A DNA stretch of 64,000 bases from an uncultured Saprospiraceae bacterium (GTDB lineage Bacteria; Bacteroidota; Bacteroidia; Chitinophagales; Saprospiraceae): assembly GCA_937959115.1 (NCBI GenBank), contig CALGAW010000005.1, positions 124,001 to 188,000 of the forward strand, given 5' to 3'. Of this stretch, positions 1 through 64,000 are shown one piece after another (the stretch's first letter is position 1; each line of letters starts with the position of its first letter). The translations under genes and the position numbers were made by a program. The notes below the pieces were generated by a model, which was given only the letters and a program-made list of their open reading frames with translations, made no database searches and was not told the origin of the DNA.

Positions 1-49
1 GACTGGTAGAGTAAAAACAAGCCAAAAGAACATACATTTTCAATACGAA

Positions 50-82
50 TAAAAACGGCCTCAAAGGATTACCTTCAAGGCC
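50..82 (-). terminator. Rho-independent terminator (minus strand)
   Basis: An 11-bp stem (57-67 with 72-82, two G-U wobbles in the minus-strand RNA) with a 4-nt loop is followed on the minus strand by a U-rich tract (A-run at 50-55 on the plus strand). It lies about 60 nt beyond the stop codon of the small lipoprotein gene at 144-317 and fits as its terminator. Seen directly; function inferred. Confidence 0.6.
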
Positions 83-143
83 TGGTCTAACAATGGTCGG
101 ACGTTACTATATTTTTATCGCTCATGGGCAAGGTCGTTATATC

Positions 144-317
144 TTAACCCTGAATGTTTTCAAGCATGCCGTATTGGGCATGTAGTATTTCTGTTTGCTT
201 TTTTACGTTTTCTTTGCTAGACCAATATCCACAACCATTTGTTGTGCCACAAGACGTTAATGAATATAGGAAGATCATTAAAAAAAAGGTACAGACAAAT
301 TTCTCTAGTTTGCTCAT
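144..317 (-). CDS. Small exported lipoprotein, 57 residues
   Basis: This minus-strand frame encodes 57 residues from an ATG at 315-317 to TAA at 144-146; an in-frame TGA lies two codons upstream of the ATG, so the start is well defined. The N-terminus is a lipoprotein signal: short basic head (MSKLEK), hydrophobic core (FVCTFFLMIFLYS) and lipobox LTSC with Cys23. The mature part is only about 35 residues, begins CGTTNGCGYW with two Cys close together, and ends in a polar, probably helical tail. It was found by eye because it is very short; a good terminator follows it at 50-82, which supports transcription on this strand. Many Bacteroidota encode tiny lipoproteins starting CGT(T/S), but no function is known to me. 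No clear promoter box was seen upstream. Confidence 0.6.
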   Translation of the reverse strand: MSKLEKFVCTFFLMIFLYSLTSCGTTNGCGYWSSKENVKKQTEILHAQYGMLENIQG

Positions 318-495
318 AATCGGTCAGGTTTTAGGTTATTGTATTTTGATTCATTTGATTCTGATACCCAATAAAAACTGAAGGATTAGACACTTTATTT
401 CAAATGAAACATTATCGAAAAGTTATAAAAATGATAAAGTAGTTGCTAGTATCTAGGATTTCTTAATGCTAATTGCATGTTCATTAGAGCTTAAC

Positions 496-528
496 TTGTA
501 ACTCAATTAAAAGTTTTTCATATTTTTG
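496..528 (+). promoter_or_regulatory. Bacteroidota-type promoter for the WG-repeat gene
   Basis: TTG at 496-498 and TATTTTTG at 521-528 are separated by 22 bp and match the TTG / TAnnTTTG promoter pattern of Bacteroidota primary sigma factor. Transcription would start near 535, leaving a leader of roughly 25 nt before the ATG at 561. Confidence 0.5.
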
Positions 529-560
529 TTTCATCATAACATAAGACAAACAAATAAACC

Positions 561-1349
561 ATGAAACAAATCATACCAATAGCAATTCTGTTTTTGATCG
601 TTGGGGCTTGCAACTCAGACCCACAAACGCACCACCATGGGACTACCATCACTAAAGAAACTAAAAAAGTAGTTGGTAAAGCAACCGAAACCATTCCTAG
701 AAAAATCAACCAATCAAAGCTTTCACAAGAAGAATTGTCCAAAATGGTTAAGTTTCAAGATAAGGAAACAGGTCTTTTCGGATATAAAAACCAGAAGGGT
801 GATATTATTTCACCAGCTATTTATGATCAAGTAATGTCTTATCGAGAATCTGATCTAGCAAGAGTGTTCAGAGATAAGAAGTTTGGTTTTGTCAACTCTT
901 CTGGAAAGGAAGTCATTAAAGCAGAATATGCAGATGCCGGTATCTTTTCTGACGGTTTAGCAGCAGTGAAAGTGGATGGGAAATGGGGCTATATCAATCC
1001 GTCAAACAGTTTTGTAGTCAAACCGATGTATGATTTTACCTTAAAATTTACAAATGGATTAAGCTCTGTTCAGAAGAATAAAAAATGGGGCTACATCAAC
1101 ACAAAGGGAGAAGAGGTCATTCCCATAGAGTATGATGCCACTGGCTTCTTTAGTAATGGCCTAGCAAATGTGAAAAAAGGAGAAAAATGGGGCTATGTAG
1201 ACAACGTAAACAATGTCATTATTCCGTTTAAGTATGACCGTACCGATCCGTTTTCAGAATCAAGCCTTCAAGCAGGACGGGTCCAGTTAAACAAGCGCTT
1301 TTTCTACATCGACAAAACCGATAAATGTGTTAAAGATTGTCCAAAGTAA
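561..1349 (+). CDS. WG-repeat lipoprotein
   Basis: A 262-residue exported lipoprotein. The signal peptide MKQIIPIAILFLIVGAC ends in lipobox VGAC (Cys17). After a charged linker to about residue 60 the protein consists of about five degenerate WG (KWGYI/KFGFV) repeats of roughly 35-50 residues, with the recurrent pattern 'K-W-G-Y-I-N ... V-I-P-x-x-Y-D'. WG_beta_rep proteins form beta-rich scaffolds, usually outside the cytoplasm; a specific ligand or enzymatic role is not known. The C-terminal end has a CVKDC pair that may form a disulfide. It stands alone, with a good promoter at 496-528. The assignment to the repeat family is secure; the biological role is unknown. Confidence 0.85.
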   Translation: MKQIIPIAILFLIVGACNSDPQTHHHGTTITKETKKVVGKATETIPRKINQSKLSQEELSKMVKFQDKETGLFGYKNQKGDIISPAIYDQVMSYRESDLARVFRDKKFGFVNSSGKEVIKAEYADAGIFSDGLAAVKVDGKWGYINPSNSFVVKPMYDFTLKFTNGLSSVQKNKKWGYINTKGEEVIPIEYDATGFFSNGLANVKKGEKWGYVDNVNNVIIPFKYDRTDPFSESSLQAGRVQLNKRFFYIDKTDKCVKDCPK

Positions 1350-1629
1350 TATTACATAAGGTTTAATGACTTAGTATAATTCATAGTCAATAGTAGAATG
1401 AGTTTTGGATGTACATGATTTCTAGTAAAAAACGTATTGAGAAACCAATCAGGAATTCTTTATGCCTCCAATTAGATAAAAAACCAACAGGTTTTAGGAA
1501 ATAACAAGTAGACAATGCTTAGCGGAATTTATTCCAAATTAACCATTAGCAATAATTCATTAATATTCATTGGTATAGTTATTGCCGATGGAATATGAAC
1601 TTATAAATTATTCCTAAAATTAATAATTG
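1350..1629. other. Intergenic region with no confident gene
   Basis: A 280-bp AT-rich gap. The only open frame of note is a 29-codon plus-strand frame at 1415-1504 encoding a very basic peptide (starts MISSKKRIEKP); it has no recognisable start signal or homologue and may be chance. Confidence 0.4.
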
Positions 1630-2106
1630 ATGAAAACTATTCCATTTTTTGTATTAATTACACTAGCCTTATTTACATTTTCCGCCTGTGAGAAGGGAGG
1701 AGACGTAGTAGATCCACCGAGTAACACTGAACTAATTGCAGATGGCCCTTGGGAATTAATTGGACAAATGGTTGATCCTCCTGTTACGGTCAATGGTACG
1801 CCAGTATCAAATGAATTTGCACAGTTAGACGAATGTGTTAAAGATAATATTCTAGACTTTACAGAAACAGGTTCCTTTACAATTGATGAAGGAGTGACTA
1901 AATGTGATTCTACGAATGCACAATTATTCAATTACGGAACATGGTCGTTTTCTGATGCTGAAACAAAAATTACGCTTGACGGTAATGGAACAAATAATGA
2001 ATTTAATGTTGTTTCCATTGATAGAGACAAATTAATCATCTCTGAAATATTCACAGACAACAACCTTACATTCACAAGAACATTTACGTTCGAAGATATT
2101 AATTAA
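1630..2106 (+). CDS. Lipocalin-like domain lipoprotein
   Basis: A 158-residue exported lipoprotein read from the ATG at 1630 (a TTG immediately upstream is in frame but is not needed). The signal peptide MKTIPFFVLITLALFTFSAC ends in lipobox FSAC. The mature protein resembles the lipocalin-like single-domain lipoproteins common in Bacteroidota: a GPWELIGQ start strand, then ECVKDNILDFTETGSFTIDE, a later Cys (KCDST), then a GTWSFSDAETKI strand pair, all in the order expected of a small beta-barrel. Ligand and function are unknown. It is followed by a good terminator at 2130-2163, so it is probably a single-gene transcript. Confidence 0.7.
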   Translation: MKTIPFFVLITLALFTFSACEKGGDVVDPPSNTELIADGPWELIGQMVDPPVTVNGTPVSNEFAQLDECVKDNILDFTETGSFTIDEGVTKCDSTNAQLFNYGTWSFSDAETKITLDGNGTNNEFNVVSIDRDKLIISEIFTDNNLTFTRTFTFEDIN

Positions 2107-2129
2107 GTTTAATACCAACTTTTTGACAT

Positions 2130-2163
2130 AGGGGCATACGTTCTAGTGTGCTCCTTTTTTTGT
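2130..2163 (+). terminator. Rho-independent terminator after the lipocalin-like gene
   Basis: A 10-bp stem with two G-U wobbles (2130-2139 with 2146-2155), loop of six, followed by a run of seven to eight T. Located 24 bp after the stop codon. Confidence 0.75.
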
Positions 2164-2300
2164 TGTTATATCCTTAGGAAAACGAATGAAAATTCGCTAG
2201 CTCAATTTTTTTTTCGCTGAAATGTAACAATCCTGTTTTTCTAAAAATTAATAGCTGTAAACATTATTAATTTTTAGTATTCAAAAAACAGTATTTAGTT

Positions 2301-3587
2301 ATGAGACAGTTTTCAATTTTAGCCATTACAAAATGGTCAGTATTATTAGTTGGTTTATTGGTTCTTTCCTTTTCTTCTTGTAAGCAAGATGAAGTTTTAC
2401 CACTAACAAAAGAACAAGAACTAACAATAGAAGCAGATGAAAATCTAATAGAAGGAAAGTACATCGTTGTATTCGAGGAAAATTTTATCACCTCCTCTAA
2501 AAGAAGTGGAAAAGAATTTACAGATAGAACTGCAAAAAGACACTTTTCTGAAGCACACCGAGCTGAGGCAACACCAAAAATCAAAAAGTTCTTAAAAGAG
2601 AACATCATTGAAGAGTCAAGAGTATCTGGCACTTACACTGCAGCATTCACTGGATTTGCAGCTGAGCTTACTCAAGATGAGGTCACGGCGCTAAGAGCAA
2701 ACCCAAATGTAAAAGGCGTAGAGCAAGACAGAATTCTATCAATCAAAGATGTAATCGGTCAAAAGGGAGGCGATGAAGATGCTAGAGGCTTTGACAGAGT
2801 ACAGTTCACTTCTTGTGGTGTTACTGCAGCAGGCGGACCAGGATCGGGACCAAGCAGCAAATGGATTTGGATTATTGATTCAGGAATTGACTTAAATCAT
2901 GCTGACTTGAATGTACAAACAGGCACACCGTTTGCCGCTTCATTTGTTGGCGGTTCTGCTCAAGATTGTCATGGACATGGATCACACATTGCGGGATTAG
3001 CTGCAGCGAGAAACAACACGATCGGAGTTGTAGGAGTATCAGCTGGCGCAACAGTCGTACCTGTAAAAATCTTCCCAGGCTGCAGTCTTTCAGCACCTAC
3101 ATCTACCATCCTTAATGGAATCAATCACGTTGCAATGTATGATGTTTCAGGCGATGTTGTCAACTTAAGCCTTGGTGGCTACTATGGTTGGTTTTTCTGT
3201 AACAACTTCTCTTCCTACCGATCAGCAATCTCAGGCTTGGCTTCTAACGGCACCAGAGTTGCTATTGCAGCTGGAAACGATTCAGCTAACGCGGCAAACT
3301 ACCAACCTGCTTGTGTAAACATGACAAATGTTTATACCGTAGCAGCAATGACCTGTGGTAACGTTTTCGATTCTTCTTACTCCAACTGGAATATGAACCC
3401 GATTGATTACATCGCTGCTGGTACAAACCTTTACTCTTGTAACTGGAATGGTGGCTACAGACTAATGACTGGAACCTCTATGGCTACACCGATTGTAGCC
3501 GGTATCCTTCACGCAAGACAAGCAGCTCCTTTAACGGGAGGCCTCGTATTCTTCAGTGGAGAAAGCTACCCAATCGCAAGAAGATAA
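2301..3587 (+). CDS. S8 (subtilisin/proteinase K-like) serine protease with I9 propeptide, lipid-anchored
   Basis: A 428-residue exported protease. The signal peptide ends in lipobox FSSC (Cys27), so the precursor is predicted to be membrane-anchored. An inhibitor I9 propeptide (about residues 50-145, from EGKYIVVFEENF to NPNVKGVEQDRIL) precedes the S8 catalytic domain. The catalytic triad is visible: Asp193 in IIDSGIDLNH, His226 in CHGHGSHIAGLAA, Ser393 in GTSMATPIVAG, with oxyanion-hole Asn326 in AAGN. Several Cys pairs suggest disulfides, as in proteinase K. The protein ends only about 35 residues after the catalytic Ser; there is no type IX sorting tail. Likely role: extracytoplasmic protein degradation. 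A strong terminator follows at 3615-3651. Confidence 0.92.
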   Translation: MRQFSILAITKWSVLLVGLLVLSFSSCKQDEVLPLTKEQELTIEADENLIEGKYIVVFEENFITSSKRSGKEFTDRTAKRHFSEAHRAEATPKIKKFLKENIIEESRVSGTYTAAFTGFAAELTQDEVTALRANPNVKGVEQDRILSIKDVIGQKGGDEDARGFDRVQFTSCGVTAAGGPGSGPSSKWIWIIDSGIDLNHADLNVQTGTPFAASFVGGSAQDCHGHGSHIAGLAAARNNTIGVVGVSAGATVVPVKIFPGCSLSAPTSTILNGINHVAMYDVSGDVVNLSLGGYYGWFFCNNFSSYRSAISGLASNGTRVAIAAGNDSANAANYQPACVNMTNVYTVAAMTCGNVFDSSYSNWNMNPIDYIAAGTNLYSCNWNGGYRLMTGTSMATPIVAGILHARQAAPLTGGLVFFSGESYPIARR

Positions 3588-3614
3588 GAATCAATGTTGT
3601 ATTGTTTAGTAATT

Positions 3615-3651
3615 AGGAGACTGCTCATTTTTGGGCAGTCTCCTTTGTTTG
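3615..3651 (+). terminator. Strong Rho-independent terminator after the S8 protease gene
   Basis: A perfect 10-bp stem (3615-3624 with 3635-3644), extendable by two more pairs, followed by a T-rich tract (tttgttt). Confidence 0.85.
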
Positions 3652-3718
3652 GACAAATAAAATGCTACCGACTTTAGCTCAAAATGATAAGCGAATTGTA
3701 TGATTTGTGTCTCTTTTT

Positions 3719-3823
3719 GGGCGTATCCCTTCATGTTCCTAATGTCACATTCCGGGGCGCGTCATCCGTTCTTATGTGCTCCTTTCAGTCCGCGCATACC
3801 ACTTCTACCGCTTACGCGCGCCG
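3719..3823. repeat. GC-rich intergenic element, probable dispersed repeat
   Basis: About 105 bp much richer in GC than its surroundings, with landmarks gggcgtatccc, ggggcgcgtcatccg, tgtgctcctttcagtccgcg and cttacgcgcgcc. I recall intergenic elements with the same ordered landmarks (GGGCGT..CCC, GCGCGTCATCCG, CTTACGCGCG) in many Bacteroidota genomes; only one copy is seen here. No ORF. The rest of the 3588-3938 gap holds the preceding terminator and AT-rich sequence. Confidence 0.5.
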
Positions 3824-3938
3824 ATTTATTTGTTTTAGAACGTAAGCGTTTAGTAACCATTTAGTTAGAAACAAACTGGGTAAAAAAACTTGCTAAATCC
3901 CTAAAAAGCAATTAGCTTGACTGCACAATCAGAAAATC

Positions 3939-4532
3939 ATGCTTGAAACACTTAAAATGGACGACGTTATCGAATCAGTATGCAAATACTATGGTTCATT
4001 ATCTCCTGTTTCTAAAGAAGCATTAAAAGCTAAGTCTGAAATTCACTTTTATGAGAAAGGAACGATGATCGTTAGGGAGGGCCAATACTCAGAAAAGCTC
4101 TTTTATATCGTTTCTGGCTGTGCCAGAGCGTTTTATCTAAAAGAAGGGAAAGACATTACCGATTGGTTCGCTTTCGAAAATCAGTTTATCAGTGCCATCA
4201 ATAGTTTTTTTCAAGGAATTCCCAGCCCACATTATCTAGAAGTATTGGAAGACACTGTTTTTCTCGAAATCTCTAGAGAAAACATCGAATATTTGTCCAG
4301 TAAGTTTCTAGATATTAATACCCTAGGAAGAATGGCAGTGACGCGGACCATGCTTGAGCTTCAACAGCGAATCGTCGCCCTTCAATTTGAAACCGCTCAA
4401 CAGAAATACGAAAACCTGTTTAAAATTTATCCTGATATCACACAACGAGTTCCCCTGATGCACATTGCCTCTTATCTAGGGATTACCCTCGAAACATTAA
4501 GCCGAATCCGTCATCCCAAACGCCGAATTTGA
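3939..4532 (+). CDS. Crp/Fnr-family transcriptional regulator
   Basis: A 197-residue cytoplasmic regulator. Residues about 20-125 form a cyclic-nucleotide-binding-type beta-roll (KGTMIVREGQYSEKLFYIVS motif, then ARAFYLKEGKDITDWF). Residues about 150-197 hold a short C-terminal HTH (VPLMHIASYLGITLETLSRI), the usual compact layout of Bacteroidota Crp-like proteins in which the effector is generally unknown. The cAMP-contact glutamate/arginine signature is not evident, so the ligand is undetermined. The gene lies 47 bp upstream of three co-directional genes (4580-6077) and is the obvious candidate to control them, and possibly the PKS gene further on; that is inference from position. Confidence 0.88.
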   Translation: MLETLKMDDVIESVCKYYGSLSPVSKEALKAKSEIHFYEKGTMIVREGQYSEKLFYIVSGCARAFYLKEGKDITDWFAFENQFISAINSFFQGIPSPHYLEVLEDTVFLEISRENIEYLSSKFLDINTLGRMAVTRTMLELQQRIVALQFETAQQKYENLFKIYPDITQRVPLMHIASYLGITLETLSRIRHPKRRI

Positions 4533-4579
4533 CTTAGATCAAATGAATTGTCATTTTTATAGCTGAACTTGGGGTCATC

Positions 4580-5191
4580 ATGAAACGAGTACATTACATT
4601 TCTGGAATTACCATCACCCTGTTTATTGTTCTTCATCTGTTCAACCATGCCTACGGTTTACTAGGGCCAGCTCACCATATCAGTATGATGGATTCCCTAA
4701 GGTTGATCTACAGAAACCCCGTTTCAGAACTCATTTTATTGATAGCCGTTTTTACTCAAATCTACTCAGGCATCAAGCTTGTTATTCCTAGGCGCAAAGC
4801 AAAATTACCCTTCTTTGGACGACTCCAAGTTTGGTCTGGGCTTTATCTCGCTTTCTTTTTACTAATGCATGTTAGTGCCGTTTTTGGTGCACGGTTTATC
4901 TTACAATTGGATACGAATATCTACTTTGGAGCTATTGGAATATTGACATTCCCGTTCAACTTATTTTTTATCCCTTACTACACACTTGCAATCATGGCGT
5001 TTTTTGGTCATATTGCAGCCATTCATCAGCAAAAAATGAAACGTCAATTTCTTGGACGAACACCAAGTCAACAGGCCTACATAATTCTCTTTATAGGTTT
5101 AGTAATAACGTTCATCACATTCTATGGAATAACAAATGGACTTCAAGGATTCTCATTTCCAGAAGAATATCAAATAATAATTGGCAAATAA
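4580..5191 (+). CDS. His-rich five-helix membrane protein (SdhC/cytochrome b-like)
   Basis: A 203-residue integral membrane protein with about five predicted transmembrane segments (near residues 8-27, 48-68, 85-110, 118-148, 165-187). Histidines lie in or near the helices: HLFNH in TM1, H98 region (LLMHVSAVFG) in TM3, and GHIAAIHQQ after TM4. This pattern of buried His in a small five-helix protein recalls the succinate dehydrogenase/fumarate reductase membrane-anchor superfamily, where His ligate heme b. No flavoprotein or iron-sulfur subunit genes are nearby, so a complete complex is not encoded here. Its stop codon is 7 bp before the next start, implying one operon with the neighbours. 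The heme-binding role is inferred. Confidence 0.7.
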   Translation: MKRVHYISGITITLFIVLHLFNHAYGLLGPAHHISMMDSLRLIYRNPVSELILLIAVFTQIYSGIKLVIPRRKAKLPFFGRLQVWSGLYLAFFLLMHVSAVFGARFILQLDTNIYFGAIGILTFPFNLFFIPYYTLAIMAFFGHIAAIHQQKMKRQFLGRTPSQQAYIILFIGLVITFITFYGITNGLQGFSFPEEYQIIIGK

Positions 5192-5198
5192 TTCAACT

Positions 5199-5684
5199 AT
5201 GAAGGTTCTAAATATTCACAAACGCGTGATCAATCAACCCAAGGAGCAAATTGCAAAATTGCTGAATAGTCTTGCAACAGAAAACGATCAGATGTTTGCG
5301 GATAAGTGGCCCCGCATTAAACTAAAAAACGGCAAAAAAGTTGGTTCGAAAGGCGGACATGGACCAATCAGATATACTGTATCCGAGTATCAGGAAGGAG
5401 AGCGGATCCAATTTGAGTTTACAAGACCTTTAGGATTCCATGGTTATCACGTTTTCAGTATTCAAGAGTTAGGAGCACACCAAACTGAGCTCGAGCATGT
5501 CATTAACATGGAGACCAAAGGCTTCGGAACATTAAAATGGATGATTGCTATCCGATGGTTACATGATGCTTTGATAGAAGATTCATTTGACAAAGTAGCA
5601 AATCAATTTTCAGCAAAGAAAACAAAAACTACTTGGAGTCTTTGGGTTCGATTTTTAAGAAAAATAATTCCAGCAACCATATAA
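5199..5684 (+). CDS. SRPBCC-family protein
   Basis: A 161-residue soluble protein read from the ATG at 5199; the upstream in-frame TTG at 5181 would overlap the previous gene and is less likely. The sequence begins with a typical SRPBCC first strand (MKVLNIHKRVINQPKEQIAK) and carries the recurrent pattern of a START/polyketide-cyclase-like fold: GPIRYTVSEYQEGERIQFEF, HGYHVFSIQE, and a long C-terminal helix (DALIEDSFDKVANQF). The family binds hydrophobic ligands and includes cyclases and lipid-transfer proteins; the exact ligand cannot be read from sequence. A conserved-looking basic C-terminal tail (SLWVRFLRKIIP) may touch the membrane. Middle gene of the 3939-6077 cluster. Confidence 0.7.
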   Translation: MKVLNIHKRVINQPKEQIAKLLNSLATENDQMFADKWPRIKLKNGKKVGSKGGHGPIRYTVSEYQEGERIQFEFTRPLGFHGYHVFSIQELGAHQTELEHVINMETKGFGTLKWMIAIRWLHDALIEDSFDKVANQFSAKKTKTTWSLWVRFLRKIIPATI

Positions 5685-5696
5685 ATTTACTTGACA

Positions 5697-6077
5697 ATGG
5701 CTATTAAAAATTACTACTGGTTTTGGGGTGGTTTAATCACACTATTTACTGCAGTACTTCACACTGTTGGAGGAGGAGTGGCCTTAGTTGGTCCCTTGCT
5801 TAACAGCAGCTTGGACATTCAAACTAAGACCGAGTTACATAGTGTCTGGCACTTAATTACAGTTTTGCTATTTGCTACTGCATATGTGATTTTAGTCAAT
5901 TGCAGGAAGCAAAAAGCTGAAGATACCGCATTGGTTATTCGTTATATTAGCTACCTATTTATGCTATTTGGTCTAGTGTTCATTCTCGTCAGTCTTTATC
6001 ACATGACCTTTGCCCCGCAATGGATCTTGTTTTTCCCGATAGGACTATTGTTGATCTTGGGAGAATCAAAAAAGTAA
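5697..6077 (+). CDS. Small four-helix membrane protein
   Basis: A 126-residue integral membrane protein read from the ATG at 5697 (12 bp after the previous stop; the in-frame TTG at 5691 is not needed). Four hydrophobic helices are visible: about 5-30 (YWFWGGLITLFTAVLHTVGG), 47-68, 80-101 and 104-121. One His follows TM1 and another lies in the second helix (HSVWHLITVLLFATAY). I do not recognise a named family. Its tight linkage to the His-rich membrane protein and the SRPBCC gene suggests a shared membrane function; it is the last gene before a 391-bp gap and the PKS gene. Confidence 0.65.
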   Translation: MAIKNYYWFWGGLITLFTAVLHTVGGGVALVGPLLNSSLDIQTKTELHSVWHLITVLLFATAYVILVNCRKQKAEDTALVIRYISYLFMLFGLVFILVSLYHMTFAPQWILFFPIGLLLILGESKK

Positions 6078-6153
6078 AAACAGTCATAAAATCAATTGGT
6101 AACAGTTACTATATTTTCACATAGTGATTATTTTAAATGTTTAATTTTTTGAC

Positions 6154-6161
6154 TACCTTTG
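6154..6161 (+). promoter_or_regulatory. Candidate -7 box upstream of the PKS gene
   Basis: TACCTTTG matches the TAnnTTTG consensus exactly; the -33 element about 20 bp upstream is weak (AT-rich, no clear TTTG). If used, the PKS mRNA would carry an unusually long leader of about 300 nt. Confidence 0.4.
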
Positions 6162-6248
6162 TTAGGTCTTCAGATGTTAATGTGTACATTCTTAATTCAC
6201 ATTAAAGTTGGCTTCAATCTATCCTGAAGGGCTTTTACAATCAAAACA

Positions 6249-6347
6249 ATGCAAATTGGACAGGCAAATAATGCTTGTTTAAAACTGAATACTTTTTTAA
6301 AAGTAGATAATACTCTTGTTGATCAATTATCCGATTTAACAAAATGA
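6249..6347 (+). CDS. Possible 32-residue leader ORF upstream of the PKS gene
   Basis: A complete ATG-to-TGA frame of 32 codons (starts MQIGQANNACLKLNTFLK) lies between the candidate promoter at 6154 and the PKS start at 6469. It is polar/amphipathic with one Cys, has no signal peptide and no recognised family. It could be a small protein, a regulatory leader or chance. The remainder of the 6078-6468 gap shows nothing else recognisable. Confidence 0.25.
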   Translation: MQIGQANNACLKLNTFLKVDNTLVDQLSDLTK

Positions 6348-6468
6348 GTAGTATTACTAGTGAAAAGTGGTCCTCAATAATATTGAATTGCGGATTAGTT
6401 TTTCATGAAAACGTAACACACTTTAGAAACGAAAGATAAACTTGAAAAACCAATAAAGACAAATAGTT

Positions 6469-9400
6469 ATGAAACGTAAAAACATTGCAATTGTAGGATA
6501 CGGCTACCGAATGCCAGGTGGAATAAAAAGTGATAACGATTTTTGGAAGGTCCTCAGTGAACGACAGGTAATCCAATGTAATGTTGAAGACCGTTATGGA
6601 AAAGGATATGAACCGTTTGCAGGAAAACCAGGGCCAGGAAGGTTTGCCAATAAATATGAAGGCCTAATACTTGATGGAGAAGAACTAAAGTTTGACTGCA
6701 AATTGTTCGGTATGTCTCCATACGAAGCAGAGCAAATGGACCCTCAAATCAAACTACTGTTAAGCAGTACATGGGACGCGTTTGAACATTCTGGCTGGGA
6801 CATGCACAAACTGCGGAACAGCAATACAGGTGTCTTTATTGGGACACAGATCTCAGCTGCTTGTAACTGGCGTTCTCCACTAGGAGCAAACGAGTTTACA
6901 ATACCAGGAAGTAGCCTTTCTATGTTTGCCAATCGTATCTCCTATCATTTTAATTTAATGGGGCCATCAACAACAACATTGACCGCCTGTTCCTCAGGGA
7001 TAAGTGCGCTGCATTCGGCCATGAATTCCTTACAATGCGGTGACTGTAAACAAGCCATAGTCGGCTCCTCCAACTATCTGGGCTCCTTTTTAGCAAGTAC
7101 TGGGTTTGGATCATTAGGAGTCATCAGCCCAGATGGCAAATGTCACTCATTCGATGCGAATGCAAATGGATATATGCGGTCAGAAGGAGTCTTTGTTTTT
7201 GTTCTGAAACCGCTTGAAGATGCAGAAAGAGATGGCGACAAAATCCATGCGGTTATCTCAGAAACGATGCTGAATACAGCAGGCGCAGCTGAAGGCACTG
7301 AAGATTTAATCCAAGGAAGATACATTACTGCTCCAACACCACATGCTCAAATAGAATTGATGAAATCGGCTTGCGAACGAGTGGGGATTGACCCTCAACG
7401 ATTTGATTATATCGAGGCACATGCTACTGGCACAAAACTAGGTGACAGAATTGAAGGAAACGCCATCGGAGAAGTATTTGGTGGCTATGACCGAAAACAC
7501 CCATTACGAGTAGCCGGAGTGAAAAGTAATCTTGGGCATATGGAAGCAGCAGCGTTCCACTGTTCACTGCTGAAGATTGTATTGATGATGCAACGACGAA
7601 CATTCGCTCCGATATCCAACAATTATAAAATTGGAAATCCAGAGATCGATTTTGTTGGCAATAACATGCACGTACAAACGAATTGTGAACCCTTTCCAAA
7701 CGATCCTGTTGTAGTCGGAATTAACTCCTTCGGATTTGGTGGTGCAAACGGTATTTGTATTCTAGAAGAATATCAACCCAATCACCACAATCAATATTCT
7801 AGGCCAATATCAACCGATTCTGAGTACTTGTTCCCACTTTCAGCAAGAAGTACAGATGCATTAGAAAAACTAGTAGAAGAGGTGAACGTTTCTTTGACAG
7901 AAAACACAATAAATTCCTACGATTTAGCAGCGAACTTAAGTGTTCGACGGACCCACTTTGGCATCCGATCTTCAATTGTAGCAAAGGATCAAACAAGCCT
8001 GTTGGAAGCACTAAAGAACTTTGATGTAAAAGAAAACCTTAATCAACTATCGGGTAACAAAGAACACCGTATTCTAATGGTTTTTGCTGGTCAAGGAACA
8101 CAATGGGCAGGTTGTGCAAAAGCACTATACGCAAGCAATCCCGTTTTTAAACGAACCATTGACGCAATTGAGGAGTATTGGAACCAATATGCAGACTTTT
8201 CGCTTCGAGATGCCTGTTTCAACTCCGCACAGGAAGAACTGAATGAATGTGAATTAGCACAACCTGCCATCTTCATGGTGCAATGTGCTTTAGTCGAGAC
8301 ATTTAAAACTTGGGGCGTGTACGCCGATGGAGTCATTGGGCACAGTGCCGGAGAGATGGCCGCGGCCTATGCAAGTGGTGCACTTTCTCTTGAAGATGCT
8401 AGTCGTCTGGTCTTCTATCGCGCTCAATTGCAACAGCGAACAGCTGGCTCTGGTCGGATGCTTGCCATTGCGCTTGACCTCGAAGGCGTAGAGGCCTTAT
8501 TAACCGAAATGGGAATCACGTTTAGGGGCGATCAGGCACAAGTGGAAATTGCTTGTATCAACGCGCCAGCAAGTGTTGTGATTTGTGGACCACAGGAGAA
8601 CTTAAATCCAATTGTTGTTGAATTAACCAAGCGAAACAATCAGAAAAAATTGCTAGCCGGAAACATCGCTTTCCACTCTACGGCAATGAATCAAATAAAA
8701 GAGGATTTATTATCTAGTCTTCAATTTTTAGATCTAGGAGTTTTTAATGCAAATGTTCCTTTCATATCTTCTGTAACAGGTAAAGTTACAAGCCGCCTGG
8801 ATAGTCAATATTGGTGGTCAAATATCCGTCAACCTGTTCAGTTTTATGAAGCGATTAAAACGGCTGAAAAGACAATTCAACCAACCATTGTATTGGAAGT
8901 TGCGCCACACCATGCATTGACTCCGATTATAAGGCAATGTTTTGAACAAAGTAAGGAAGTTCCAGTTTGCATTAGCACTTTAAAAAGAAACACAGATACC
9001 AATAAGAGTTTTCATGAATCTCTGGGTTATCTCTATCGTAATGGGGTAGCGCTTGATTTTGAATCTCAATATCCGAAACCAAAACCGATCACAGATGGAT
9101 TGCCAGGTCATGCAAAGGAAGAGCAAATGACGATGGATATCATGATCGATGACACCCACTTCCTTAAAAATAGCCACTATAGTGTCGGACCGCTTGTTGG
9201 CAAAAAAATGCCACATGATAATCTAAGTTTTAAAGTACGAATGTCAGCTAAAGATTTTCCGTGGTTGGCAGATCATAAGGTACAACAAATGTCAATAGTG
9301 CCAGCAGCAGGATACATCGAAATGGTCCTACAGGCGTTAGGGAATAAACCAGCGCACTTTGATCACCTGAAGTTTAGGAATCCTTGTGTTATTGGGCCTG

Positions 9401-12400
9401 ATCCAGTTAGTCTGCATACGGAATTGAAGTTAGTTCCGGGTACAACCGGACAGTTTACATTTAGAATTGTATCGCGTTCTTTTCATTCTGAGGAAGAGCT
9501 AACCTTACACTCAGAGGGTAAGGTGCGTCTAGTAGAGGAGGCTCAACTCACTAAGGTTAAAAAAGGCATCTTTCCTCCAATTAAGGAAAACTTTGTTTCT
9601 ACTCGATTTGAGGAAGAAGGACAGTTTTATGAGCAAATGGATGCTGCCTTAGGCGATTATTTTCAATACGGCCCTTATTTTCAAGCCGTAAAGTCCATTG
9701 ACATTAATACTGATACCAAAGAGATTTTGCTCGACCTTCAAATGGATGAATCATTCTTTCAGGAAAGTATGGCTGCTGGTTACATGCTTCCTCCTTCACT
9801 GATGGACGGTGCGTTGCAATCCTTTATCTATTTCTTATTAGAAGTAACTGATTTATCTGGAATTCCAATGCAAGCGAATGATTTTACCATGTTTGCGCCA
9901 CCTACTTCAGGAAAGATTCTCTGTCATTTTAGACCGCCGAGCGCTTGGGCAGGAATGCACGAAAAAGGGCAATTAACATTAGAGTTGGGCGAACATTTTT
10001 GTGGAAGTGTCACTTTGTATGATCAGGTAACGGGTGATCTAGTTGCTCACCTTGGACAGTATTCCAGTTTTCATGCAAACTCTAAGAAAGGGGATTTAAT
10101 TCAAAGTAAGAAAATAATAAACTGGCAACCAAAATTTATAGCAAACACTGACTTCCTAGATAAATTACCAGAAGGAAAAATTCTTCCATTTAGTCTAATA
10201 CAATTGCTGGAGAAGCGATTTGAAAACAATCGAAATGCCCTTCGAATTATAGAACTAACAGATACGGAGGAACCAAATGAAACACTCTTTAAAACCTTTT
10301 ACAAGGAATTGGTTCAATCTAATTCTTCCTCAGAATATTGGCTTTGCTGTTCATCGGAGGACGGAACCAAAAAGAATTACGAGACATTCAACCATATTGA
10401 CAATGCAGTTCGGTTTGCTCAGCTAGATTTGGGAGAACCATTAGACTTAAGCAAAGGATTATTACGATTAGGAGCAGCAGAATTAGTCCTTGTAAATTAC
10501 ACAAGGCTTGAGGAAATGATAGAGCGTTGTTGTCTGGTGTGTTCGAAATTGACGGTGCCTGGAGGCCTAATATTAATCAATCATTCTTCAAATTCAACGT
10601 TAAATTTACCAGAAGACTTTACAATACTTCAGCATACAGCCACCACAACTTTAATACAGAACTCAAAAGAACTAACCTCAGATGATAGTGTTATCAAAAA
10701 TGAAGTTCGCTGGGTGATCGGAAATGAAGCCACATTGGCAGCACATTGGGCTACGTTAACGGAGGTGAAAACCAAGGAAGCATGCTTGATTTCATGCTTG
10801 TCGCAAGCCAAAGAGATTACAGCGATTGATTATTTCTGTAAATCAGACACGACAGACTCAACTGGTGAAAAGACCATCATCGAATTCACAAAATTTGTTC
10901 AAGATCTAATCGAATTTAGAATAAATAACAAGCTAGAGCCAGTTTGTTTAAATGTGATTACTCAGAATGCAGCCTTCGAGGTAACCGATCCTTCGACAAG
11001 CGCATTTTGGGGAGCCATCAGGAGTCTGACACTAGAAATCCCCGCTGAATTAAACCTACAAGTCAGAATCATAGATGTAGGAACAACAGCAGACTTAAAT
11101 ACCTTAAAGTGGTTGGCAAACAACGATATACGCGAAAAGGAAATCGCGATTCGACTAGAACAGATTTATGTTCCAAGAGTCATCAGTCTACAAAACGAAT
11201 TTCCTTTGATCCAAGCAAAAAAGGATATGCCTTATCGCTTGATGATTGACAATCCTGGTCAGATCACAGGCCTTCAGTTGAAGACCTATGACATGCCAGA
11301 ATTAGGCCCGAATGATGTAGAGATCGAAGTGGAGGCAGCAGCATTAAACTTTAGAGACATCATGGTTGCACTGGGTAAGTTGCCGCTCCTTTCATTTGAA
11401 CGCTCCGCTTTAGGTCATGAAGTTGGAATGGAAGCAAGTGGAACCATCGTCAAGGTCGGAAGCAAAGTGAAAAACCGAAAAGTTGGCGAACAAGTCGTAT
11501 TTATGAAAGGAGGCTGTATCGCAAACAGAATGGTGACCGATGCAAGAGCTACTTTTCTAAAACCAGCTAACCTAACCCAATCGCAAGCAGCAGGAGTGAT
11601 GTCAGTTTATGTGACGGCATATTATGCTCTAGTTGAACTGTCTCGATTGAAGAAAGGACAAAAATTCTTAATTCATTCAGCAATGGGTGGCGTAGGACAG
11701 TCGGCAATCGCTCTAGCTAAACATATCGGTGCTGAGATTTATGCAACAGCAGGAAGTGTTGAAAAACGCGAGAAGTTGCTTGCACTAGGTGTAAAAGCAG
11801 CCTTCGATTCTCATAGTTTTTCTTGGTACGATGATTTAATGGAAGCCACAAATGGCGAAGGTGTTGATGTTGTGTTGAATTCATTGGCAGGACATCATAT
11901 CAACTTATGCCTAGAGGCGCTAAAGCCTGGCGGATGGCACTGTGAGATCGGAAAGGTTGATATCTATGCCGATAACGCACTTAACCTATGTGTATTCAGA
12001 AAGAACCTGCGCTTCATTGCAATTGACGTCGATCGATTGATGATGGATGATCCAATGTTGAGCCAAGAGATTTCCAAGGCGTGTCTGGAACTACTTGATG
12101 CAGATATTCTTCCGCCGTTACCAATTACGAGTTATCCGTTAAAGGATTATCCGATCGCTTTAAGAAGTATGATGAACGGAGAACACCAAGGAAAGTTAAT
12201 CCTTGAAATGCCGAAAGAGCAAACGTGTGCAGAGACATTGGTTGCGGATAAACGGGCATTCTTTGATCCAACGGGGACGTTCCTTGTAACGGGTGCGTTT
12301 GGTGGGTTCGGTTTACGGTTGTTGTCTTATTTAGCGGCATCAGGAGTCAAGCATTTGACTTTAATGGATCGTGATACAACCAGAAGACGGTCTGTGGATT

Positions 12401-15400
12401 GGGTACGACAAAATTCAAGTATAGATAAGATGTTCCCTGATGTTCAAGTGGAAATAGTACAAGGAAGTACTGCGAATAGGGAAGATGTGGAACGTTGTAT
12501 CAATGGGCTCAACAAACCACTAAAAGGGATCTTCCACCTTGCGGGTGTCATTGATGATCAATTGATTAGTAAACTAACACCAGCCTCTATTCAGAAGGTG
12601 TTTGCTGCGAAAGCAAAAGGGGCACATTACTTACATGAAGCAACAAAAGACATCCCAATTGATTATTTTGTAGTGACTTCTTCCGTGGCTTCAGCTTTTG
12701 GGTCACCTGGGCAACTAAACTATTGCGCAGCCAATGCTTACTTGGATGGATTGATTTCTTACCGTCATCAAAATGGATTGCCTGGACTATCATTCAATAT
12801 GGGGGCTGTTGCAGAAGCGGGAATGGCAGCTCGTGATGCACATATCCTTAGAATAGCCAAAGCAGCTGGAATGCCAGCAATAAGTGCCTTGTTTGCATTC
12901 AGCGGATTGGATTATGGGTTAAGACAAATGAAACATAAAACCCACTTGGTAACTGCTTTGTTTAAGCGTATTCCGTGGACGGTCGATCACCCAGACTATA
13001 TGAGATTCGGAGCATTGATGAAAAATCAGGATTGCTTTAGCATGGGAGGTGGAGGACAGTTGACACCAGAAGGAATTACAACACAAATTGTAGCAAAAGT
13101 GTCGGAACTTTGTGGACATGATGATGTTGATGTTCACGAACCGTTTGCTAGTTTCGGATTGAACTCTATCTCTGTTTCTGAGTTAAGCGCTTTCATCAAT
13201 TCCCAGTTCAACTATCAAGTGAGTATTATTGACTTGATGACGAAGGCTACGACAGCGATTCTGGTTGATAAAATTATTAATCGACATTCAGAGGTAAACT
13301 CAGAAGAATTAGAAGACGAACGTGTTGAGGAGTCAATTTCAGAGGATGAAATGGTTCTTCCTAAAGTGAAGCGCATTCCTTCTGTTTTTGCAAATCAGTA
13401 TGAAGATCATTTTGAATATCCAATACTGAATGGTCATGCTAAACAAAATGGGATTGCTTTTTTAGAAAAACATCAGCCTAAAAATGGAATTTCTGAGGAA
13501 ACTAAGAAAAGGAATCCAATTGCAAAATTAAACGGGAACTTACCTCCTGATTGTCAAACGGACATTGATTCTTTAAGGTCCTTTATTCGTAATAAAATTG
13601 GTGATACTCCTCTTCAAAAGGCAGTTTCGCCATCAGCATTTAAACAAGTATTCATTACTGGAGCAACTGGTTTTATCGGACGCTTTATTCTTCGAGATCT
13701 GTTGACTCAACAACCAGATTTGATTGTTCACTGCTTGGTTCGAGCAACAGATGTGGAGCATGGGAAGAAACGCCTACAAGATGCATTGGAACTCGCCGAA
13801 ATTTGGGAGGACGACTTTGCTAATCGTATTCAGCCTGTTGTTGGAGATATCGGACTACCTCAGTTTGGCATATCAAATGAATTGTTTGTTGAATTGACTG
13901 AACAGGTGGATGCGGTTTATCACTTTGCTGCAGATTTGAACTTGGCTTCTCCTTACAAAAACATAAGAAAAGTCAATACCTTGAGTATGCAAAATGTGTT
14001 TGAATTGTGCTTGACCAATCGAGCAAAACATATTTTTTATGCATCCACGATGGGCATTTTCCCTCAATACTTTTGTCAATTTGGAGGAGAATTTATAGAT
14101 ACTGCTATTGAACATCAAGCACAACCTGAATTGGAGGTAATGAAGCGTAAATTCCCATTGGGATTTGTTGGTTATCCTTGGTCTAAGCTGGTGGTAGAAC
14201 AGAGTTTGTTCTTTGCCCAATCGGCTGGTTTACCAATTGCTATCTTCAGATTGCCAGTGACTGGAATGGCAGCTAAAACGGGGTATACTCAGATCAATGA
14301 TGTGAAGGTTCGTATCGCCTTATCGGCATTAAGTATTGGTAAAAAGTGTAAAAAATTAAAATTGCGATGGACAGAACCTGTTGACACAATTAGCGAGTTA
14401 TGTACAGCAATTTCATTAAATGAATCTAGAAAAAATGTTATTTATCAATGTTGTAATCCAACGCCAGAAAATCATGGATTGACCTTTCTTGATCTTGGTA
14501 TTGACCTAGAAGAAGTTTCTTATTCAGAATTTAAAAAGGCATGTTTGGCAGAAGGTGAGAAATCACCGCTTCAAGGATATTGGTCATTAGTCGATTATTT
14601 TGAGCCCTACTGGTTTGGAAAATCAAGAGCCAATGGTTCACTTCCCATTTCGGATCAAGCCATCAAAGAAGATTGTCCATTTAAACTAGAGTGGCCAGGA
14701 TTAATCACAATGAGTGCCAATTCCTATAAGTGGATTGAACGTCATAAAGATAATTGGACTTATGATTCTCCTAATGGAATAATCAGCATGGATATCCTAT
14801 TGCGACTAGCAAAGCGTTTTGCATTAGAGAATGGTGTTTCTTTCAAAGAAGCTTATCCTGCTTCAATCTTGACGGCACTGGAAGGTTTGGTCAATACGTT
14901 GAATGCTCCTGAAGCCAATTTAATACCAGCAAGACGCTCCGTGACTGCGATAAATTTAAGTCGAAAACTGTTCAATCTCAGCTCTTTGGCAAAGGAACGG
15001 AAGCTACATCCTGAAATTGTATCTCAGCGGATAAGCCGTCCTGTATTCATCGTAGGCATCAACCGAACAGGCACTACTTTCATGCATAAACTGCTTGCGC
15101 AAGACATGCGATTCAACACCATAAAATTGTACGAATCGGTCAATCCTCAAATGCTTGGAAATGGGTATGAAAATCAGAAGGAGTATGCAAACGATCCAAG
15201 GCGTGCCTATGTTGCGGATATGATTGCAGGCTATGAAGCGGCTGAGCAATTGCAAGGCATTCACCGAGTAGATATTGATGCACCTGAAGAGGAATTTGGC
15301 TTGCTCGAACATTCTTTTTCTTCCTGGAGTTCAACCATTCTTTTTCACTTGCCAGAATATTGCAAACAACTGAAAGAAAAGGGCAGCGATGATGCGTATC

Positions 15401-16008
15401 AAATGCACCATCAAATCTTACAACATTTCAATTGGCGACGAAAGCAAACCGCTGAAAATCAAGAACTGCAATGGTTATTAAAGATGCCATTTCACTTGAT
15501 GTCTTTGGAAGAGTTGTTGGAAGTATATCCTGATGCCTTGTTTATCCAAACTCATCGTGATCCCTGTGAATTTATGAGTTCGTGGAATCATTTAGTTGAG
15601 CAATCTCGTGCTACTTTTTCAACCCCTCAACCGAGATCAGCCCTTGGAAAGCAGCAACTTTCGTTTATGAGCAACATGTTACAAAAGGCGATTGATTTTA
15701 GACATGCAAACCCAGCATTAGAAGAACGATGGATTGATGTTAGCTACTATGATTTTATTAAGGAACCATTGAAAACCGTTCAAACCATTTATAATCAATG
15801 GGGGATGCCGCTTGAACAATCAACGGAAGACAGAATGCAAAACTGGATTACCAAGCAAAACAAGCAACGAAGTACAGAAAACATGCATAAACATCACCTG
15901 AGCGACTTTATGTTGAACAAGGAGACTGTGGAGGCTGCTTTTGCTGGGTATCTAACGTTTGTAGAGGAACGTGAAATTAACATAAGAAAACAGCTTTTAC
16001 AGGAATAG
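6469..16008 (+). CDS. Type I highly reducing polyketide synthase with thioester reductase and sulfotransferase (KS-AT-DH-psMT-ER-KR-ACP-TR-ST)
   Basis: A 3,179-residue single-module megasynthase. Domains: KS ~4-430 with Cys174-His318-His357; AT ~540-860 with GHSAGE (Ser626) and AFHS, suggesting malonyl use; DH ~930-1200 with His936 and Asp1113 (the Gly of HxxxGxxxxP is Gln); a degenerate methyltransferase-like region ~1225-1420 without a glycine-rich SAM loop; ER ~1590-1900 (GGVG at 1740-1743); KR ~1935-2120 (TGxxGGxG at 1941, Tyr2085, Asn2089); ACP with Ser2233; an acidic linker of about 110 residues; a Lys2/CAR-type thioester reductase ~2390-2740 (GATGFIG at 2398, Tyr2569, Lys2573); and a C-terminal Sulfotransfer_3-type domain ~2850-3179 with PAPS motifs GINRTGTT (2863-2870) and HRDP (3029-3032). 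All catalytic residues except the MT appear intact. Predicted product: a reduced chain released as aldehyde/alcohol, possibly sulfated. Specificity is inference. Confidence 0.93.
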   Translation: MKRKNIAIVGYGYRMPGGIKSDNDFWKVLSERQVIQCNVEDRYGKGYEPFAGKPGPGRFANKYEGLILDGEELKFDCKLFGMSPYEAEQMDPQIKLLLSSTWDAFEHSGWDMHKLRNSNTGVFIGTQISAACNWRSPLGANEFTIPGSSLSMFANRISYHFNLMGPSTTTLTACSSGISALHSAMNSLQCGDCKQAIVGSSNYLGSFLASTGFGSLGVISPDGKCHSFDANANGYMRSEGVFVFVLKPLEDAERDGDKIHAVISETMLNTAGAAEGTEDLIQGRYITAPTPHAQIELMKSACERVGIDPQRFDYIEAHATGTKLGDRIEGNAIGEVFGGYDRKHPLRVAGVKSNLGHMEAAAFHCSLLKIVLMMQRRTFAPISNNYKIGNPEIDFVGNNMHVQTNCEPFPNDPVVVGINSFGFGGANGICILEEYQPNHHNQYSRPISTDSEYLFPLSARSTDALEKLVEEVNVSLTENTINSYDLAANLSVRRTHFGIRSSIVAKDQTSLLEALKNFDVKENLNQLSGNKEHRILMVFAGQGTQWAGCAKALYASNPVFKRTIDAIEEYWNQYADFSLRDACFNSAQEELNECELAQPAIFMVQCALVETFKTWGVYADGVIGHSAGEMAAAYASGALSLEDASRLVFYRAQLQQRTAGSGRMLAIALDLEGVEALLTEMGITFRGDQAQVEIACINAPASVVICGPQENLNPIVVELTKRNNQKKLLAGNIAFHSTAMNQIKEDLLSSLQFLDLGVFNANVPFISSVTGKVTSRLDSQYWWSNIRQPVQFYEAIKTAEKTIQPTIVLEVAPHHALTPIIRQCFEQSKEVPVCISTLKRNTDTNKSFHESLGYLYRNGVALDFESQYPKPKPITDGLPGHAKEEQMTMDIMIDDTHFLKNSHYSVGPLVGKKMPHDNLSFKVRMSAKDFPWLADHKVQQMSIVPAAGYIEMVLQALGNKPAHFDHLKFRNPCVIGPDPVSLHTELKLVPGTTGQFTFRIVSRSFHSEEELTLHSEGKVRLVEEAQLTKVKKGIFPPIKENFVSTRFEEEGQFYEQMDAALGDYFQYGPYFQAVKSIDINTDTKEILLDLQMDESFFQESMAAGYMLPPSLMDGALQSFIYFLLEVTDLSGIPMQANDFTMFAPPTSGKILCHFRPPSAWAGMHEKGQLTLELGEHFCGSVTLYDQVTGDLVAHLGQYSSFHANSKKGDLIQSKKIINWQPKFIANTDFLDKLPEGKILPFSLIQLLEKRFENNRNALRIIELTDTEEPNETLFKTFYKELVQSNSSSEYWLCCSSEDGTKKNYETFNHIDNAVRFAQLDLGEPLDLSKGLLRLGAAELVLVNYTRLEEMIERCCLVCSKLTVPGGLILINHSSNSTLNLPEDFTILQHTATTTLIQNSKELTSDDSVIKNEVRWVIGNEATLAAHWATLTEVKTKEACLISCLSQAKEITAIDYFCKSDTTDSTGEKTIIEFTKFVQDLIEFRINNKLEPVCLNVITQNAAFEVTDPSTSAFWGAIRSLTLEIPAELNLQVRIIDVGTTADLNTLKWLANNDIREKEIAIRLEQIYVPRVISLQNEFPLIQAKKDMPYRLMIDNPGQITGLQLKTYDMPELGPNDVEIEVEAAALNFRDIMVALGKLPLLSFERSALGHEVGMEASGTIVKVGSKVKNRKVGEQVVFMKGGCIANRMVTDARATFLKPANLTQSQAAGVMSVYVTAYYALVELSRLKKGQKFLIHSAMGGVGQSAIALAKHIGAEIYATAGSVEKREKLLALGVKAAFDSHSFSWYDDLMEATNGEGVDVVLNSLAGHHINLCLEALKPGGWHCEIGKVDIYADNALNLCVFRKNLRFIAIDVDRLMMDDPMLSQEISKACLELLDADILPPLPITSYPLKDYPIALRSMMNGEHQGKLILEMPKEQTCAETLVADKRAFFDPTGTFLVTGAFGGFGLRLLSYLAASGVKHLTLMDRDTTRRRSVDWVRQNSSIDKMFPDVQVEIVQGSTANREDVERCINGLNKPLKGIFHLAGVIDDQLISKLTPASIQKVFAAKAKGAHYLHEATKDIPIDYFVVTSSVASAFGSPGQLNYCAANAYLDGLISYRHQNGLPGLSFNMGAVAEAGMAARDAHILRIAKAAGMPAISALFAFSGLDYGLRQMKHKTHLVTALFKRIPWTVDHPDYMRFGALMKNQDCFSMGGGGQLTPEGITTQIVAKVSELCGHDDVDVHEPFASFGLNSISVSELSAFINSQFNYQVSIIDLMTKATTAILVDKIINRHSEVNSEELEDERVEESISEDEMVLPKVKRIPSVFANQYEDHFEYPILNGHAKQNGIAFLEKHQPKNGISEETKKRNPIAKLNGNLPPDCQTDIDSLRSFIRNKIGDTPLQKAVSPSAFKQVFITGATGFIGRFILRDLLTQQPDLIVHCLVRATDVEHGKKRLQDALELAEIWEDDFANRIQPVVGDIGLPQFGISNELFVELTEQVDAVYHFAADLNLASPYKNIRKVNTLSMQNVFELCLTNRAKHIFYASTMGIFPQYFCQFGGEFIDTAIEHQAQPELEVMKRKFPLGFVGYPWSKLVVEQSLFFAQSAGLPIAIFRLPVTGMAAKTGYTQINDVKVRIALSALSIGKKCKKLKLRWTEPVDTISELCTAISLNESRKNVIYQCCNPTPENHGLTFLDLGIDLEEVSYSEFKKACLAEGEKSPLQGYWSLVDYFEPYWFGKSRANGSLPISDQAIKEDCPFKLEWPGLITMSANSYKWIERHKDNWTYDSPNGIISMDILLRLAKRFALENGVSFKEAYPASILTALEGLVNTLNAPEANLIPARRSVTAINLSRKLFNLSSLAKERKLHPEIVSQRISRPVFIVGINRTGTTFMHKLLAQDMRFNTIKLYESVNPQMLGNGYENQKEYANDPRRAYVADMIAGYEAAEQLQGIHRVDIDAPEEEFGLLEHSFSSWSSTILFHLPEYCKQLKEKGSDDAYQMHHQILQHFNWRRKQTAENQELQWLLKMPFHLMSLEELLEVYPDALFIQTHRDPCEFMSSWNHLVEQSRATFSTPQPRSALGKQQLSFMSNMLQKAIDFRHANPALEERWIDVSYYDFIKEPLKTVQTIYNQWGMPLEQSTEDRMQNWITKQNKQRSTENMHKHHLSDFMLNKETVEAAFAGYLTFVEEREINIRKQLLQE

Positions 16009-16019
16009 CGATTGGTGAC

Positions 16020-16044
16020 GTAGGGCGAATTGCAATTCGCCTAC
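16020..16044. repeat. Palindromic element between convergent genes
   Basis: An imperfect palindrome centred on GAATTGCAATTC (arms 16020-16032 and 16033-16044, one bulged G) sits exactly between the convergent PKS and phosphopantetheinyl transferase genes. No U-tract follows on either strand, so it is a weak terminator at best. A related palindrome occurs at 26417-26442, so it is probably a small dispersed repeat. Confidence 0.55.
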
Positions 16045-16052
16045 ACGGTTAC

Positions 16053-16802
16053 TTAAATAGCTTCCAACAATTTTATCCTAGCTTCAAATGTTTCTAAACT
16101 TGGTGTCGTAAACTTAGGCATCACTAGGCTTAAAACATATTCACCAATAGGATAGGAAATGGCTTTGTATTGGCCGAAGTTGATAAAAGTAGATTCATAA
16201 TAATTTTCTTTTCGGTGAATGCTTTCCAGCTCTAATAACTTAAAGTCTAGTGTAAGCCCTGTCCGTAGTACTTTAGACAAGCTTTCTTTTATTGTCCAGG
16301 CCGTTAAGTAACCAACTACTTTGGGAAGTCCAGCTTGTTGGAGCAGGCGTCGTTCCTTCAACGTAAGATGTTCCTCAATGATATCCGCTTGCTTGGGATC
16401 TACTTTCTCTAAATCAATTGCCAAAGGATGCGCCTGAGGATGAACCACTGACATCCCTATATCCTCGCAATGCGTAATACTAACAGCAAGGCCACCCGAT
16501 TCTCCTTCAATAATAGGGAAGGAAAACACCCCTGTCCCAATGAAAATGGTTGACTGTTTCTCTGTTGGAATTAATAAGGAAAGGGCTTCTCTGCTAGCAA
16601 ATCGTCCTAGGAGATATGCTTTTTTCCGAATATCAAATCTATGATTTTGACTAACAACGATTTCAGTTGGGTGCAAGGATTGTAAGTTGTTTTTGAGTGT
16701 CTCCAAGGAAGCACGAACCATACTGAATGCTGCAGTATGATTGGTGCTTTTGCGGGACAATCGAATTTTACAACTTGCTATATTATGCTCTAGTAAAGGC
16801 AT
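16053..16802 (-). CDS. 4'-phosphopantetheinyl transferase (Sfp/HetI-like)
   Basis: A 249-residue Sfp-type enzyme that transfers phosphopantetheine from CoA to a carrier-protein Ser. The motifs are in order: SITH with His111, AIDLE with Asp130 and Glu132 (Mg-binding acidic pair), and WTIKESLSK with Glu173. Length fits the two-lobed Sfp class, not the ~125-residue AcpS class. The Gly usual in the VG(I/V)D motif is Ala here, which is tolerated in the family. It is convergent with the PKS gene, 44 bp from its end, so it is the natural activator of the ACP at Ser2233; it could also serve other carriers. Family assignment is firm, pairing is inferred from position. Confidence 0.88.
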   Translation of the reverse strand: MPLLEHNIASCKIRLSRKSTNHTAAFSMVRASLETLKNNLQSLHPTEIVVSQNHRFDIRKKAYLLGRFASREALSLLIPTEKQSTIFIGTGVFSFPIIEGESGGLAVSITHCEDIGMSVVHPQAHPLAIDLEKVDPKQADIIEEHLTLKERRLLQQAGLPKVVGYLTAWTIKESLSKVLRTGLTLDFKLLELESIHRKENYYESTFINFGQYKAISYPIGEYVLSLVMPKFTTPSLETFEARIKLLEAI

Positions 16803-16869
16803 GAGATTACATTGCTTTATAAGCAGTTAAGGTAGCCTTTTTAAACTTATTTTTCAAGCAGACAGATGA

Positions 16870-17292
16870 TTAGTCCATGCCTGGAAATGACGTTACTTTT
16901 TTCACCTTTAAATCAGGAAATGAAGTCACGACCTGGACTTTGAAATCAGGAAAACTAGTTACTTCTTTCCACTCTCCACAATCATCAGCAAAACTGTCAA
17001 CAAATTTCACGTTTATATCAGGAAATGACGTAACATATTGGATTTTTATGTCTGGAAATGAGGTGACAAACTCCACTTTCCCATAGAGTTTGATGCCCTC
17101 GAACTCACAATCTCCTGTTTCTATAAAATGCTTGATTGCTTCTTTCCTTTTTTCTGGGGATAATTCACTCAAGTGTTGATAGGTAGTATTGTTTTCTAAT
17201 AAGAAGTTATCAGTGGAAATAGAATTCGAGTGAGACATTTCCGCCAATAAAATTGTTGAAATAAAAAGAAAGAATAAAAGTTGGTTTCTCAT
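16870..17292 (-). CDS. Exported protein with 11-residue VTSFPD repeats
   Basis: A 140-residue protein. Residues 1-22 look like a Sec signal peptide (MRNQLLFFLFISTILLAEMS). Residues 40-72 are a helical polar region with EKRKEAIKHFIETGDCEF. From residue 76 there are six copies of VTSFPD or a variant (starting at 76, 87, 98, 111, 122, 133), spaced 11, 11, 13, 11 and 11 residues, each followed by an alternating strand such as FKVQV or LKVKK; copy three is degenerate (VDSFAD) and adjoins DDCGEW. The strict period and beta-prone sequence suggest a small repetitive beta fold. I do not recognise a named family and assign no function. Upstream lie direct repeats at 17399-17429. Confidence 0.7.
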   Translation of the reverse strand: MRNQLLFFLFISTILLAEMSHSNSISTDNFLLENNTTYQHLSELSPEKRKEAIKHFIETGDCEFEGIKLYGKVEFVTSFPDIKIQYVTSFPDINVKFVDSFADDCGEWKEVTSFPDFKVQVVTSFPDLKVKKVTSFPGMD

Positions 17293-17398
17293 TGTACAAA
17301 TTTTAATAAAAGTGATTAATCTGAATCTTGTTATTCAAAGATATACGATCAAGGAGATTCTAAAAAGGAAAAAAGGACTGGTATTTATCACTTAAAAT

Positions 17399-17429
17399 AG
17401 GTTGACAACTATTTAACAGGTTGATAACT
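17399..17429. repeat. Short direct repeats upstream of the VTSFPD gene
   Basis: AGGTTGACAACT (17399-17410) and AGGTTGATAACT (17418-17429) differ at one base and are offset by 19 bp, i.e. nearly two helical turns; a partial third (AGTTGAT) follows at 17430. They lie in the gap between mgsA and the minus-strand gene at 16870-17292 and could be regulator binding sites. They also loosely resemble DnaA boxes on the minus strand (TTATCAACC). Confidence 0.4.
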
Positions 17430-17520
17430 AGTTGATTTTGGTGTAGTTTTCCCTTGTTTAGTTAAACGAAAAAAGATTGAGTCAAGGATAGAAATGCCTA
17501 TATAAAGCATGGATTTGATC

Positions 17521-17916
17521 TTATTCAGAATCTTCTAACACATCTTTCACACCTCGTAATAAATAGTAAGCCGCTTTAGGATTGGTTGCCAAAGGAACAT
17601 TGTGGACATCGCAAAGTCGAACCAACATCTGTACATCAGGTTCGTGAGGATGCCTGTCCAATGGATCTCTAAAAAAGATGACTAAATCTATTTTTCCAGT
17701 TGCAACCATTGAGGCAATTTGTGCATCTCCTCCGAGCGGACCGCTGAGGAGTTTGACGATTTCTAATCCTTCTGCTGCTATTTTTGCACCCGTTGTACCT
17801 GTTGCGAAAAGTTTCATTCCTCGTAGGAACTTTTTATTGTTCAATACAAAGGAAACCATATCCGATTTCTTTCCATCGTGTGCAATTAACGCGGTATTAA
17901 TGATTGATTTATCCAT
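17521..17916 (-). CDS. mgsA: Methylglyoxal synthase
   Basis: A 131-residue cytoplasmic enzyme converting dihydroxyacetone phosphate to methylglyoxal and phosphate, the bypass that relieves sugar-phosphate stress. The family hallmarks are all present: ALIAHDGKK with His13, FATGTTG phosphate loop, [11 protein letters not shown] with the catalytic Asp64, FFRDPLD with Asp84, and PHEPD with His91. Length is close to the E. coli enzyme (152) minus its C-terminal extension. The gene stands alone on the minus strand; a TAnnTTTG box is only 5 bp upstream of the ATG, suggesting an mRNA with almost no leader. Confidence 0.95.
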
Positions 17917-17921
17917 TGATG

Positions 17922-17929
17922 CAAAGGTA
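17922..17929 (-). promoter_or_regulatory. -7 promoter box for mgsA
   Basis: On the minus strand this reads TACCTTTG, an exact TAnnTTTG match, ending 5 bp before the mgsA start codon (17914-17916). Transcription would begin at or next to the ATG. No convincing -33 TTTG was found. Confidence 0.45.
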
Positions 17930-18129
17930 ATTATTTAGCAGGGATAAATTTGAAAAGGTAGGTTAAGTGATGGTTAATTTTTAGGTAGTGTTGGGTTTTT
18001 ACTGAAAAATTAAACAAGTATCTCTCTTCAAAATAGTAATGAAATGCAAACTGATTTAGATGATTAGGTGAGCATGCCTAGGCAAATTGATGTTTTCAGT
18101 CTATGAGGGAAAAAAGCGTTTGGCAAGCC

Positions 18130-19848
18130 TTACTTCACAATCTTCCGACTAGAGATCTTCCCCTTCAGCTCATCAGATCCACCAGCATCCAATGCTTTTT
18201 GCCAGTACTCCACAGCACCATTCACTTCATTTAGTTGGAACAGCGTATCGCCATAGTTTTCAAGGATGTCAGGGGACTTGTGTCCACCATTGTCAATGGC
18301 CTTTTTAATCCATTTCTTGGCATCCTTGTATTTCTTTTGCTTGTACAGCACCCAGCCATAAGTGTCCAAGTAATTGGGTTGATTGGGCTCTGCTTTTAGA
18401 GCCTTTTCAATCATGGCTTGTGCCTTTTCAAGCTTTTCGCCTCGTACGGATAGGAAATAGCTATAGTTGTTAAGTGTAAGTGGATTGCTATCGTTTAGTT
18501 GAAGCGCCTTGTCAAAAAACTCATCAGATTGATCAGATTTTTTGAGGTTGTGATACTCGGTGCCAAGCTGAATAAAGATTTGTTCCTTGAGTGGCACATT
18601 CTTACCAGACATCATCGCTGCTTGCCTTAGCACGTCAATCGCTTCCTCGTGATCTCCTTTTCGGCTATTAGCGACGCCATTAAAAAAGTAGGCGATGGCT
18701 TGATTCGGAAAAATATCCATTGCATCCTCGCTGTTTTTGAGCAATTCGTCATTTTGTCCAAGCGCATTATTAATAAACAGAATTTGTTCCCAAAGCGAAA
18801 ACACGTTCTTGTTGAGTGCTATTGCTTTTTTATATTGGGTCAGTGCGTCATTTGGCCGATCAGCGTAGTTTAGCATATCGCCATAGATACTGAATGCCTT
18901 AGCGTCGTCGTGTGTCTTCGTCAAGGTTTCAGCAAGGCTGATGGCCTCCTTTTTAAAGGCCTCGTCCGTTGTGTTGCCCACTTTTTCTGTAAAAGGCACC
19001 AATTCCTTAATTTTCACATCGATATTGATATCAGGATTAGAGAAAATCTCTTGTAGTGACTGAAGATATTGTGTATCATTTCCACTTGCTTTAAGCGTTT
19101 GTGCTAAGGCAAGATTGGCGATGTCATTTTCCGGATCTACCTTCAGCACCTCCTTGTACATTTCAGCTGCTTTTTCAGGTTCGCCGGAGTATTCATAGTG
19201 ATCCGCCAACATCAATTTGTAATCAGGGTCACGTGGAAACGCATTGACAAGGTTCTCAATTTCTGCTGCCGCTTTTACAGGTTTCTTTTGCTCCATGTGG
19301 ATGGAGTACTTGGCGGCTGTGGTCTGTTGAGTCGGACCCAGTTTTTTTTCTATCTCGTTGTATATTTTTAATGCTTGATCAAACTTTTTCTCTTCTAGGT
19401 TATACTCAGCACGCTTAAAGTAAAAATCAATTTCATCTGGATTGATTTTGGTCATACTTTCATACACCGTAGCCGCTTTATCATAATCACCCTCTGCATC
19501 ATAAATTTCTGCTAGTAAACCATGATAAAACAAGTTTTTCGGGCTGTTATTGATTGCCGACTGCGCATTTTTTTTGGCTTTTCCGAATGATTTTTGGATC
19601 ATATTGATCTTTGCCAGCTCAAAATAGGCAGCATGGTTCGTCTTGTCCTTTTTTAGGACTTCCTCAAATAGATAAGCAGCATCATCGTAGTTTTCCAACA
19701 CTTTCTCCTTGTTGGCCTCAATGAATACCTTTTCGATTTGTACCTGTTGTTCACTAGGTCTGGTTATCTGAGCATCGGCAGGCTGTATGCCAATAAAGAC
19801 AAGCAAAACTAAAGACAGGTAGAGAGAAATATGTAGGTTAACCGGCAT
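18130..19848 (-). CDS. Exported tetratricopeptide-repeat protein
   Basis: A 572-residue protein with an N-terminal signal peptide (hydrophobic YLSLVLLVFIGI followed by QPADAQ) and then almost continuous TPR helices to the end, at least ten repeats, recognisable from patterns such as AAYFELAKINMIQKSFGKAK, NLFYHGLLAEIYDAEGDYDK and NYLDTYGWVLYKQKKYKDAK. TPR solenoids mediate protein-protein contacts; being exported, this one probably acts in the periplasm or at the outer membrane in envelope assembly. It begins 53 bp downstream of the sugar nucleotidyltransferase gene (19902-20900) on the same strand; in several Bacteroidota this gene pair is conserved next to envelope genes, as I recall. Specific partner unknown. 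Confidence 0.85.
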   Translation of the reverse strand: MPVNLHISLYLSLVLLVFIGIQPADAQITRPSEQQVQIEKVFIEANKEKVLENYDDAAYLFEEVLKKDKTNHAAYFELAKINMIQKSFGKAKKNAQSAINNSPKNLFYHGLLAEIYDAEGDYDKAATVYESMTKINPDEIDFYFKRAEYNLEEKKFDQALKIYNEIEKKLGPTQQTTAAKYSIHMEQKKPVKAAAEIENLVNAFPRDPDYKLMLADHYEYSGEPEKAAEMYKEVLKVDPENDIANLALAQTLKASGNDTQYLQSLQEIFSNPDINIDVKIKELVPFTEKVGNTTDEAFKKEAISLAETLTKTHDDAKAFSIYGDMLNYADRPNDALTQYKKAIALNKNVFSLWEQILFINNALGQNDELLKNSEDAMDIFPNQAIAYFFNGVANSRKGDHEEAIDVLRQAAMMSGKNVPLKEQIFIQLGTEYHNLKKSDQSDEFFDKALQLNDSNPLTLNNYSYFLSVRGEKLEKAQAMIEKALKAEPNQPNYLDTYGWVLYKQKKYKDAKKWIKKAIDNGGHKSPDILENYGDTLFQLNEVNGAVEYWQKALDAGGSDELKGKISSRKIVK

Positions 19849-19901
19849 TTCGTGAATCTAATTTATTATTACCTTACGGAAAATGTATCCTGAATGTTTT
19901 G

Positions 19902-20900
19902 TTATAATTTAGAATAATCTCCAATGCTTATTTCTTTCATTTGAAGTTTATATTCTACTTTATTTCCAATCATTGAATCTTTTACTACAACGTTTTCAAT
20001 GTGTGAATCATTCTGGATCACACTATTTTTGATCACACTTGAAATCACTTTCGTATTGAAACCAACTGACACATGGGGCCCAATCACAGAATCTTTAATG
20101 TGTGCGCCGTCAGCAATCATGCATGGCTCAATAATCGTTGTGTTTTCAATTGTTGCCTTACTGGATACAAGATTCGTGCCTTTATTATTTTCTAAAACCC
20201 GCTGATTACTATGCACCACGGCGTCTTTATTCCCACAGTCCAACCATTCGTCGATCTCCTTCGGGAAAAACTTCATGCCTTTCAGCCTCATATTGTCCAA
20301 GGCGTTGGTAATCTGGTATTCTCCTTTTATTTTTATATCGTTGTCTATCAGGTATTGGAGCTCATTTCTCAGGTACTCTCCATCTTTAAAGTAATAGATA
20401 CCGATTATTGCAAGGTCCGAAATGTAAGTGTCTGGTTTTTCAATAAAATTGGTAATGTACCCTTCTTCTCCTAGCTGAACCACTCCAAACGCAGAAGGAT
20501 CTTCTACCTTTTTCACCCAAATCGCTCCTTCTGTTGATGTATCTAGTTTTGATTCTGATCTGAACAAACAGTCTGCAAAAGCTACAATGCAAGGTCCTTT
20601 GAGGCTTTCCTTTGCACAAAGAATGGCATGTCCCGTCCCAAGTGGTTCATCCTGGTGGCAGATGACTCCTTTGGTGCCTAATGTTTCTGCTACACCAAGC
20701 AAGAGTTTTTCAGCTTCGGGCCCAAAATCGCCAATGATAAAGGCAATTTCATCTATTTTCTCATCAATCGCTTTTGCAATATCTTCAACAATTCTTTGAA
20801 CGATCGGCTTTCCCGCTACTGGGACGAGTGGTTTCGGTACTGTAAGCGTGTGTGGCCTCAGTCTTGACCCACGTCCTGCCATTGGTATTATTATTCTCAT
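19902..20900 (-). CDS. Sugar-phosphate nucleotidyltransferase
   Basis: A 332-residue two-domain enzyme. The N-terminal Rossmann-like nucleotidyltransferase domain (about 1-235) carries the NTP-binding signature IPMAGRGSRLRPHTL and the PKPLVPVAGKPI motif, with a GTGHAI base-contact segment and ADCLF metal-binding Asp. The C-terminal ~100 residues form a left-handed beta-helix (repeats such as ATIENTTIIEPCMIADGAHI). This is the RmlA/GlmU-N/UGP group that makes NDP-sugars from NTP and sugar-1-phosphate; the precise sugar cannot be read from sequence. It has a TAnnTTTG promoter with a perfect palindrome at the start site and precedes the TPR gene in a probable two-gene operon. Confidence 0.88.
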   Translation of the reverse strand: MRIIIPMAGRGSRLRPHTLTVPKPLVPVAGKPIVQRIVEDIAKAIDEKIDEIAFIIGDFGPEAEKLLLGVAETLGTKGVICHQDEPLGTGHAILCAKESLKGPCIVAFADCLFRSESKLDTSTEGAIWVKKVEDPSAFGVVQLGEEGYITNFIEKPDTYISDLAIIGIYYFKDGEYLRNELQYLIDNDIKIKGEYQITNALDNMRLKGMKFFPKEIDEWLDCGNKDAVVHSNQRVLENNKGTNLVSSKATIENTTIIEPCMIADGAHIKDSVIGPHVSVGFNTKVISSVIKNSVIQNDSHIENVVVKDSMIGNKVEYKLQMKEISIGDYSKL

Positions 20901-20920
20901 AAATTATTTTTGTTGCTTTT

Positions 20921-20936
20921 CAGGCAAATTTGCCTG
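20921..20936. promoter_or_regulatory. Perfect 16-bp palindrome at the nucleotidyltransferase promoter
   Basis: CAGGCAAATTTGCCTG is a perfect inverted repeat lying directly downstream of the minus-strand -7 box (20937-20944), covering the expected transcription start and 20 bp before the ATG. This is a good position for an operator or a short leader hairpin. Confidence 0.45.
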
Positions 20937-20944
20937 CAAATATA
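20937..20944 (-). promoter_or_regulatory. -7 promoter box for the nucleotidyltransferase-TPR operon
   Basis: Reads TATATTTG on the minus strand, an exact TAnnTTTG match, 36 bp upstream of the start codon at 20898-20900. The -33 element is not clear. Confidence 0.5.
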
Positions 20945-21103
20945 CGTAAAACTTCTATTATTCTTATGCAGGAACAGTGCTACTTAGAATGGGAAATTAA
21001 ACAAAGAAAATACTGTTTTTAGCATTGGAAACTTAAATAATACCCTTCTTCAATCATTCTGCACTATTCAATCGTTTTGTTTCCATTTATCCAAATAAAA
21101 AAA

Positions 21104-21285
21104 GGCAATGCTACTATCAGTTCCTCCTCCAAAGAACTCGATACTTGCATTGCCAAATTACACTACCTATGAAAAGTTTTTACTTAACTCATTATAATTC
21201 CCTTTTGAATTATGTCTTTAAAACGAAAGATATTGTGCTTAATTGCGTTTTAATTACAGTATAACAATTGTTTAACCTTTGTGAA
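21104..21285 (+). repeat. Duplicated 182-bp hairpin/mini-ORF element, copy 1
   Basis: This block is repeated at 21669-21850 with 11 substitutions and no gaps (about 94% identity). It begins with a compound hairpin: outer stem GGCAATGC/GCATTGCC (21104-21111 with 21147-21154) and inner stem AGTTC/GAACT, preceded by an A-run that becomes a U-tract on the minus strand. A 31-codon plus-strand ORF (21169-21264) follows. It may be a mini-gene with a structured leader or a minus-strand small RNA ending in a terminator. Confidence 0.7.
21169..21264 (+). CDS. Possible 31-residue peptide, copy 1
   Basis: ATG at 21169 to TAA at 21262, 31 codons, starting MKSFYLTHYNSLLNYVFKTK. The same frame is intact in the second copy. 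Eight of the eleven differences between copies fall in this ORF and almost all change the amino acid, so selection on the protein is not evident. No family recognised. Confidence 0.3.
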   Translation: MKSFYLTHYNSLLNYVFKTKDIVLNCVLITV

Positions 21286-21421
21286 TATTTTTTAACGAAC
21301 GTTGAAAGCTTCTTCCTTTTTCAATCATGATGTATCAAATTTAAAGTCTCCAATCATAAATTGTCATTCTGCGAAGACACAAAGAGATGGAAGCTTCAGT
21401 TATTTGAAAGACCTTTCACTT

Positions 21422-21533
21422 CTTGAAGAAGTAACAGGTCGCCCCTTCTCTTGAAGAAGTAACAGGTCGATCATTCTCTTGAAGAAGTAACAGGTCGCCC
21501 CTTCTCTTGAAGAAGTAACAGGTCGATCATTCG
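21422..21533. repeat. 28-bp tandem repeat, four units
   Basis: Four head-to-tail units at 21422-21449, 21450-21477, 21478-21505 and 21506-21533. The first 20 bp (CTTGAAGAAGTAACAGGTCG) are identical in all; the last 8 alternate strictly CCCCTTCT, ATCATTCT, CCCCTTCT, ATCATTCG. This is a 56-bp unit duplicated once. No reading frame is kept across units (28 is not a multiple of three). Degenerate matches (gaagcaggtcagtcattct, about 21573-21591) follow. Confidence 0.9.
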
Positions 21534-21668
21534 CTGCTCTTTTAAACGATTTTACGTTCTTCTTATTCATACCGAAGCAGGTCAGTCATTCTGGACTTTT
21601 CAAAAGATCGTATTTACCCGAATCCTCATTCTACGATTGATTTTGTTTGATTCATAAAATAAAAAAAA

Positions 21669-21850
21669 GGCAATGCTACTAACAGTTCCTCCTCCAAAGA
21701 ACTCGATACTTGCATTGCCAAATTACACTACCTATGAAAAGTTTTTACTTTACTCATTATAATTCCCTTTTGAATTATGACTTTAAAACGGAAGATATTG
21801 TGCTTAATTGTATTTTAATTGAAGCATAACAATAGTTTAACCATTGTGAA
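21669..21850 (+). repeat. Duplicated 182-bp hairpin/mini-ORF element, copy 2
   Basis: Second copy, offset exactly 565 bp from copy 1. The hairpin is unchanged apart from one base in the loop region. Together the two copies flank the 28-bp tandem repeat. The 1-kb interval 20945-21949 holds these elements and no longer gene. Confidence 0.7.
21734..21829 (+). CDS. Possible 31-residue peptide, copy 2
   Basis: ATG at 21734 to TAA at 21827, 31 codons, starting MKSFYFTHYNSLLNYDFKTE. Length and frame match copy 1. It differs from copy 1 at seven residues, making it more acidic. No recognised family or export signal. Confidence 0.3.
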   Translation: MKSFYFTHYNSLLNYDFKTEDIVLNCILIEA

Positions 21851-21904
21851 ACTATTTAACAGTAGAATTCTTCGATTACATTGATCAAGATCTCTTAAAA
21901 TAAT

Positions 21905-21930
21905 AAAGGCGACCAATGATGGCCGCCTTT
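21905..21930 (-). terminator. Terminator for the PepSY-like lipoprotein gene
   Basis: Stem AAAGGCG/CGCCTTT (21905-21911 with 21924-21930), followed on the minus strand by an AT-rich tract (ttattatttt). It lies 20 bp beyond the stop codon of the gene at 21950-22699. Confidence 0.65.
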
Positions 21931-21949
21931 ATTCAATATCTTTTTGTTG

Positions 21950-22699
21950 TTACTTCACAAACATAAAATTACCAGTATCATCAAATCCAACTAACAGCTT
22001 TGTTGTTCCGTCGTAAATGTAAACGAAGAACTCGCCATTTTTCTGGAACGCTTTTTCTATAGTGTGGTTTGCGTAATTGGTTGATAAATAGCTTTGAGCT
22101 GTAATCGGTAAATCCTGTGCACTGACTTCGGTGCCCCAGTTTGTATCTTTATCGTTACAGCTAAAAAAGTCGATTGTTTTTTGGTAAGCACCCTTATCAT
22201 CGAATACGATAATGTCTTTTGTGTCTGTGGCTAAGAGGTAAAAGCCTTTATAAAAGTATTTGCCTCCTTTGACGATCAGACTTGGGTGGTTGGCTGTCAT
22301 ATAATTAGTAATAGCTGCAGGCAAATAGGCTGTTTCTACAAACTTGGATTTACAGTATTCGTCCTTGTCTTTTTTGCCTTTTCCCCACTTCTTTTTGCCT
22401 TTTTTCTCACTCCATTCTAGTTTGCGCCCTTCCAATGTGTAGTAGGCCATTGCATCAGAATCCATTCCAAGTTCATAACCTTTAGATTCAACTTTTGAAG
22501 ATTTTCTGATAAATGTTTCAAAGTATTTATAATTGCAATCTTCCTTGATATTGGTTGGAATATCAGTGTTTTCAATGGAGATTTTTTCTGTCGATTCAGC
22601 AATTTCTAAGATTAATAACTCATCTGCAGTGAAGCTTTCCTTGTTACATGCTGAGAATAGAATAGAAATTGTTGCAATGGCTAAAAAGATATTTTTCAT
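21950..22699 (-). CDS. PepSY-like lipoprotein
   Basis: A 249-residue exported lipoprotein with signal MKNIFLAIATISILFSAC (lipobox FSAC). The mature C-terminal half contains two PepSY-like (BLIP-like) units with the recognisable pattern 'LPAAITNYMTANHPSLIVKG' and 'LPITAQSYLSTNYANHTIEK', each followed by strands ending in a V-x-F-D-D-x-G turn (IIVFDDKGAYQK; LVGFDDTGNFMF). The middle has an unusual Lys/Gly-rich stretch (about residues 100-118, EKKGKKKWGKGKKDKDEY) that may bind polyanions. PepSY-like domains are widespread in Bacteroidota secreted proteins, with unknown ligands. Single gene with its own terminator. Confidence 0.75.
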   Translation of the reverse strand: MKNIFLAIATISILFSACNKESFTADELLILEIAESTEKISIENTDIPTNIKEDCNYKYFETFIRKSSKVESKGYELGMDSDAMAYYTLEGRKLEWSEKKGKKKWGKGKKDKDEYCKSKFVETAYLPAAITNYMTANHPSLIVKGGKYFYKGFYLLATDTKDIIVFDDKGAYQKTIDFFSCNDKDTNWGTEVSAQDLPITAQSYLSTNYANHTIEKAFQKNGEFFVYIYDGTTKLLVGFDDTGNFMFVK

Positions 22700-22878
22700 T
22701 GTCTGAAATTTACAAATTAATAACGGATAAAATGAATACGGGGGTAATCGCTCAGGTTAAAGTTAATGGAAATTAACATTTATTACAAATAACGAATTAA
22801 GGCTTAAGCATTTTACGCAGAAAAGAGCGTTGAGTTATGATTTAAAAAACAATCGATCTTCAAAACTTTCAAAAATAA

Positions 22879-22909
22879 TTGAAAATTGAACAGAGACCCC
22901 GTATATTTG
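22879..22909 (+). promoter_or_regulatory. Promoter of mqnC
   Basis: TTG at 22879-22881, 20-bp spacer, TATATTTG at 22902-22909: a full match to the Bacteroidota promoter. The predicted start (about 22915-22918) is only a few nt before the ATG at 22921, implying a nearly leaderless mRNA. This also argues against the longer TTG-start frame beginning at 22879. Confidence 0.65.
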
Positions 22910-22920
22910 TTACTATAATT

Positions 22921-24063
22921 ATGGAAACAGCAACTTTACTCGAAAAAGCAATCAGCAAACAGTTCCTCAGTCTCGAGGAAGGCCTATTTCTCTGGAATAA
23001 CGCCTCAACAGCAGAACTGATGTACGCTGCAAATCTCTTACGCCAAAAATTGGTGCCCAGCAACAAGGTAACATGGATCATAGACCGCAACTCCAATACT
23101 ACGAATGTGTGTATTGCAAACTGCAAATTCTGCAATTTTTTTAGAAAACCAGGTCATGAGGAATCATATATCACGTCAATCGAAACCTACAAGCAAAAAA
23201 TTGATGAGTTGTTCCGTTATGGGGGAGATCAGTTGCTCTTGCAAGGTGGACACCATCCAGATCTAGGTCTACAGTATTACTGCGATCTATTTAAGGAGCT
23301 GAAGTCCTTGTATCCAGACCTCAAGCTACATGCACTCGGGCCACCAGAAATCGCACATATTGCAAAGCTTGATGGTATATCACACACAGAAGTACTAAGC
23401 GCGTTGAAGGAAGCAGGGCTCGACTCTTTACCAGGCGCAGGAGCTGAGATCCTAAGTGATCGCGTTCGGCGGTTGATCTCAAAAGGGAAATGTGGCCGCA
23501 GAGAATGGTTGGATGTGATGCGTGCAGCACACCAGCTTGATATCACTTCATCTGCCACAATGATGTTCGGGCACGTAGAAACGGATGAAGAGCGGTTCCA
23601 ACACCTCATAGATATCCGTCAAGTACAATCGGAAAAACCAGAATACGCTAAAGGGTTTATTGCGTTTATCCCTTGGCCATTCCAGGATGAAGGCACTTTG
23701 CTGAAGAAATTAAAACGCGCTCGGAATACCGTTACAGGTGATGAATACGTCCGAATGATTGCATTAAGCAGACTAATGCTTCCTAATATCACGAATATCC
23801 AAGCTTCTTGGTTGACTGTAGGGAAGAAAGTAGCGCAAATCTGTCTGCACTCAGGAGCCAATGACTTTGGTAGTATTATGATTGAAGAGAACGTGGTCTC
23901 CGCCGCCGGCGCTGCCTTCCGCTTTACTGCAAATGGTATCCAAGAGGCAATTGTGGAAGCTGGGTTCACGCCGCAGCTTAGAACTCAGCAATACGCAGAG
24001 CGAGAATTGCCTGCCCAGATTGAGCAACAGCAATTGGATCATGCGAAAATGATTGTCGATTAG
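22921..24063 (+). CDS. mqnC: Cyclic dehypoxanthinyl futalosine synthase (radical SAM)
   Basis: A 380-residue radical SAM enzyme of the futalosine pathway of menaquinone synthesis; it cyclises dehypoxanthine futalosine. The Fe-S motif CxxxCxxC is at Cys64-Cys68-Cys71 (CIANCKFC), preceded by the family's NTTNVC context. Other MqnC hallmarks: LLQGGHHPDL, HALGPPEIAH, GLDSLPGAGAEILSDRVR, and MMFGHVET. Start ATG 22921 is chosen because it gives the normal N-terminus and the promoter overlaps any longer frame. No other mqn genes are in the window. Its presence indicates menaquinone is made by the futalosine route, not the classical Men route. Confidence 0.95.
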   Translation: METATLLEKAISKQFLSLEEGLFLWNNASTAELMYAANLLRQKLVPSNKVTWIIDRNSNTTNVCIANCKFCNFFRKPGHEESYITSIETYKQKIDELFRYGGDQLLLQGGHHPDLGLQYYCDLFKELKSLYPDLKLHALGPPEIAHIAKLDGISHTEVLSALKEAGLDSLPGAGAEILSDRVRRLISKGKCGRREWLDVMRAAHQLDITSSATMMFGHVETDEERFQHLIDIRQVQSEKPEYAKGFIAFIPWPFQDEGTLLKKLKRARNTVTGDEYVRMIALSRLMLPNITNIQASWLTVGKKVAQICLHSGANDFGSIMIEENVVSAAGAAFRFTANGIQEAIVEAGFTPQLRTQQYAERELPAQIEQQQLDHAKMIVD

Positions 24064-24126
24064 ATGGAACAGGTTATTCAAGACAACTACCAAAAAGCAC
24101 AGAAGCTGCGAAAGATCTCAGCCTAG
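24064..24126 (+). CDS. Possible 20-residue ORF directly after mqnC
   Basis: An ATG immediately abuts the mqnC stop codon and opens a 20-codon frame (MEQVIQDNYQKAQKLRKISA) ending in TAG inside the hairpin at 24122-24141. It could be translated by coupling, but no family is recognised and chance is likely. Confidence 0.2.
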   Translation: MEQVIQDNYQKAQKLRKISA

Positions 24127-24141
24127 GGTGCAAACCCTAGG
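24122..24141. repeat. Perfect hairpin, possible REP-like element, between mqnC and recG
   Basis: CCTAGGGT (24122-24129) and ACCCTAGG (24134-24141) form a perfect 8-bp stem with loop GCAA. A second hairpin (GACCAT/ATGGTC, 24203-24208 with 24212-24217) lies just before the recG stop. No U-tract follows either. The style recalls REP-like intergenic repeats, but only one copy is in the window. Confidence 0.45.
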
Positions 24142-24224
24142 AAATAGAGGTTATAAGATCAAGTGCTAGACGTACGAGAGCAGCGTATCCAGATAAATAG
24201 AGGACCATAAAATGGTCATTCAAG

Positions 24225-26345
24225 CTAACTGATCCTAGACCAATTCGTACGATACGTCTTATCACTTTCCAGATATCGTCGTAACCTTGCGTGATGCGGT
24301 TTTGCTAACTCTGGGTCATCCTCTAATACACGCATTGCCACTTCTCTTGCTGTTTGAAGAATCCGACTATCTGTTGCTAGATTGGCAATCTTGAGGTCTA
24401 CGATGCCGCTTTGTTGTGTGCCTTGTATATTACCAGGGCCTCTCAGTTCCATATCGACTTCTGCTACTTCGAAGCCGTTATTGGTTCTACACATGGTTTC
24501 TATCCGTTTTTGGCCTTCTTTTGTGAGTTTGAAGCTTGACATGAGGATACAGTAAGACTGTTCACCACCTCGCCCAACACGCCCTCGCAACTGATGCAAC
24601 TGACTAAGCCCAAACCGTTCTGTGTTTTCGATGATCATCATGGTCGCATTGGGAACATTCACACCGACCTCAATCACCGTTGTTGCAATCATGATCTGCG
24701 TTTCTCCCTTCACGAAGCGTTGCATTTCGAAGTCTTTTTCTGATGCCTTCATCCGGCCGTGCACAACGCTGATCTGGTATTGCGGCTTAGGAAACTCTCT
24801 TGTGATGGCATCAAACCCTTCCATGAGGTTCTTAAGTTCGGCAAACTGTTCTGACTCAGATTCTTCAATAAGTGGATAGACCACGTAGATTTGTCTGCCT
24901 TTTTTGATTTCCTCTTTCATCATTCCGAATACACGTAGCCTTCCATTCTCTGTTTTGTGCAAGGTGGTGACGTCTTTTCTTCCTGGCGGGAGCTCATCAA
25001 TTACGGAAACGTCCAAGTCGCCATATAGTGTCATTGCAAGTGTTCTTGGTATTGGAGTGGCTGTCATTACTAGAACGTGAGGTGGTGCTCCGATTCCTTT
25101 TTTCCAAAGTGATGCACGTTGTGCTACACCAAACCTATGTTGTTCATCAATAATGGATAGGCCAAGGTTTTTGAATTCCACCCAGTCTTCAATCAAAGCG
25201 TGTGTACCAATGAGGATGTGCAATTCGCCTGTTTTCAGTAGTTCTAGGAGCTGTTTACGCTTCTTGCCTTTTATGGAGCCTGACAAGAACCCCACTTGGA
25301 TACCCAAGCCACTCACTTCTTCCTTGATAGACGTATAGTGCTGCTGAGCAAGAATCTCCGTTGGTGCCATTAGGGACGCTTGGAAGCCATTGTCCAGAGC
25401 AATCAGCATGCACATCAAGCCGACAATGGTTTTACCACTCCCGACATCGCCTTGCAATAGCCGGTTCATCTGAGTGCCACGGCCGATATCTTGTCTGATT
25501 TCCTTGATCACTCTTTTCTGTGCGCCAGTCAGCTCAAATTTTAAATGATCCTTAAAAAAGGTGTTGAAGAATTGTCCTACACTAGCAAATACGTGTCCTC
25601 TAAGCACAGATTTTCTCCTTGTTTTTAAGGAAAGCATTTTTAATTGAAGGAAAAACAACTCCTCAAATTTCAACCGGTTAGAGGCAATCGTCAAAGCATT
25701 CTGATTCGCTGGAAAGTGAATGTCTGCTAACGCTTTTCGGCGATCGGTGAAGCGGAATTTCTTAATGAAGTAGTCTGGCAGAGTTTCAGGTACTTGCTCT
25801 GTGGAGAGCTTGTTTCGTAGTACTTTTTGGAGTTTCATGATGCCACGGCTGTCTAGTCCTCTACCTTCTAGTTTCCCAGTGCTGTGGTATACTGGTTCCA
25901 AACTTAGTGACTGCTCCATATTGGCTTGGGTGGCGATCTCCATTTCGGGGTGGGTCATATTGAGTCGACCACTAAAGAGTGTCGGCTTACCGTAGACGAT
26001 GTAGGTTCCACCAATCACAAGTTTTTTTTCTAGGAAGGAGACGCCCTTAAACCAAATGAGCTGAACCACTCCAGTGTTGTCTCTAAATCGTCCGACTAAT
26101 CTTCTTTTTCTTCCACTGCCTACACTTTCCAGTCGTCTCAGTGTCCCTTTTAGTTGCACAGGATGGCTATCTGGCTTAATGTCTCGGATCTCATGAAACT
26201 TGGTTTTGTCTACATACCGAAACGGATAAAACTGAACCAACTCCTTAAACGTAAATATCTGCAATTCAGTCTTTAGGGTATCGCCCCGTTGTGGACCGAC
26301 CCCTTTTAAAAACTCTATTTTAGTATCAAGAATTGAATTACCCAT
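24225..26345 (-). CDS. recG: ATP-dependent DNA helicase RecG
   Basis: A 706-residue SF2 helicase that remodels stalled replication forks and Holliday junctions. N-terminal wedge/OB domain about 60-160 (PVQLKGTLRRLESVG, TYIVYGKPTLFSGRLNMTHP), helicase motif I GDVGSGKT with Lys305, motif II DEQH at 400-403, motif III MTATPIPRTLAM, motif VI QLRGRVGRGGEQSYC, and a C-terminal RecG hook-like end (DVMRGPG-type ELRGPGNIQGTQQSG). Length is normal for the family. It is a single gene on the minus strand with a TAnnTTTG box 25 bp upstream. Confidence 0.97.
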   Translation of the reverse strand: MGNSILDTKIEFLKGVGPQRGDTLKTELQIFTFKELVQFYPFRYVDKTKFHEIRDIKPDSHPVQLKGTLRRLESVGSGRKRRLVGRFRDNTGVVQLIWFKGVSFLEKKLVIGGTYIVYGKPTLFSGRLNMTHPEMEIATQANMEQSLSLEPVYHSTGKLEGRGLDSRGIMKLQKVLRNKLSTEQVPETLPDYFIKKFRFTDRRKALADIHFPANQNALTIASNRLKFEELFFLQLKMLSLKTRRKSVLRGHVFASVGQFFNTFFKDHLKFELTGAQKRVIKEIRQDIGRGTQMNRLLQGDVGSGKTIVGLMCMLIALDNGFQASLMAPTEILAQQHYTSIKEEVSGLGIQVGFLSGSIKGKKRKQLLELLKTGELHILIGTHALIEDWVEFKNLGLSIIDEQHRFGVAQRASLWKKGIGAPPHVLVMTATPIPRTLAMTLYGDLDVSVIDELPPGRKDVTTLHKTENGRLRVFGMMKEEIKKGRQIYVVYPLIEESESEQFAELKNLMEGFDAITREFPKPQYQISVVHGRMKASEKDFEMQRFVKGETQIMIATTVIEVGVNVPNATMMIIENTERFGLSQLHQLRGRVGRGGEQSYCILMSSFKLTKEGQKRIETMCRTNNGFEVAEVDMELRGPGNIQGTQQSGIVDLKIANLATDSRILQTAREVAMRVLEDDPELAKPHHARLRRYLESDKTYRTNWSRIS

Positions 26346-26369
26346 TTGGAGATCTCTAATTTTTCACTG

Positions 26370-26377
26370 CAAATTTA
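26370..26377 (-). promoter_or_regulatory. -7 promoter box for recG
   Basis: Reads TAAATTTG on the minus strand, an exact TAnnTTTG match, 24 bp before the recG start codon. The -33 element is not obvious. Confidence 0.4.
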
Positions 26378-26416
26378 TAAAAATTAGTTTATCTGTCATG
26401 CGAAAGGCTCTTTCGG

Positions 26417-26442
26417 TAGGACCGAATTGCAATTCGTCCCTA
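26417..26442. repeat. GAATTGCAATTC palindrome, second copy
   Basis: An imperfect palindrome centred on GAATTGCAATTC between recG and the downstream end of the lpxD-like gene. It shares its 12-bp core and flanking GG..C/CCT context with 16020-16044. Confidence 0.5.
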
Positions 26443-26468
26443 AATGCTAAACGCTTCACCCAAAACCT

Positions 26469-27410
26469 CTACGAGATCTTCCCCTTCAACTCACTGACCT
26501 CACGAGGCAAGCGCTTTAATGCGCGATAATCACTAAACCATTCTTTGGCTTCGATGGCTGGTGCACCGAAATACTGTTTATTCGCCTTGAGATTGCTTGA
26601 AACGCCAGATTGCGCAAACACCTCAACCCCATCTTCAATATGAAGCCGAGCAGAAACACCAACCTGTCCCCAAAGCTTAACCCCGTCACCAATAATGGTC
26701 TTACCTGCAATGCCTACTTGAGCAGCTACAATACACTGCTTACCGATCACAACACCATGGCCAACATGTACTTGATTGTCAAGCTTGGTACCCTCGCCAA
26801 TTATGGTATCTCCAGAAACACCTCGATCAATGGTACAACAAGCACCAATCTCTGCATTGTCTTCAATGATCACTCGACCGCAGGAAAGCATTTTTTCAAG
26901 TGTTTCTGGCCTTGTTTTGTAGTAAAATGCATCTGTTCCAATGACGGTGCCTGAATGTATGGTTACGTTTGCTCCAATCTTCGTGTTTTCATGGATCACC
27001 GTATTCGCTCGAATCCTTGAGTAGGCACCCACCGTCACATGATGCCCTAGAATGACATTAGGCTCGATGACTGCACTCGGATGTACAACTGCCGTTGTAG
27101 AAATGTTCTGATTCAGTGGTTCGAATGGAGCGAAATGTCGAACTAGCTTGTTGTATGCAGAAAAGGGATCTTCCACATAAATTAGAGTTTTGTCCACGGG
27201 CCATTCCATTCGTTTATTGATCAGAATGGTATTGGCAGCGGATTTTAACACCTTTTTATAGTATTTTTCAACGTCTACAAATGTGAGATCACCTGGTTCA
27301 ACCTTGTGAATTTCATTTATACCTGTTATGGTTTTGTCAGGATCACCAAGGACTTCTCCTTCAATTATTTCAGCGATTTCCCTGGCAGTGAGGGTAATTG
27401 TAATTTTCAT
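26469..27410 (-). CDS. lpxD: UDP-3-O-acylglucosamine N-acyltransferase-like protein (LpxD-type)
   Basis: A 313-residue left-handed beta-helix acyltransferase. N-terminal uridine-binding-like domain about 1-100 (ITLTAREIAEIIEGEVLGDP, with DLTFVDVEKYYKK), then hexapeptide repeats from about 107 (TTAVVHPSAVIEPNVILGHH) to 270, and the catalytic His in LDNQVHVGHGVVIGK. LpxD adds the N-linked 3-hydroxyacyl chain to UDP-3-O-acyl-glucosamine in lipid A synthesis. The C-terminal helix is short. Bacteroidota often carry two LpxD paralogues; this one's sequence has the features of the group but which paralogue it is cannot be decided here. Divergent from gcvT across an 83-bp promoter region. Confidence 0.85.
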   Translation of the reverse strand: MKITITLTAREIAEIIEGEVLGDPDKTITGINEIHKVEPGDLTFVDVEKYYKKVLKSAANTILINKRMEWPVDKTLIYVEDPFSAYNKLVRHFAPFEPLNQNISTTAVVHPSAVIEPNVILGHHVTVGAYSRIRANTVIHENTKIGANVTIHSGTVIGTDAFYYKTRPETLEKMLSCGRVIIEDNAEIGACCTIDRGVSGDTIIGEGTKLDNQVHVGHGVVIGKQCIVAAQVGIAGKTIIGDGVKLWGQVGVSARLHIEDGVEVFAQSGVSSNLKANKQYFGAPAIEAKEWFSDYRALKRLPREVSELKGKIS

Positions 27411-27440
27411 TTTAATCTATTAAAATATTATTCCTGCAAA

Positions 27441-27474
27441 TTTGATAATAAAATTTGATAATAGTTTATTTTTG
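27441..27474 (+). promoter_or_regulatory. Promoter of gcvT
   Basis: TTTG at 27441-27444 and TATTTTTG at 27467-27474 with 22-bp spacing. The start would be about 27481, giving a leader near 13 nt before the ATG at 27494; this supports the ATG over the longer frame starting at 27455, which overlaps the promoter. Confidence 0.55.
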
Positions 27475-27493
27475 GGGCACACAAAATAATCTA

Positions 27494-28600
27494 ATGAAAA
27501 ATACACCGTTTACCCACCAACACATTGCTCTTGAAGCCAAAATGGCAGAGTTTGCAGGATACAATATGCCAATTTCCTATAGTGGAATCAAAGAAGAGCA
27601 CCATTGTGTGCGGAAAGGTGTTGGTGTTTTTGATGTGTCTCACATGGGCGAATTCATCGTAAAGGGCAAGGAAGCAATGGAATTAATCCAGCAGGTCACG
27701 ACGAATGATGTGTCGAAACTGGAAATCGGCGATGCTCAATATTCTTGCTTACCCAATGCGGATGGCGGAATCGTTGATGACTTATTGGTGTTCCGTTTGC
27801 CTGAAGACCAATGTTCAGAAGGTGAGCGTGCTTATATGCTGGTGGTAAATGCCTCCAACATTCAAAAGGATTGGGATTGGATTACTACCCATAATCGCTT
27901 TGACACGAAGTTGATTGATATATCAGATCAGACGGCTCTGCTTGCTGTACAAGGCCCCAAAGCTGCTGCTGCCTTACAGTCGCTGACAAAGGTGGATCTA
28001 GCAGCGATTGAATATTATCATTTTAAGAAAGGAACATTTGCTGGAGTAGAAAACGTAATTCTTTCTGCAACTGGCTATACTGGTTCTGGAGGATTTGAAA
28101 TCTACTTTAACAAAAAAGATGCGGATAAGGTTTGGGAAGCAGTGTTCAACGCTGGCAAATCATTCGGCATTCAGCCAATCGGTCTAGCAGCTAGAGACAC
28201 ACTACGTCTTGAAATGGGATTCTGCCTGTATGGCAATGACATTGATGACACAACCTCTCCTATTGAAGCTGGACTTGGCTGGATTACCAAATTGGGTAAA
28301 GGCACCTTTGTCTCTTCAGACAAAATCACAGCGGTAAAGGAATCAGGCGGAACAAGAAGACTTGTTGGTTTTGTGATGGATGGTAAGCGAATCCCTCGTC
28401 AAGGGTATTCGATTGTGGATGCAAGTCGAAACAAAATTGGGATAGTCACTTCTGGAAGCAAAGGGCCTTCTGTTGAAAAGGGAATTGGCCTTGGTTATGT
28501 GGACAAACCGCATCATAGAAAAGGAACGGAAATCTTTATTGAAATCAGAAATAACAAGGAGCGTGCAGTCGTGACGCGGCCTCCATTTTACAAGAAATAA
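27494..28600 (+). CDS. gcvT: Glycine cleavage system aminomethyltransferase (T protein)
   Basis: A 368-residue folate-dependent enzyme that takes the aminomethyl group from the H protein and makes methylene-tetrahydrofolate and ammonia. Hallmarks: FAGYNMPISYSGIKEEHHCVRKGVGVFDVSHMGEF, the QVTTNDVSKL segment, TGYTGSGGFEIY, and the C-terminal GKRIPRQGY and VTSGSKGPSVEKGIGLGYV motifs. Full length. The other glycine-cleavage genes (gcvH, gcvP) are not in the window. The stop codon overlaps the A-run of the terminator that ends the convergent ppa transcript. Confidence 0.96.
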   Translation: MKNTPFTHQHIALEAKMAEFAGYNMPISYSGIKEEHHCVRKGVGVFDVSHMGEFIVKGKEAMELIQQVTTNDVSKLEIGDAQYSCLPNADGGIVDDLLVFRLPEDQCSEGERAYMLVVNASNIQKDWDWITTHNRFDTKLIDISDQTALLAVQGPKAAAALQSLTKVDLAAIEYYHFKKGTFAGVENVILSATGYTGSGGFEIYFNKKDADKVWEAVFNAGKSFGIQPIGLAARDTLRLEMGFCLYGNDIDDTTSPIEAGLGWITKLGKGTFVSSDKITAVKESGGTRRLVGFVMDGKRIPRQGYSIVDASRNKIGIVTSGSKGPSVEKGIGLGYVDKPHHRKGTEIFIEIRNNKERAVVTRPPFYKK

Positions 28601-28644
28601 AAAAGCAATGCATTGATCTCATCTCGGAAATTCAAGTGCATTGC
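28599..28644 (-). terminator. Terminator for the ppa transcript
   Basis: Stem GCAATGCA/TGCATTGC (28605-28612 with 28637-28644) followed on the minus strand by six U (A-run 28599-28604). It lies about 125 nt beyond the ppa stop codon, between convergent gcvT and ppa. The outer stem resembles that of the duplicated element at 21104 and 21669. Confidence 0.6.
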
Positions 28645-28768
28645 CTCTTACTAACCAATGTGTTATACTTAATATAAATACACGCAACCCTTGAATGTAT
28701 TTGTCAGGTATAAAACGTTGGTGATTGGAATAACGTATCTTTTTTCCAATATATAACAGAAAATTAAC

Positions 28769-29398
28769 TTATTTGGATTTTCCGATCAAAATTTTATAGT
28801 CTTCTTGACTTCTGTTAATAACTTCATATGCCTCTTCTTTGCTATAGACGCCAGTGATTTCACACTTTGGAGGTGCACCAGGAAGCTGTTTATAGGTAAG
28901 GAAATAATGCTTTAAACGGTTGATCACGGCTGTTGGAACATCCTCAATTGTGTGCCAGTCTGCATAGACTTCATCACCTTTAAGTACTGCAATAATCTTA
29001 TCATCAGCTTCACCACCATCTATCATTCTGAAACCGCCTATTGGGATTGCCTGTACTAAGATATCACCATGCGTAATTGGACGTTCCGTAAGCACACAAA
29101 TGTCAAGGGGATCTGCGTCTCCAACAATGCCTTTTCTGCCAGTTTGTTGCATACAGTAGGTTGCAATCTGTTCTCCACAATACGTTTGAGGCAAAAAGCC
29201 ATACAAGGATGGGATAATGTTCGAAAACTTCTGAGGACGATCTATTTTTAAATATCCAGTTGTTTTATCGATTTCATACTTGACAGTATCAGTAGGTACG
29301 ACTTCAATGAAGGCAGTGACAGTTGATGGCGTTGATGGTCCAAGGGAAATGCCATGCCACGGATGTGCTTTGAATGTTGGAAAGGGTTTATTATTCAT
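28769..29398 (-). CDS. ppa: Inorganic pyrophosphatase (family I)
   Basis: A 209-residue soluble enzyme hydrolysing pyrophosphate to phosphate. The metal-binding signature DADPLDICV (Asp94, Asp96, Asp99) is intact, with the substrate-contacting KYEIDK region and the YGFLPQTYCGEQ segment. The family usually spans about 175 residues; the extra N-terminal ~20 residues (MNNKPFPTFKAHPWHGISLG) resemble the longer Bacteroidota/eukaryote-like forms. Several Cys (CYCMQQ region) are unusual but away from the active site. Single gene. Confidence 0.95.
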   Translation of the reverse strand: MNNKPFPTFKAHPWHGISLGPSTPSTVTAFIEVVPTDTVKYEIDKTTGYLKIDRPQKFSNIIPSLYGFLPQTYCGEQIATYCMQQTGRKGIVGDADPLDICVLTERPITHGDILVQAIPIGGFRMIDGGEADDKIIAVLKGDEVYADWHTIEDVPTAVINRLKHYFLTYKQLPGAPPKCEITGVYSKEEAYEVINRSQEDYKILIGKSK

Positions 29399-29545
29399 TA
29401 AATCTGATTATTGATTGTTAAGGAGATTCTCCGATAAAACCAGACGATGTTTTCATTCGAACAAAGAAATTTCTATTGAAATACAAGGTGTTATATTTCT
29501 TTCGTTCAATTTTTCTTGAGCAAAAAACGACAGGTAAGCGCATAA

Positions 29546-30904
29546 TCAATTAGAATGCCCCCTTCCTTTTATCACACCGCCTTTAAATGATTTATCGGTT
29601 TCCTCATCATCTTTGTTTTTGAAAATGCCTCTCTCAGCTTCTTGGGCGGCTAGCAGTTCAGACAGATCTGGTTGGCCAGCGTCTACCCAAGCAGTATACC
29701 AAACACTAGATAAGGAGTGGATTGTGGTTGTAAATCGGTCTTCTACCATGCCTTTTAGCTCTTCGTGGAAAGCTCGGCAGTAATCTTCGCATTGGATCCG
29801 AATTGTAGCATCAAGTCTGTTTTCAAAGCAAAACTGTTTGTCTTGTGGGTATGTTCTACTGAGACGTTTCTCAATGCTGAGAATGCTATCAACTAGGACA
29901 TGGCTGTCTAGAATGGTTTTCCAGAAAAATTCTTGAGTATCATCTATATATGTTGCTCGCCCCACTAGATAATCATATTCTTCGTTAAACAACTCTAATA
30001 AACGGCTCTCCCAAAACCCATGTATTCCTACTTGGTTGGTCATTTGACCATTATAGTTTTCAGTGGTATGCAATGGCACATGAGCATCTCCCATGTAGTG
30101 ACCCATATCGGTTGAAAGGCGAACAATGTGATCAATGTTCTGTTTTCTGAAAGCCTCGACCAGTTGCAGGTATACTCTGTTTAAGTGATATGGAAGAATG
30201 CCATATTTTGAAAAACGATCGATTGCAAAGGCATTGTCACAATCCAGATCGAGCGGCTGATACTTAAAAAGATCTTTTAACAATTGACAATCTACCAACA
30301 TTTCATCCTTATAGTATTGTGGCTGAATATGTGATTTGTAAAATTCATTGTAGCCATTGAGATAAACGACGACTGTATCTTTGCGGAACGCCTTTTTCAG
30401 ATCTTTACTTCTAAGCGTCATTTTGTATTTATCAACGTCCATGACCTTATGTCCAACTAGGTGTAATGTGTCTAATCGAGAATTTACAACATACACATCA
30501 GTATATTTTACAAGAGCATCAGTCCACTTTCGTGGAATGTTTTCAAAAGGATACGTTCCCCAAATATCTATGTCTATATAGTGCCTTACGGCTTCATGTT
30601 TTGTTGCATAGCGTCTCTTATCTGGATCCACGGCATGTTCTGTGATCCATTCGATGTGTTTTTTATAGAATCCAATCATTTCGGGAGGAAGTGAGAAGAC
30701 GGCCCTTCTATTGATCATTCGGTGACCGTAGAAGCCCCATTCCTCTTTTTCGCAAGAGTGTGCACTGAATTCTGAATGCTGATTCAGATTCTGCTCGGAT
30801 GAGTTTTCTGGAGTCTTATCGTTGTAAACCTTGAAACTAGTAAATACAATTGCTGCACAAAGAAGAAACGCTGCAATTCCGCTCAAGGAGCTAATTTTTT
30901 TCAT
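29546..30904 (-). CDS. Exported zinc-dependent phospholipase C/S1-P1-nuclease-like protein
   Basis: A 452-residue protein read from the ATG at 30902-30904, which opens a signal peptide (MKKISSLSGIAAFLLCAAIV); a longer frame from 30937 would add eleven residues before it. The mature protein shows the Trp/His-rich metal motifs of the zinc-dependent phospholipase C and S1/P1 nuclease fold: WGFYGHRMINRRAV, HEAVRHYIDIDIWG, and STDMGHYMGDAHVPLHTTEN followed by GIHGFWESRLLELF. These supply the trinuclear zinc site (Trp, His, Asp residues). Substrate (phospholipid or nucleic acid) cannot be told apart from sequence alone. It is probably secreted or periplasmic, single gene. Confidence 0.8.
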   Translation of the reverse strand: MKKISSLSGIAAFLLCAAIVFTSFKVYNDKTPENSSEQNLNQHSEFSAHSCEKEEWGFYGHRMINRRAVFSLPPEMIGFYKKHIEWITEHAVDPDKRRYATKHEAVRHYIDIDIWGTYPFENIPRKWTDALVKYTDVYVVNSRLDTLHLVGHKVMDVDKYKMTLRSKDLKKAFRKDTVVVYLNGYNEFYKSHIQPQYYKDEMLVDCQLLKDLFKYQPLDLDCDNAFAIDRFSKYGILPYHLNRVYLQLVEAFRKQNIDHIVRLSTDMGHYMGDAHVPLHTTENYNGQMTNQVGIHGFWESRLLELFNEEYDYLVGRATYIDDTQEFFWKTILDSHVLVDSILSIEKRLSRTYPQDKQFCFENRLDATIRIQCEDYCRAFHEELKGMVEDRFTTTIHSLSSVWYTAWVDAGQPDLSELLAAQEAERGIFKNKDDEETDKSFKGGVIKGRGHSN

Positions 30905-31032
30905 GAATTGGATATTTATACCTTGCAAAATAGGCATTTTTTTTGAATCTCGAAACTCTATTGTTCAATTAACAATTATCAAATTATAATTACGTTAATT
31001 TCAATTAAATAACAGGCAAAATAACTTGTAAA

Positions 31033-31506
31033 TCAGTTGGTTATGGCTTCCGGTGGTTTGGCGATCTCCAATACCTCAAGTACTTTTTTGTGTGCTTCTT
31101 TTTTGATGCTAGGATCGATCATCAGATTGTAGTAATCACCTTCGAGTTGTTCTGGTACTCCATCATCAAAACGAGTAACACTTATGTCTTCTAGGTTTCC
31201 TGGATCTGGATATAAGGCAACACTATGGTAAAACCGTACTTCATTGGTGGCTTTGGAGATATCCCGAATATCAAATTGAATTCGGACCTTTAGCTGATTG
31301 TCCCAGTAATACTCATCGGTGATTTGGTAGCCATCGTAGGAGACGACCCATGTCTGTCGATCGTTGAGGATGCCTGAATATGCATTGGAGTTTTCTGTGA
31401 GCCAATCCATTAATACTGTATAGGATTCAGGAATTTCTTCTGTTGATTGTGCTTGGCTGAAAATAGATGAAATAGAGAGCAAACTAACTAAAATGATTCT
31501 GGTCAA
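31033..31506 (-). CDS. Small secreted protein of unknown function
   Basis: A 157-residue protein. The only usable start is TTG at 31504-31506; an in-frame TGA lies 12 codons upstream and no ATG fits. It begins with a signal peptide (RIILVSLLSISSIFSQAQS), and the mature region is mixed alpha/beta with no motif I recognise (DRQTWVVSYDGYQITDEYYW, VRFYHSVALYPDP). It stands alone, 128 bp upstream (in transcription order) of the zinc phospholipase-like gene start, and is not obviously part of an operon. Function not assigned. Confidence 0.55.
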   Translation of the reverse strand: MTRIILVSLLSISSIFSQAQSTEEIPESYTVLMDWLTENSNAYSGILNDRQTWVVSYDGYQITDEYYWDNQLKVRIQFDIRDISKATNEVRFYHSVALYPDPGNLEDISVTRFDDGVPEQLEGDYYNLMIDPSIKKEAHKKVLEVLEIAKPPEAITN

Positions 31507-31548
31507 GATGTATTGTTTTGATACATCTAGTGTAATTCAAAAACTAAT

Positions 31549-31588
31549 CCAAAAAAAATCCCACTAGCAACGAGTGCTAGTAGGATTT
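31549..31588 (-). terminator. Orphan minus-strand terminator
   Basis: A 14-bp stem with one mismatch (31556-31569 with 31575-31588) is followed on the minus strand by a run of about eight U. No annotated gene ends here: the nearest minus-strand gene starts at 31506. It would end a transcript entering from 31589-31916, where I see only AT-rich sequence without a convincing gene or promoter. Confidence 0.55.
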
Positions 31589-31916
31589 AATAGACTTTTG
31601 CTTCTTTTTGATGGATAAGAAGTTCATCAATTAGTTGAATTTAATTAAGAAATGGTTGCATTAGATGTATATATTTTATCTACATAACGTTCAATTAATC
31701 GGCGAATTAAAATTTAGGATTAGGATACTTACCAGAATTAGACCTTGAAATATGGACATGAAAAACGATTCGTAATAAAATAATTTTAATTTATAATGTT
31801 CTTTTTAATAGGTAATTCTAAACAATTATTTTGATGTTGAGCTATAAATTAATATCTTCATAACAGATTGTATCCATATCTAATCCTCTGTATTATAAAT
31901 CGTTAAAATAATTGCT

Positions 31917-34900
31917 ATGCGCAACCGGTTCCTGTATTTATTGTTACCGATCCTTGTCGTTATGACTATTGAGGGCTATAGTCAACCATCATTTTCTCCT
32001 CCAATAGATATCGAAACGATTGGAGCGACGACTGTGTTTGCAGCAGACCTAGACAAGGATGGAGATATAGATATTGCTGCTTTTGAGGGAGGGCGACATA
32101 ATGGTGGTGCAAAGGTATTTGCATGGTACGAGAATACCGGAAACAACAGCAATTGGACAAAACATCCCTTTCACAGTACAATCAGTCCTGGGCCATTCAC
32201 TGGAGATAGTGAACCCGTAGACCTAAACAATGACGGATTCATGGACTTCGTGCTGACCGTAGACAAACACAGTGCTACTGGAGACAACTATGTTTACTGG
32301 TGGGAAAACCCCTTGGGATCTGGAGGACAAGCAACAGACGATTGGATTCCGCACATTGTAGCACAGGGAATGACAAACTGTTACCATATGCAAGGCCTAG
32401 ATATAGCAGATATGGATGGAGACGGTAAACTTGATATCGTTGCAAGAAACTTAGGAACATCAGCAGTAAGAATATACTTTCAAAACACATTAGATAATTG
32501 GACTGAACGAGTTATTCCAGTAAGAAGACGTGAAGGACAAAAGGTAGCAGATTTAGACCGAGATGGCTTCCCTGATATCATTTTCAATGGATTTTGGTTA
32601 GCAGCACCTACAAACCCAAGAACAGGGACATATCAAGAGTTTGACATAGAATCTGATTACTATCTACAGACGAATGCAGGATTAAATAACTCTGTGAAAA
32701 TTGACGTTGCGGATTTGGATTTAGATGGAATAGACGATGTTTTGTTCTCTGTAGCAGAAGGAAGTCCATTGCGATTGGCTTGGTTTAAGTGTCCCATCGA
32801 CCCAAGAACACAGCCTTGGATAGAAACAACAATTGAAACTAACTTTGAGGACTGTCACCAAGCGATTTTAACGGATTTAGACCTTGATGGGGACCTAGAT
32901 ATTGCAGGAGGCTTTGCGTTCAATTCTAACGGGGTAAAAAACTGGTACAACATGGATGGTTTAGGCGGATCTTGGTCCTCTCAAATAGTAGATGCTGGTG
33001 GTCATATGTATTCAGAAGTGGTCGCCGATATAGACAATGATGGAGATATGGATTTAATCGGCCCGAAAAAATATACAGGCACAGTCCGTCTGTACATCAA
33101 TCAACTGTCAGTAAACAATTCTGGGCCAATCAATGCGCCTGATCAATTAACCATCAATAGTACCGACAGCCTAGTGTTGAAACTGAGTTGGGAGGATAAC
33201 TCAAACAACGAAACAGGCTTCGAGATAAGCCGATCTGTGGATGGTGGACCGTTCACATTGTATACCACAGTTGGTGCAGGTGTTTCCAGTTATACAGATA
33301 ACAATACAAATTATAGTACGACCTATTCCTACCAAGTACGAGGCAAAAATACAACACACACTTCCAGTTATACGAATTCGGTGGACTATACAACAAAGGA
33401 TGATCCTTCCACAGGTCCCGTCTCTTCACCTGGCACGTTAAGTATTTCTAGTCCAGACAGCCTTACCTTGGTGTTAGCTTGGACGGACAACTCTACAAAT
33501 GAAACAGGCTTCGAAGTCTGGCGTTCTGAAAACGGTGCTGCTTTTGCTCCATTGGCTACGACAGCACCAGATGTTACCTCCTACACAGATTTGACTACTG
33601 TTTATGCGACTACCTACAGCTATCAGGTGCGTTCGATCAATTCAACGAACCAGTCAGGTTTTACGAATCAAGTAACGTATACAACCAAAGCTGGTCCAGA
33701 TATCAATTCAGGCTTGCTTGCATACTGGAAAATGGATGATGGCACAGGAACCACTGCCAGCGAAGCGTTCAATCAGTTTCCTGGCACACTGAATTCCGGC
33801 GTAACCTGGAATACAGAAGGTAAGATTGATGGTGCTGCAGAGTTTAATGGCACAACTGGTAGAATTGACGTTGGCCCTGTAGAGGTCAATCCCAATGCTT
33901 TGACCATTTCATTTTGGATGAAGGCTGATGATTTTGATCAGGTAGAAGGAAGGTTTATTTCTAAAGCTAGTGGTGTAAACAGCACAGAGCACTACTGGAT
34001 GGTGAGCACAATAAACAGTACTCGGTTGCGATTCCGATTACAAACAACGAATGGAGGAACAACAACCCTTGTTAGCCCTTCTCTTCTTGCTACAAACACC
34101 TGGTATCTGGTAACGGCTACCTACGACCAAAGTGTAATGAGCATCTACCTTGACTGTAACCTCGTTGCTTCTGTAGCAAAGGGAGGAACGATCGTCAATA
34201 ACTCTTCAGTCCCTGCTACTATCGGAAACCAGCCAATCGGTGCTGGTGAACGTCCTTTTGATGGATTGTTAGACGAGGTACGTATTTATGATCGGGCACT
34301 AGACGCAAATGAAATTTGCGAATTAAAGATCTATCAACCACAGCAACTTACCTTGTTGAATCTAAAGGTATGGTTGGAAGGTGCGTATGACTCATCTATA
34401 GGAAACATGAGCGGAGCGATGCTTCATCAAATGGGGATGTTGCCAGGTCAGACACCTTCAAACCCTATATTTACGCCAACGCCTGCTGGTCAACCCTACA
34501 ACGTAGCTCCTTGGAACTATCAAGGATTGGAAGGAGATGGCTGGTCGAACGTAAACTATACTTCAGATGATGTAGATTGGGTGTTGGTTAGTCTGAGAAG
34601 CACCCCTGCGAAATCGGATGAGTTGTTTAGTGGTGTTGGGATACTCAAGGCTGATGGGCAGATTGCTATGGTGACTCCAGTGGCGCTTGCTCCTTCTGTA
34701 ATAGACAACAGTTTTGTATATGTGGCGCACCGAAACCACATTTCAGCGATTAGCGCAAACCCAGTTATGCTTGATGCAGATGGGAGAACGCTTTCCTATG
34801 ATTTCACCACTCAAAACAGCTGGAATGCGAATGGAGGATTTGGCCAAAAAGAGATCGCTCCAGGTGTTTGGGGAATGTATGCTGGGGATATGCAAAAAAC

Positions 34901-35072
34901 GACAGGAGCTAGTTCTGATATCAATAGTAGTGATAAACAACTCTGGTCACAAGCCAATGGGCTGTTTGGTCAATATGGCGGTGAAGACTTGAATATGGAT
35001 AGCGATATCAGTGCGTTTGACAATGTACTTTGGTCCTACAATAATGGCATTTTTTCCTTGGTGGAAGATTGA
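31917..35072 (+). CDS. Large secreted FG-GAP/FN3/LamG surface protein
   Basis: A 1,051-residue secreted protein. Signal peptide 1-23 (MRNRFLYLLLPILVVMTIEG). Residues ~40-390 carry about seven FG-GAP/VCBS units with Ca-binding-type loops (DLDKDGDIDIAAF, DLNNDGFMDFV, DMDGDGKLDIV, DLDRDGFPDII and more) forming a beta-propeller. Two fibronectin type III repeats follow (~402-492 and ~496-592; both contain WEDNSNNETGFEI/WTDNSTNETGFEV). A LamG/concanavalin-like domain is at ~598-805. The C-terminal ~240 residues (LKVWLEGAYDSSIGNMSG to end) are a distinct domain recurrent on Bacteroidota surface proteins, with dockerin-like Asp-rich turns (DINSSDKQLW, DSDISAFDNVLW). No standard type IX sorting tail is visible. 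Likely an adhesin or glycan-binding protein; the ligand is unknown. Confidence 0.85.
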   Translation: MRNRFLYLLLPILVVMTIEGYSQPSFSPPIDIETIGATTVFAADLDKDGDIDIAAFEGGRHNGGAKVFAWYENTGNNSNWTKHPFHSTISPGPFTGDSEPVDLNNDGFMDFVLTVDKHSATGDNYVYWWENPLGSGGQATDDWIPHIVAQGMTNCYHMQGLDIADMDGDGKLDIVARNLGTSAVRIYFQNTLDNWTERVIPVRRREGQKVADLDRDGFPDIIFNGFWLAAPTNPRTGTYQEFDIESDYYLQTNAGLNNSVKIDVADLDLDGIDDVLFSVAEGSPLRLAWFKCPIDPRTQPWIETTIETNFEDCHQAILTDLDLDGDLDIAGGFAFNSNGVKNWYNMDGLGGSWSSQIVDAGGHMYSEVVADIDNDGDMDLIGPKKYTGTVRLYINQLSVNNSGPINAPDQLTINSTDSLVLKLSWEDNSNNETGFEISRSVDGGPFTLYTTVGAGVSSYTDNNTNYSTTYSYQVRGKNTTHTSSYTNSVDYTTKDDPSTGPVSSPGTLSISSPDSLTLVLAWTDNSTNETGFEVWRSENGAAFAPLATTAPDVTSYTDLTTVYATTYSYQVRSINSTNQSGFTNQVTYTTKAGPDINSGLLAYWKMDDGTGTTASEAFNQFPGTLNSGVTWNTEGKIDGAAEFNGTTGRIDVGPVEVNPNALTISFWMKADDFDQVEGRFISKASGVNSTEHYWMVSTINSTRLRFRLQTTNGGTTTLVSPSLLATNTWYLVTATYDQSVMSIYLDCNLVASVAKGGTIVNNSSVPATIGNQPIGAGERPFDGLLDEVRIYDRALDANEICELKIYQPQQLTLLNLKVWLEGAYDSSIGNMSGAMLHQMGMLPGQTPSNPIFTPTPAGQPYNVAPWNYQGLEGDGWSNVNYTSDDVDWVLVSLRSTPAKSDELFSGVGILKADGQIAMVTPVALAPSVIDNSFVYVAHRNHISAISANPVMLDADGRTLSYDFTTQNSWNANGGFGQKEIAPGVWGMYAGDMQKTTGASSDINSSDKQLWSQANGLFGQYGGEDLNMDSDISAFDNVLWSYNNGIFSLVED

Positions 35073-35095
35073 TTGGCATCTGTCGAAAAACAAGG

Positions 35096-35127
35096 TTGTA
35101 TCTGTTACCAATTTTCGATTATCTTTG
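35096..35127 (+). promoter_or_regulatory. Promoter of the FkbM-YfiT gene pair
   Basis: TTG at 35096-35098 and TATCTTTG at 35120-35127 with 21-bp spacing; start about 35134, leader about 11 nt to the ATG at 35145. Confidence 0.55.
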
Positions 35128-35144
35128 CACGGTAACTCTTCAAA

Positions 35145-35882
35145 ATGAAAAAACTCATACAGCGTATACTGCAAAAGATACTAGGGTTTGACCGCTACCT
35201 ATTTATTTTTGCAAATTTTAAGATCCGAACGTTCAAAGGGGACAAGAAAGAGGGCGATTTTTTTTATTTCCTGAATTTGCTTGATCCTTCTTCTACAGCA
35301 CTAGATATTGGGAGCAACATTGGTATCACCACGGTGCACCTTTCTGAGCGGGTTGCAAAAGGCGTTGTGCATTCGTTTGAGCCTGTCATTCCGAACTTCA
35401 CAACGCTTGAAAAGGTGGTGGCGCATCACAAATGCCAGAACGTACATCTTTATGATTTTGCACTAGGCAATGAAAATGGTGAAATAGAAATGATTATGCC
35501 TGTCGTGCAAGATGTTAATATGCAAGGATTGAGTCATGTTGTCCATGAAGATTTAACGGACTTCAACGAAGGAAAAAAATTTCGTGCAAAAATTAAACGG
35601 CTAGATGATCTTGAATTTTTAAAAGACAACCCAATAGAAGGAATTAAACTTGATGTTGAAAACTTCGAATATTTTGTATTGGTGGGTGGAAAAAACTTGA
35701 TCGTTCGGGATCGCCCAATCATCTATTGTGAGCTTTGGGACAATGAAAATCGTCAAAAGTGTTTTCAATTTATGAAGGAACTAAAGTATGAAATTAAAGT
35801 GTTGAATAATAACGATTTAGTGCTTTTTGATCCAGCAAAACACAAGAAACAAAACTTCTTTTTTATTTATAGTTCAAACTAA
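35145..35882 (+). CDS. FkbM-family methyltransferase
   Basis: A 245-residue SAM-dependent methyltransferase. SAM-binding motif I is ALDIGSNIGITTVHLSER, followed by HSFEPVIPNFTTLEK and the family-typical LGNENGEIEM; the second half shows LKLDVEN (IKLDVENFEY), the FkbM substrate-side signature. Members methylate O-positions on sugars, polyketides or lipids; the acceptor is unknown. A basic N-terminal segment without signal peptide suggests a cytoplasmic enzyme. It shares a promoter with the next gene, 6 bp downstream, so the two are co-transcribed. Confidence 0.88.
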   Translation: MKKLIQRILQKILGFDRYLFIFANFKIRTFKGDKKEGDFFYFLNLLDPSSTALDIGSNIGITTVHLSERVAKGVVHSFEPVIPNFTTLEKVVAHHKCQNVHLYDFALGNENGEIEMIMPVVQDVNMQGLSHVVHEDLTDFNEGKKFRAKIKRLDDLEFLKDNPIEGIKLDVENFEYFVLVGGKNLIVRDRPIIYCELWDNENRQKCFQFMKELKYEIKVLNNNDLVLFDPAKHKKQNFFFIYSSN

Positions 35883-35888
35883 AAAAAT

Positions 35889-36437
35889 ATGATTGAAATT
35901 GATCTTAACAAACTTAAGTTTCCAATAGGAAGTTTTATCAAGCTAGATAAAATTGAAGCAACGGATGTTAAAGAATGGATTGAAGATATTGAGCAATTTC
36001 CTAAAAAACTGGAAGCAATAACTTCTGATCTTTCAATAGAACAAGTTAACTGGAAATACCGACCAAATGGTTGGAAAATAAAGCAAGTCATTCATCATTG
36101 TGCAGATAGTCATATGAACAGCTTTATCAGATTTAAAATAGCACTGACTGAGGAACTCCCTACTGTTCGCCCTTATTATGAGGCAAAATGGGGAGAATTA
36201 CCGGATGCGGTAGAGGATGATATAAGTAACTCACTTTTTTTATTAAAGGGACTTCATTCGAAATGGTGTAATTTGCTAAAATCAATGGATGCAGAACAGT
36301 TGGAGCGATGTTTTATTCATCCTGAAGTGGAAGGGAAGGTGCAATTGAAAGAGAATATTGGAATTTATGCTTGGCATTGCAGACATCACTTGGCGCATAT
36401 CGAGCAGGCATTGAAGTATGGAGGGCGGTTTAATTGA
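35889..36437 (+). CDS. DinB/YfiT-family putative metal-dependent hydrolase (bacillithiol-transferase-like)
   Basis: A 182-residue DinB four-helix-bundle protein of the YfiT subgroup. The signature YRPNGWKIKQVIHHCADSH with the metal His, the SFIRFKIALTEE helix, and the C-terminal YAWHCRHHLAHIEQAL supply the three His of the metal site. Characterised relatives include bacillithiol S-transferase BstA, but which thiol, if any, is used here is unknown. Start ATG 35889, 6 bp after the FkbM stop. Cytoplasmic. Confidence 0.85.
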   Translation: MIEIDLNKLKFPIGSFIKLDKIEATDVKEWIEDIEQFPKKLEAITSDLSIEQVNWKYRPNGWKIKQVIHHCADSHMNSFIRFKIALTEELPTVRPYYEAKWGELPDAVEDDISNSLFLLKGLHSKWCNLLKSMDAEQLERCFIHPEVEGKVQLKENIGIYAWHCRHHLAHIEQALKYGGRFN

Positions 36438-36598
36438 TCAATGTGCTCCTCCATAATGTAAAACATACTTTGTCAATTGCAATTTCTAAAAAATAAAAAA
36501 TTCGATCTTCGTTAGGCAGATTTGCCGCCTTTTACTTTAAAGAATCCACTCCAGATCTCCCGCCCAGGGATAGCGTATTTAGGTGAACAAAAAGTAGT

Positions 36599-37198
36599 CT
36601 AGTACTTGTGTTTCCCGACATTCCAGCCTAGTTTTTCTAGGTATTTGACTCCGTCTTCAGCAGCAGGTGTTTCCAACTGAGTTCCCATGCTGTCATTCCA
36701 CCGATTAAGGTAGCCAAACAAGGCAACTACGCCTAGGATTTCGACTATTTCGCCATCATCCCAATGTTTTCTTAGGTTGTTGGCTATTTCGTCGGTTACC
36801 GCATTCGGTATCGTGGATGCAGCGATTGCAAAGTCAAACACCACGCGTTCAGCATCGGTGAATGCGGGATAGGTTTTGTATTCCCAGATGTTATTGAGTT
36901 TGTCCTGTTCAGATCCGTAGCGGTCAGCTGCTCTGATGGCATGTGCTTCGCAATAACGACAGCCAGCTGTTTTGCTTGAGAGGTAGGCCAATAATCGCTT
37001 GAGGGGACTGGTCACTCGTCCTTTGTTTTCCATGACCGATTGATTCATTTCTAGGAAGGCTCTTGCAATTCGCGGACGGTGCATCATCGTGAATAGACTG
37101 TTGGGAGTAAACCCAAGTGTTTCTTGGTAGAACCTTGCCATCTCTTTGGTCTCTTCGTTTGCGTTCTTGTCTATTGGGGAAACGAGTGGTGTTTTCAT
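36599..37198 (-). CDS. AhpD-like/carboxymuconolactone decarboxylase-family protein
   Basis: A 199-residue all-helical protein with the AhpD-type redox motif: SKTAGCRYCEAHAIRAADRYG, i.e. CxxC followed by xxH, in a CMD (peroxidase-related) domain. Relatives reduce alkyl-hydroperoxide systems or act on small lactones; the substrate is not known. Its ATG overlaps the TAA of the upstream membrane-protein gene by one base (TAATG), a sign of translational coupling. It is the last gene of the 38946-41528 / 37198-38925 / 36599-37198 operon. Confidence 0.82.
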   Translation of the reverse strand: MKTPLVSPIDKNANEETKEMARFYQETLGFTPNSLFTMMHRPRIARAFLEMNQSVMENKGRVTSPLKRLLAYLSSKTAGCRYCEAHAIRAADRYGSEQDKLNNIWEYKTYPAFTDAERVVFDFAIAASTIPNAVTDEIANNLRKHWDDGEIVEILGVVALFGYLNRWNDSMGTQLETPAAEDGVKYLEKLGWNVGKHKY

Positions 37199-38925
37199 TA
37201 TTGTTGGTTTATCGAATTAAAATAAGATTGCTTATAGCCCTGCAAATTTTTGTTGATTTTGGGCTCAGTATAAAATGGCCAGAAGATATGGTTAAACAGC
37301 TGACCTAAAATTGGAGTTTCTTTTTGTTTTAATGGTTGAAAAACCGCCTGGCCAATATTAGTAGACCCTTTTTCCTGAATGACTTTTAGGTTTTCTTGAA
37401 TGGTTTTATTCACAAAAATAGAATTCAATTGATCTGCATAGACCAACTCGAAATCTTCCTGTCTATATAAATGACGGTTTAGAGGCATAAAATCTTCAGA
37501 ATTTAAGGTTACGGTATAACTGAAATTGTCATGCGACCTAAATTTATCCCAAAGCGTAACCCCATCTGCTAAACGGGCGTCTGGCTGACTGTAGACACGT
37601 AAATTGTTGCGGATAAACCCTGCTTCGAATATATCTAAATCTCTTAAATCAAGAAAGGTTTTAAAGTCGGGCTGTAGATCCCACAACAGGTAGGACGAGC
37701 TTAAGTAATCAGAGAAACACTTGCCTTTTAGATCGTACTGTTTCAAAAATTGCGCTGCAGAATGAGGATTTCGATCAGAGCGAAGGTATATTCCATATTG
37801 ATTTCGCTCATCGAGCAACTTGTAATAAGTATTGGTTGGAATTGAAACATACAAAACCAATAACAGACCAGTCAAGACCATATAAGCACTTGTGCTTTTG
37901 AAAAAGTCAACGTTAAGTTCTCGGAAGAAGAGAAAGATTGCCGGAAAGGCGATAATTTGGAAAAATGGAATGTTACGAACGGATTGAATACTCAGGTAAA
38001 AAAAGGCAAGATACAAGACTGGATAGAACCAAAATAAATACTTGAATTTGAAACCTTTGTTATTCCGTTTAGTAAATAAATGATAGAGTTTCCAAAGACC
38101 AATAAAAAACGTTAGAATATTGAGCACAGAAAATACATTCCAGTATTCTAGTTCCAAAATATTACTTAATTCAGTTGTAAAGGTGTTCAGTTTAAGCTGC
38201 TGAAAAATATTGAGTGGATGTAAAATAAGTTCTAATCCATTGGGGTTGATTGCCACTGAAAGGATGGATAAGACAAACACGCCAACCAATTTATAGAGTT
38301 TATTAAAGGAAGCACGAGCGCGGATTTTTTCAAACAAATAGGTGACTAAAAATAGTCCAGAGATCACAATTCCCACACCATAAGCCTCGTGCATATTCGC
38401 CCATAATAACTGTAGAGGAACGATTACCCAAATTTGGTTTGAAGGCCGCTTTAGATAATTCAAATAGATGTAAAGAAAGGAGGCGGTAAGTAAGTGACTC
38501 ACCATCTCTGGCCTACCGTTAATTCGATAGGAAATGATGAATAGAAAGAGGGTGCAGGCGAATAAAAAAGCAAAGGAATAAGGATTGCCTTTCGGGTCCA
38601 ATACTGTCTTTAATTTCTTGAACAGCAAGAAAATACCAATCAACACAAGTGCATGGAGTAAATAAATCAGCTCAGGGCCAAAGAGCATGGAAACTGCTGC
38701 CATAATCACCTCGGTTAGCCATTTTACATTGATCCATTGTTCTCCTGCATAAGAGTAGGAAAAGACATCTGTTTTCGGTATCGAGCCGTTTTCAATGATG
38801 TGTTCTCCAGTACGCACTTGCCACCAGATATCAGGTTCCTTCGTGCTTTTAATACAAAATGTGACTGCTACCCACAAAATGAGGAAGAAGAGGTATTTTG
38901 CATACGAAGGAACGGCGTGTTTCAT
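37198..38925 (-). CDS. Polytopic membrane protein of unknown function
   Basis: A 575-residue protein with about ten to eleven predicted transmembrane helices in the first 400 residues and a large soluble C-terminal region (about 395-575). The N-terminus has the motif STKEPDIWWQVRTGEHIIEN with a following TDVFSYSYAGEQWINVKWLTE, which recurs in a family of GT39-like membrane proteins; the DIWW Asp resembles the catalytic Asp of GT-C glycosyltransferases. A lipid-linked sugar transferase is a reasonable but unproven guess. It lies 20 bp downstream of the M1 peptidase gene and overlaps the next gene by one base. Confidence 0.65.
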   Translation of the reverse strand: MKHAVPSYAKYLFFLILWVAVTFCIKSTKEPDIWWQVRTGEHIIENGSIPKTDVFSYSYAGEQWINVKWLTEVIMAAVSMLFGPELIYLLHALVLIGIFLLFKKLKTVLDPKGNPYSFAFLFACTLFLFIISYRINGRPEMVSHLLTASFLYIYLNYLKRPSNQIWVIVPLQLLWANMHEAYGVGIVISGLFLVTYLFEKIRARASFNKLYKLVGVFVLSILSVAINPNGLELILHPLNIFQQLKLNTFTTELSNILELEYWNVFSVLNILTFFIGLWKLYHLFTKRNNKGFKFKYLFWFYPVLYLAFFYLSIQSVRNIPFFQIIAFPAIFLFFRELNVDFFKSTSAYMVLTGLLLVLYVSIPTNTYYKLLDERNQYGIYLRSDRNPHSAAQFLKQYDLKGKCFSDYLSSSYLLWDLQPDFKTFLDLRDLDIFEAGFIRNNLRVYSQPDARLADGVTLWDKFRSHDNFSYTVTLNSEDFMPLNRHLYRQEDFELVYADQLNSIFVNKTIQENLKVIQEKGSTNIGQAVFQPLKQKETPILGQLFNHIFWPFYTEPKINKNLQGYKQSYFNSINQQ

Positions 38926-38945
38926 AGTGGGTGTCCAAGTAGACG

Positions 38946-41528
38946 TTAGTTGAAGTTTTTATAGAACCCTTGTATTCGTTTACTCGTTTCTTGGGCTTTG
39001 ATTGTAGTAATCATATTGCTAATATCATTAATTCTTCCTTCTACTTCTATTTTTTCACCAGTAGTTAGGCCATCCAACGTTTCACTCAAGTGTTTCTTAT
39101 AGTTGAACAGCGTTTGGGTAGAGGCAAATCGCTTCCACATAGATGCGTTTTGATCTGTCGAGAGCGTCATCAATTTACCCATTGATTCTGCCGTCTCGCT
39201 TCTAGTAGAGCCTTTCAGAATTTCTAGATATTGGTTCATCAATCCAAAGATTCCAAAACCGCCGATATTGTCCCACTTACTTTCAAAGAAGGAAAGATAT
39301 TTAGCATCTCCTGTTTGAGAGTAGATGGAGCCAACAGCGGATAAGATGGAGGAATTCTCGCTGTCTGCCATTTTGTTTGCATAAGATAGCCCTTGGTCTT
39401 TATCAACGGAATACAATCCTTTAAGCGCGGAAGACATGACTCTGTAGGCCTCAGTATCCTTGTCCAATATTGAGGAGAACGTTTTTGTGTAGGAGGAATT
39501 GGCAGTTTCTGCTAGTTTGTCCAAAGCGGCAGCTCTTACTCGGCTATCAGAATCTGTAGTGCTCATTTTGTTGAGTAAGTCACCTTGATTGCCTTTCATG
39601 TTAAGGACTGCTCCACGGCGGATGCGCCAGAAAGGATCTTTTGTAGCGGCTAGATACATATCGGCACACTCCGCTGTCTCCTTGTCTTTTAGCTTATCAA
39701 TTGCATCAAAACGAGCTCTGTATTCTTTGCCGTTATAAAACTGATAAACCAATTCGCTTTGTGATTTCGAGTTATCTTTCAAATCACCAAGAATCACATA
39801 CTCTGGGTCAACGTTTACCAGCTTCGGTGCTTCTGTTAACGGAATTTCAATCGTTTGTGTTCGTTGATCGATCCATAAACGCTTTCGTTCCTTTCCATTA
39901 GAAGTATAGATATCAACATCAAGGGGCAACTGATAGACCGGTACATGTGTTTCAGGGTCTTGTGTTTGAGCGATATCCAATTTCAGTTTTTTAGTTGTTG
40001 GATTGTATTTGTAGGAATATTCAAGTGCAGGATGCCCTTTGTCAAAGAACCATTGATTGAAGAACCAGTTTAGGTCTTTACCAGTAATTGCTTCAGTGGC
40101 AAGTCTTAGGTCGTGTGCTTCTGCAGACTGGAATTCGTTGTCTTTCAAGTATTTTTTGAGTGTTGCGAAAAAGGCATCATCACCAATATAGTTTCTAAGC
40201 ATGTGAAGGATGGCGCCACCTTTATTGTAACTGTGCCCATCAAACATGTCTTCCTTGTCGTTATATTCAAAATCAATAAGATCATGAATTCCGCCTCTAT
40301 TTGCTTGGCCCATGTAGCCTTTGATTTCGTTTTGGCGGTGCGACTCTGCTTCGTCCTTACCATATTTCTGTTCAAACCAAAGGTATTCACCATAGTTGGC
40401 AAATGACTCGTTTAGTGGGAGGTTTGACCAACTTTCACAGGTCACAAGATCACCAAACCAATGGTGAAACATTTCATGTGCTACAATTCCGTCATTGTGA
40501 TTGTCAATGAGCTCTCTTTTATTTTTTTGAACGAATTCACCGAAAATCACACCAGTCGTATTTTCCATTGCTCCAGAGACGAAGTCTCGAACAATGACTT
40601 GTGAATACTTGTCCCAAGGGTATGGTGTGCCGAGTAATTCAGAATAGAAGGTGAGCATTTCTGGTGTGTGATTGAAGATTTCCTTTGCATCATCTCTATA
40701 ATCTGGTTCTACCCAATACTCAAGGGGGATGTTTCTCCATTTTTCTTCAACAACAGCAAATTCACCAACAGCCATCATAAATAAGTATGGGGCATGCGGT
40801 TGATTCATAACGAAGTAGTCTGTTCTCGTGCCGTCTGCATTTTTAGTGGAAGACTTGAAGATTCCATTAGACAAAACTTTATAATTGTCCGCTACTGTAA
40901 TCTTCATTTCCTGTGTGCAACGTTCGTTTGGTTTATCTATGGTAGGAAACCAGCATGAGCTCGATTCTGTTTCTCCTTGTGTCCAGATTTGTTTAGGCTT
41001 TTCTGGGTCTTCACCAATCGGATTGACAAAATATAGGCCTTTGTCTGCTACGATTGCGTTGCTTCCCCCTACTTCTAAATCGTTGGGCTTTGCTGTATAA
41101 TCGATATCTACCGTAAACGCATCATTTCTAGTGAATGTTCTACCTAAGTCAATGTTTAACTTGGCTCCATCATATTTGTATTGGAGTGTTTTACCATTCA
41201 TTTTTACCGCATGTATATCGAAACCCTTTGCATCCAATTCCAATTGATCAGTAGCGTAGAAGTAAGGCTTTAGCTCAATACTAGCCTTTCCAAGTAAGTG
41301 CTGTTTCGTCCAGTCAAACTTTACATCAAGTTTGGTATGGATTAAATCATGTTTCCGTTCGGCGGTAGCTCTGTAAACGGGAAGTTCATAATTTGTGATT
41401 TTCTTAGGTGCTGAAACGACAAGAGTGTCTAGCTGTCTTTCGTCGTAGGCTGGTGCGACAATTGTTTTGGTATTCACACAGCTGGATAAGAAAAGGATGG
41501 TCGTGAAAAATAGGATGATCTGTTTCAT
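38946..41528 (-). CDS. M1-family zinc aminopeptidase lipoprotein
   Basis: An 860-residue lipoprotein (lipobox LSSC; mature protein begins at Cys17). The N-terminal beta-domain is about 55-250, with the substrate-binding motif GAMEN at 319-323 and the zinc site HEMFH (351-355) plus Glu374 in NESFANYGEYLW. A catalytic thermolysin-like domain and a C-terminal helical (HEAT-like) domain complete the standard M1 layout; the length is normal. It cleaves N-terminal residues from peptides, here on the periplasmic or outer face. A TAnnTTTG box lies 30 bp upstream. First gene of the three-gene minus-strand operon. Confidence 0.95.
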   Translation of the reverse strand: MKQIILFFTTILFLSSCVNTKTIVAPAYDERQLDTLVVSAPKKITNYELPVYRATAERKHDLIHTKLDVKFDWTKQHLLGKASIELKPYFYATDQLELDAKGFDIHAVKMNGKTLQYKYDGAKLNIDLGRTFTRNDAFTVDIDYTAKPNDLEVGGSNAIVADKGLYFVNPIGEDPEKPKQIWTQGETESSSCWFPTIDKPNERCTQEMKITVADNYKVLSNGIFKSSTKNADGTRTDYFVMNQPHAPYLFMMAVGEFAVVEEKWRNIPLEYWVEPDYRDDAKEIFNHTPEMLTFYSELLGTPYPWDKYSQVIVRDFVSGAMENTTGVIFGEFVQKNKRELIDNHNDGIVAHEMFHHWFGDLVTCESWSNLPLNESFANYGEYLWFEQKYGKDEAESHRQNEIKGYMGQANRGGIHDLIDFEYNDKEDMFDGHSYNKGGAILHMLRNYIGDDAFFATLKKYLKDNEFQSAEAHDLRLATEAITGKDLNWFFNQWFFDKGHPALEYSYKYNPTTKKLKLDIAQTQDPETHVPVYQLPLDVDIYTSNGKERKRLWIDQRTQTIEIPLTEAPKLVNVDPEYVILGDLKDNSKSQSELVYQFYNGKEYRARFDAIDKLKDKETAECADMYLAATKDPFWRIRRGAVLNMKGNQGDLLNKMSTTDSDSRVRAAALDKLAETANSSYTKTFSSILDKDTEAYRVMSSALKGLYSVDKDQGLSYANKMADSENSSILSAVGSIYSQTGDAKYLSFFESKWDNIGGFGIFGLMNQYLEILKGSTRSETAESMGKLMTLSTDQNASMWKRFASTQTLFNYKKHLSETLDGLTTGEKIEVEGRINDISNMITTIKAQETSKRIQGFYKNFN

Positions 41529-41557
41529 AAAAGTATAAGATTTTTTCTATTAGCTTG

Positions 41558-41565
41558 CAAATTTA
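41558..41565 (-). promoter_or_regulatory. -7 box for the M1 aminopeptidase operon
   Basis: Reads TAAATTTG on the minus strand, matching TAnnTTTG, 29 bp upstream of the start codon at 41526-41528. The -33 element is not clear. Confidence 0.45.
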
Positions 41566-41643
41566 ATGGTTTTCAACCTTAACCCTTATTTTTTTAGATG
41601 AAAAATGGAATATTGTAGAGGAAGGGACGTTAATTCATCGTAT

Positions 41644-41680
41644 AAAAATACTCCTTTAGCATATTTAATACTAAAGGAGT
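41644..41680 (-). terminator. Terminator for the giant type IX cargo gene
   Basis: A perfect 10-bp stem ACTCCTTTAG/CTAAAGGAGT (41650-41659 with 41671-41680), followed on the minus strand by an A/U tract (atttttat). It lies about 34 bp beyond the stop codon at 41714. Confidence 0.8.
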
Positions 41681-41713
41681 AAATTATTTTAAGAAAAATG
41701 CGTGGTAATTTTT

Positions 41714-44700
41714 TTAATAAACGATAAACTTCTGTGTCGTTCTAAGACTTGAATTCACTTCACTAATTTGTAAAAAGTAAGTTCCAGCGCTCAGTCTGTT
41801 TGTTTCAAGAGGAATCGTCGAGTTAGGAGAATTGATCTCCACCAACCGTTCGAATAGAACTTCTTGTCCAAGTGTATTCAACACTCTTATTTGTATATCA
41901 TTATCAAAAAATTCAGTTTTTATTGAAATGTTTAATTGATTGCCAACTTCCACTGGATTTGGTGCAATACTTATCTCGTAGTTCCAAGTACAATTTTTAG
42001 TGTCTAACAATATGATCTTGGAATGCGAGAATGAACCATCCAAATCAACAAGTTTAAGTCGATAAAACATCTTTCCATCAAGATTTGAACTTTGTCTATC
42101 CTCGTATTCATAATTACTAGATTCAAATGGGCTGCCTTTTCCGTCAATTACTGCGATCGTATAGAAATCTGTCTTGTTTGGACTCGCTTGTAGTTCGTAA
42201 TGCTTGAAATCAGTTTCAGAAGCGGAGGACCAGTTAAAAACAGAAACACAAGATTCATTCTTCACAGAAAAAGAAGTTAATTCTATAGGAAACACATCTA
42301 CGCCTATTGCTACGAGGTCAATTGGACACATGCAAGTAGGGTCTCCAGTACTTGAAGTTGGAGAGATAACTGCGCCAAATCCTGTAAAGACAGAACAGTT
42401 AGGATTCGGGACTGTACCCGTCAGTACTTCCGTACCTCCGTTAGGAATGATTGGTACCATAATGGTTTTGATTATGCCATATGAGGGTTCAATGTCATCA
42501 CCGACAGCATTAAGACAATAGAGATTCACTTCGATAGAATCTTCGGTGTCTGGACCTGTATTTGAAACATTGATCACATATTCGTAAAGTTGTGTACTAG
42601 GATCATAATTCACCGAAGAAAAGACCAAGTCTAATATCGGGCGATCGATTACAGCACTTCCCAAAGAATTCCCAGTAATAACCTTTGAACTAGGACAAGC
42701 AACATTATCACAAACCAATCCACCTATTTGAGCAGTACTCTTTACTTCAAGAGCTGTCGTGTCACATTCCGCCGCAAGGGACGAGGTAACATCGAAGTCT
42801 ACATTAAAGATAGGGTTTACTAGCCCTCCAGGATAATGAAAAACGACCACTTCTTGTCCTAGTTGAGTCCTTACTTCTACAAAGGTTGGACAGTTGACTG
42901 AAGTACAGTTAAGACTACCGTCATATGCCAAGCCTGCTGGCAAGATTACAAATAGTGAATCTGTCGTACCTGTTACTCCTCCAGTGACTTGTGATTCTAC
43001 TGAAACGGTTTTCGTGTCCGCACAGCCCGTAAATACATTGTCAGGACTGAAACTTGTGTTCAAAAGAGCATTGTATGGTAGTATAACCCCGTTAATTTTC
43101 AAGGCAGAACTTACAATCTGTTCGCCATTTCCAATGGCAGGATCAGAACAAGGGGAATCACCAAATGTCTTGATCGAAATCTTGTCTCCACTTATAAAAT
43201 CGCAATCTGGTTCCATCAACCATCGAATGACTATTTCATTTTTTAGCGCGTTTATTCCGGCGCCCGTTAATCCGTTTCCTGCTCCGAAGTTGGTTGCGTC
43301 TATGTCCTCAATCGGGATATTGATGGTTCCAGCTACCATTGCGGCTTCTGCTGCTGCATCAAAAGGACGGGGAACATTTGGTACATCTACACCTTCTACT
43401 TCAATGGTTGCACTATTCGGAACATAATTTAAACCTAGGCCAAAATTTGGATTTAGAATGTTAAAATTAATATCGTAAATGGTAGCTGTTCCAGAACTTA
43501 CAATTGTATATTCCATTGGAAATGGCTCACACATTTCTATTGTAGATAATCCATGAGTCCCAGCTGTAGGGTCAGAAGGGTCACTTGGTGTAGACGCTAA
43601 TGGTGTTATCGTTGAAGCTATTTGTGCATCTTGAGGAACGACTCTTAAAAAGTCATCCGCTGAACAATCTGGTAAACTGTCTACTGTTGTCGGATACTGA
43701 TTACAACTCCAGCCACTATTAATTATTATTTCGTCCTGAGAACAATCATTGTAGGTTGCATAGAGTTTTATCGTTTTACAATCTCCACCAGAAAGCATAC
43801 CTGTTTCTATCAAGTAAGTTCCTCCAGTTAAGTTAGCAGGGGTAATAGGTACTTCTGTACCCGTTGAAATGTCAGCTGCTTTAACAATCGAAATCCCAGC
43901 ACTAACCGATTCGTCAAATGTAACCCAAGAATAATCGACTCCTAACTCACTTGTACTATTGCAAATTTCTAACTCCCAAGAAACGGTATCGGTAACTCCT
44001 TGTTGTATTTGTCCTAAGGGAGTTAAACTGATAGAAGGTTCAAGATATGTGATTTTTGATCCAGTAGGATCATGCGTTGTTATCACTTCGTGAAGACTAG
44101 AATCAGGATGATAGTTAAAAAAGGTTCTAACATAAGTAATCGGTACATTGTAAGTATTTGGAACGAACTCACAAGCCCCTTCTAAATAAATATCAAACCC
44201 TGGATAGGTGATACCTGTCCATGGTCTTGGTGAATAATCACTATTAGGAGTAATCACTAAATCGTCGTTTGCATCGAAATAATAAGAGGCTGTTCCATTT
44301 GAATATGAACTTGCTTCAACTCGGTTAACAACAACACCATCTGGTAATCCGACAATTACGGTATCTATTTGTTCAATTGGTCGATATTCATCTGGGAAAA
44401 CACTCCCTGCCGTATTGTACCAAGTACCATAGGTTCTGAGGTTTATTTCATTACACCCTTCTAAGGTAATGACATTTCCACCGGTTCGATAGTCAAATCC
44501 AGTATAAAAGAGTGGTGCTCCATAACTATTGCATCCTCGCTCTGCAGAAACATCATCCAACATATAGAAGTATGCTCTAAAACTTTGGACAGCGTAATAG
44601 GCATACCCTGGATTACTATTGTAAACAGCTTTAAAGTCTACTTTAAAAGAATCAGATTCCATTCCTTCCCCAATTTCATATCCAGCGTCTACCATTGTAA

Positions 44701-47026
44701 TGTAATTTGTAAGATCTATAGACCATTCAAATTCACCCCCAGCAAGTGCTGAAACCACTGGCGGAACAGTTATTGGAAAGGTGTAGGTCGTATTTCCGTA
44801 AGCACCATCAATATCATAAAAAGTAATTTCTCCAGATATATAATCAAGAATATTCCCTCCAATATCAGGGGTATAGGTCAGTCTTAAATGTAAGTTATCA
44901 GATATGGTGTCAGCTATCCGGCCTTTCGCTTCTATTGAAATGGTATCATAAGGAAGCATTACATTCGTCGCATGTACTCCTTCTGTTAATACCACAGGAG
45001 TTGTCATTGTGGCATCTGTCCAACCTCTCGTTGTTCGAACAATATTAAAATCATCTGTTGTAACTCCAACACATGGAGATGGACAATGTGGTACAATTAG
45101 GAAATTTTCACAATGAATATCTTGTTCAAAACAAGTCCCACATTTATAAGTTGTAATGTAGTCAAATGACAATGGATTTGAACCGTCCCATAAGGCACAG
45201 TCCAATGTTAATGGTAACGTAAACCACTCATAATGATACCGACTAATCGTATAAAAAACGGTATCATTTGATTGAGTCAACGTAGGCGAAAAGGGTTGAT
45301 TGATTGGATCTATTGATGGATTCGACTGTAGTGAGACACCAGGAGGAAGTACACATTTCACCGTAAATGTAACATCTGATCCTGTCAATCCATTTCCTCC
45401 ATTACAGCCAACAGTAGAATGCAAATGTGGTTTTATTTTGATCTCAAAATCATCTCCATCATTTATATCAGAAGGACCATCCATAAATGTTGCTAGTTGA
45501 TAATTTCGAATCATATTTTTATAACTAAACTCTGTTCTTAGTGGTATCTGATCAAGGCCACATTGGTTTTGCCAACCTACATCACTTGAAATATGCTCCC
45601 ACTGCATATAATCTGCACGTCCCTTTCCACAAGCTGGCGTTTTGGGTGTGAATGTCATTTCAAAACCAATAATAAAGGATTCTCCAGGACCAAGATCATC
45701 GTAAAACCCATCACCATCTAAATCTTCGAGTCCTGTTCCTGCTCCATCAGGGTCTGTACTAAGAAAATTAGGTGGTAAATAATCAACCATAGTGGACCTT
45801 GTACCTGCAATTTGAGATAAAGTGACAGGATTTCCATTTATTGTAAAGTTGGAGAAGTTTCTTGTACCATGGTATGCTCCTCCCCACATCGGGATGTTCG
45901 TCAGTGTAGAAATCGGATCGTTGTTGGCTCTTAATCCCATAAAAACATAGATGTTAGCTGCAAAGTCTTCAGCACTTGTGCCATTGTTCTTTATTTCTAT
46001 TGAATGTGAAGTCGTTAAGCATAAGTCTACTAGATCATTATCTACTTTGGTTATTGTAATTAAAGGAGTTCCGTTTGTAATCGATACACTTGTAGCCGTT
46101 GTGCCTGAGGGAGCACATTCCGTGCTAGCGTCTTCTCCATAATACACTTTCAAGGCAGAAGGCTGTGTGTTGTTACTCCCACATCCTTGCGGTACTACGT
46201 CATATGTAAGAGTAAAAAATTCATCTTTTTCGAATAGTGCATCTCCATTTCCTGTGGTTCCTCCTGCACCATTAATCATTGTGATTAAGGCAGCGTCAAA
46301 GTGAACCAACGTTTGTCCTGCTGCTTGGGTAATATTCGCAGCTGGGATGGCAACGCCATTCAATTGAAAATTAGAAGTTGTCAGTCCTGATGGAGTAAAG
46401 GCATCTTCAAACCAAAATTCTACGACATCTCCAAAACTACCATTTGTTACATTTAGTGATCGAGTAACCAGACCTCCAACAGAGGTGGCTGAGCTAGGAG
46501 AATGAGTTACTGCTCCAAGTACGAGATTTCCATATATCACATCATAACTTGCAGCATATGCACTATTCCCGTTGTTTAGGTATCCAACCTCAGTGCCACT
46601 TTCAAACACATGACACACATCCTCAAAGGTGCCACCTCCAGATTTGTGTGTCCTTGCATCACAGGTTGCTTGTCTTAAAAACGTGATCTTGACGCTTTCT
46701 CCCAATGCAAGAGCTCCAATATTGAAAATTGCAGGGTTGTCTCCTGTTGCGGACATCTCAGTTACCACAGCACTTCCACTTGTGGTACTTATAAACCCAC
46801 CAGCAACATACTCGACTCCTGTCCCAAGCGCTACTTCAATTGTTCCAGCAGTGAGTGCTGTACCTCCGTTTGTAAATTCAAACGTGCTAGTTGTGGAACC
46901 GGAGTAAACCGTTAATTGATTTGCAATGCCTGCAGGGTTTGTTGGTCCCCATGAAATGGATTGACCGTTTAGACTAATATTCAGGATTAGTGTAAAATAG
47001 CAAAAAGTAAGTACTAAAGTCTTCAT
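41714..47026 (-). CDS. Giant secreted protein with type IX secretion tail
   Basis: A 1,770-residue protein read from the ATG at 47024-47026, which opens a clear signal peptide (MKTLVLTFCYFTLILNISLN); an upstream frame to 47149 is only an extension. The mature protein is a chain of beta-rich domains with many Cys, rich in Thr/Gly/Ile; DUF11-like strands recur (PVTLSQIAGTRSTMVDYLPP, CSDPAIGNGEQIVSSALKIN). A VFPIELTSFSVKNESCVSVF segment starts the region that precedes the sorting tail. The C-terminus is a type A T9SS sorting domain: ISIAPNPVEVGNQLNISIKT followed by IQIRVLNTLGQEV and LSAGTYFLQISEVN, ending KFIVY. So it is exported through the PorV/PorU route and probably anchored or released. Function unknown: adhesion or surface layer are possible. 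Confidence 0.85.
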   Translation of the reverse strand: MKTLVLTFCYFTLILNISLNGQSISWGPTNPAGIANQLTVYSGSTTSTFEFTNGGTALTAGTIEVALGTGVEYVAGGFISTTSGSAVVTEMSATGDNPAIFNIGALALGESVKITFLRQATCDARTHKSGGGTFEDVCHVFESGTEVGYLNNGNSAYAASYDVIYGNLVLGAVTHSPSSATSVGGLVTRSLNVTNGSFGDVVEFWFEDAFTPSGLTTSNFQLNGVAIPAANITQAAGQTLVHFDAALITMINGAGGTTGNGDALFEKDEFFTLTYDVVPQGCGSNNTQPSALKVYYGEDASTECAPSGTTATSVSITNGTPLITITKVDNDLVDLCLTTSHSIEIKNNGTSAEDFAANIYVFMGLRANNDPISTLTNIPMWGGAYHGTRNFSNFTINGNPVTLSQIAGTRSTMVDYLPPNFLSTDPDGAGTGLEDLDGDGFYDDLGPGESFIIGFEMTFTPKTPACGKGRADYMQWEHISSDVGWQNQCGLDQIPLRTEFSYKNMIRNYQLATFMDGPSDINDGDDFEIKIKPHLHSTVGCNGGNGLTGSDVTFTVKCVLPPGVSLQSNPSIDPINQPFSPTLTQSNDTVFYTISRYHYEWFTLPLTLDCALWDGSNPLSFDYITTYKCGTCFEQDIHCENFLIVPHCPSPCVGVTTDDFNIVRTTRGWTDATMTTPVVLTEGVHATNVMLPYDTISIEAKGRIADTISDNLHLRLTYTPDIGGNILDYISGEITFYDIDGAYGNTTYTFPITVPPVVSALAGGEFEWSIDLTNYITMVDAGYEIGEGMESDSFKVDFKAVYNSNPGYAYYAVQSFRAYFYMLDDVSAERGCNSYGAPLFYTGFDYRTGGNVITLEGCNEINLRTYGTWYNTAGSVFPDEYRPIEQIDTVIVGLPDGVVVNRVEASSYSNGTASYYFDANDDLVITPNSDYSPRPWTGITYPGFDIYLEGACEFVPNTYNVPITYVRTFFNYHPDSSLHEVITTHDPTGSKITYLEPSISLTPLGQIQQGVTDTVSWELEICNSTSELGVDYSWVTFDESVSAGISIVKAADISTGTEVPITPANLTGGTYLIETGMLSGGDCKTIKLYATYNDCSQDEIIINSGWSCNQYPTTVDSLPDCSADDFLRVVPQDAQIASTITPLASTPSDPSDPTAGTHGLSTIEMCEPFPMEYTIVSSGTATIYDINFNILNPNFGLGLNYVPNSATIEVEGVDVPNVPRPFDAAAEAAMVAGTINIPIEDIDATNFGAGNGLTGAGINALKNEIVIRWLMEPDCDFISGDKISIKTFGDSPCSDPAIGNGEQIVSSALKINGVILPYNALLNTSFSPDNVFTGCADTKTVSVESQVTGGVTGTTDSLFVILPAGLAYDGSLNCTSVNCPTFVEVRTQLGQEVVVFHYPGGLVNPIFNVDFDVTSSLAAECDTTALEVKSTAQIGGLVCDNVACPSSKVITGNSLGSAVIDRPILDLVFSSVNYDPSTQLYEYVINVSNTGPDTEDSIEVNLYCLNAVGDDIEPSYGIIKTIMVPIIPNGGTEVLTGTVPNPNCSVFTGFGAVISPTSSTGDPTCMCPIDLVAIGVDVFPIELTSFSVKNESCVSVFNWSSASETDFKHYELQASPNKTDFYTIAVIDGKGSPFESSNYEYEDRQSSNLDGKMFYRLKLVDLDGSFSHSKIILLDTKNCTWNYEISIAPNPVEVGNQLNISIKTEFFDNDIQIRVLNTLGQEVLFERLVEINSPNSTIPLETNRLSAGTYFLQISEVNSSLRTTQKFIVY

Positions 47027-47186
47027 AGATTGTTTGTATTTTTGGGTACAAATTAAATCCATTCCAACTTTCAAAACGCTTAAAAATTTCGATTTGTGAC
47101 AGGCAAAAACGGCGACACAGTGGGGAAATATAAATATGAAAGCAAACAATTAAGAGTATTGTTGCTTAAGAAGGGGAAACTATAGA

Positions 47187-47211
47187 ATAAAAAAGAATTG
47201 TTGCGACAATT
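47187..47211 (-). terminator. Terminator for dusB
   Basis: Stem AATTGT/ACAATT (47196-47201 with 47206-47211), loop of four, followed on the minus strand by a run of six U (A-run at 47189-47194). It lies 47 bp beyond the dusB stop codon. The stem is short, so strength is uncertain. Confidence 0.6.
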
Positions 47212-47257
47212 ATTAAGTCCTTAATTAATAATTATTCATTTTCACATTAAGATGTTC

Positions 47258-48256
47258 CTATTTAGGCACAGGTACATAATCAGCATATCGCGCTTCAACC
47301 TGGTCCAATACGGCATACAGTTCTTCTGGTTCCATACTCGTCACCAACTTTGCACGATATTCCTTGACCCCTGGTAGGCCTTTGAAATAGTTAGTATAGT
47401 GTCGACGCATCTCCAGCACTCCGAGCTTTGGGCCTTTCCATTCTAAGGAGTGTTTCAAGTGCTGACGGGCAGCGTTTGCACGTTCATGTATTGTTGGTGG
47501 TGCTAAAATTTCACCTGTTTTGAAATAATGCTTGATCTCATTAAAGATCCAAGGATAGCCGATACTTGCGCGGCCAATCATAATACCGTCTACACCATAT
47601 CGCTCTCTATACAATTTTGCCTTTTGAGGACTATTGATGTCTCCATTTCCAAAAATCGGGATGTGCATTCTTGGATTTTCCTTAATTTTTCCGATAAGTG
47701 ACCAGTCTGCTTCGCCCTTGTACATCTGTTTTCGGGTGCGTCCATGAATACTTAATGCCTTGATCCCTACGTCTTGAAGGCGTTCGGCTACTTCTACAAT
47801 ATATTTTGTGTTATCATCCCAACCCAATCGTGTTTTCACTGTCACAGGCAGGTTTGATTTTTTGACAATGGCTTCCGTCAACGCAACCATTCTAGGAATG
47901 TCTTGTAAGATACCAGCCCCCGCCATTTTACAAACTACTTTCTTAACTGGACAACCGAAGTTGATATCAAGCACTTCTGGCTTCGCTTCTTCTACGATTT
48001 CTGCTGCACGCTCCATAGAATCGAGGTTGGCACCAAATATCTGGATACCGACTGGGCGCTCATAGTCATAGATGTCAAGCTTCTGAACACTCTTATGCGC
48101 ATCACGAATCAGGCCTTCTACTGAGATAAACTCTGTATACATCATATCCGCTCCATGCTGTTTACACAATGCGCGAAAAGGCGGATCACTTACATCTTCC
48201 ATTGGTGCAAGTAATAAGGGGAATTCTCCTAGCTCGAGATGATCTATTTTTACCAT
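47258..48256 (-). CDS. dusB: tRNA-dihydrouridine synthase
   Basis: A 332-residue FMN enzyme that reduces uridine to dihydrouridine in tRNA. The TIM-barrel signature LLAPMEDVSDPPFR, VGIQIFGANLDSMERAAEIV, the catalytic DINFGCPVKKVV with its Cys, VTVKTRLGWDD, and SIHGRTRKQMYKGEADW are all present. The C-terminal helical domain (KGLPGVKEYRAKLVTSMEPEE) completes the DusB-type fold. Of the bacterial Dus enzymes it is closest to DusB by these motifs; paralogue assignment is not fully certain. Single gene with its own terminator. Confidence 0.92.
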   Translation of the reverse strand: MVKIDHLELGEFPLLLAPMEDVSDPPFRALCKQHGADMMYTEFISVEGLIRDAHKSVQKLDIYDYERPVGIQIFGANLDSMERAAEIVEEAKPEVLDINFGCPVKKVVCKMAGAGILQDIPRMVALTEAIVKKSNLPVTVKTRLGWDDNTKYIVEVAERLQDVGIKALSIHGRTRKQMYKGEADWSLIGKIKENPRMHIPIFGNGDINSPQKAKLYRERYGVDGIMIGRASIGYPWIFNEIKHYFKTGEILAPPTIHERANAARQHLKHSLEWKGPKLGVLEMRRHYTNYFKGLPGVKEYRAKLVTSMEPEELYAVLDQVEARYADYVPVPK

Positions 48257-48400
48257 TTTATTTTAATTGCCTGTGCGAATGGCCTAGATGAGATAAATCA
48301 ACCTACTTATCCAATTCCTAAGTAAGTTCGTCTAACTTATCTATTCTATTTCACAATACTATTAATTTTAGTGTAAATTTACGAAAAATATAGATGCCGC

Positions 48401-49360
48401 ATGATATCAAGGGAAAACCCCATTAGAAATACGCCATACTTTGAATTGTTGATGTTGCTTTGTGCATTGTTTTTTACGATGATGATGAGTGGCGCTGCAA
48501 TGCAGTCTTTGGCACCAATTATTGGCATCGGAGATGTACAAGAGACGATTAAAAATTTTAATGCTGAAACGCCACAAGAAACCATTACGGCAATCAAAAT
48601 ACTGCACATTGTTGGACAGCTCTTTTTATTTGTCCTGACACCCCTGCTGTTTCTGGCGATCATCAAACATCCAAAGCCGTTTCACTATTTGTTTTTGGAT
48701 CGTATTCCTAAACTAAAGCATATTTTTCTAGGCATTGCCATTATTGTCCTTTCGTTTCCTGTTGCCTTGCTCATTTATTGGATCAACCAACAACTTCCTT
48801 TACCTCAGTCGCTTCTAGAAATGGAGGAAAGTACAACTGAATTGATTAAACATTTTGTAAAAGCGGACACGGTTGGTATGTTAGCCTTAAATCTGTTTGC
48901 AATTGCTTTTTTACCTGCTTTAGGAGAAGAATTATTGTTTAGAGGTACTGTACAACGGATATTTGGTCGACGGTTTAGAAGTGCACATTTTGCGATTTGG
49001 GCAACGGCGTTTCTGTTTAGCGCATTTCATATGCAGTTTGCAGGTTTTTTTCCTAGACTACTCCTAGGCGCATTGCTAGGATATTTGATGTACTGGTCAG
49101 CTAGTTTGTGGATCCCAGTGATTGCTCATTTCTTTTATAACGGCCTTCAAGTTGTGGGTGCTTATTACAGTCAAAAAAGAGGGATTGACATTAATCCAGA
49201 TAGTCTAGACTATTTGCCAAGTGGCTCAAGTGTTGTTGCACTGGTCTTATTGATGGGGTTGTGTTATTATGTCTATAAATCTAGCAAAGAAGAACAATCC
49301 ATTTACGAAACCCGACTCCTTAGTGGTGAAGGGGTTGAACCTATAATACCTACAGAATGA
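48401..49360 (+). CDS. CPBP-family intramembrane metalloprotease
   Basis: A 319-residue polytopic membrane protein with about eight transmembrane segments. The CPBP (Abi/Rce1-like) active site is present: LGEELLFRGTVQRIF with the EExxxR motif, AFHMQFAGFFPR with the His, and a final IAHFFYNG motif with His. These proteases cleave substrates within or near the membrane; bacterial members act in bacteriocin self-immunity or signalling, but most are unassigned. Its last four bases (ATGA) are the start of the next gene, so translation is coupled to cdsA; a role in envelope lipid or protein homeostasis is plausible but unproven. Confidence 0.88.
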   Translation: MISRENPIRNTPYFELLMLLCALFFTMMMSGAAMQSLAPIIGIGDVQETIKNFNAETPQETITAIKILHIVGQLFLFVLTPLLFLAIIKHPKPFHYLFLDRIPKLKHIFLGIAIIVLSFPVALLIYWINQQLPLPQSLLEMEESTTELIKHFVKADTVGMLALNLFAIAFLPALGEELLFRGTVQRIFGRRFRSAHFAIWATAFLFSAFHMQFAGFFPRLLLGALLGYLMYWSASLWIPVIAHFFYNGLQVVGAYYSQKRGIDINPDSLDYLPSGSSVVALVLLMGLCYYVYKSSKEEQSIYETRLLSGEGVEPIIPTE

Positions 49361-50202
49361 GTTTTAAAACAAGGGCTATTACCGGATTAAGTTTTGCCAC
49401 AGTTGTCATTGGGTGTATTTTCGCCCATCGCTATTCCTTCGCTATCTTATTTGTTGTGATCAGTGTTTTTTGTCTGAAAGAGTTATTTACCCATGCCCAA
49501 AAAGATGAAAACGCCAGTCAGAAGCAATTTAGAATGTTTAGCGGGATCGTTTTGTCCATTCTTCCATTGGTTGCTGTGGACTATTTTTTATTGCAGGATC
49601 TGTCCATCATAGAAAACATTATACCAATGTTGTTTTTAATGCCTGTGCTGTTTTTTCTATTTTTTATTTATGAATTGTTCACCAAAACGGAAGCACCGTT
49701 TACTAATATAGCAATGCTAGCACTTGGACTTCTGTATATCATCGTCCCTTTTATACTCTTGAGTTTTGTAGGAATTGGTCACAACGGATTTCGGCCTGCA
49801 TTGGTTTTTGGTATGCTGATCTTAGTATGGGCAAATGATACCACTGCTTACATGGCAGGTTCACGCATCGGCAAGAATAAGTTTTTTCCTAGAATATCTC
49901 CCAAGAAAACATGGGAAGGAACCATTAGCGGTGGAGTCGGATCAGTGATAGCTGCTGGGCTGTGTTCCCTCGTATTTTCTAATTTAGGCTTAAGTTTGGT
50001 TGATTGGTTAGGAATGGGACTTGTGATCGCTATTTTTGGTCCGCTTGGAGATCTCGTAGAATCTATGTTCAAACGGAGTCTTGGAATAAAAGATACTGGA
50101 GCAATCTTGCCAGGCCATGGCGGTTTTCTAGATCGGTTTGATGCGTTTATCTTCGTAATTCCTTTTGCAACGCTTTACTTATACCTCATTGGGCATATGT
50201 AG
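49357..50202 (+). CDS. cdsA: Phosphatidate cytidylyltransferase
   Basis: A 281-residue integral membrane enzyme making CDP-diacylglycerol from phosphatidate and CTP, the precursor for bacterial phospholipids. The CDS signature is intact: SMFKRSLGIKDTGAILPG followed by HGGFLDRFDAF. About seven to eight hydrophobic helices are visible, with the PKKTWEGTISGG segment preceding the last. It overlaps the CPBP protease gene by 4 bp (ATGA), so the pair is an operon. No promoter of its own is seen. Confidence 0.95.
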   Translation: MSFKTRAITGLSFATVVIGCIFAHRYSFAILFVVISVFCLKELFTHAQKDENASQKQFRMFSGIVLSILPLVAVDYFLLQDLSIIENIIPMLFLMPVLFFLFFIYELFTKTEAPFTNIAMLALGLLYIIVPFILLSFVGIGHNGFRPALVFGMLILVWANDTTAYMAGSRIGKNKFFPRISPKKTWEGTISGGVGSVIAAGLCSLVFSNLGLSLVDWLGMGLVIAIFGPLGDLVESMFKRSLGIKDTGAILPGHGGFLDRFDAFIFVIPFATLYLYLIGHM

Positions 50203-50293
50203 AATCTATGAATTCATTAATCTCCTACCGATTCTTATTTATTTAGTCTTTTAGTTACTTCCTAGGCGCAAGGAAGGAGAAAAATTAAATTTT

Positions 50294-51250
50294 TTATTTA
50301 CGCTTAATTACATTGCGAACTTTCTCCACAATATCACTCGTGTCTAAGCCATATTTCTTCATCAGATCCACTGGTTTACCACTTTCTCCAAAAGAATCGT
50401 TTACAGCCACATAGTCCATTGGTACAGGAAGCTTTCGTCCTAGCAATTGGGCTACACTGTCTCCTAGTCCACCGTTCATCTGGTGTTCTTCTGCAGTGAC
50501 CGCGCAGCCTGTTTTACGGACAGACTTAAGTACTGCTTCCTCATCAAATGGTTTGATGGTGTGTATGTTGATCAGTTCTACGCTAATGCCTTCTTTTGCA
50601 AGCTCTCTGGCCGCCTCTACTGCCTTCCAGACCATATGCCCAGTTGCAAAAACAGAAACATCAGTGCCTTCAGCTAAGGTCAATGCCTTGCCAATCTCAA
50701 ATTTTTGATCTGCAGGGGTAAAGTTAGGCCAACTAGGTCTTCCAAAACGCAAATAAACAGGTCCGTGATGGTCTGCAATTGCTATTGTGGCTGCCTTGGT
50801 CTGATTGTAGTCACAAGGATTAATCACAGTAAAGCCAGGAAGCATCCGCATCATGCCTACATCTTCTAAGATTTGATGAGTAGCTCCGTCTTCACCTAGT
50901 GTTACACCAGCATGCGAAGCACAAATCTTAACATTTTTATGGGAATAAGCAATGGATTGACGAATCTGATCATATACTCTACCAGTAGAGAAGTTCGCGA
51001 ACGTCCCTGTAAACGGAATTTTCCCACCAGTAGCAAGACCAGCAGCAATGCCCATCATATTTGCTTCCGCAATTCCAACTTGGAAAAAACGATCTGGAAA
51101 CTCATCAATAAATGGCTGCATTTTTAGCGAACCTACCAAGTCTGCACATAAGGCTACGACATTCGGGTTTTTTTTGCCCAATTCGTGCAATCCTGCTCCG
51201 AATCCATCTCTTGTTGACTTTTTTCCTGTATCTATGATTTGATCTAACAT
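50294..51250 (-). CDS. Transketolase C-terminal subunit
   Basis: A 318-residue protein equal to the pyrimidine-binding and C-terminal domains of transketolase. The TPP-binding side is shown by [60 protein letters not shown], and a C-terminal domain ([36 protein letters not shown]). It works with the N-terminal half encoded 11 bp upstream (51262-52107) to transfer two-carbon ketol units in the pentose-phosphate pathway. Such split transketolases are known in Bacteroidota, Archaea and others, so the split is ancestral, not a frameshift. The ATG and clean stop support this. Confidence 0.93.
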
Positions 51251-51261
51251 TTCTTTCTTTT

Positions 51262-52107
51262 TTAGTAGTCTCCTAATGTTTCTTCCAATTGTTCTAGTGC
51301 TTTTGCAAGCAACTCATCATTGGGTGCTTTTCCATGCCATTTATGCGTGCCGACCATGTAATCTACACCAAAACCCATTTCGGTTTTCATTAGGATCACA
51401 ACTGGCTTTCCTTTGCCTAGGCGGCTCTTCGCTTCTTTCAGGCCATTGATTACAGCTTCCATGTCGTTGCCTTTTTCAAGAACCATGACATCCCAGCCGA
51501 AGGACTCCCATTTTGCAGGTAAGTCTCCAAGTGACATTACTTTGCTTGTAGGTCCATCAATTTGTTGGCGGTTGTAGTCAACTGTTACGATAAGGTTGTC
51601 TACTTTGTGGTGTGGAGCAAACATGGCAGCTTCCCATACCTGTCCTTCTTGTAGTTCACCGTCGCCAGTGAGCACGTAGACCGTTTTGTCATCACCGTTA
51701 AGTTTTTTGGAAAGGGCGACTCCAATTGCTACAGACATTCCTTGCCCGAGAGAACCAGAGGCGACTCGGATGCCAGGTAGGCCTTCATGGGTTGCGGGGT
51801 GTCCTTGTAGCCTAGAGTCTATCTGACGGAATGTTGCTAGTTCAGCGACATCAAAATAGCCACTTCTCGCAAGTACGGAATACCAGACTGGAGAGATATG
51901 ACCATTAGAAAGGAAGAACATATCTTCACCTTTCCCATCCATATTGAAGGATTTGTCATGTTTCATAATTTCGAAATACAGAGCTATTATAAACTCTGTA
52001 CAGCCGAGTGATCCTCCTGGGTGTCCACTCTGACAGGCATGCACCATTCTAACGATGTCACGCCTTACTTGAGAGGCAATTTTTTTGAGCTTTTGAATAT
52101 CCGCCAT
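51262..52107 (-). CDS. Transketolase N-terminal subunit
   Basis: A 281-residue protein equal to the TPP-diphosphate-binding half. Motifs: [59 protein letters not shown], and the TPP signature [20 protein letters not shown] with [11 protein letters not shown]. It is the first gene of the two-gene operon and needs the C-terminal half for activity. A TAnnTTTG box (52129-52136) lies 21 bp upstream. Confidence 0.94.
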
Positions 52108-52128
52108 AGGTGATTACTATTTTTTATG

Positions 52129-52136
52129 CAAAGGTA
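52129..52136 (-). promoter_or_regulatory. -7 box for the transketolase operon
   Basis: Reads TACCTTTG on the minus strand, matching TAnnTTTG, 21 bp before the start codon at 52105-52107. Confidence 0.45.
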
Positions 52137-52200
52137 GCATTTTCAAATAAAAATTTTCGTTGGAATTTGTTTTAGTTCTTTAACCTTTTTGATAAAGGAA

Positions 52201-55002
52201 CTATTCAGAGTCAACACCTAAAAAAGTAGTCAATGCTTCCAAGCACTCCTCCTTCTTAAAATACCATCGAATATAAGGCAAAAAGAAGACCTGAATACCC
52301 ACACGCTCCAAAATTTGCCATTTCTCCTGAGGCAACGCTGCAGAATAAGGCCCAGGAAAACCAACCAAGTCAATCCCTAGTGTTTTATTCTGCCCATTTA
52401 CAACAACAAGATCAACAGAAATACCAGCAATGGTATAGTTCTCAAAGATTTGCTTCATGCCTAAAGATTCCAATACTTCCTTGACTTCTCTTAAAAACTC
52501 ATCCGCCTCAGGCTTGCGCTTGACGATTGCTTGTGTTGTGCTAGTTGAAATACTATCCATATAATCGAACAATAAACAGGAAAATGAAAACTGCTGCTTA
52601 TCAAAAGAAGTAAACACGTTCTGCACATGACGGGCACGAGTGATGCTTACATTAAATACATCCTCACGATTTAGAAAGTGGTAGGCAGACGGATGCGAAT
52701 CGTTATCCAACGCAAACGACAGGAACATGATATCTCGCTCTTCTCCTTGAAAACTAAAGGCTGTACCCACAAGCACGCGATGCCGTTTTTGTTCTTCTGC
52801 CGAAAGCTCCTTCGTCAACTCTTCTCGAATAAAGTCTACTTGCTTTCTGAAAGGTGATAAAATGCCAATTGTTTTACAAACACTAGCTTTTAGGCTTGCC
52901 TCTTCATTAATAATTGCTTTGATGTTCTGAATAATTGCCTTTGCTTCCTGTGTATTATAGCCATGCTTATGGCGTTGACCCTCAACAATTGTATGAAAAA
53001 CACTTTTTGTTTCTTGGTTCGTAGGCGTTGCACGCATGATCGTCAACTTGTCACTATAAAACCGTTGGTTACTAAAGCGAATGATATCTGGCATACTGCG
53101 AAAGTGCTCATTCAAAAACTGTATTTGTTGTTGGTCGTCAATTGCATGCATCGCCAAATCTAGGATACTGTTTTCACGATAGTTGAGGAACATGTTGTCT
53201 AGTCCGTCTAACTGATGTTCTGAAACAAGATTGCGTTGATGCTTGGTAGACAGAAACGACAGATGACGTAACTGTTTTGGGTCACCGACAATGACTGCCT
53301 TTTTGCCTCGTTGCAGTAAGGGCAACACACTAGCAATATCGCACTGAGTCGCTTCATCAATAATCACAAGATCAAACAGTCCGGGATCAAGCGGAAGGAG
53401 GTCAAAAATCTCGTTACTATTGACGGTCCACACTGGGAAGGCATTCAGGATTTCTGCAAAATTGACAGCATTAAATTTTTCTTCTTTTATACGCCAGTGA
53501 TTAGAAGAAATCGCCTGCAAAAATGTCCTTAGGGTTTTTCTACTTTTGTAAAGTGCTGCTTTAATATGTTGATGATACTTTAGCTGGATGCAATGTCTGA
53601 TTTCTTCCTTTTCTTTGACACTTAATTGCTCGATTTCAAAAAGGATCTTCCACAACGGAGGTTCTAGCGGCAAATCTCGCTCAATGTGTTCTTTAGGAAA
53701 ATACTTCTTAGCGAATTTCATATCCTTCATTCGCAAGACGGTTAACAATTTTCTAGCTTTTGAACTAGGAGTGAAAACGCCTGAATCCACATCACAAACA
53801 ACCTGACTGTCTGTCATCTCATTTTTTGAGCGATTTTTTACTTTGTTGTTTAGGAGTTGAATTTTTTCTTTTTTCGAAGCAATTGATTCTTCTAAATTTA
53901 TGATGTCTAGGGCATAATCTTCTTTTAATATACCGGCCAAAAGTTCTTTTAAATCCTTGATAAATAGTTTTTTAAAGGATTTGTTCGCAGCATTTGAAAC
54001 GATTGACGGCATTCCGAAATCAATTGAAATTTTTTCTGCGATCACATTTACTGCTTGGTCATTTTTCGAGGCAATCAAAACTGTTTTTCCCCTTGACATA
54101 AACTCTACCGCAAGTGCAGCAATCGTGTAAGATTTTCCCGTCCCAGGCGGTCCGATCACCAAGGAAACTGGAAACTTTAATATGCCATCAAATATGTTTA
54201 GCTGACCCTCGCTAAGGGTTACAGGCAGCATCACAGGCTTGGTATTCTTCTCAGGAAGACCAGTGTCAGATTGACCAAATAGAGCATTGACAACTGGAGA
54301 GAATTTCTGCTGAAGGCTCATTGCTTTTAAATCGGTCAAAATTCCCCTTGAACCCTTTGGTTTTTTTATTGTACCAACGCCTATTGCCGCAACGAGGCCA
54401 AATTTCTGTTCCTTTTTTACAGGAGATTTTAAAGATTCAATCGTTGAAATGCTTGACTGGTCTGTTAATTGGTCAATAGATAAATGTGGGCATTTCGATT
54501 CAAAAAAAGATTCGATTTCTAATAAAGAAGAAAAATCTAATACACCCTTTGGCATTGCCGCTGCCAACACATCGTAACTCATCGCTTTTTCCCCCGTTAC
54601 GCCTTGGTTTATAAGAGATAATATCCCAGGATTAATGACAGGATTGTTTCGATTGATTTTTATAAAATAAACTTCTTTTTGATGAATGATCTCTGCAGGG
54701 TACAAGTAAATTGGAGCAATTACTTGTCGTGGTTTTCCAAGCATTTTGACCTTCCCCTTCATGAACAATGCTCCACAATACAAGGATTCCACTTTCGAAT
54801 ACGCCAGCATATGACGGGAAACTTCCTCACCCCAAACAGAATCGACTGGAAAAAGATCGAGCTTGCCTGACAAGAGCTCAAAGGAGTCTAGCAAGTAGTT
54901 ATGTTGCACCTTCGAACCAAAAAAGTTAAGCAGATTAGCACTTCTTAGATCCGCTTGATAACAATCATGGTAATAAGCAACTACTTTGTTAAGGTCGATC
55001 AA
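52201..55002 (-). CDS. SF1 DNA/RNA helicase with C-terminal nuclease-like domain
   Basis: A 933-residue protein with a TTG start at 55000-55002; an in-frame stop is two codons further upstream, so the start can only be here or internal. Helicase motifs: Walker A GPPGTGKSY (284-292), motif Ia LIASKNDQAVNV, motif II IIDEATQCD (549-551), motif III VGDPKQLRHL, and motif VI VSITRARHVQN; this is the AAA_11/AAA_12 (Upf1/Dna2-like) branch of SF1. From about 836 a PD-(D/E)XK-like (REase_MTES_1575-type) domain follows: DLVVVNGQNKTLGIDLVGFPG, with ERVGIQVFFLPYIRWYF near the end; the usual E-x-D of this family is replaced by D-L, so catalytic activity is uncertain. It sits 11 bp after the lgt gene on the same strand. 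A repair or defence role is possible. Confidence 0.82.
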   Translation of the reverse strand: MIDLNKVVAYYHDCYQADLRSANLLNFFGSKVQHNYLLDSFELLSGKLDLFPVDSVWGEEVSRHMLAYSKVESLYCGALFMKGKVKMLGKPRQVIAPIYLYPAEIIHQKEVYFIKINRNNPVINPGILSLINQGVTGEKAMSYDVLAAAMPKGVLDFSSLLEIESFFESKCPHLSIDQLTDQSSISTIESLKSPVKKEQKFGLVAAIGVGTIKKPKGSRGILTDLKAMSLQQKFSPVVNALFGQSDTGLPEKNTKPVMLPVTLSEGQLNIFDGILKFPVSLVIGPPGTGKSYTIAALAVEFMSRGKTVLIASKNDQAVNVIAEKISIDFGMPSIVSNAANKSFKKLFIKDLKELLAGILKEDYALDIINLEESIASKKEKIQLLNNKVKNRSKNEMTDSQVVCDVDSGVFTPSSKARKLLTVLRMKDMKFAKKYFPKEHIERDLPLEPPLWKILFEIEQLSVKEKEEIRHCIQLKYHQHIKAALYKSRKTLRTFLQAISSNHWRIKEEKFNAVNFAEILNAFPVWTVNSNEIFDLLPLDPGLFDLVIIDEATQCDIASVLPLLQRGKKAVIVGDPKQLRHLSFLSTKHQRNLVSEHQLDGLDNMFLNYRENSILDLAMHAIDDQQQIQFLNEHFRSMPDIIRFSNQRFYSDKLTIMRATPTNQETKSVFHTIVEGQRHKHGYNTQEAKAIIQNIKAIINEEASLKASVCKTIGILSPFRKQVDFIREELTKELSAEEQKRHRVLVGTAFSFQGEERDIMFLSFALDNDSHPSAYHFLNREDVFNVSITRARHVQNVFTSFDKQQFSFSCLLFDYMDSISTSTTQAIVKRKPEADEFLREVKEVLESLGMKQIFENYTIAGISVDLVVVNGQNKTLGIDLVGFPGPYSAALPQEKWQILERVGIQVFFLPYIRWYFKKEECLEALTTFLGVDSE

Positions 55003-55013
55003 TGAATTTTAAT

Positions 55014-56195
55014 TTAAAAAAGAATAGGCTTACCAGATTTATGCCGCCACCAGAGCACTAACATTCCCAAAATGCCGCAGAATACAAAAATCATTGCAAT
55101 ACCTTGTGCTTGTGTCATGGGAATTCCAAAAAAGTATTCTCCAACATCATTCACTCGTACGATTTCAATCAAATACCGCTCGATACCATTCAGTAATAAA
55201 TACATGAAAAACAGGAAGCCAACGATCTTTACTTTTTTCCGAATCCCCCAGAATATTAAGAAGGCAGTTACCCCATAAATCGCCTCATAAACTGAAGTAG
55301 GATAAACAGGAGCAGGTAGTTTATGACAATAATGACCAGTACATCCTTCAATAGGAACACCATCATTGTTTACATTATTTGGATAATCAAACCCCCAAAG
55401 CCAATCAGGGAAAGCAGCCAACCAACCTGGGCGAGCAGCAAAATCACTTACAATCCCCCAGTCTCCATCTCCAGAAAAGTGGCAACCTAGTCGACCAATT
55501 GCATAGCCCAATAGTAGCACAGGAGCGGCTGCATCCATCAAATGAATCGCTTTTAATTTTTTTGATTTACAGTAGAAGAACATGAAGAAAAACGCTCCAA
55601 TCAATCCGCCATAAATCGCCATGCCACTACCAGAAAAGAAGGTGCCGAACGGATCTAGCAAAAATTGATCAAAATCATCAATAATAGCAAAAACCTTAGC
55701 ACCAATAATCCCTGAAACCGCAGCCATGATCACCAAGTCGAGGGATCGCTCATGTGGCATGATCGTCTTCTTTACAATCTTTGGGTTATCTAGTTTACGC
55801 TTATTAAAATCATAATAAGTATAACCAGCCAAAGCAATCGCCCCAAGCAGACCCGTTAGAATGTTTCCTTTACTTGAAAACAAAACGGATGCACCATCCA
55901 ATTTAAACTCGTCAAAGTTGGCAATGATATACGGGATTTTCGCCCCGATTAAAAGGCCAACAAGCCCATTTATAATTAAGGCGGATATTGGAGCCGGAGC
56001 ACCAATTAACTCTTCTTCTTCAGTCCCAGTCAAAAGGCCTTCTTCTTCTTTCCGCTTCAACTCCTTGTTGAAGAAATAACCAGAGACCACAAAAACCAAT
56101 GCTAGGAAGAAGCCAAACGTTTTTACGATGCTAAATGCATTGCCCTGTGCGGTTCCAATGAGAGCGTGCATGATGTATGATAAATCAGGATACAT
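55014..56195 (-). CDS. lgt: Prolipoprotein diacylglyceryl transferase
   Basis: A 393-residue polytopic membrane enzyme that adds diacylglyceryl from phosphatidylglycerol to the lipobox Cys of prolipoproteins, the first step in maturing the many lipoproteins of this window. The start is the ATG at 56193-56195; a frame reaching 56285 would add 30 residues overlapping a promoter. The hallmark LGYAIGRLGCHFSGDGDWG (essential Arg region) and LLNGIERYLIEIVRVN are present. The central region has a loop insertion with a HYCHKLPAPVYPTSVYEAIY segment. Bacteroidota Lgt is longer than E. coli Lgt (291). The helicase gene lies 11 bp downstream. Confidence 0.92.
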   Translation of the reverse strand: MYPDLSYIMHALIGTAQGNAFSIVKTFGFFLALVFVVSGYFFNKELKRKEEEGLLTGTEEEELIGAPAPISALIINGLVGLLIGAKIPYIIANFDEFKLDGASVLFSSKGNILTGLLGAIALAGYTYYDFNKRKLDNPKIVKKTIMPHERSLDLVIMAAVSGIIGAKVFAIIDDFDQFLLDPFGTFFSGSGMAIYGGLIGAFFFMFFYCKSKKLKAIHLMDAAAPVLLLGYAIGRLGCHFSGDGDWGIVSDFAARPGWLAAFPDWLWGFDYPNNVNNDGVPIEGCTGHYCHKLPAPVYPTSVYEAIYGVTAFLIFWGIRKKVKIVGFLFFMYLLLNGIERYLIEIVRVNDVGEYFFGIPMTQAQGIAMIFVFCGILGMLVLWWRHKSGKPILF

Positions 56196-56212
56196 AATAG
56201 AATTTTGTCGGG

Positions 56213-56220
56213 CAAAAATA
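56213..56220 (-). promoter_or_regulatory. -7 promoter box for lgt
   Basis: Reads TATTTTTG on the minus strand, an exact TAnnTTTG match, 17 bp upstream of the lgt ATG; a TTG about 16 bp further upstream is a possible -33. This supports the start at 56195. Confidence 0.45.
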
Positions 56221-56330
56221 GAAATAATTAATTCAACAATCGTTAATGCGACCTTAAAGCTTTTTAAACCTTCGTTAAAACACAACTTATTCGATTAAAT
56301 TGTATTTTAGCCGCAAATTTACACAACACC

Positions 56331-56714
56331 ATGAAAAAAATAGTAAACACGAGCGATGCACCATCTCCCGTTGGCCCATATAACCAAGCCACACAAGCAA
56401 ATGGCATACTCTACGGTTCTGGTCAAATAGCCATTAATCCAGCAACAGGAGAATTGGTTCAAGATTCCATCGAAGCAGAAACGCACCAAGTCATGAAGAA
56501 TATCGGTGCTGTGCTTAAGCAAGCAGGAATTACTTATGAAAACATTCTGAAGTGTTCCGTTTTTGTTGCTGATATGAATATGTACAGCCGAATCAATGCG
56601 GTGTATTCCGAATACTTTAACGATGACACAGCACCAGCAAGAGAACTCGTAGAAGTTGCTAATCTCCCTAAGTTTGTAAATATAGAAATCTCATTTCTCG
56701 CAATAGTTGAATAA
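56331..56714 (+). CDS. ridA: RidA-family deaminase
   Basis: A 127-residue trimeric YjgF/RidA protein that hydrolyses reactive enamine/imine intermediates released by PLP enzymes. Signature regions: VNTSDAPSPVGPYNQATQAN, LYGSGQIAINPATGELV, ENILKCSVFVADMNMY, and the C-terminal APARELVEVANLPKFVNIEI with the catalytic Arg and the late Glu (NIEIS). Length is normal. It precedes trpS by 5 bp and is probably co-transcribed. Divergent from lgt across about 135 bp. Confidence 0.93.
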   Translation: MKKIVNTSDAPSPVGPYNQATQANGILYGSGQIAINPATGELVQDSIEAETHQVMKNIGAVLKQAGITYENILKCSVFVADMNMYSRINAVYSEYFNDDTAPARELVEVANLPKFVNIEISFLAIVE

Positions 56715-56719
56715 GTATT

Positions 56720-57754
56720 ATGTCTGAACAAAAACGCGTTTTATCCTGCATTCAGCCAACAGGCCATATGCATTTTGGTAATTATTTTGGTGCTGTGAAA
56801 AACTGGGTAGACCTTCAAGAAAAATACAATTGTGTCTACGGTGTTGTCGATTACCACGCCATGACCACTCTTTATAAACCAGACAAACTCAGACAAGCAA
56901 CTTGGGAAATCATCTTCAGCCTCTTAGCTGTTGGTGTAAAAGCAGAAAATCTGTTTATCCAATCGCTGATACCAGAACACGTTGAGCTTTGTTGGATTTT
57001 TAACTGTTTTAGTTCCTACGGGCAACTGCAGCGTATGACGCAATTCAAGGACAAGTCTAATCAGGCAAAAGAAACAACGAAAGACACATTTATTTCAACA
57101 GGCTTGTTCGATTATCCCGTATTGCAGGCAGCTGATATCCTTTTGTATCACGCGGATTTCGTCCCCGTTGGAAAAGACCAAGATCAGCACCTCGAATTAT
57201 GCCGAAGCATTGCAAATCGGTTCAACACTCAAGTAGGAAAGGAGTATTTCGTTCTGCCCGAAACGCTGCACACAGAAACTCCGAAAATCATGTCTACGGC
57301 TGACCCAACACGCAAAATGAGCAAAAGCGCAGGAGACAAACATTACATTAATGTATTTGAGGAGCAAAAGAGAATTCTCAAACAAGTCCGTTCTGCTGTT
57401 ACTGATGCTGGTGCTTCCACAATGTCTGTTGATGCCAATGGAATACGCGAAAAGTCCGCAGGTGTCGAGAACTTGTTCGAACTCTTAAAAGCTTGTGGTA
57501 AGCTAAATGCACACAAAGATCTTGAAACTAAATACAATGAAGGGAACCTGTCTTACGGTGATCTGAAAGGCACTGTAGGAGAAGCATTGGCAGAACTGTC
57601 CGCTGGTTTCGTTGCACGCAAAGCAGAACTCATGGCAGATAAGAAGAATGTCAAGTACCAGATTCAGCAATCATCAGCTGAAATAAGAGTACGAGCTAAG
57701 CAAACACTGAAAGATGTCAGACAGTTAACTGGTTTGGGAAATTTAAAATACTAA
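56720..57754 (+). CDS. trpS: Tryptophanyl-tRNA synthetase
   Basis: A 344-residue class Ic aminoacyl-tRNA synthetase charging tRNA-Trp. HIGH-type motif PTGHMHFGNYFGAVKNWV, the DYPVLQAADILLYHADFVPV active-site segment, and KMSKSAGDKHYINVF with KMSKS are intact. Length is typical for the bacterial enzyme. Second gene of the ridA-trpS pair. Confidence 0.97.
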   Translation: MSEQKRVLSCIQPTGHMHFGNYFGAVKNWVDLQEKYNCVYGVVDYHAMTTLYKPDKLRQATWEIIFSLLAVGVKAENLFIQSLIPEHVELCWIFNCFSSYGQLQRMTQFKDKSNQAKETTKDTFISTGLFDYPVLQAADILLYHADFVPVGKDQDQHLELCRSIANRFNTQVGKEYFVLPETLHTETPKIMSTADPTRKMSKSAGDKHYINVFEEQKRILKQVRSAVTDAGASTMSVDANGIREKSAGVENLFELLKACGKLNAHKDLETKYNEGNLSYGDLKGTVGEALAELSAGFVARKAELMADKKNVKYQIQQSSAEIRVRAKQTLKDVRQLTGLGNLKY

Positions 57755-57778
57755 TGTCCTGATCCGAACAGTTGGGAT

Positions 57779-57805
57779 TTGCATGGCACTGAAAGTGCAT
57801 TGCAA
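57779..57805 (+). terminator. Imperfect hairpin after trpS
   Basis: Arms TTGCATGGCAC and GTGCATTGCAA (two mismatches) around loop TGAAA, 25 bp after trpS. No T-run follows, so termination is uncertain. Confidence 0.3.
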
Positions 57806-57911
57806 GGAAACAATAAAGCAGTAAGTAGCCCAGGAGATCTCAAAAATAAGGGAAAAGTGTATTTTATCAAACCTTGATTTATATGAATCCTTAGAACATT
57901 AAAATAGTTGT

Positions 57912-58520
57912 ATGAAAATCATCTGCATCGGCCGAAATTACAGCGACCACGCCAAGGAACTAAACAACCTGGTACCAGATAAACCGTTGGTTTTTATGAA
58001 GCCGGACACCGCAATCCTTAGAAAGGGCAGACCATTCTATTATCCAGAATTTTCTGAGAACATACATTACGAGGCAGAAGTTGTATTGAAAATATGCAAG
58101 AATGGCCGTCATATCGAAGAACAATTTGCCCACAAGTATTATAATCAAATTACGCTTGGCCTTGATATGACAGCAAGGGACATTCAAAGCGAATTAAAGA
58201 AAAAGGGACACCCCTGGGAAATGGCAAAAGCGTTTGACTTTTCCGCTGTTATCGGTGAATTTATTCCAATGGATGGCTTTGACCCTGAGGGGATCGATTT
58301 TCATCTTACTAAAAACGGCGAGGCGGTTCAAAACGGAAATACCAAGGACCTAATCTTTCCTTTCGCACACTTACTTTCCTATGTTTCTAAATACTTTAAA
58401 CTTCATATCGGTGATCTGATTTTCACAGGAACGCCAGCTGGAGTTGGCCCAATCACGATTGGAGATAAGTACGAAGGATTTATAGGAGAACAACGATTGT
58501 TAAAATGTGAAATTAGATAA
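57912..58520 (+). CDS. Fumarylacetoacetate hydrolase-family protein
   Basis: A 202-residue FAH-fold protein (2-keto-acid C-C bond hydrolase or isomerase, or acylpyruvase). Metal-binding residues lie in FSENIHYEAEVVL (Glu pair) and LGLDMTARDIQ (Asp), followed by KKKGHPWEMAKAFDFSA and the GDLIFTGTPAGVGPITIGD loop. The short, single-domain length matches the acylpyruvase/oxaloacetate decarboxylase (FAHD1-like) group, not the full FAH enzyme of tyrosine breakdown. It stands alone after trpS. Substrate not determined. Confidence 0.9.
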   Translation: MKIICIGRNYSDHAKELNNLVPDKPLVFMKPDTAILRKGRPFYYPEFSENIHYEAEVVLKICKNGRHIEEQFAHKYYNQITLGLDMTARDIQSELKKKGHPWEMAKAFDFSAVIGEFIPMDGFDPEGIDFHLTKNGEAVQNGNTKDLIFPFAHLLSYVSKYFKLHIGDLIFTGTPAGVGPITIGDKYEGFIGEQRLLKCEIR

Positions 58521-58928
58521 GAGATTTCGCCTTGTCTTTATCTTTCTTGAAGCTCTAGTGTGTCAAATTTTAGATTATCCTTATAAATAAAGGAGATTTC
58601 ACATTATTTCGGTAACTTTATTAGTAATTCATGCTATGAAGTCGTAAACAATAAACTTTTCTGTTAAAAATGGTTCTTGAGCTCTATTTTAATGGGAATA
58701 ATCGCTAGTTAACATACTGGAACCTTTAGTCATTGAAAAAATCTAAGTTCAATTCGTAAGACTTATTTTAGCTGTTTATTAATAATCGATTCACAAACAG
58801 CAACTTGAATTAATTGTAGGAGAGCATCTGTTTGGTAAGAGCACATTCCATCTACCTATACATTAATTTACGTTTACCATTTTAGTCAACAATTGACCTT
58901 GGGTTCGATTACAATCAAACCAGTAGTT
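58521..58928. other. Intergenic region, no gene recognised
   Basis: A 408-bp AT-rich gap before the incomplete metalloprotease gene. I see no ORF longer than about 20 codons with a recognisable start, no strong hairpin and no exact TAnnTTTG box. Confidence 0.5.
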
Positions 58929-61900
58929 ATGAAAAGTGGAGTATTTATATTCATGATTTCCTCGCTGTTGCTTTATGCGGGAATTTCTATTTCAAAAACT
59001 AATTCTAACCCAATAATTGGCCTAAACGCGACTGCTCTGGAAGGAAATGGAACGGAGTATTGTGGGTTTGATCCAATGCTCAAGAGAGAATTAAATGGTA
59101 ACTCAGTCCCCGCAAAATACAAAGCTATTGAACAACAGGTTCAAAAATATCTAAAGAACAACCCGAGCAACAGCAGCAAAAAGCCTCCATACGTTTTCCT
59201 TCCCGTTGCCGTGCATATTATTCATCAGAATGGACCCGAGAACATCTCTGATGCAATGGTTCAGCAGGGAATTGATGATTTGAACGAAGCATTCGCCAAT
59301 TTAAACTACTACGATCAAGGAACAGGAGTAAATTCATACATACAGTTTTGCCTAGCAAACACAGACCCTTCTGGAGCACCAAGTACTGGGATCAATAGAG
59401 TGGTTTCCCCTTTGACAGACTTCACAATGGAAACCCAAAATGCTGCAGTCAAAGCATTAAGTTTCTGGAGTTCATTCGATTATGTAAATATTTGGCTAGT
59501 CAATGAAATTTGTAGTAATGCAGTCGGCTGCGGTGTCGCGGGCTATGCTACTTTTCCAGGAGCTCACGGTAGCCCAGTTGATGGTTGTGTGGTGGAGGCC
59601 CGATTCTTTGGTTCCACCAAACCGAATTCAGCAATTACAGCACACGAACTTGGCCACTACCTCGGTCTATACCATACGTTTGAAGGTGGATGTGCAAATA
59701 ACAATTGTACGACACAAGGAGATCGAGTTTGTGATACGCCACCTGACCAATCCACTGCCGTCTCACTTTGCACTAGCCCACCCAACACCTGTGCAACAGA
59801 TGACGACGATCTTTCTATTAATAATCCATTTAGACCAATCGTAAACGGAGGCCTCGGTGATCAGGATGACATGATTATCAATTACATGGATTATGGTGAT
59901 CGGAACTGTTACAGCGCTTTTTCTCAAGGTCAAGCTGATCGGATGCTTGGGTTTGTCAACACCGTCCGTTCTAGCTTATTGGCCAATAACTTTTGTGATC
60001 CAATCTGTTCTACACCATATGCCGCATCGTTCATCGCTAGTGGTAACCCAGTAACAATTAATACAAACGTAGTATTCACCAACACCTCAACTGGTGGGAC
60101 AATTTATGAATGGTTAATTGATGGAGTGCCTTTTGCTGCTACGCTAAACAGTAATTATACCTTCCCAAATGTAGGAACCTATACCATTACCCTGAATGTG
60201 ACTTCAGCAGACCCATTATGCTTCGAAACGTTTGAAATGGAAGTCGAGGTGACGTGTACTGCCCAAGCAGCCTTTACACCATCTGCAACTTCAATTTTCG
60301 TAGGAAACTCGGTTACCTTTACAAATAATTCAATTGGAGCAATCTCCTACGAATGGATCGTTAATAACACGAGTGTTTCTACTGGAATAAATTATACACA
60401 TCCATTTAATACGCCAGGGAATATTCCTGTTTTGCTAGTGGCAAATGGAATAGCTTGCGCTGATACTACACTCATCTATATTTCAGTCAATACACAAGAA
60501 GATTGCGAAAATGGAATTGACGATGACGGAGATGGGTATATCGATTGCTTTGATCCAAACTGTGTTTGTAACGAAAGTGATTGTTCCATTTCAGTATTGC
60601 CAACCAACTTTGCGGCTAGGCTTGCTTGGAGAAGTACAGTAGATTTAGCAAGTGCTATTGGTGTTCCTATGGTTGGAAATCTAAATCCTCAAGTAGATAG
60701 TATGCCTGAAATTGCGATTATCACGAATGGGACAAACGAAATCCTACTCTTTCAAGGAGATGGATCCAATTTTGCAAACCCTGATGTCTTGGCACCAGGT
60801 AATTTTGTGGCCTATCCTGCAACAAATGTAGGCTTAGCAGATGTCAATGCAGATCAAATAGGTGAGTTGGCAATCGTCGGGTCTGATAGAAGAATTCGAG
60901 TATTTTCCAATTTTGTACAAGGAAATACACCACCAATGACCTTGATGGCTACTTCAAATGGCTTGGTCCAACATGCTGATAACAGACTGTCGTTTGCTGA
61001 TTTCGACAGTGATGGTATCTCTGAAATTTACTCCACAAATAAGATATTCAAATTTGACTTTTCTGGCCCCGTCACGCTTAACAATGTGGTAAGTGGTACT
61101 GGAGCTGGAGGTGTCTTTACTGGAGGCGGATTTACAACAGATGATCCGTCAAACCCTGTCGCGGTAGATATTCTTTCTGTAGCAGATTGTGGCGGAGATC
61201 CTGATTGTGCTGGGCTAGAGCTCGTCGGTGGATATCATATTTATTCCGTTGATCTGGATCCAAACGACGGTGACCCAATTGAGATGAAGATTCAAAGAGA
61301 CTTGAGAGTCATGACAGGTGATTCTAAATATCAAGATGGTTATACTGTCGCTGCTGATTTAAACCTGGATGGAAATCTTGATATTGCCGTCGCAACTTAT
61401 ATTGCTGGGAATCACATGATTTATGTGTATGATAAAAATGGTCTTATTGAGGAATTTTCAATTGGAACAACAACCTCTGCTGGGATTATGACCGTTGCCA
61501 ATGTATACGATGACTCTGCGAATGGTTTTGCAAACGATTATCCTGAGATTATTATCTGCGCTAAAGCCCAATTACATTGTTTCAATTTGAATGCTGCAGT
61601 CGTCAACCCAACAACAAAAGCATGGTGGATACTGTCTACCGCAGACAATTCAGGTGTAACGGGTGCAACAGTATTCGACTTTAACGGAGATAAGATTTAT
61701 GAAATTGTCTACCGAGACGAAACAGATTTAAGAATCTTGTATGGTGGCCCAGCCCCTTTCCCTGTTGGCGTTGATCTCCAAAGAAACTGGTATACTTTTG
61801 ACGCCTTTTCTAGAACATATGATGAATATCCTATCGTAGCAGATGTTGATAATGATAATGAATCTGAAATTATTTTTACTGGGAAAGTAGTCCAAGGCGT

Positions 61901-64000
61901 TGATTATTCTGCTCGGCTCCAAGTCCTTGAATCTGATTTGACGATTGCTGATCCTTGGTTGCCATCTAGATCGTGTTGGAATCAATTTGGCTACTTTGGC
62001 TTAAATATAAACGAAGACCTTACTGTTCCTGCTCAACAACAGCAGCACCACCTTGAATTTCCTGCTGGAAGTGGACTTTATCCTTACAACAATTACCTAG
62101 CACAAGTCCCAGACCTAGATGAAAATTTCGATCCCTATTTACCAGTAGCTGATGCTACAATATCAATTGATTCAGCTGATTGTATGGGAACAACACTTAA
62201 TGCTATTTTCACGATTTGTAATAGTGGATATCGACCGCTTCCGGACTCTACACCGATTACCTTTTACCCAACAGATCCAACCATAACTGCTGCGGCACCC
62301 ATCAGTACCCAGCAAATAGGCGTTGCTGTTCAGCCAGACAGCTGTAGACAGATAACACTAAATATTCCAAACCCAGGCCTTACTTTCTTCTGTGCGACTA
62401 TAAATGACAATGCTTCACAACCACGCCCGTATGACTTAAGTGTAGATTTTCCAGTGACAAGCATTTTAGAGTGTGATTATACCAATAACCTAGATCATAT
62501 TACGGTTAATTTTAGTACTCCAACACTTAATCTAGGTCCAGACTTGACCATTTGCCAAAGTGGTGTCTTCCCACTAGATGCAGGGGCCGGCTTTCAAACT
62601 TACGAATGGCAAGATGGTATTATGACGCAAACGTATACCGCATTTACAGCAGGCACTTATTCTGTAACGGTTAGTGATGCTTGTGGGAATGTTCAGACGG
62701 ATGAAATCACCATTACAATGGCCAATGGTGATCTAAATGGACTAGTAGATGCCGTCTTATGTGCAGGCGAAACGATTACCGTTTCTGTCCCTAGTGGATA
62801 TACAAGTTATAGTTGGCTACCAACGATTGGGGTTGACTGTCCTACATGTCCAACAGTTACCATCACAGCAACAGTTGATACAGTTTATGTAGTAACCGCC
62901 TTTGATAGCAATAACTGCTCAGTGTTTGATAGTATTGGCATTACGGTGTTAAATAGTGCAGACGTGGCCAGAGATACCGTTTCTATTTGCACTGGAGAAT
63001 CTGTTATTATCCATGGCAATTCTGAGTCCATTCCAGGTGATTATATTGACACGATCGCCATTCCAGGCTTTTGTGATTCTTTAAATATTGTTACACTTAT
63101 CGTGAATGATAATCCTACAATTTCGGTTACACCGACAAATACAAGCTGTTCTGCTTGTATCGGGCTCGGAGATTTAAGCGTTACTGGAGGAACCGCCCCC
63201 TTCACCTATGATTGGTCTAACGGTGCAACGACAGAGGATGTCTCAGGTCTATGCGAAGCCACCTATACAGTAACAGTGACAGATGCAAATGGTTGTGGGA
63301 ATACCACAAGTGTACTCATTCAAAGCACCAATACCTTCGGAGTCTCCTTCATTGGAGTAGACGCCCAAGTAACCTGTAACGGTGCCTGTAATGGTGGAGG
63401 AACCGTAACGGCAACTGGTGGTCAAACACCCTACATGTATCAATGGGGCAACGGAGCAACTACTTCTGTTGTGACTGGACTCTGTGCAGGCGCTTACCCT
63501 GTAACCGTAACCGACGTAAATGGCTGTAAAGAAGTAACTGGCATACTCATAACACAACCTGCAGCAATTGCGATCAGTGTTACCCTTGATGGCAATGTCT
63601 CCTGTAATAGCTTGTCGGATGGAGGCGCCACCGCAACGGTTAACGGAGGAACACCACCGCATTCCTATGAATGGAGTAATGGGACAACCACACCAACTGT
63701 AACGAATCTAGGGGCTGGAACACACTCAATCACGATAACAGATGCTAGTGCTTGTACAATGACAGGTAGCATTCAGATAACCGAACCCGATCTCCTGTCT
63801 GTTAATACAACAGTCGATAGCAACGTCAGCTGCAGTGGAGTAAGTGATGGAGGAGCCACCGCAACAGTAACGGGAGGTACGATTCCTTATACTTATCAAT
63901 GGAACAATGGTGCAACAACAGCATCCATTACCAACCTAATTGGTGGTGGCTATAGCGTTACAATTACCGATGGTAATTCCTGTTTAGCAACCGCTGCAGT
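58929..64000 (+). CDS. Secreted M43-like metalloprotease with PKD, FG-GAP-like and SprB repeats (incomplete)
   Basis: An open frame from the ATG at 58929 that runs off the window edge (1,690 codons shown, no stop). Residues 1-20 form a signal peptide (MKSGVFIFMISSLLLYAGIS). The catalytic domain (about 90-365) has the zincin motif HELGHYLGLYH (239-249) and a Met-turn at Met320 in NYMDYGD, typical of pappalysin/cytophagalysin (M43B). PKD-like domains follow (about 370-520), a DDDGDGYIDC Ca-type loop, then FG-GAP/VCBS-like strands (ADVNADQIGELAIVG, ADFDSDGISEIYS), a CARDB-like segment, and from about residue 1395 at least four SprB repeats of ~72 residues with the pattern GG..PY.Y.W.NG.TT..V..L..G.Y.V.VTD..GC. 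SprB repeats occur in gliding adhesins, usually with a gliding-associated C-terminal (type IX) domain beyond this edge. Confidence 0.88.
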   Translation, partial: MKSGVFIFMISSLLLYAGISISKTNSNPIIGLNATALEGNGTEYCGFDPMLKRELNGNSVPAKYKAIEQQVQKYLKNNPSNSSKKPPYVFLPVAVHIIHQNGPENISDAMVQQGIDDLNEAFANLNYYDQGTGVNSYIQFCLANTDPSGAPSTGINRVVSPLTDFTMETQNAAVKALSFWSSFDYVNIWLVNEICSNAVGCGVAGYATFPGAHGSPVDGCVVEARFFGSTKPNSAITAHELGHYLGLYHTFEGGCANNNCTTQGDRVCDTPPDQSTAVSLCTSPPNTCATDDDDLSINNPFRPIVNGGLGDQDDMIINYMDYGDRNCYSAFSQGQADRMLGFVNTVRSSLLANNFCDPICSTPYAASFIASGNPVTINTNVVFTNTSTGGTIYEWLIDGVPFAATLNSNYTFPNVGTYTITLNVTSADPLCFETFEMEVEVTCTAQAAFTPSATSIFVGNSVTFTNNSIGAISYEWIVNNTSVSTGINYTHPFNTPGNIPVLLVANGIACADTTLIYISVNTQEDCENGIDDDGDGYIDCFDPNCVCNESDCSISVLPTNFAARLAWRSTVDLASAIGVPMVGNLNPQVDSMPEIAIITNGTNEILLFQGDGSNFANPDVLAPGNFVAYPATNVGLADVNADQIGELAIVGSDRRIRVFSNFVQGNTPPMTLMATSNGLVQHADNRLSFADFDSDGISEIYSTNKIFKFDFSGPVTLNNVVSGTGAGGVFTGGGFTTDDPSNPVAVDILSVADCGGDPDCAGLELVGGYHIYSVDLDPNDGDPIEMKIQRDLRVMTGDSKYQDGYTVAADLNLDGNLDIAVATYIAGNHMIYVYDKNGLIEEFSIGTTTSAGIMTVANVYDDSANGFANDYPEIIICAKAQLHCFNLNAAVVNPTTKAWWILSTADNSGVTGATVFDFNGDKIYEIVYRDETDLRILYGGPAPFPVGVDLQRNWYTFDAFSRTYDEYPIVADVDNDNESEIIFTGKVVQGVDYSARLQVLESDLTIADPWLPSRSCWNQFGYFGLNINEDLTVPAQQQQHHLEFPAGSGLYPYNNYLAQVPDLDENFDPYLPVADATISIDSADCMGTTLNAIFTICNSGYRPLPDSTPITFYPTDPTITAAAPISTQQIGVAVQPDSCRQITLNIPNPGLTFFCATINDNASQPRPYDLSVDFPVTSILECDYTNNLDHITVNFSTPTLNLGPDLTICQSGVFPLDAGAGFQTYEWQDGIMTQTYTAFTAGTYSVTVSDACGNVQTDEITITMANGDLNGLVDAVLCAGETITVSVPSGYTSYSWLPTIGVDCPTCPTVTITATVDTVYVVTAFDSNNCSVFDSIGITVLNSADVARDTVSICTGESVIIHGNSESIPGDYIDTIAIPGFCDSLNIVTLIVNDNPTISVTPTNTSCSACIGLGDLSVTGGTAPFTYDWSNGATTEDVSGLCEATYTVTVTDANGCGNTTSVLIQSTNTFGVSFIGVDAQVTCNGACNGGGTVTATGGQTPYMYQWGNGATTSVVTGLCAGAYPVTVTDVNGCKEVTGILITQPAAIAISVTLDGNVSCNSLSDGGATATVNGGTPPHSYEWSNGTTTPTVTNLGAGTHSITITDASACTMTGSIQITEPDLLSVNTTVDSNVSCSGVSDGGATATVTGGTIPYTYQWNNGATTASITNLIGGGYSVTITDGNSCLATAA

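Follow-up and report, generated by a model that had tools for sequence, protein, structure and literature searches.

The window, a 64,000-nucleotide stretch of one contig from the 96%-complete genome of an uncultured Saprospiraceae bacterium, carries a gene for a fused SwfA-SwfB megasynthase and, convergent with it across a gap of 44 bp, a gene for an Sfp-like phosphopantetheinyl transferase (PPTase) (Table 1). A Pfam search of the 3,179-aa megasynthase recovered KS (ketoacyl-synt, 5.5e-60), AT (Acyl_transf_1, 8.6e-67), DH (PKS_DH_N, 2.3e-14), a region with no named domain, ER (ADH_N, 8.6e-11; ADH_zinc_N, 3.2e-18), KR (KR, 1.1e-50), ACP (PP-binding, 4e-7), a thioester reductase (TR or R; NAD_binding_4, 1.5e-47) and a sulfotransferase (ST; Sulfotransfer_3, 1.1e-35), in that order. 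The first-pass annotation had read the protein as KS-AT-DH-psMT-ER-KR-ACP-TR-ST with a convergent Sfp-type PPTase 44 bp away. Every named domain was found in that sequence, and the ORF table together with an ACPS match (7.8e-11) confirmed the PPTase, whereas the psMT label is unproven, because the region concerned (approximately residues 1148-1612) had no Pfam match and no MT is named in the consulted description of SwfA (PMC3908369). As also annotated, the Pfam search of the megasynthase returned no thioesterase (TE) family, while the same library detected one in a Planktothrix PKS (L021); no loading module was found in the protein by this search.

Table 1. Features of the fused swf-type locus, in window coordinates.
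Feature	Coordinates	Strand	Basis
Fused SwfA-SwfB megasynthase	6469..16008	+	ORF, 3179 aa, ATG start; Pfam; identity to the fused G002/L053 protein
KS domain	6478..7932	+	Pfam; active Cys in TACSSG; swf-type DPQI and HATGT
AT domain	8080..9024	+	Pfam; GHSAGE, IAFH (malonyl-type), QCALVE swf signature
DH domain	9190..9909	+	Pfam and alignment; His and Asp kept, Gly of HxxxG replaced
DH-ER intervening region (psMT of the first-pass annotation)	9910..11304	+	Pfam, no match
ER domain	11305..12204	+	Pfam and alignment
KR domain	12274..12816	+	Pfam and alignment; Rossmann and Ser/Tyr motifs kept
ACP	13084..13257	+	Pfam and alignment; phosphopantetheine Ser in FGLNS
Thioester reductase (TR/R, SwfB N-terminal half)	13531..14772	+	TGATGFIG, AST, GYPWSK; Pfam, VIA-align Z
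Sulfotransferase (ST, SwfB C-terminal half)	14773..16005	+	GINRTGTT, KMPFH, HR...S; Pfam, VIA-align Z
Sfp-like PPTase	16053..16802	-	ORF, 249 aa; Pfam ACPS; relatives near two other fused loci

Alignment of the window protein with 14 swf relatives, including the two other fused copies (L053 and L054), showed agreement in all inspected KS, AT, DH, ER, KR and ACP motifs. The canonical DH motif is HxxxG, and the replacement of its Gly was common to the window and all 14 relatives. Both the KS Cys and the ACP Ser were visible in the aligned SwfA rows; narrow pattern searches counted them in just 8 and 5 of 43 SwfA frames, respectively, the patterns being too strict.

The TR-ST part was conserved at its catalytic positions. 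The TGxTG motif and the YxxxK lysine of the TR were present in 69/69 aligned sequences and the Tyr in 68/69, and in the ST the 5' phosphosulfate loop RxGTT, Lys3005, His3009 and HR were present in 69/69 and the 3' Ser in 67/69. An AlphaFold2 model of residues 2355-3179 (mean pLDDT 89.8, pTM 0.87) was aligned by VIA-align with the Streptomyces coelicolor PKS TR (8v1x; Z 40.6, rmsd 2.9 over 380), the MxaA R domain (4w4t, Z 40.5, rmsd 2.9 over 383; 4u7w, Z 40.4), STF9 (2z6v; Z 39.3, rmsd 2.9 over 379) and STF1 (2zq5; Z 37.0, rmsd 3.0 over 363), and 8v1x, 4w4t, 2z6v and 2zq5 were the top Foldseek entries as well. The nearest ST structures were the mycobacterial Stf enzymes, and MxaA, the myxalamid synthase whose terminal R domain shares its fold and residues with the window TR, was among the nearest solved R domains; no ST is known to follow the R domain of MxaA. 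The TR-ST part is confidently predicted to fold as an MxaA-like reductase joined to a mycobacterial Stf-type sulfotransferase. Pfam and the motif alignment agree on the annotated order of TR followed by ST, and PAPS-binding geometry of the ST is likewise supported by the 5' PSB loop, the 3' PB Arg/Ser motifs and the modelled sulfotransferase fold. Of the 72 loci entered, 68 encode TR and ST without a break in the frame, a count in which joined proteins were favoured because the query was itself a joined protein.

These features match those of swf, the "sponge symbiont widespread FAS" of Della Sala et al. 2013 (PMC3908369), in which SwfA is KS-AT-DH-ER-KR-ACP, SwfB is R plus ST, and SwfC is a B12 radical SAM protein that is missing from the published cluster pPSA11D7. 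The SwfA motifs given there are DPQI/V (for DPQQR), HATGT (for HGTGT), IAFH, GHSSGE and QCALVEL, the last with some variation at its first and last residues, and GHSSGE being reported without being called a signature (PMC3908369). The window protein holds the same single module, DPQI at residue 91, HATGT at 318, QCALVET at 605, IAFH at 733, and an N-terminal R with a C-terminal ST in one unit. Among 43 frames that open like SwfA and reach 2,000 aa or more (from 42 loci and the window), HATGT and IAFH occurred in 43/43, QCALVE in 35/43 (not in L054) and DPQ[IV] in 30/43, while DPQQ and HGTGT occurred in 0/43. The agreement of signatures, genome searches and literature indicates that the window gene is a form of the swf system, made of SwfA and SwfB homologues. 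Three reported features were not found, namely a separate SwfB gene (fused in the window, L053 and L054), a SwfC gene, and GHSSGE, which reads GHSAGE in the window, L053 and L054 and GHSSGE in 12/12 split rows displayed, a one-residue difference common to the fused clade. On account of these three, the locus is better described as a variant assembled from homologues of SwfA and SwfB than as a standard swf cluster. Its host differs too, and Saprospiraceae was not named as a swf carrier in the consulted parts of the swf literature. The sup (sponge ubiquitous PKS) family was considered and dropped, since the swf gene content and motifs match.

The first-pass annotation had proposed that TR followed by ST represents a novel logic, a reading that the swf description rules out. 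An alkyl sulfate was already proposed there, SwfB converting the terminal carboxylate into a primary sulfate, and two coccidian type I FASs were given as the only known homologues with contiguous C-terminal R and ST (PMC3908369). By that description, the coccidian enzymes resemble the window protein at the chain end and differ from it in being eukaryotic and multimodular (PMC3908369). Novelty within bacteria or within the phylum did not hold either, as the protein recurs in many bacterial phyla and is encoded as a separate gene in four genomes placed in the same phylum by the genome search. As far as searched, what is new is that SwfA and SwfB are fused in Saprospiraceae, with a related PPTase gene close by and SwfC missing.

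Genomes were searched with the C-terminal part of the megasynthase (790-825 residues). Among 60 neighbourhood genomes and 298 genomes of the same family, each set including the window's own, TR-ST was found only in the window genome and in G002, a member of the same genus in which TR-ST is 72-73% identical and also fused, in a 3,211-aa frame; the best SwfA segment was 77% identical to L053, which is the same locus as in G002. Eight other matching genomes of the 60, including the third of the genus (G001), carry a free sulfotransferase only. Across 395 genomes of the phylum (E<=1e-40), five matched, namely the window's own and four of one other family, in which TR-ST is its own gene, close to PKS genes, of 834, 822 (running to the contig end) and 846 aa, and is broken in G271. 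A B12 radical SAM gene with DUF4070 adjoins TR-ST in G224 and G334.

More widely, genome_contigs was scanned with five aligned TR-ST proteins, giving 143 pattern matches and 83 relatives, of which the best 80 yielded 79 loci. Members of the TR-ST family, complete or cut off by a contig end, are encoded by 75 of these (L053-L127), a lower bound for the family as the scan used two short peptide patterns and a cap; four (L128-L131) encode a free sulfotransferase only, and L053, L104 and L124 are the same as the loci of G002, G314 and G334. The 75 loci come from MAG records labelled Acidobacteriota, Gemmatimonadota, Latescibacterota, Nitrospirota, Pseudomonadota, Chloroflexota, Rhodothermota and others. 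Isolate prefixes resembling those of sponge metagenome bins are frequent among them; no sponge is mentioned in the titles of the L053 and L054 records. SwfA lies near SwfB in at least 66 of the 75 loci, SwfC in at least 57 and both in at least 53 (E<1e-20), these being lower bounds because the flanks are often short. A second sulfotransferase cluster, consisting of DUF1214-type, Sulfotransfer_3 and SDR genes, was observed near swf in G002 and G224. It was set aside as unproven: G001 has its ST without swf, nothing else in the window genome closely matched that ST, and of the 75 loci a single one was matched by the DUF1214 query.

Frame length separated the fused form from the rest, with 40 of the 43 SwfA frames at 2,342-2,433 aa (separate) and three, those of the window, L053 and L054, at 3,179-3,205 aa (fused). 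The L053 record is titled "uncultured Saprospiraceae" and that of L054 "Williamsia sp."; the L054 locus has a G+C content of 49.4%, which is low for that actinobacterial genus, so this label is doubtful. A possible fourth case, L099 with a 2,040-aa frame, was rejected, as it has a separate 2,372-aa SwfA and an overlapping spurious frame at 69% G+C. In a TR-ST tree, the three fused sequences, which are the whole of the fused set, formed one clade with SH-aLRT 100, under a midpoint root and a quick method and with L054 on a long branch. The tree held 71 rows from 70 loci (G334 and L124 being the same contig), comprising 68 of the 72 loci entered, the window and two more; L058, L100, L114 and L125 (stops or frameshifts), L115, L117 and L122 (partial) and L128-L131 (ST only) were left out beforehand.

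The first-pass annotation had called the PPTase the megasynthase's own. Its relationship to the PPTases near both other fused copies (61% and 38% identity; 38-61% among the three) bears this out, while the window genome holds three ACPS-domain ORFs in all, which weakens the exclusive sense of the term; the two others are not close to the window PPTase. The window PPTase is apparently orthologous to those near the L053/G002 and L054 loci, which lie about 10 kb from the gene in G002 (L039:6398-7141) and divergent beside the start of the copy in L054. The fused protein was accordingly found to recur with a PPTase neighbour, as the first-pass annotation had suggested looking for: in both further copies a related PPTase gene is no more than about 10 kb away. 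Searching with a profile built from these three PPTases gave one clear further match, next to the split L114 cluster (E 2.3e-9), and a marginal one in L060 (0.0012), and diverged PPTases at other loci may have been overlooked by it. PPTase linkage marks the fused clade and, given the match beside L114, is not exclusive to it.

SwfC gave no match at E<=1e-5 in the window genome (G000) or in G002. The same search matched five of eight genomes, strongly in G224, G334 and G711 and at 30% and 26% in G709 and G001; the match in G709, home of L054, is on another contig than the fused locus, and G710, home of the split case L068, had none. In 53 loci the sequence extends 9 kb or more upstream and 3 kb or more downstream; 10 of these, including L053 and L054, had no SwfC in the stretch, and the absence of SwfC is therefore not confined to the fused clade.

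Based on this architecture, we consider it rather probable that the locus encodes a single-protein swf pathway in which a reduced chain is released reductively and sulfated to a primary alkyl sulfate. The nearby PPTase would arm the ACP, as Svp, an Sfp-type PPTase, activates the ACP of SwfA (PMC3908369). The single PKS module would then act iteratively with malonyl units and full reduction in each round, giving a saturated acyl-ACP of as yet putative chain length, which the TR would release with NADPH and without a TE, most likely in two two-electron steps, first to the aldehyde and then to the primary alcohol. The ST next to the TR would subsequently move sulfate from PAPS to this presumed acceptor; one APS kinase match in the window genome could account for PAPS supply. 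No radical-SAM modification of the product is expected, because no SwfC was detectable in the genome. Reduction to an alcohol followed by sulfation, the logic suggested in the first-pass annotation, is supported as the likeliest one. Both outcomes of reductive release have precedent: myxalamid synthase is listed with the enzymes for which four-electron reduction to the alcohol has been shown (PMC2835699), and fatty aldehydes and alcohols are formed by a metazoan FAS whose TE was exchanged for a TR (PMC13303079). Against the alkyl-sulfate reading stand the expression of a split swf cluster with Svp in E. coli, which gave no new product (PMC3908369), the halt of some TRs at the aldehyde and, in a study of FAS hybrids, the activity of PKS/NRPS-type TRs, which CAR-type TRs exceeded at least tenfold (PMC13303079), and the statement in PMC9864124, referenced to the 2013 paper and one other, that SwfA takes part in making methyl-branched fatty acids, a role not found in the consulted sections of PMC3908369.

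That the TR stops at the aldehyde after two electrons, while a different enzyme supplies an alcohol or some other acceptor for the ST, or the ST sulfates a different lipid headgroup, appears improbable to us. R domains of both kinds exist (PMC13303079, PMC2835699). However, the joining of TR and ST in nearly all loci entered suggests a direct hand-over, and no recognisable alcohol dehydrogenase gene adjoins the megasynthase in the window neighbourhood, where three small ORFs had no Pfam match. Somewhat easier to entertain, though still on the unlikely side, is a sulfated product other than a simple alkyl sulfate, in which some rounds omit the ER or DH step, or the chain begins from an unusual starter, to give a functionalised sulfated lipid; optional use of the reducing domains is possible according to PMC3908369. 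The inspected DH, ER and KR motifs were nevertheless kept in 15/15 aligned SwfA rows, and besides the missing loading module, no recognised tailoring oxygenase was found near the megasynthase in the window.

The CurM/Ols sulfotransferase-thioesterase PKSs also carry an ST inside a type I PKS, and a similar course here would have the ST sulfate an ACP-bound beta-hydroxyl, with elimination and TR release to an unsaturated or beta-sulfated aldehyde or alcohol. The KR would generate such a hydroxyl, and PKS ST domains can act in this way, as in curacin A (in PMC3908369). We nonetheless hold this course to be very unlikely: CurM and Ols rely on a TE and decarboxylation where the window protein has a TR and no TE for such release, the beta-hydroxyl would normally be consumed by a DH and an ER with conserved residues, the ST resembles STF1 and STF9 in sequence and predicted fold, and it is joined to and follows the TR, not the ACP. 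The CurM/Ols STs were absent among the best 60 of 116 profile-search matches, a listing uninformative either way. A related ST is the C-terminal Sulfotransfer_3 domain of the Planktothrix type I PKS mentioned above, 31% identical to that of the window, in a protein that differs in its TE-ST end, its domain order and its NRPS neighbour. The likelihoods assigned to the alkyl-sulfate reading and to these alternatives overlap, because parts of one reading can hold together with parts of another.

Sponge microbiomes widely carry the swf type of PKS/FAS, and swf-like clusters are reported from sponge MAGs of Nitrospirota, Latescibacterota and Acidobacteriota (PMC9426513), while the poribacterial origin of swf has been withdrawn (PMC4245539). 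No product is identified in the consulted parts of the 2013 description (PMC3908369) or of PMC4245539, PMC9426513 and PMC9864124, and standard saponification and methylation work on lipids would overlook alkyl sulfates (PMC3908369). The natural SwfA-SwfB fusion with its PPTase and without SwfC reduces the pathway to two genes, so that the 2013 proposal could be tested with one construct. The value of the locus is that of a compact test case, since it is a fused form of an already published cluster for which the alkyl-sulfate logic had been put forward before. It places an apparently intact swf-type pathway in Saprospiraceae and may point to an organism easier to sample or grow than sponge symbionts. 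More tentatively, and with the odds somewhat against it, the fused clade could be a self-contained one-polypeptide synthase that, together with its PPTase, turns malonyl-CoA, NADPH and PAPS into unbranched alkyl sulfates outside sponges, and so reveals the product of the widespread sponge swf clusters.

Phage sequences searched with the window protein gave no match, and none of 175 matching plasmid records covered more than 80% of the query (at most 52% among the 20 of 175 listed). TPR and nucleotidyltransferase genes flank the window copy; in G002 both lie together on C96 and the swf gene on C118, so no shared site of the two copies was seen. The gene is apparently intact and conserved, and its composition is not conspicuous, since its G+C content of 41.1% is close to the 40.0% of the window.

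Of the 75 swfB-family (TR-ST) loci, 40 contain matches to a short ORF, roughly 94 aa long, located near the swf genes; in the three gene maps that show it (L033, L035 and L038) it lies 5' of swfA. None was found in the three loci carrying a fused SwfA-SwfB gene, namely the window, L053 and L054. This ORF may be the counterpart of the hypothetical 92-aa ORF that adjoins swfA in the described swf cluster (PMC3908369).

SwfC is absent near the split swf locus L083; its home genome, G711, harbors a 65% SwfC match on contig C20, suggesting that some genomes may supply SwfC from a site other than the swf locus. The Binatia cluster L114 displayed the gene order swfB (frameshifted), swfA, swfC and PPTase gene. 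The most divergent TR-ST (35%; tree branch 1.65) belongs to the split-swf genome G334 (L124/L036), where the radical SAM and PKS genes run in one direction and swfB in the other; the visible PKS frame spans only 602 aa, ending early within the AT domain.

Coordinates of swf-associated and comparison features
Feature	Locus	Positions	Source	Remark
swf cluster with PPTase gene	L114	9941-22232	Binatia MAG	
Small ORF, about 94 aa	L033	5868-6152		near swf
DUF1214-type protein, Sulfotransfer_3, SDR	L039	8210-11652	G002	
DUF1214-type protein, Sulfotransfer_3, SDR	L034	6798-10294	G224	
Type I PKS, 2,510 aa, TE-ST end	L021	8638-16170	Planktothrix agardhii plasmid	domains by Pfam
Type I PKS, 2,510 aa	L023	5623-13155	Planktothrix agardhii plasmid	same length and product name as L021 PKS
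cNMP-binding (Crp-like) regulator gene	window	3939-4532		upstream of fused gene
Crp-like regulator gene	L039	5653-6345	G002	33% identical to window one; adjoins PPTase gene

A second sulfotransferase gene, within a trio, was observed at most about 13 kb from the swf genes in both G002, of the window's genus, and the split-swf genome G224. The DUF1214 Pfam match was obtained for the G002 protein only, its G224 counterpart being similar by eye. G001, a third genome of the window's genus, carries a 47% relative of the trio sulfotransferase and lacks swf.

The ST of the Planktothrix agardhii plasmid PKS is 31% identical to that of the window, and the adjoining genes encode an NRPS, an iron-containing alcohol dehydrogenase and a phytanoyl-CoA dioxygenase. 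Within the window, three small ORFs separate the Crp-like regulator gene from the fused gene.
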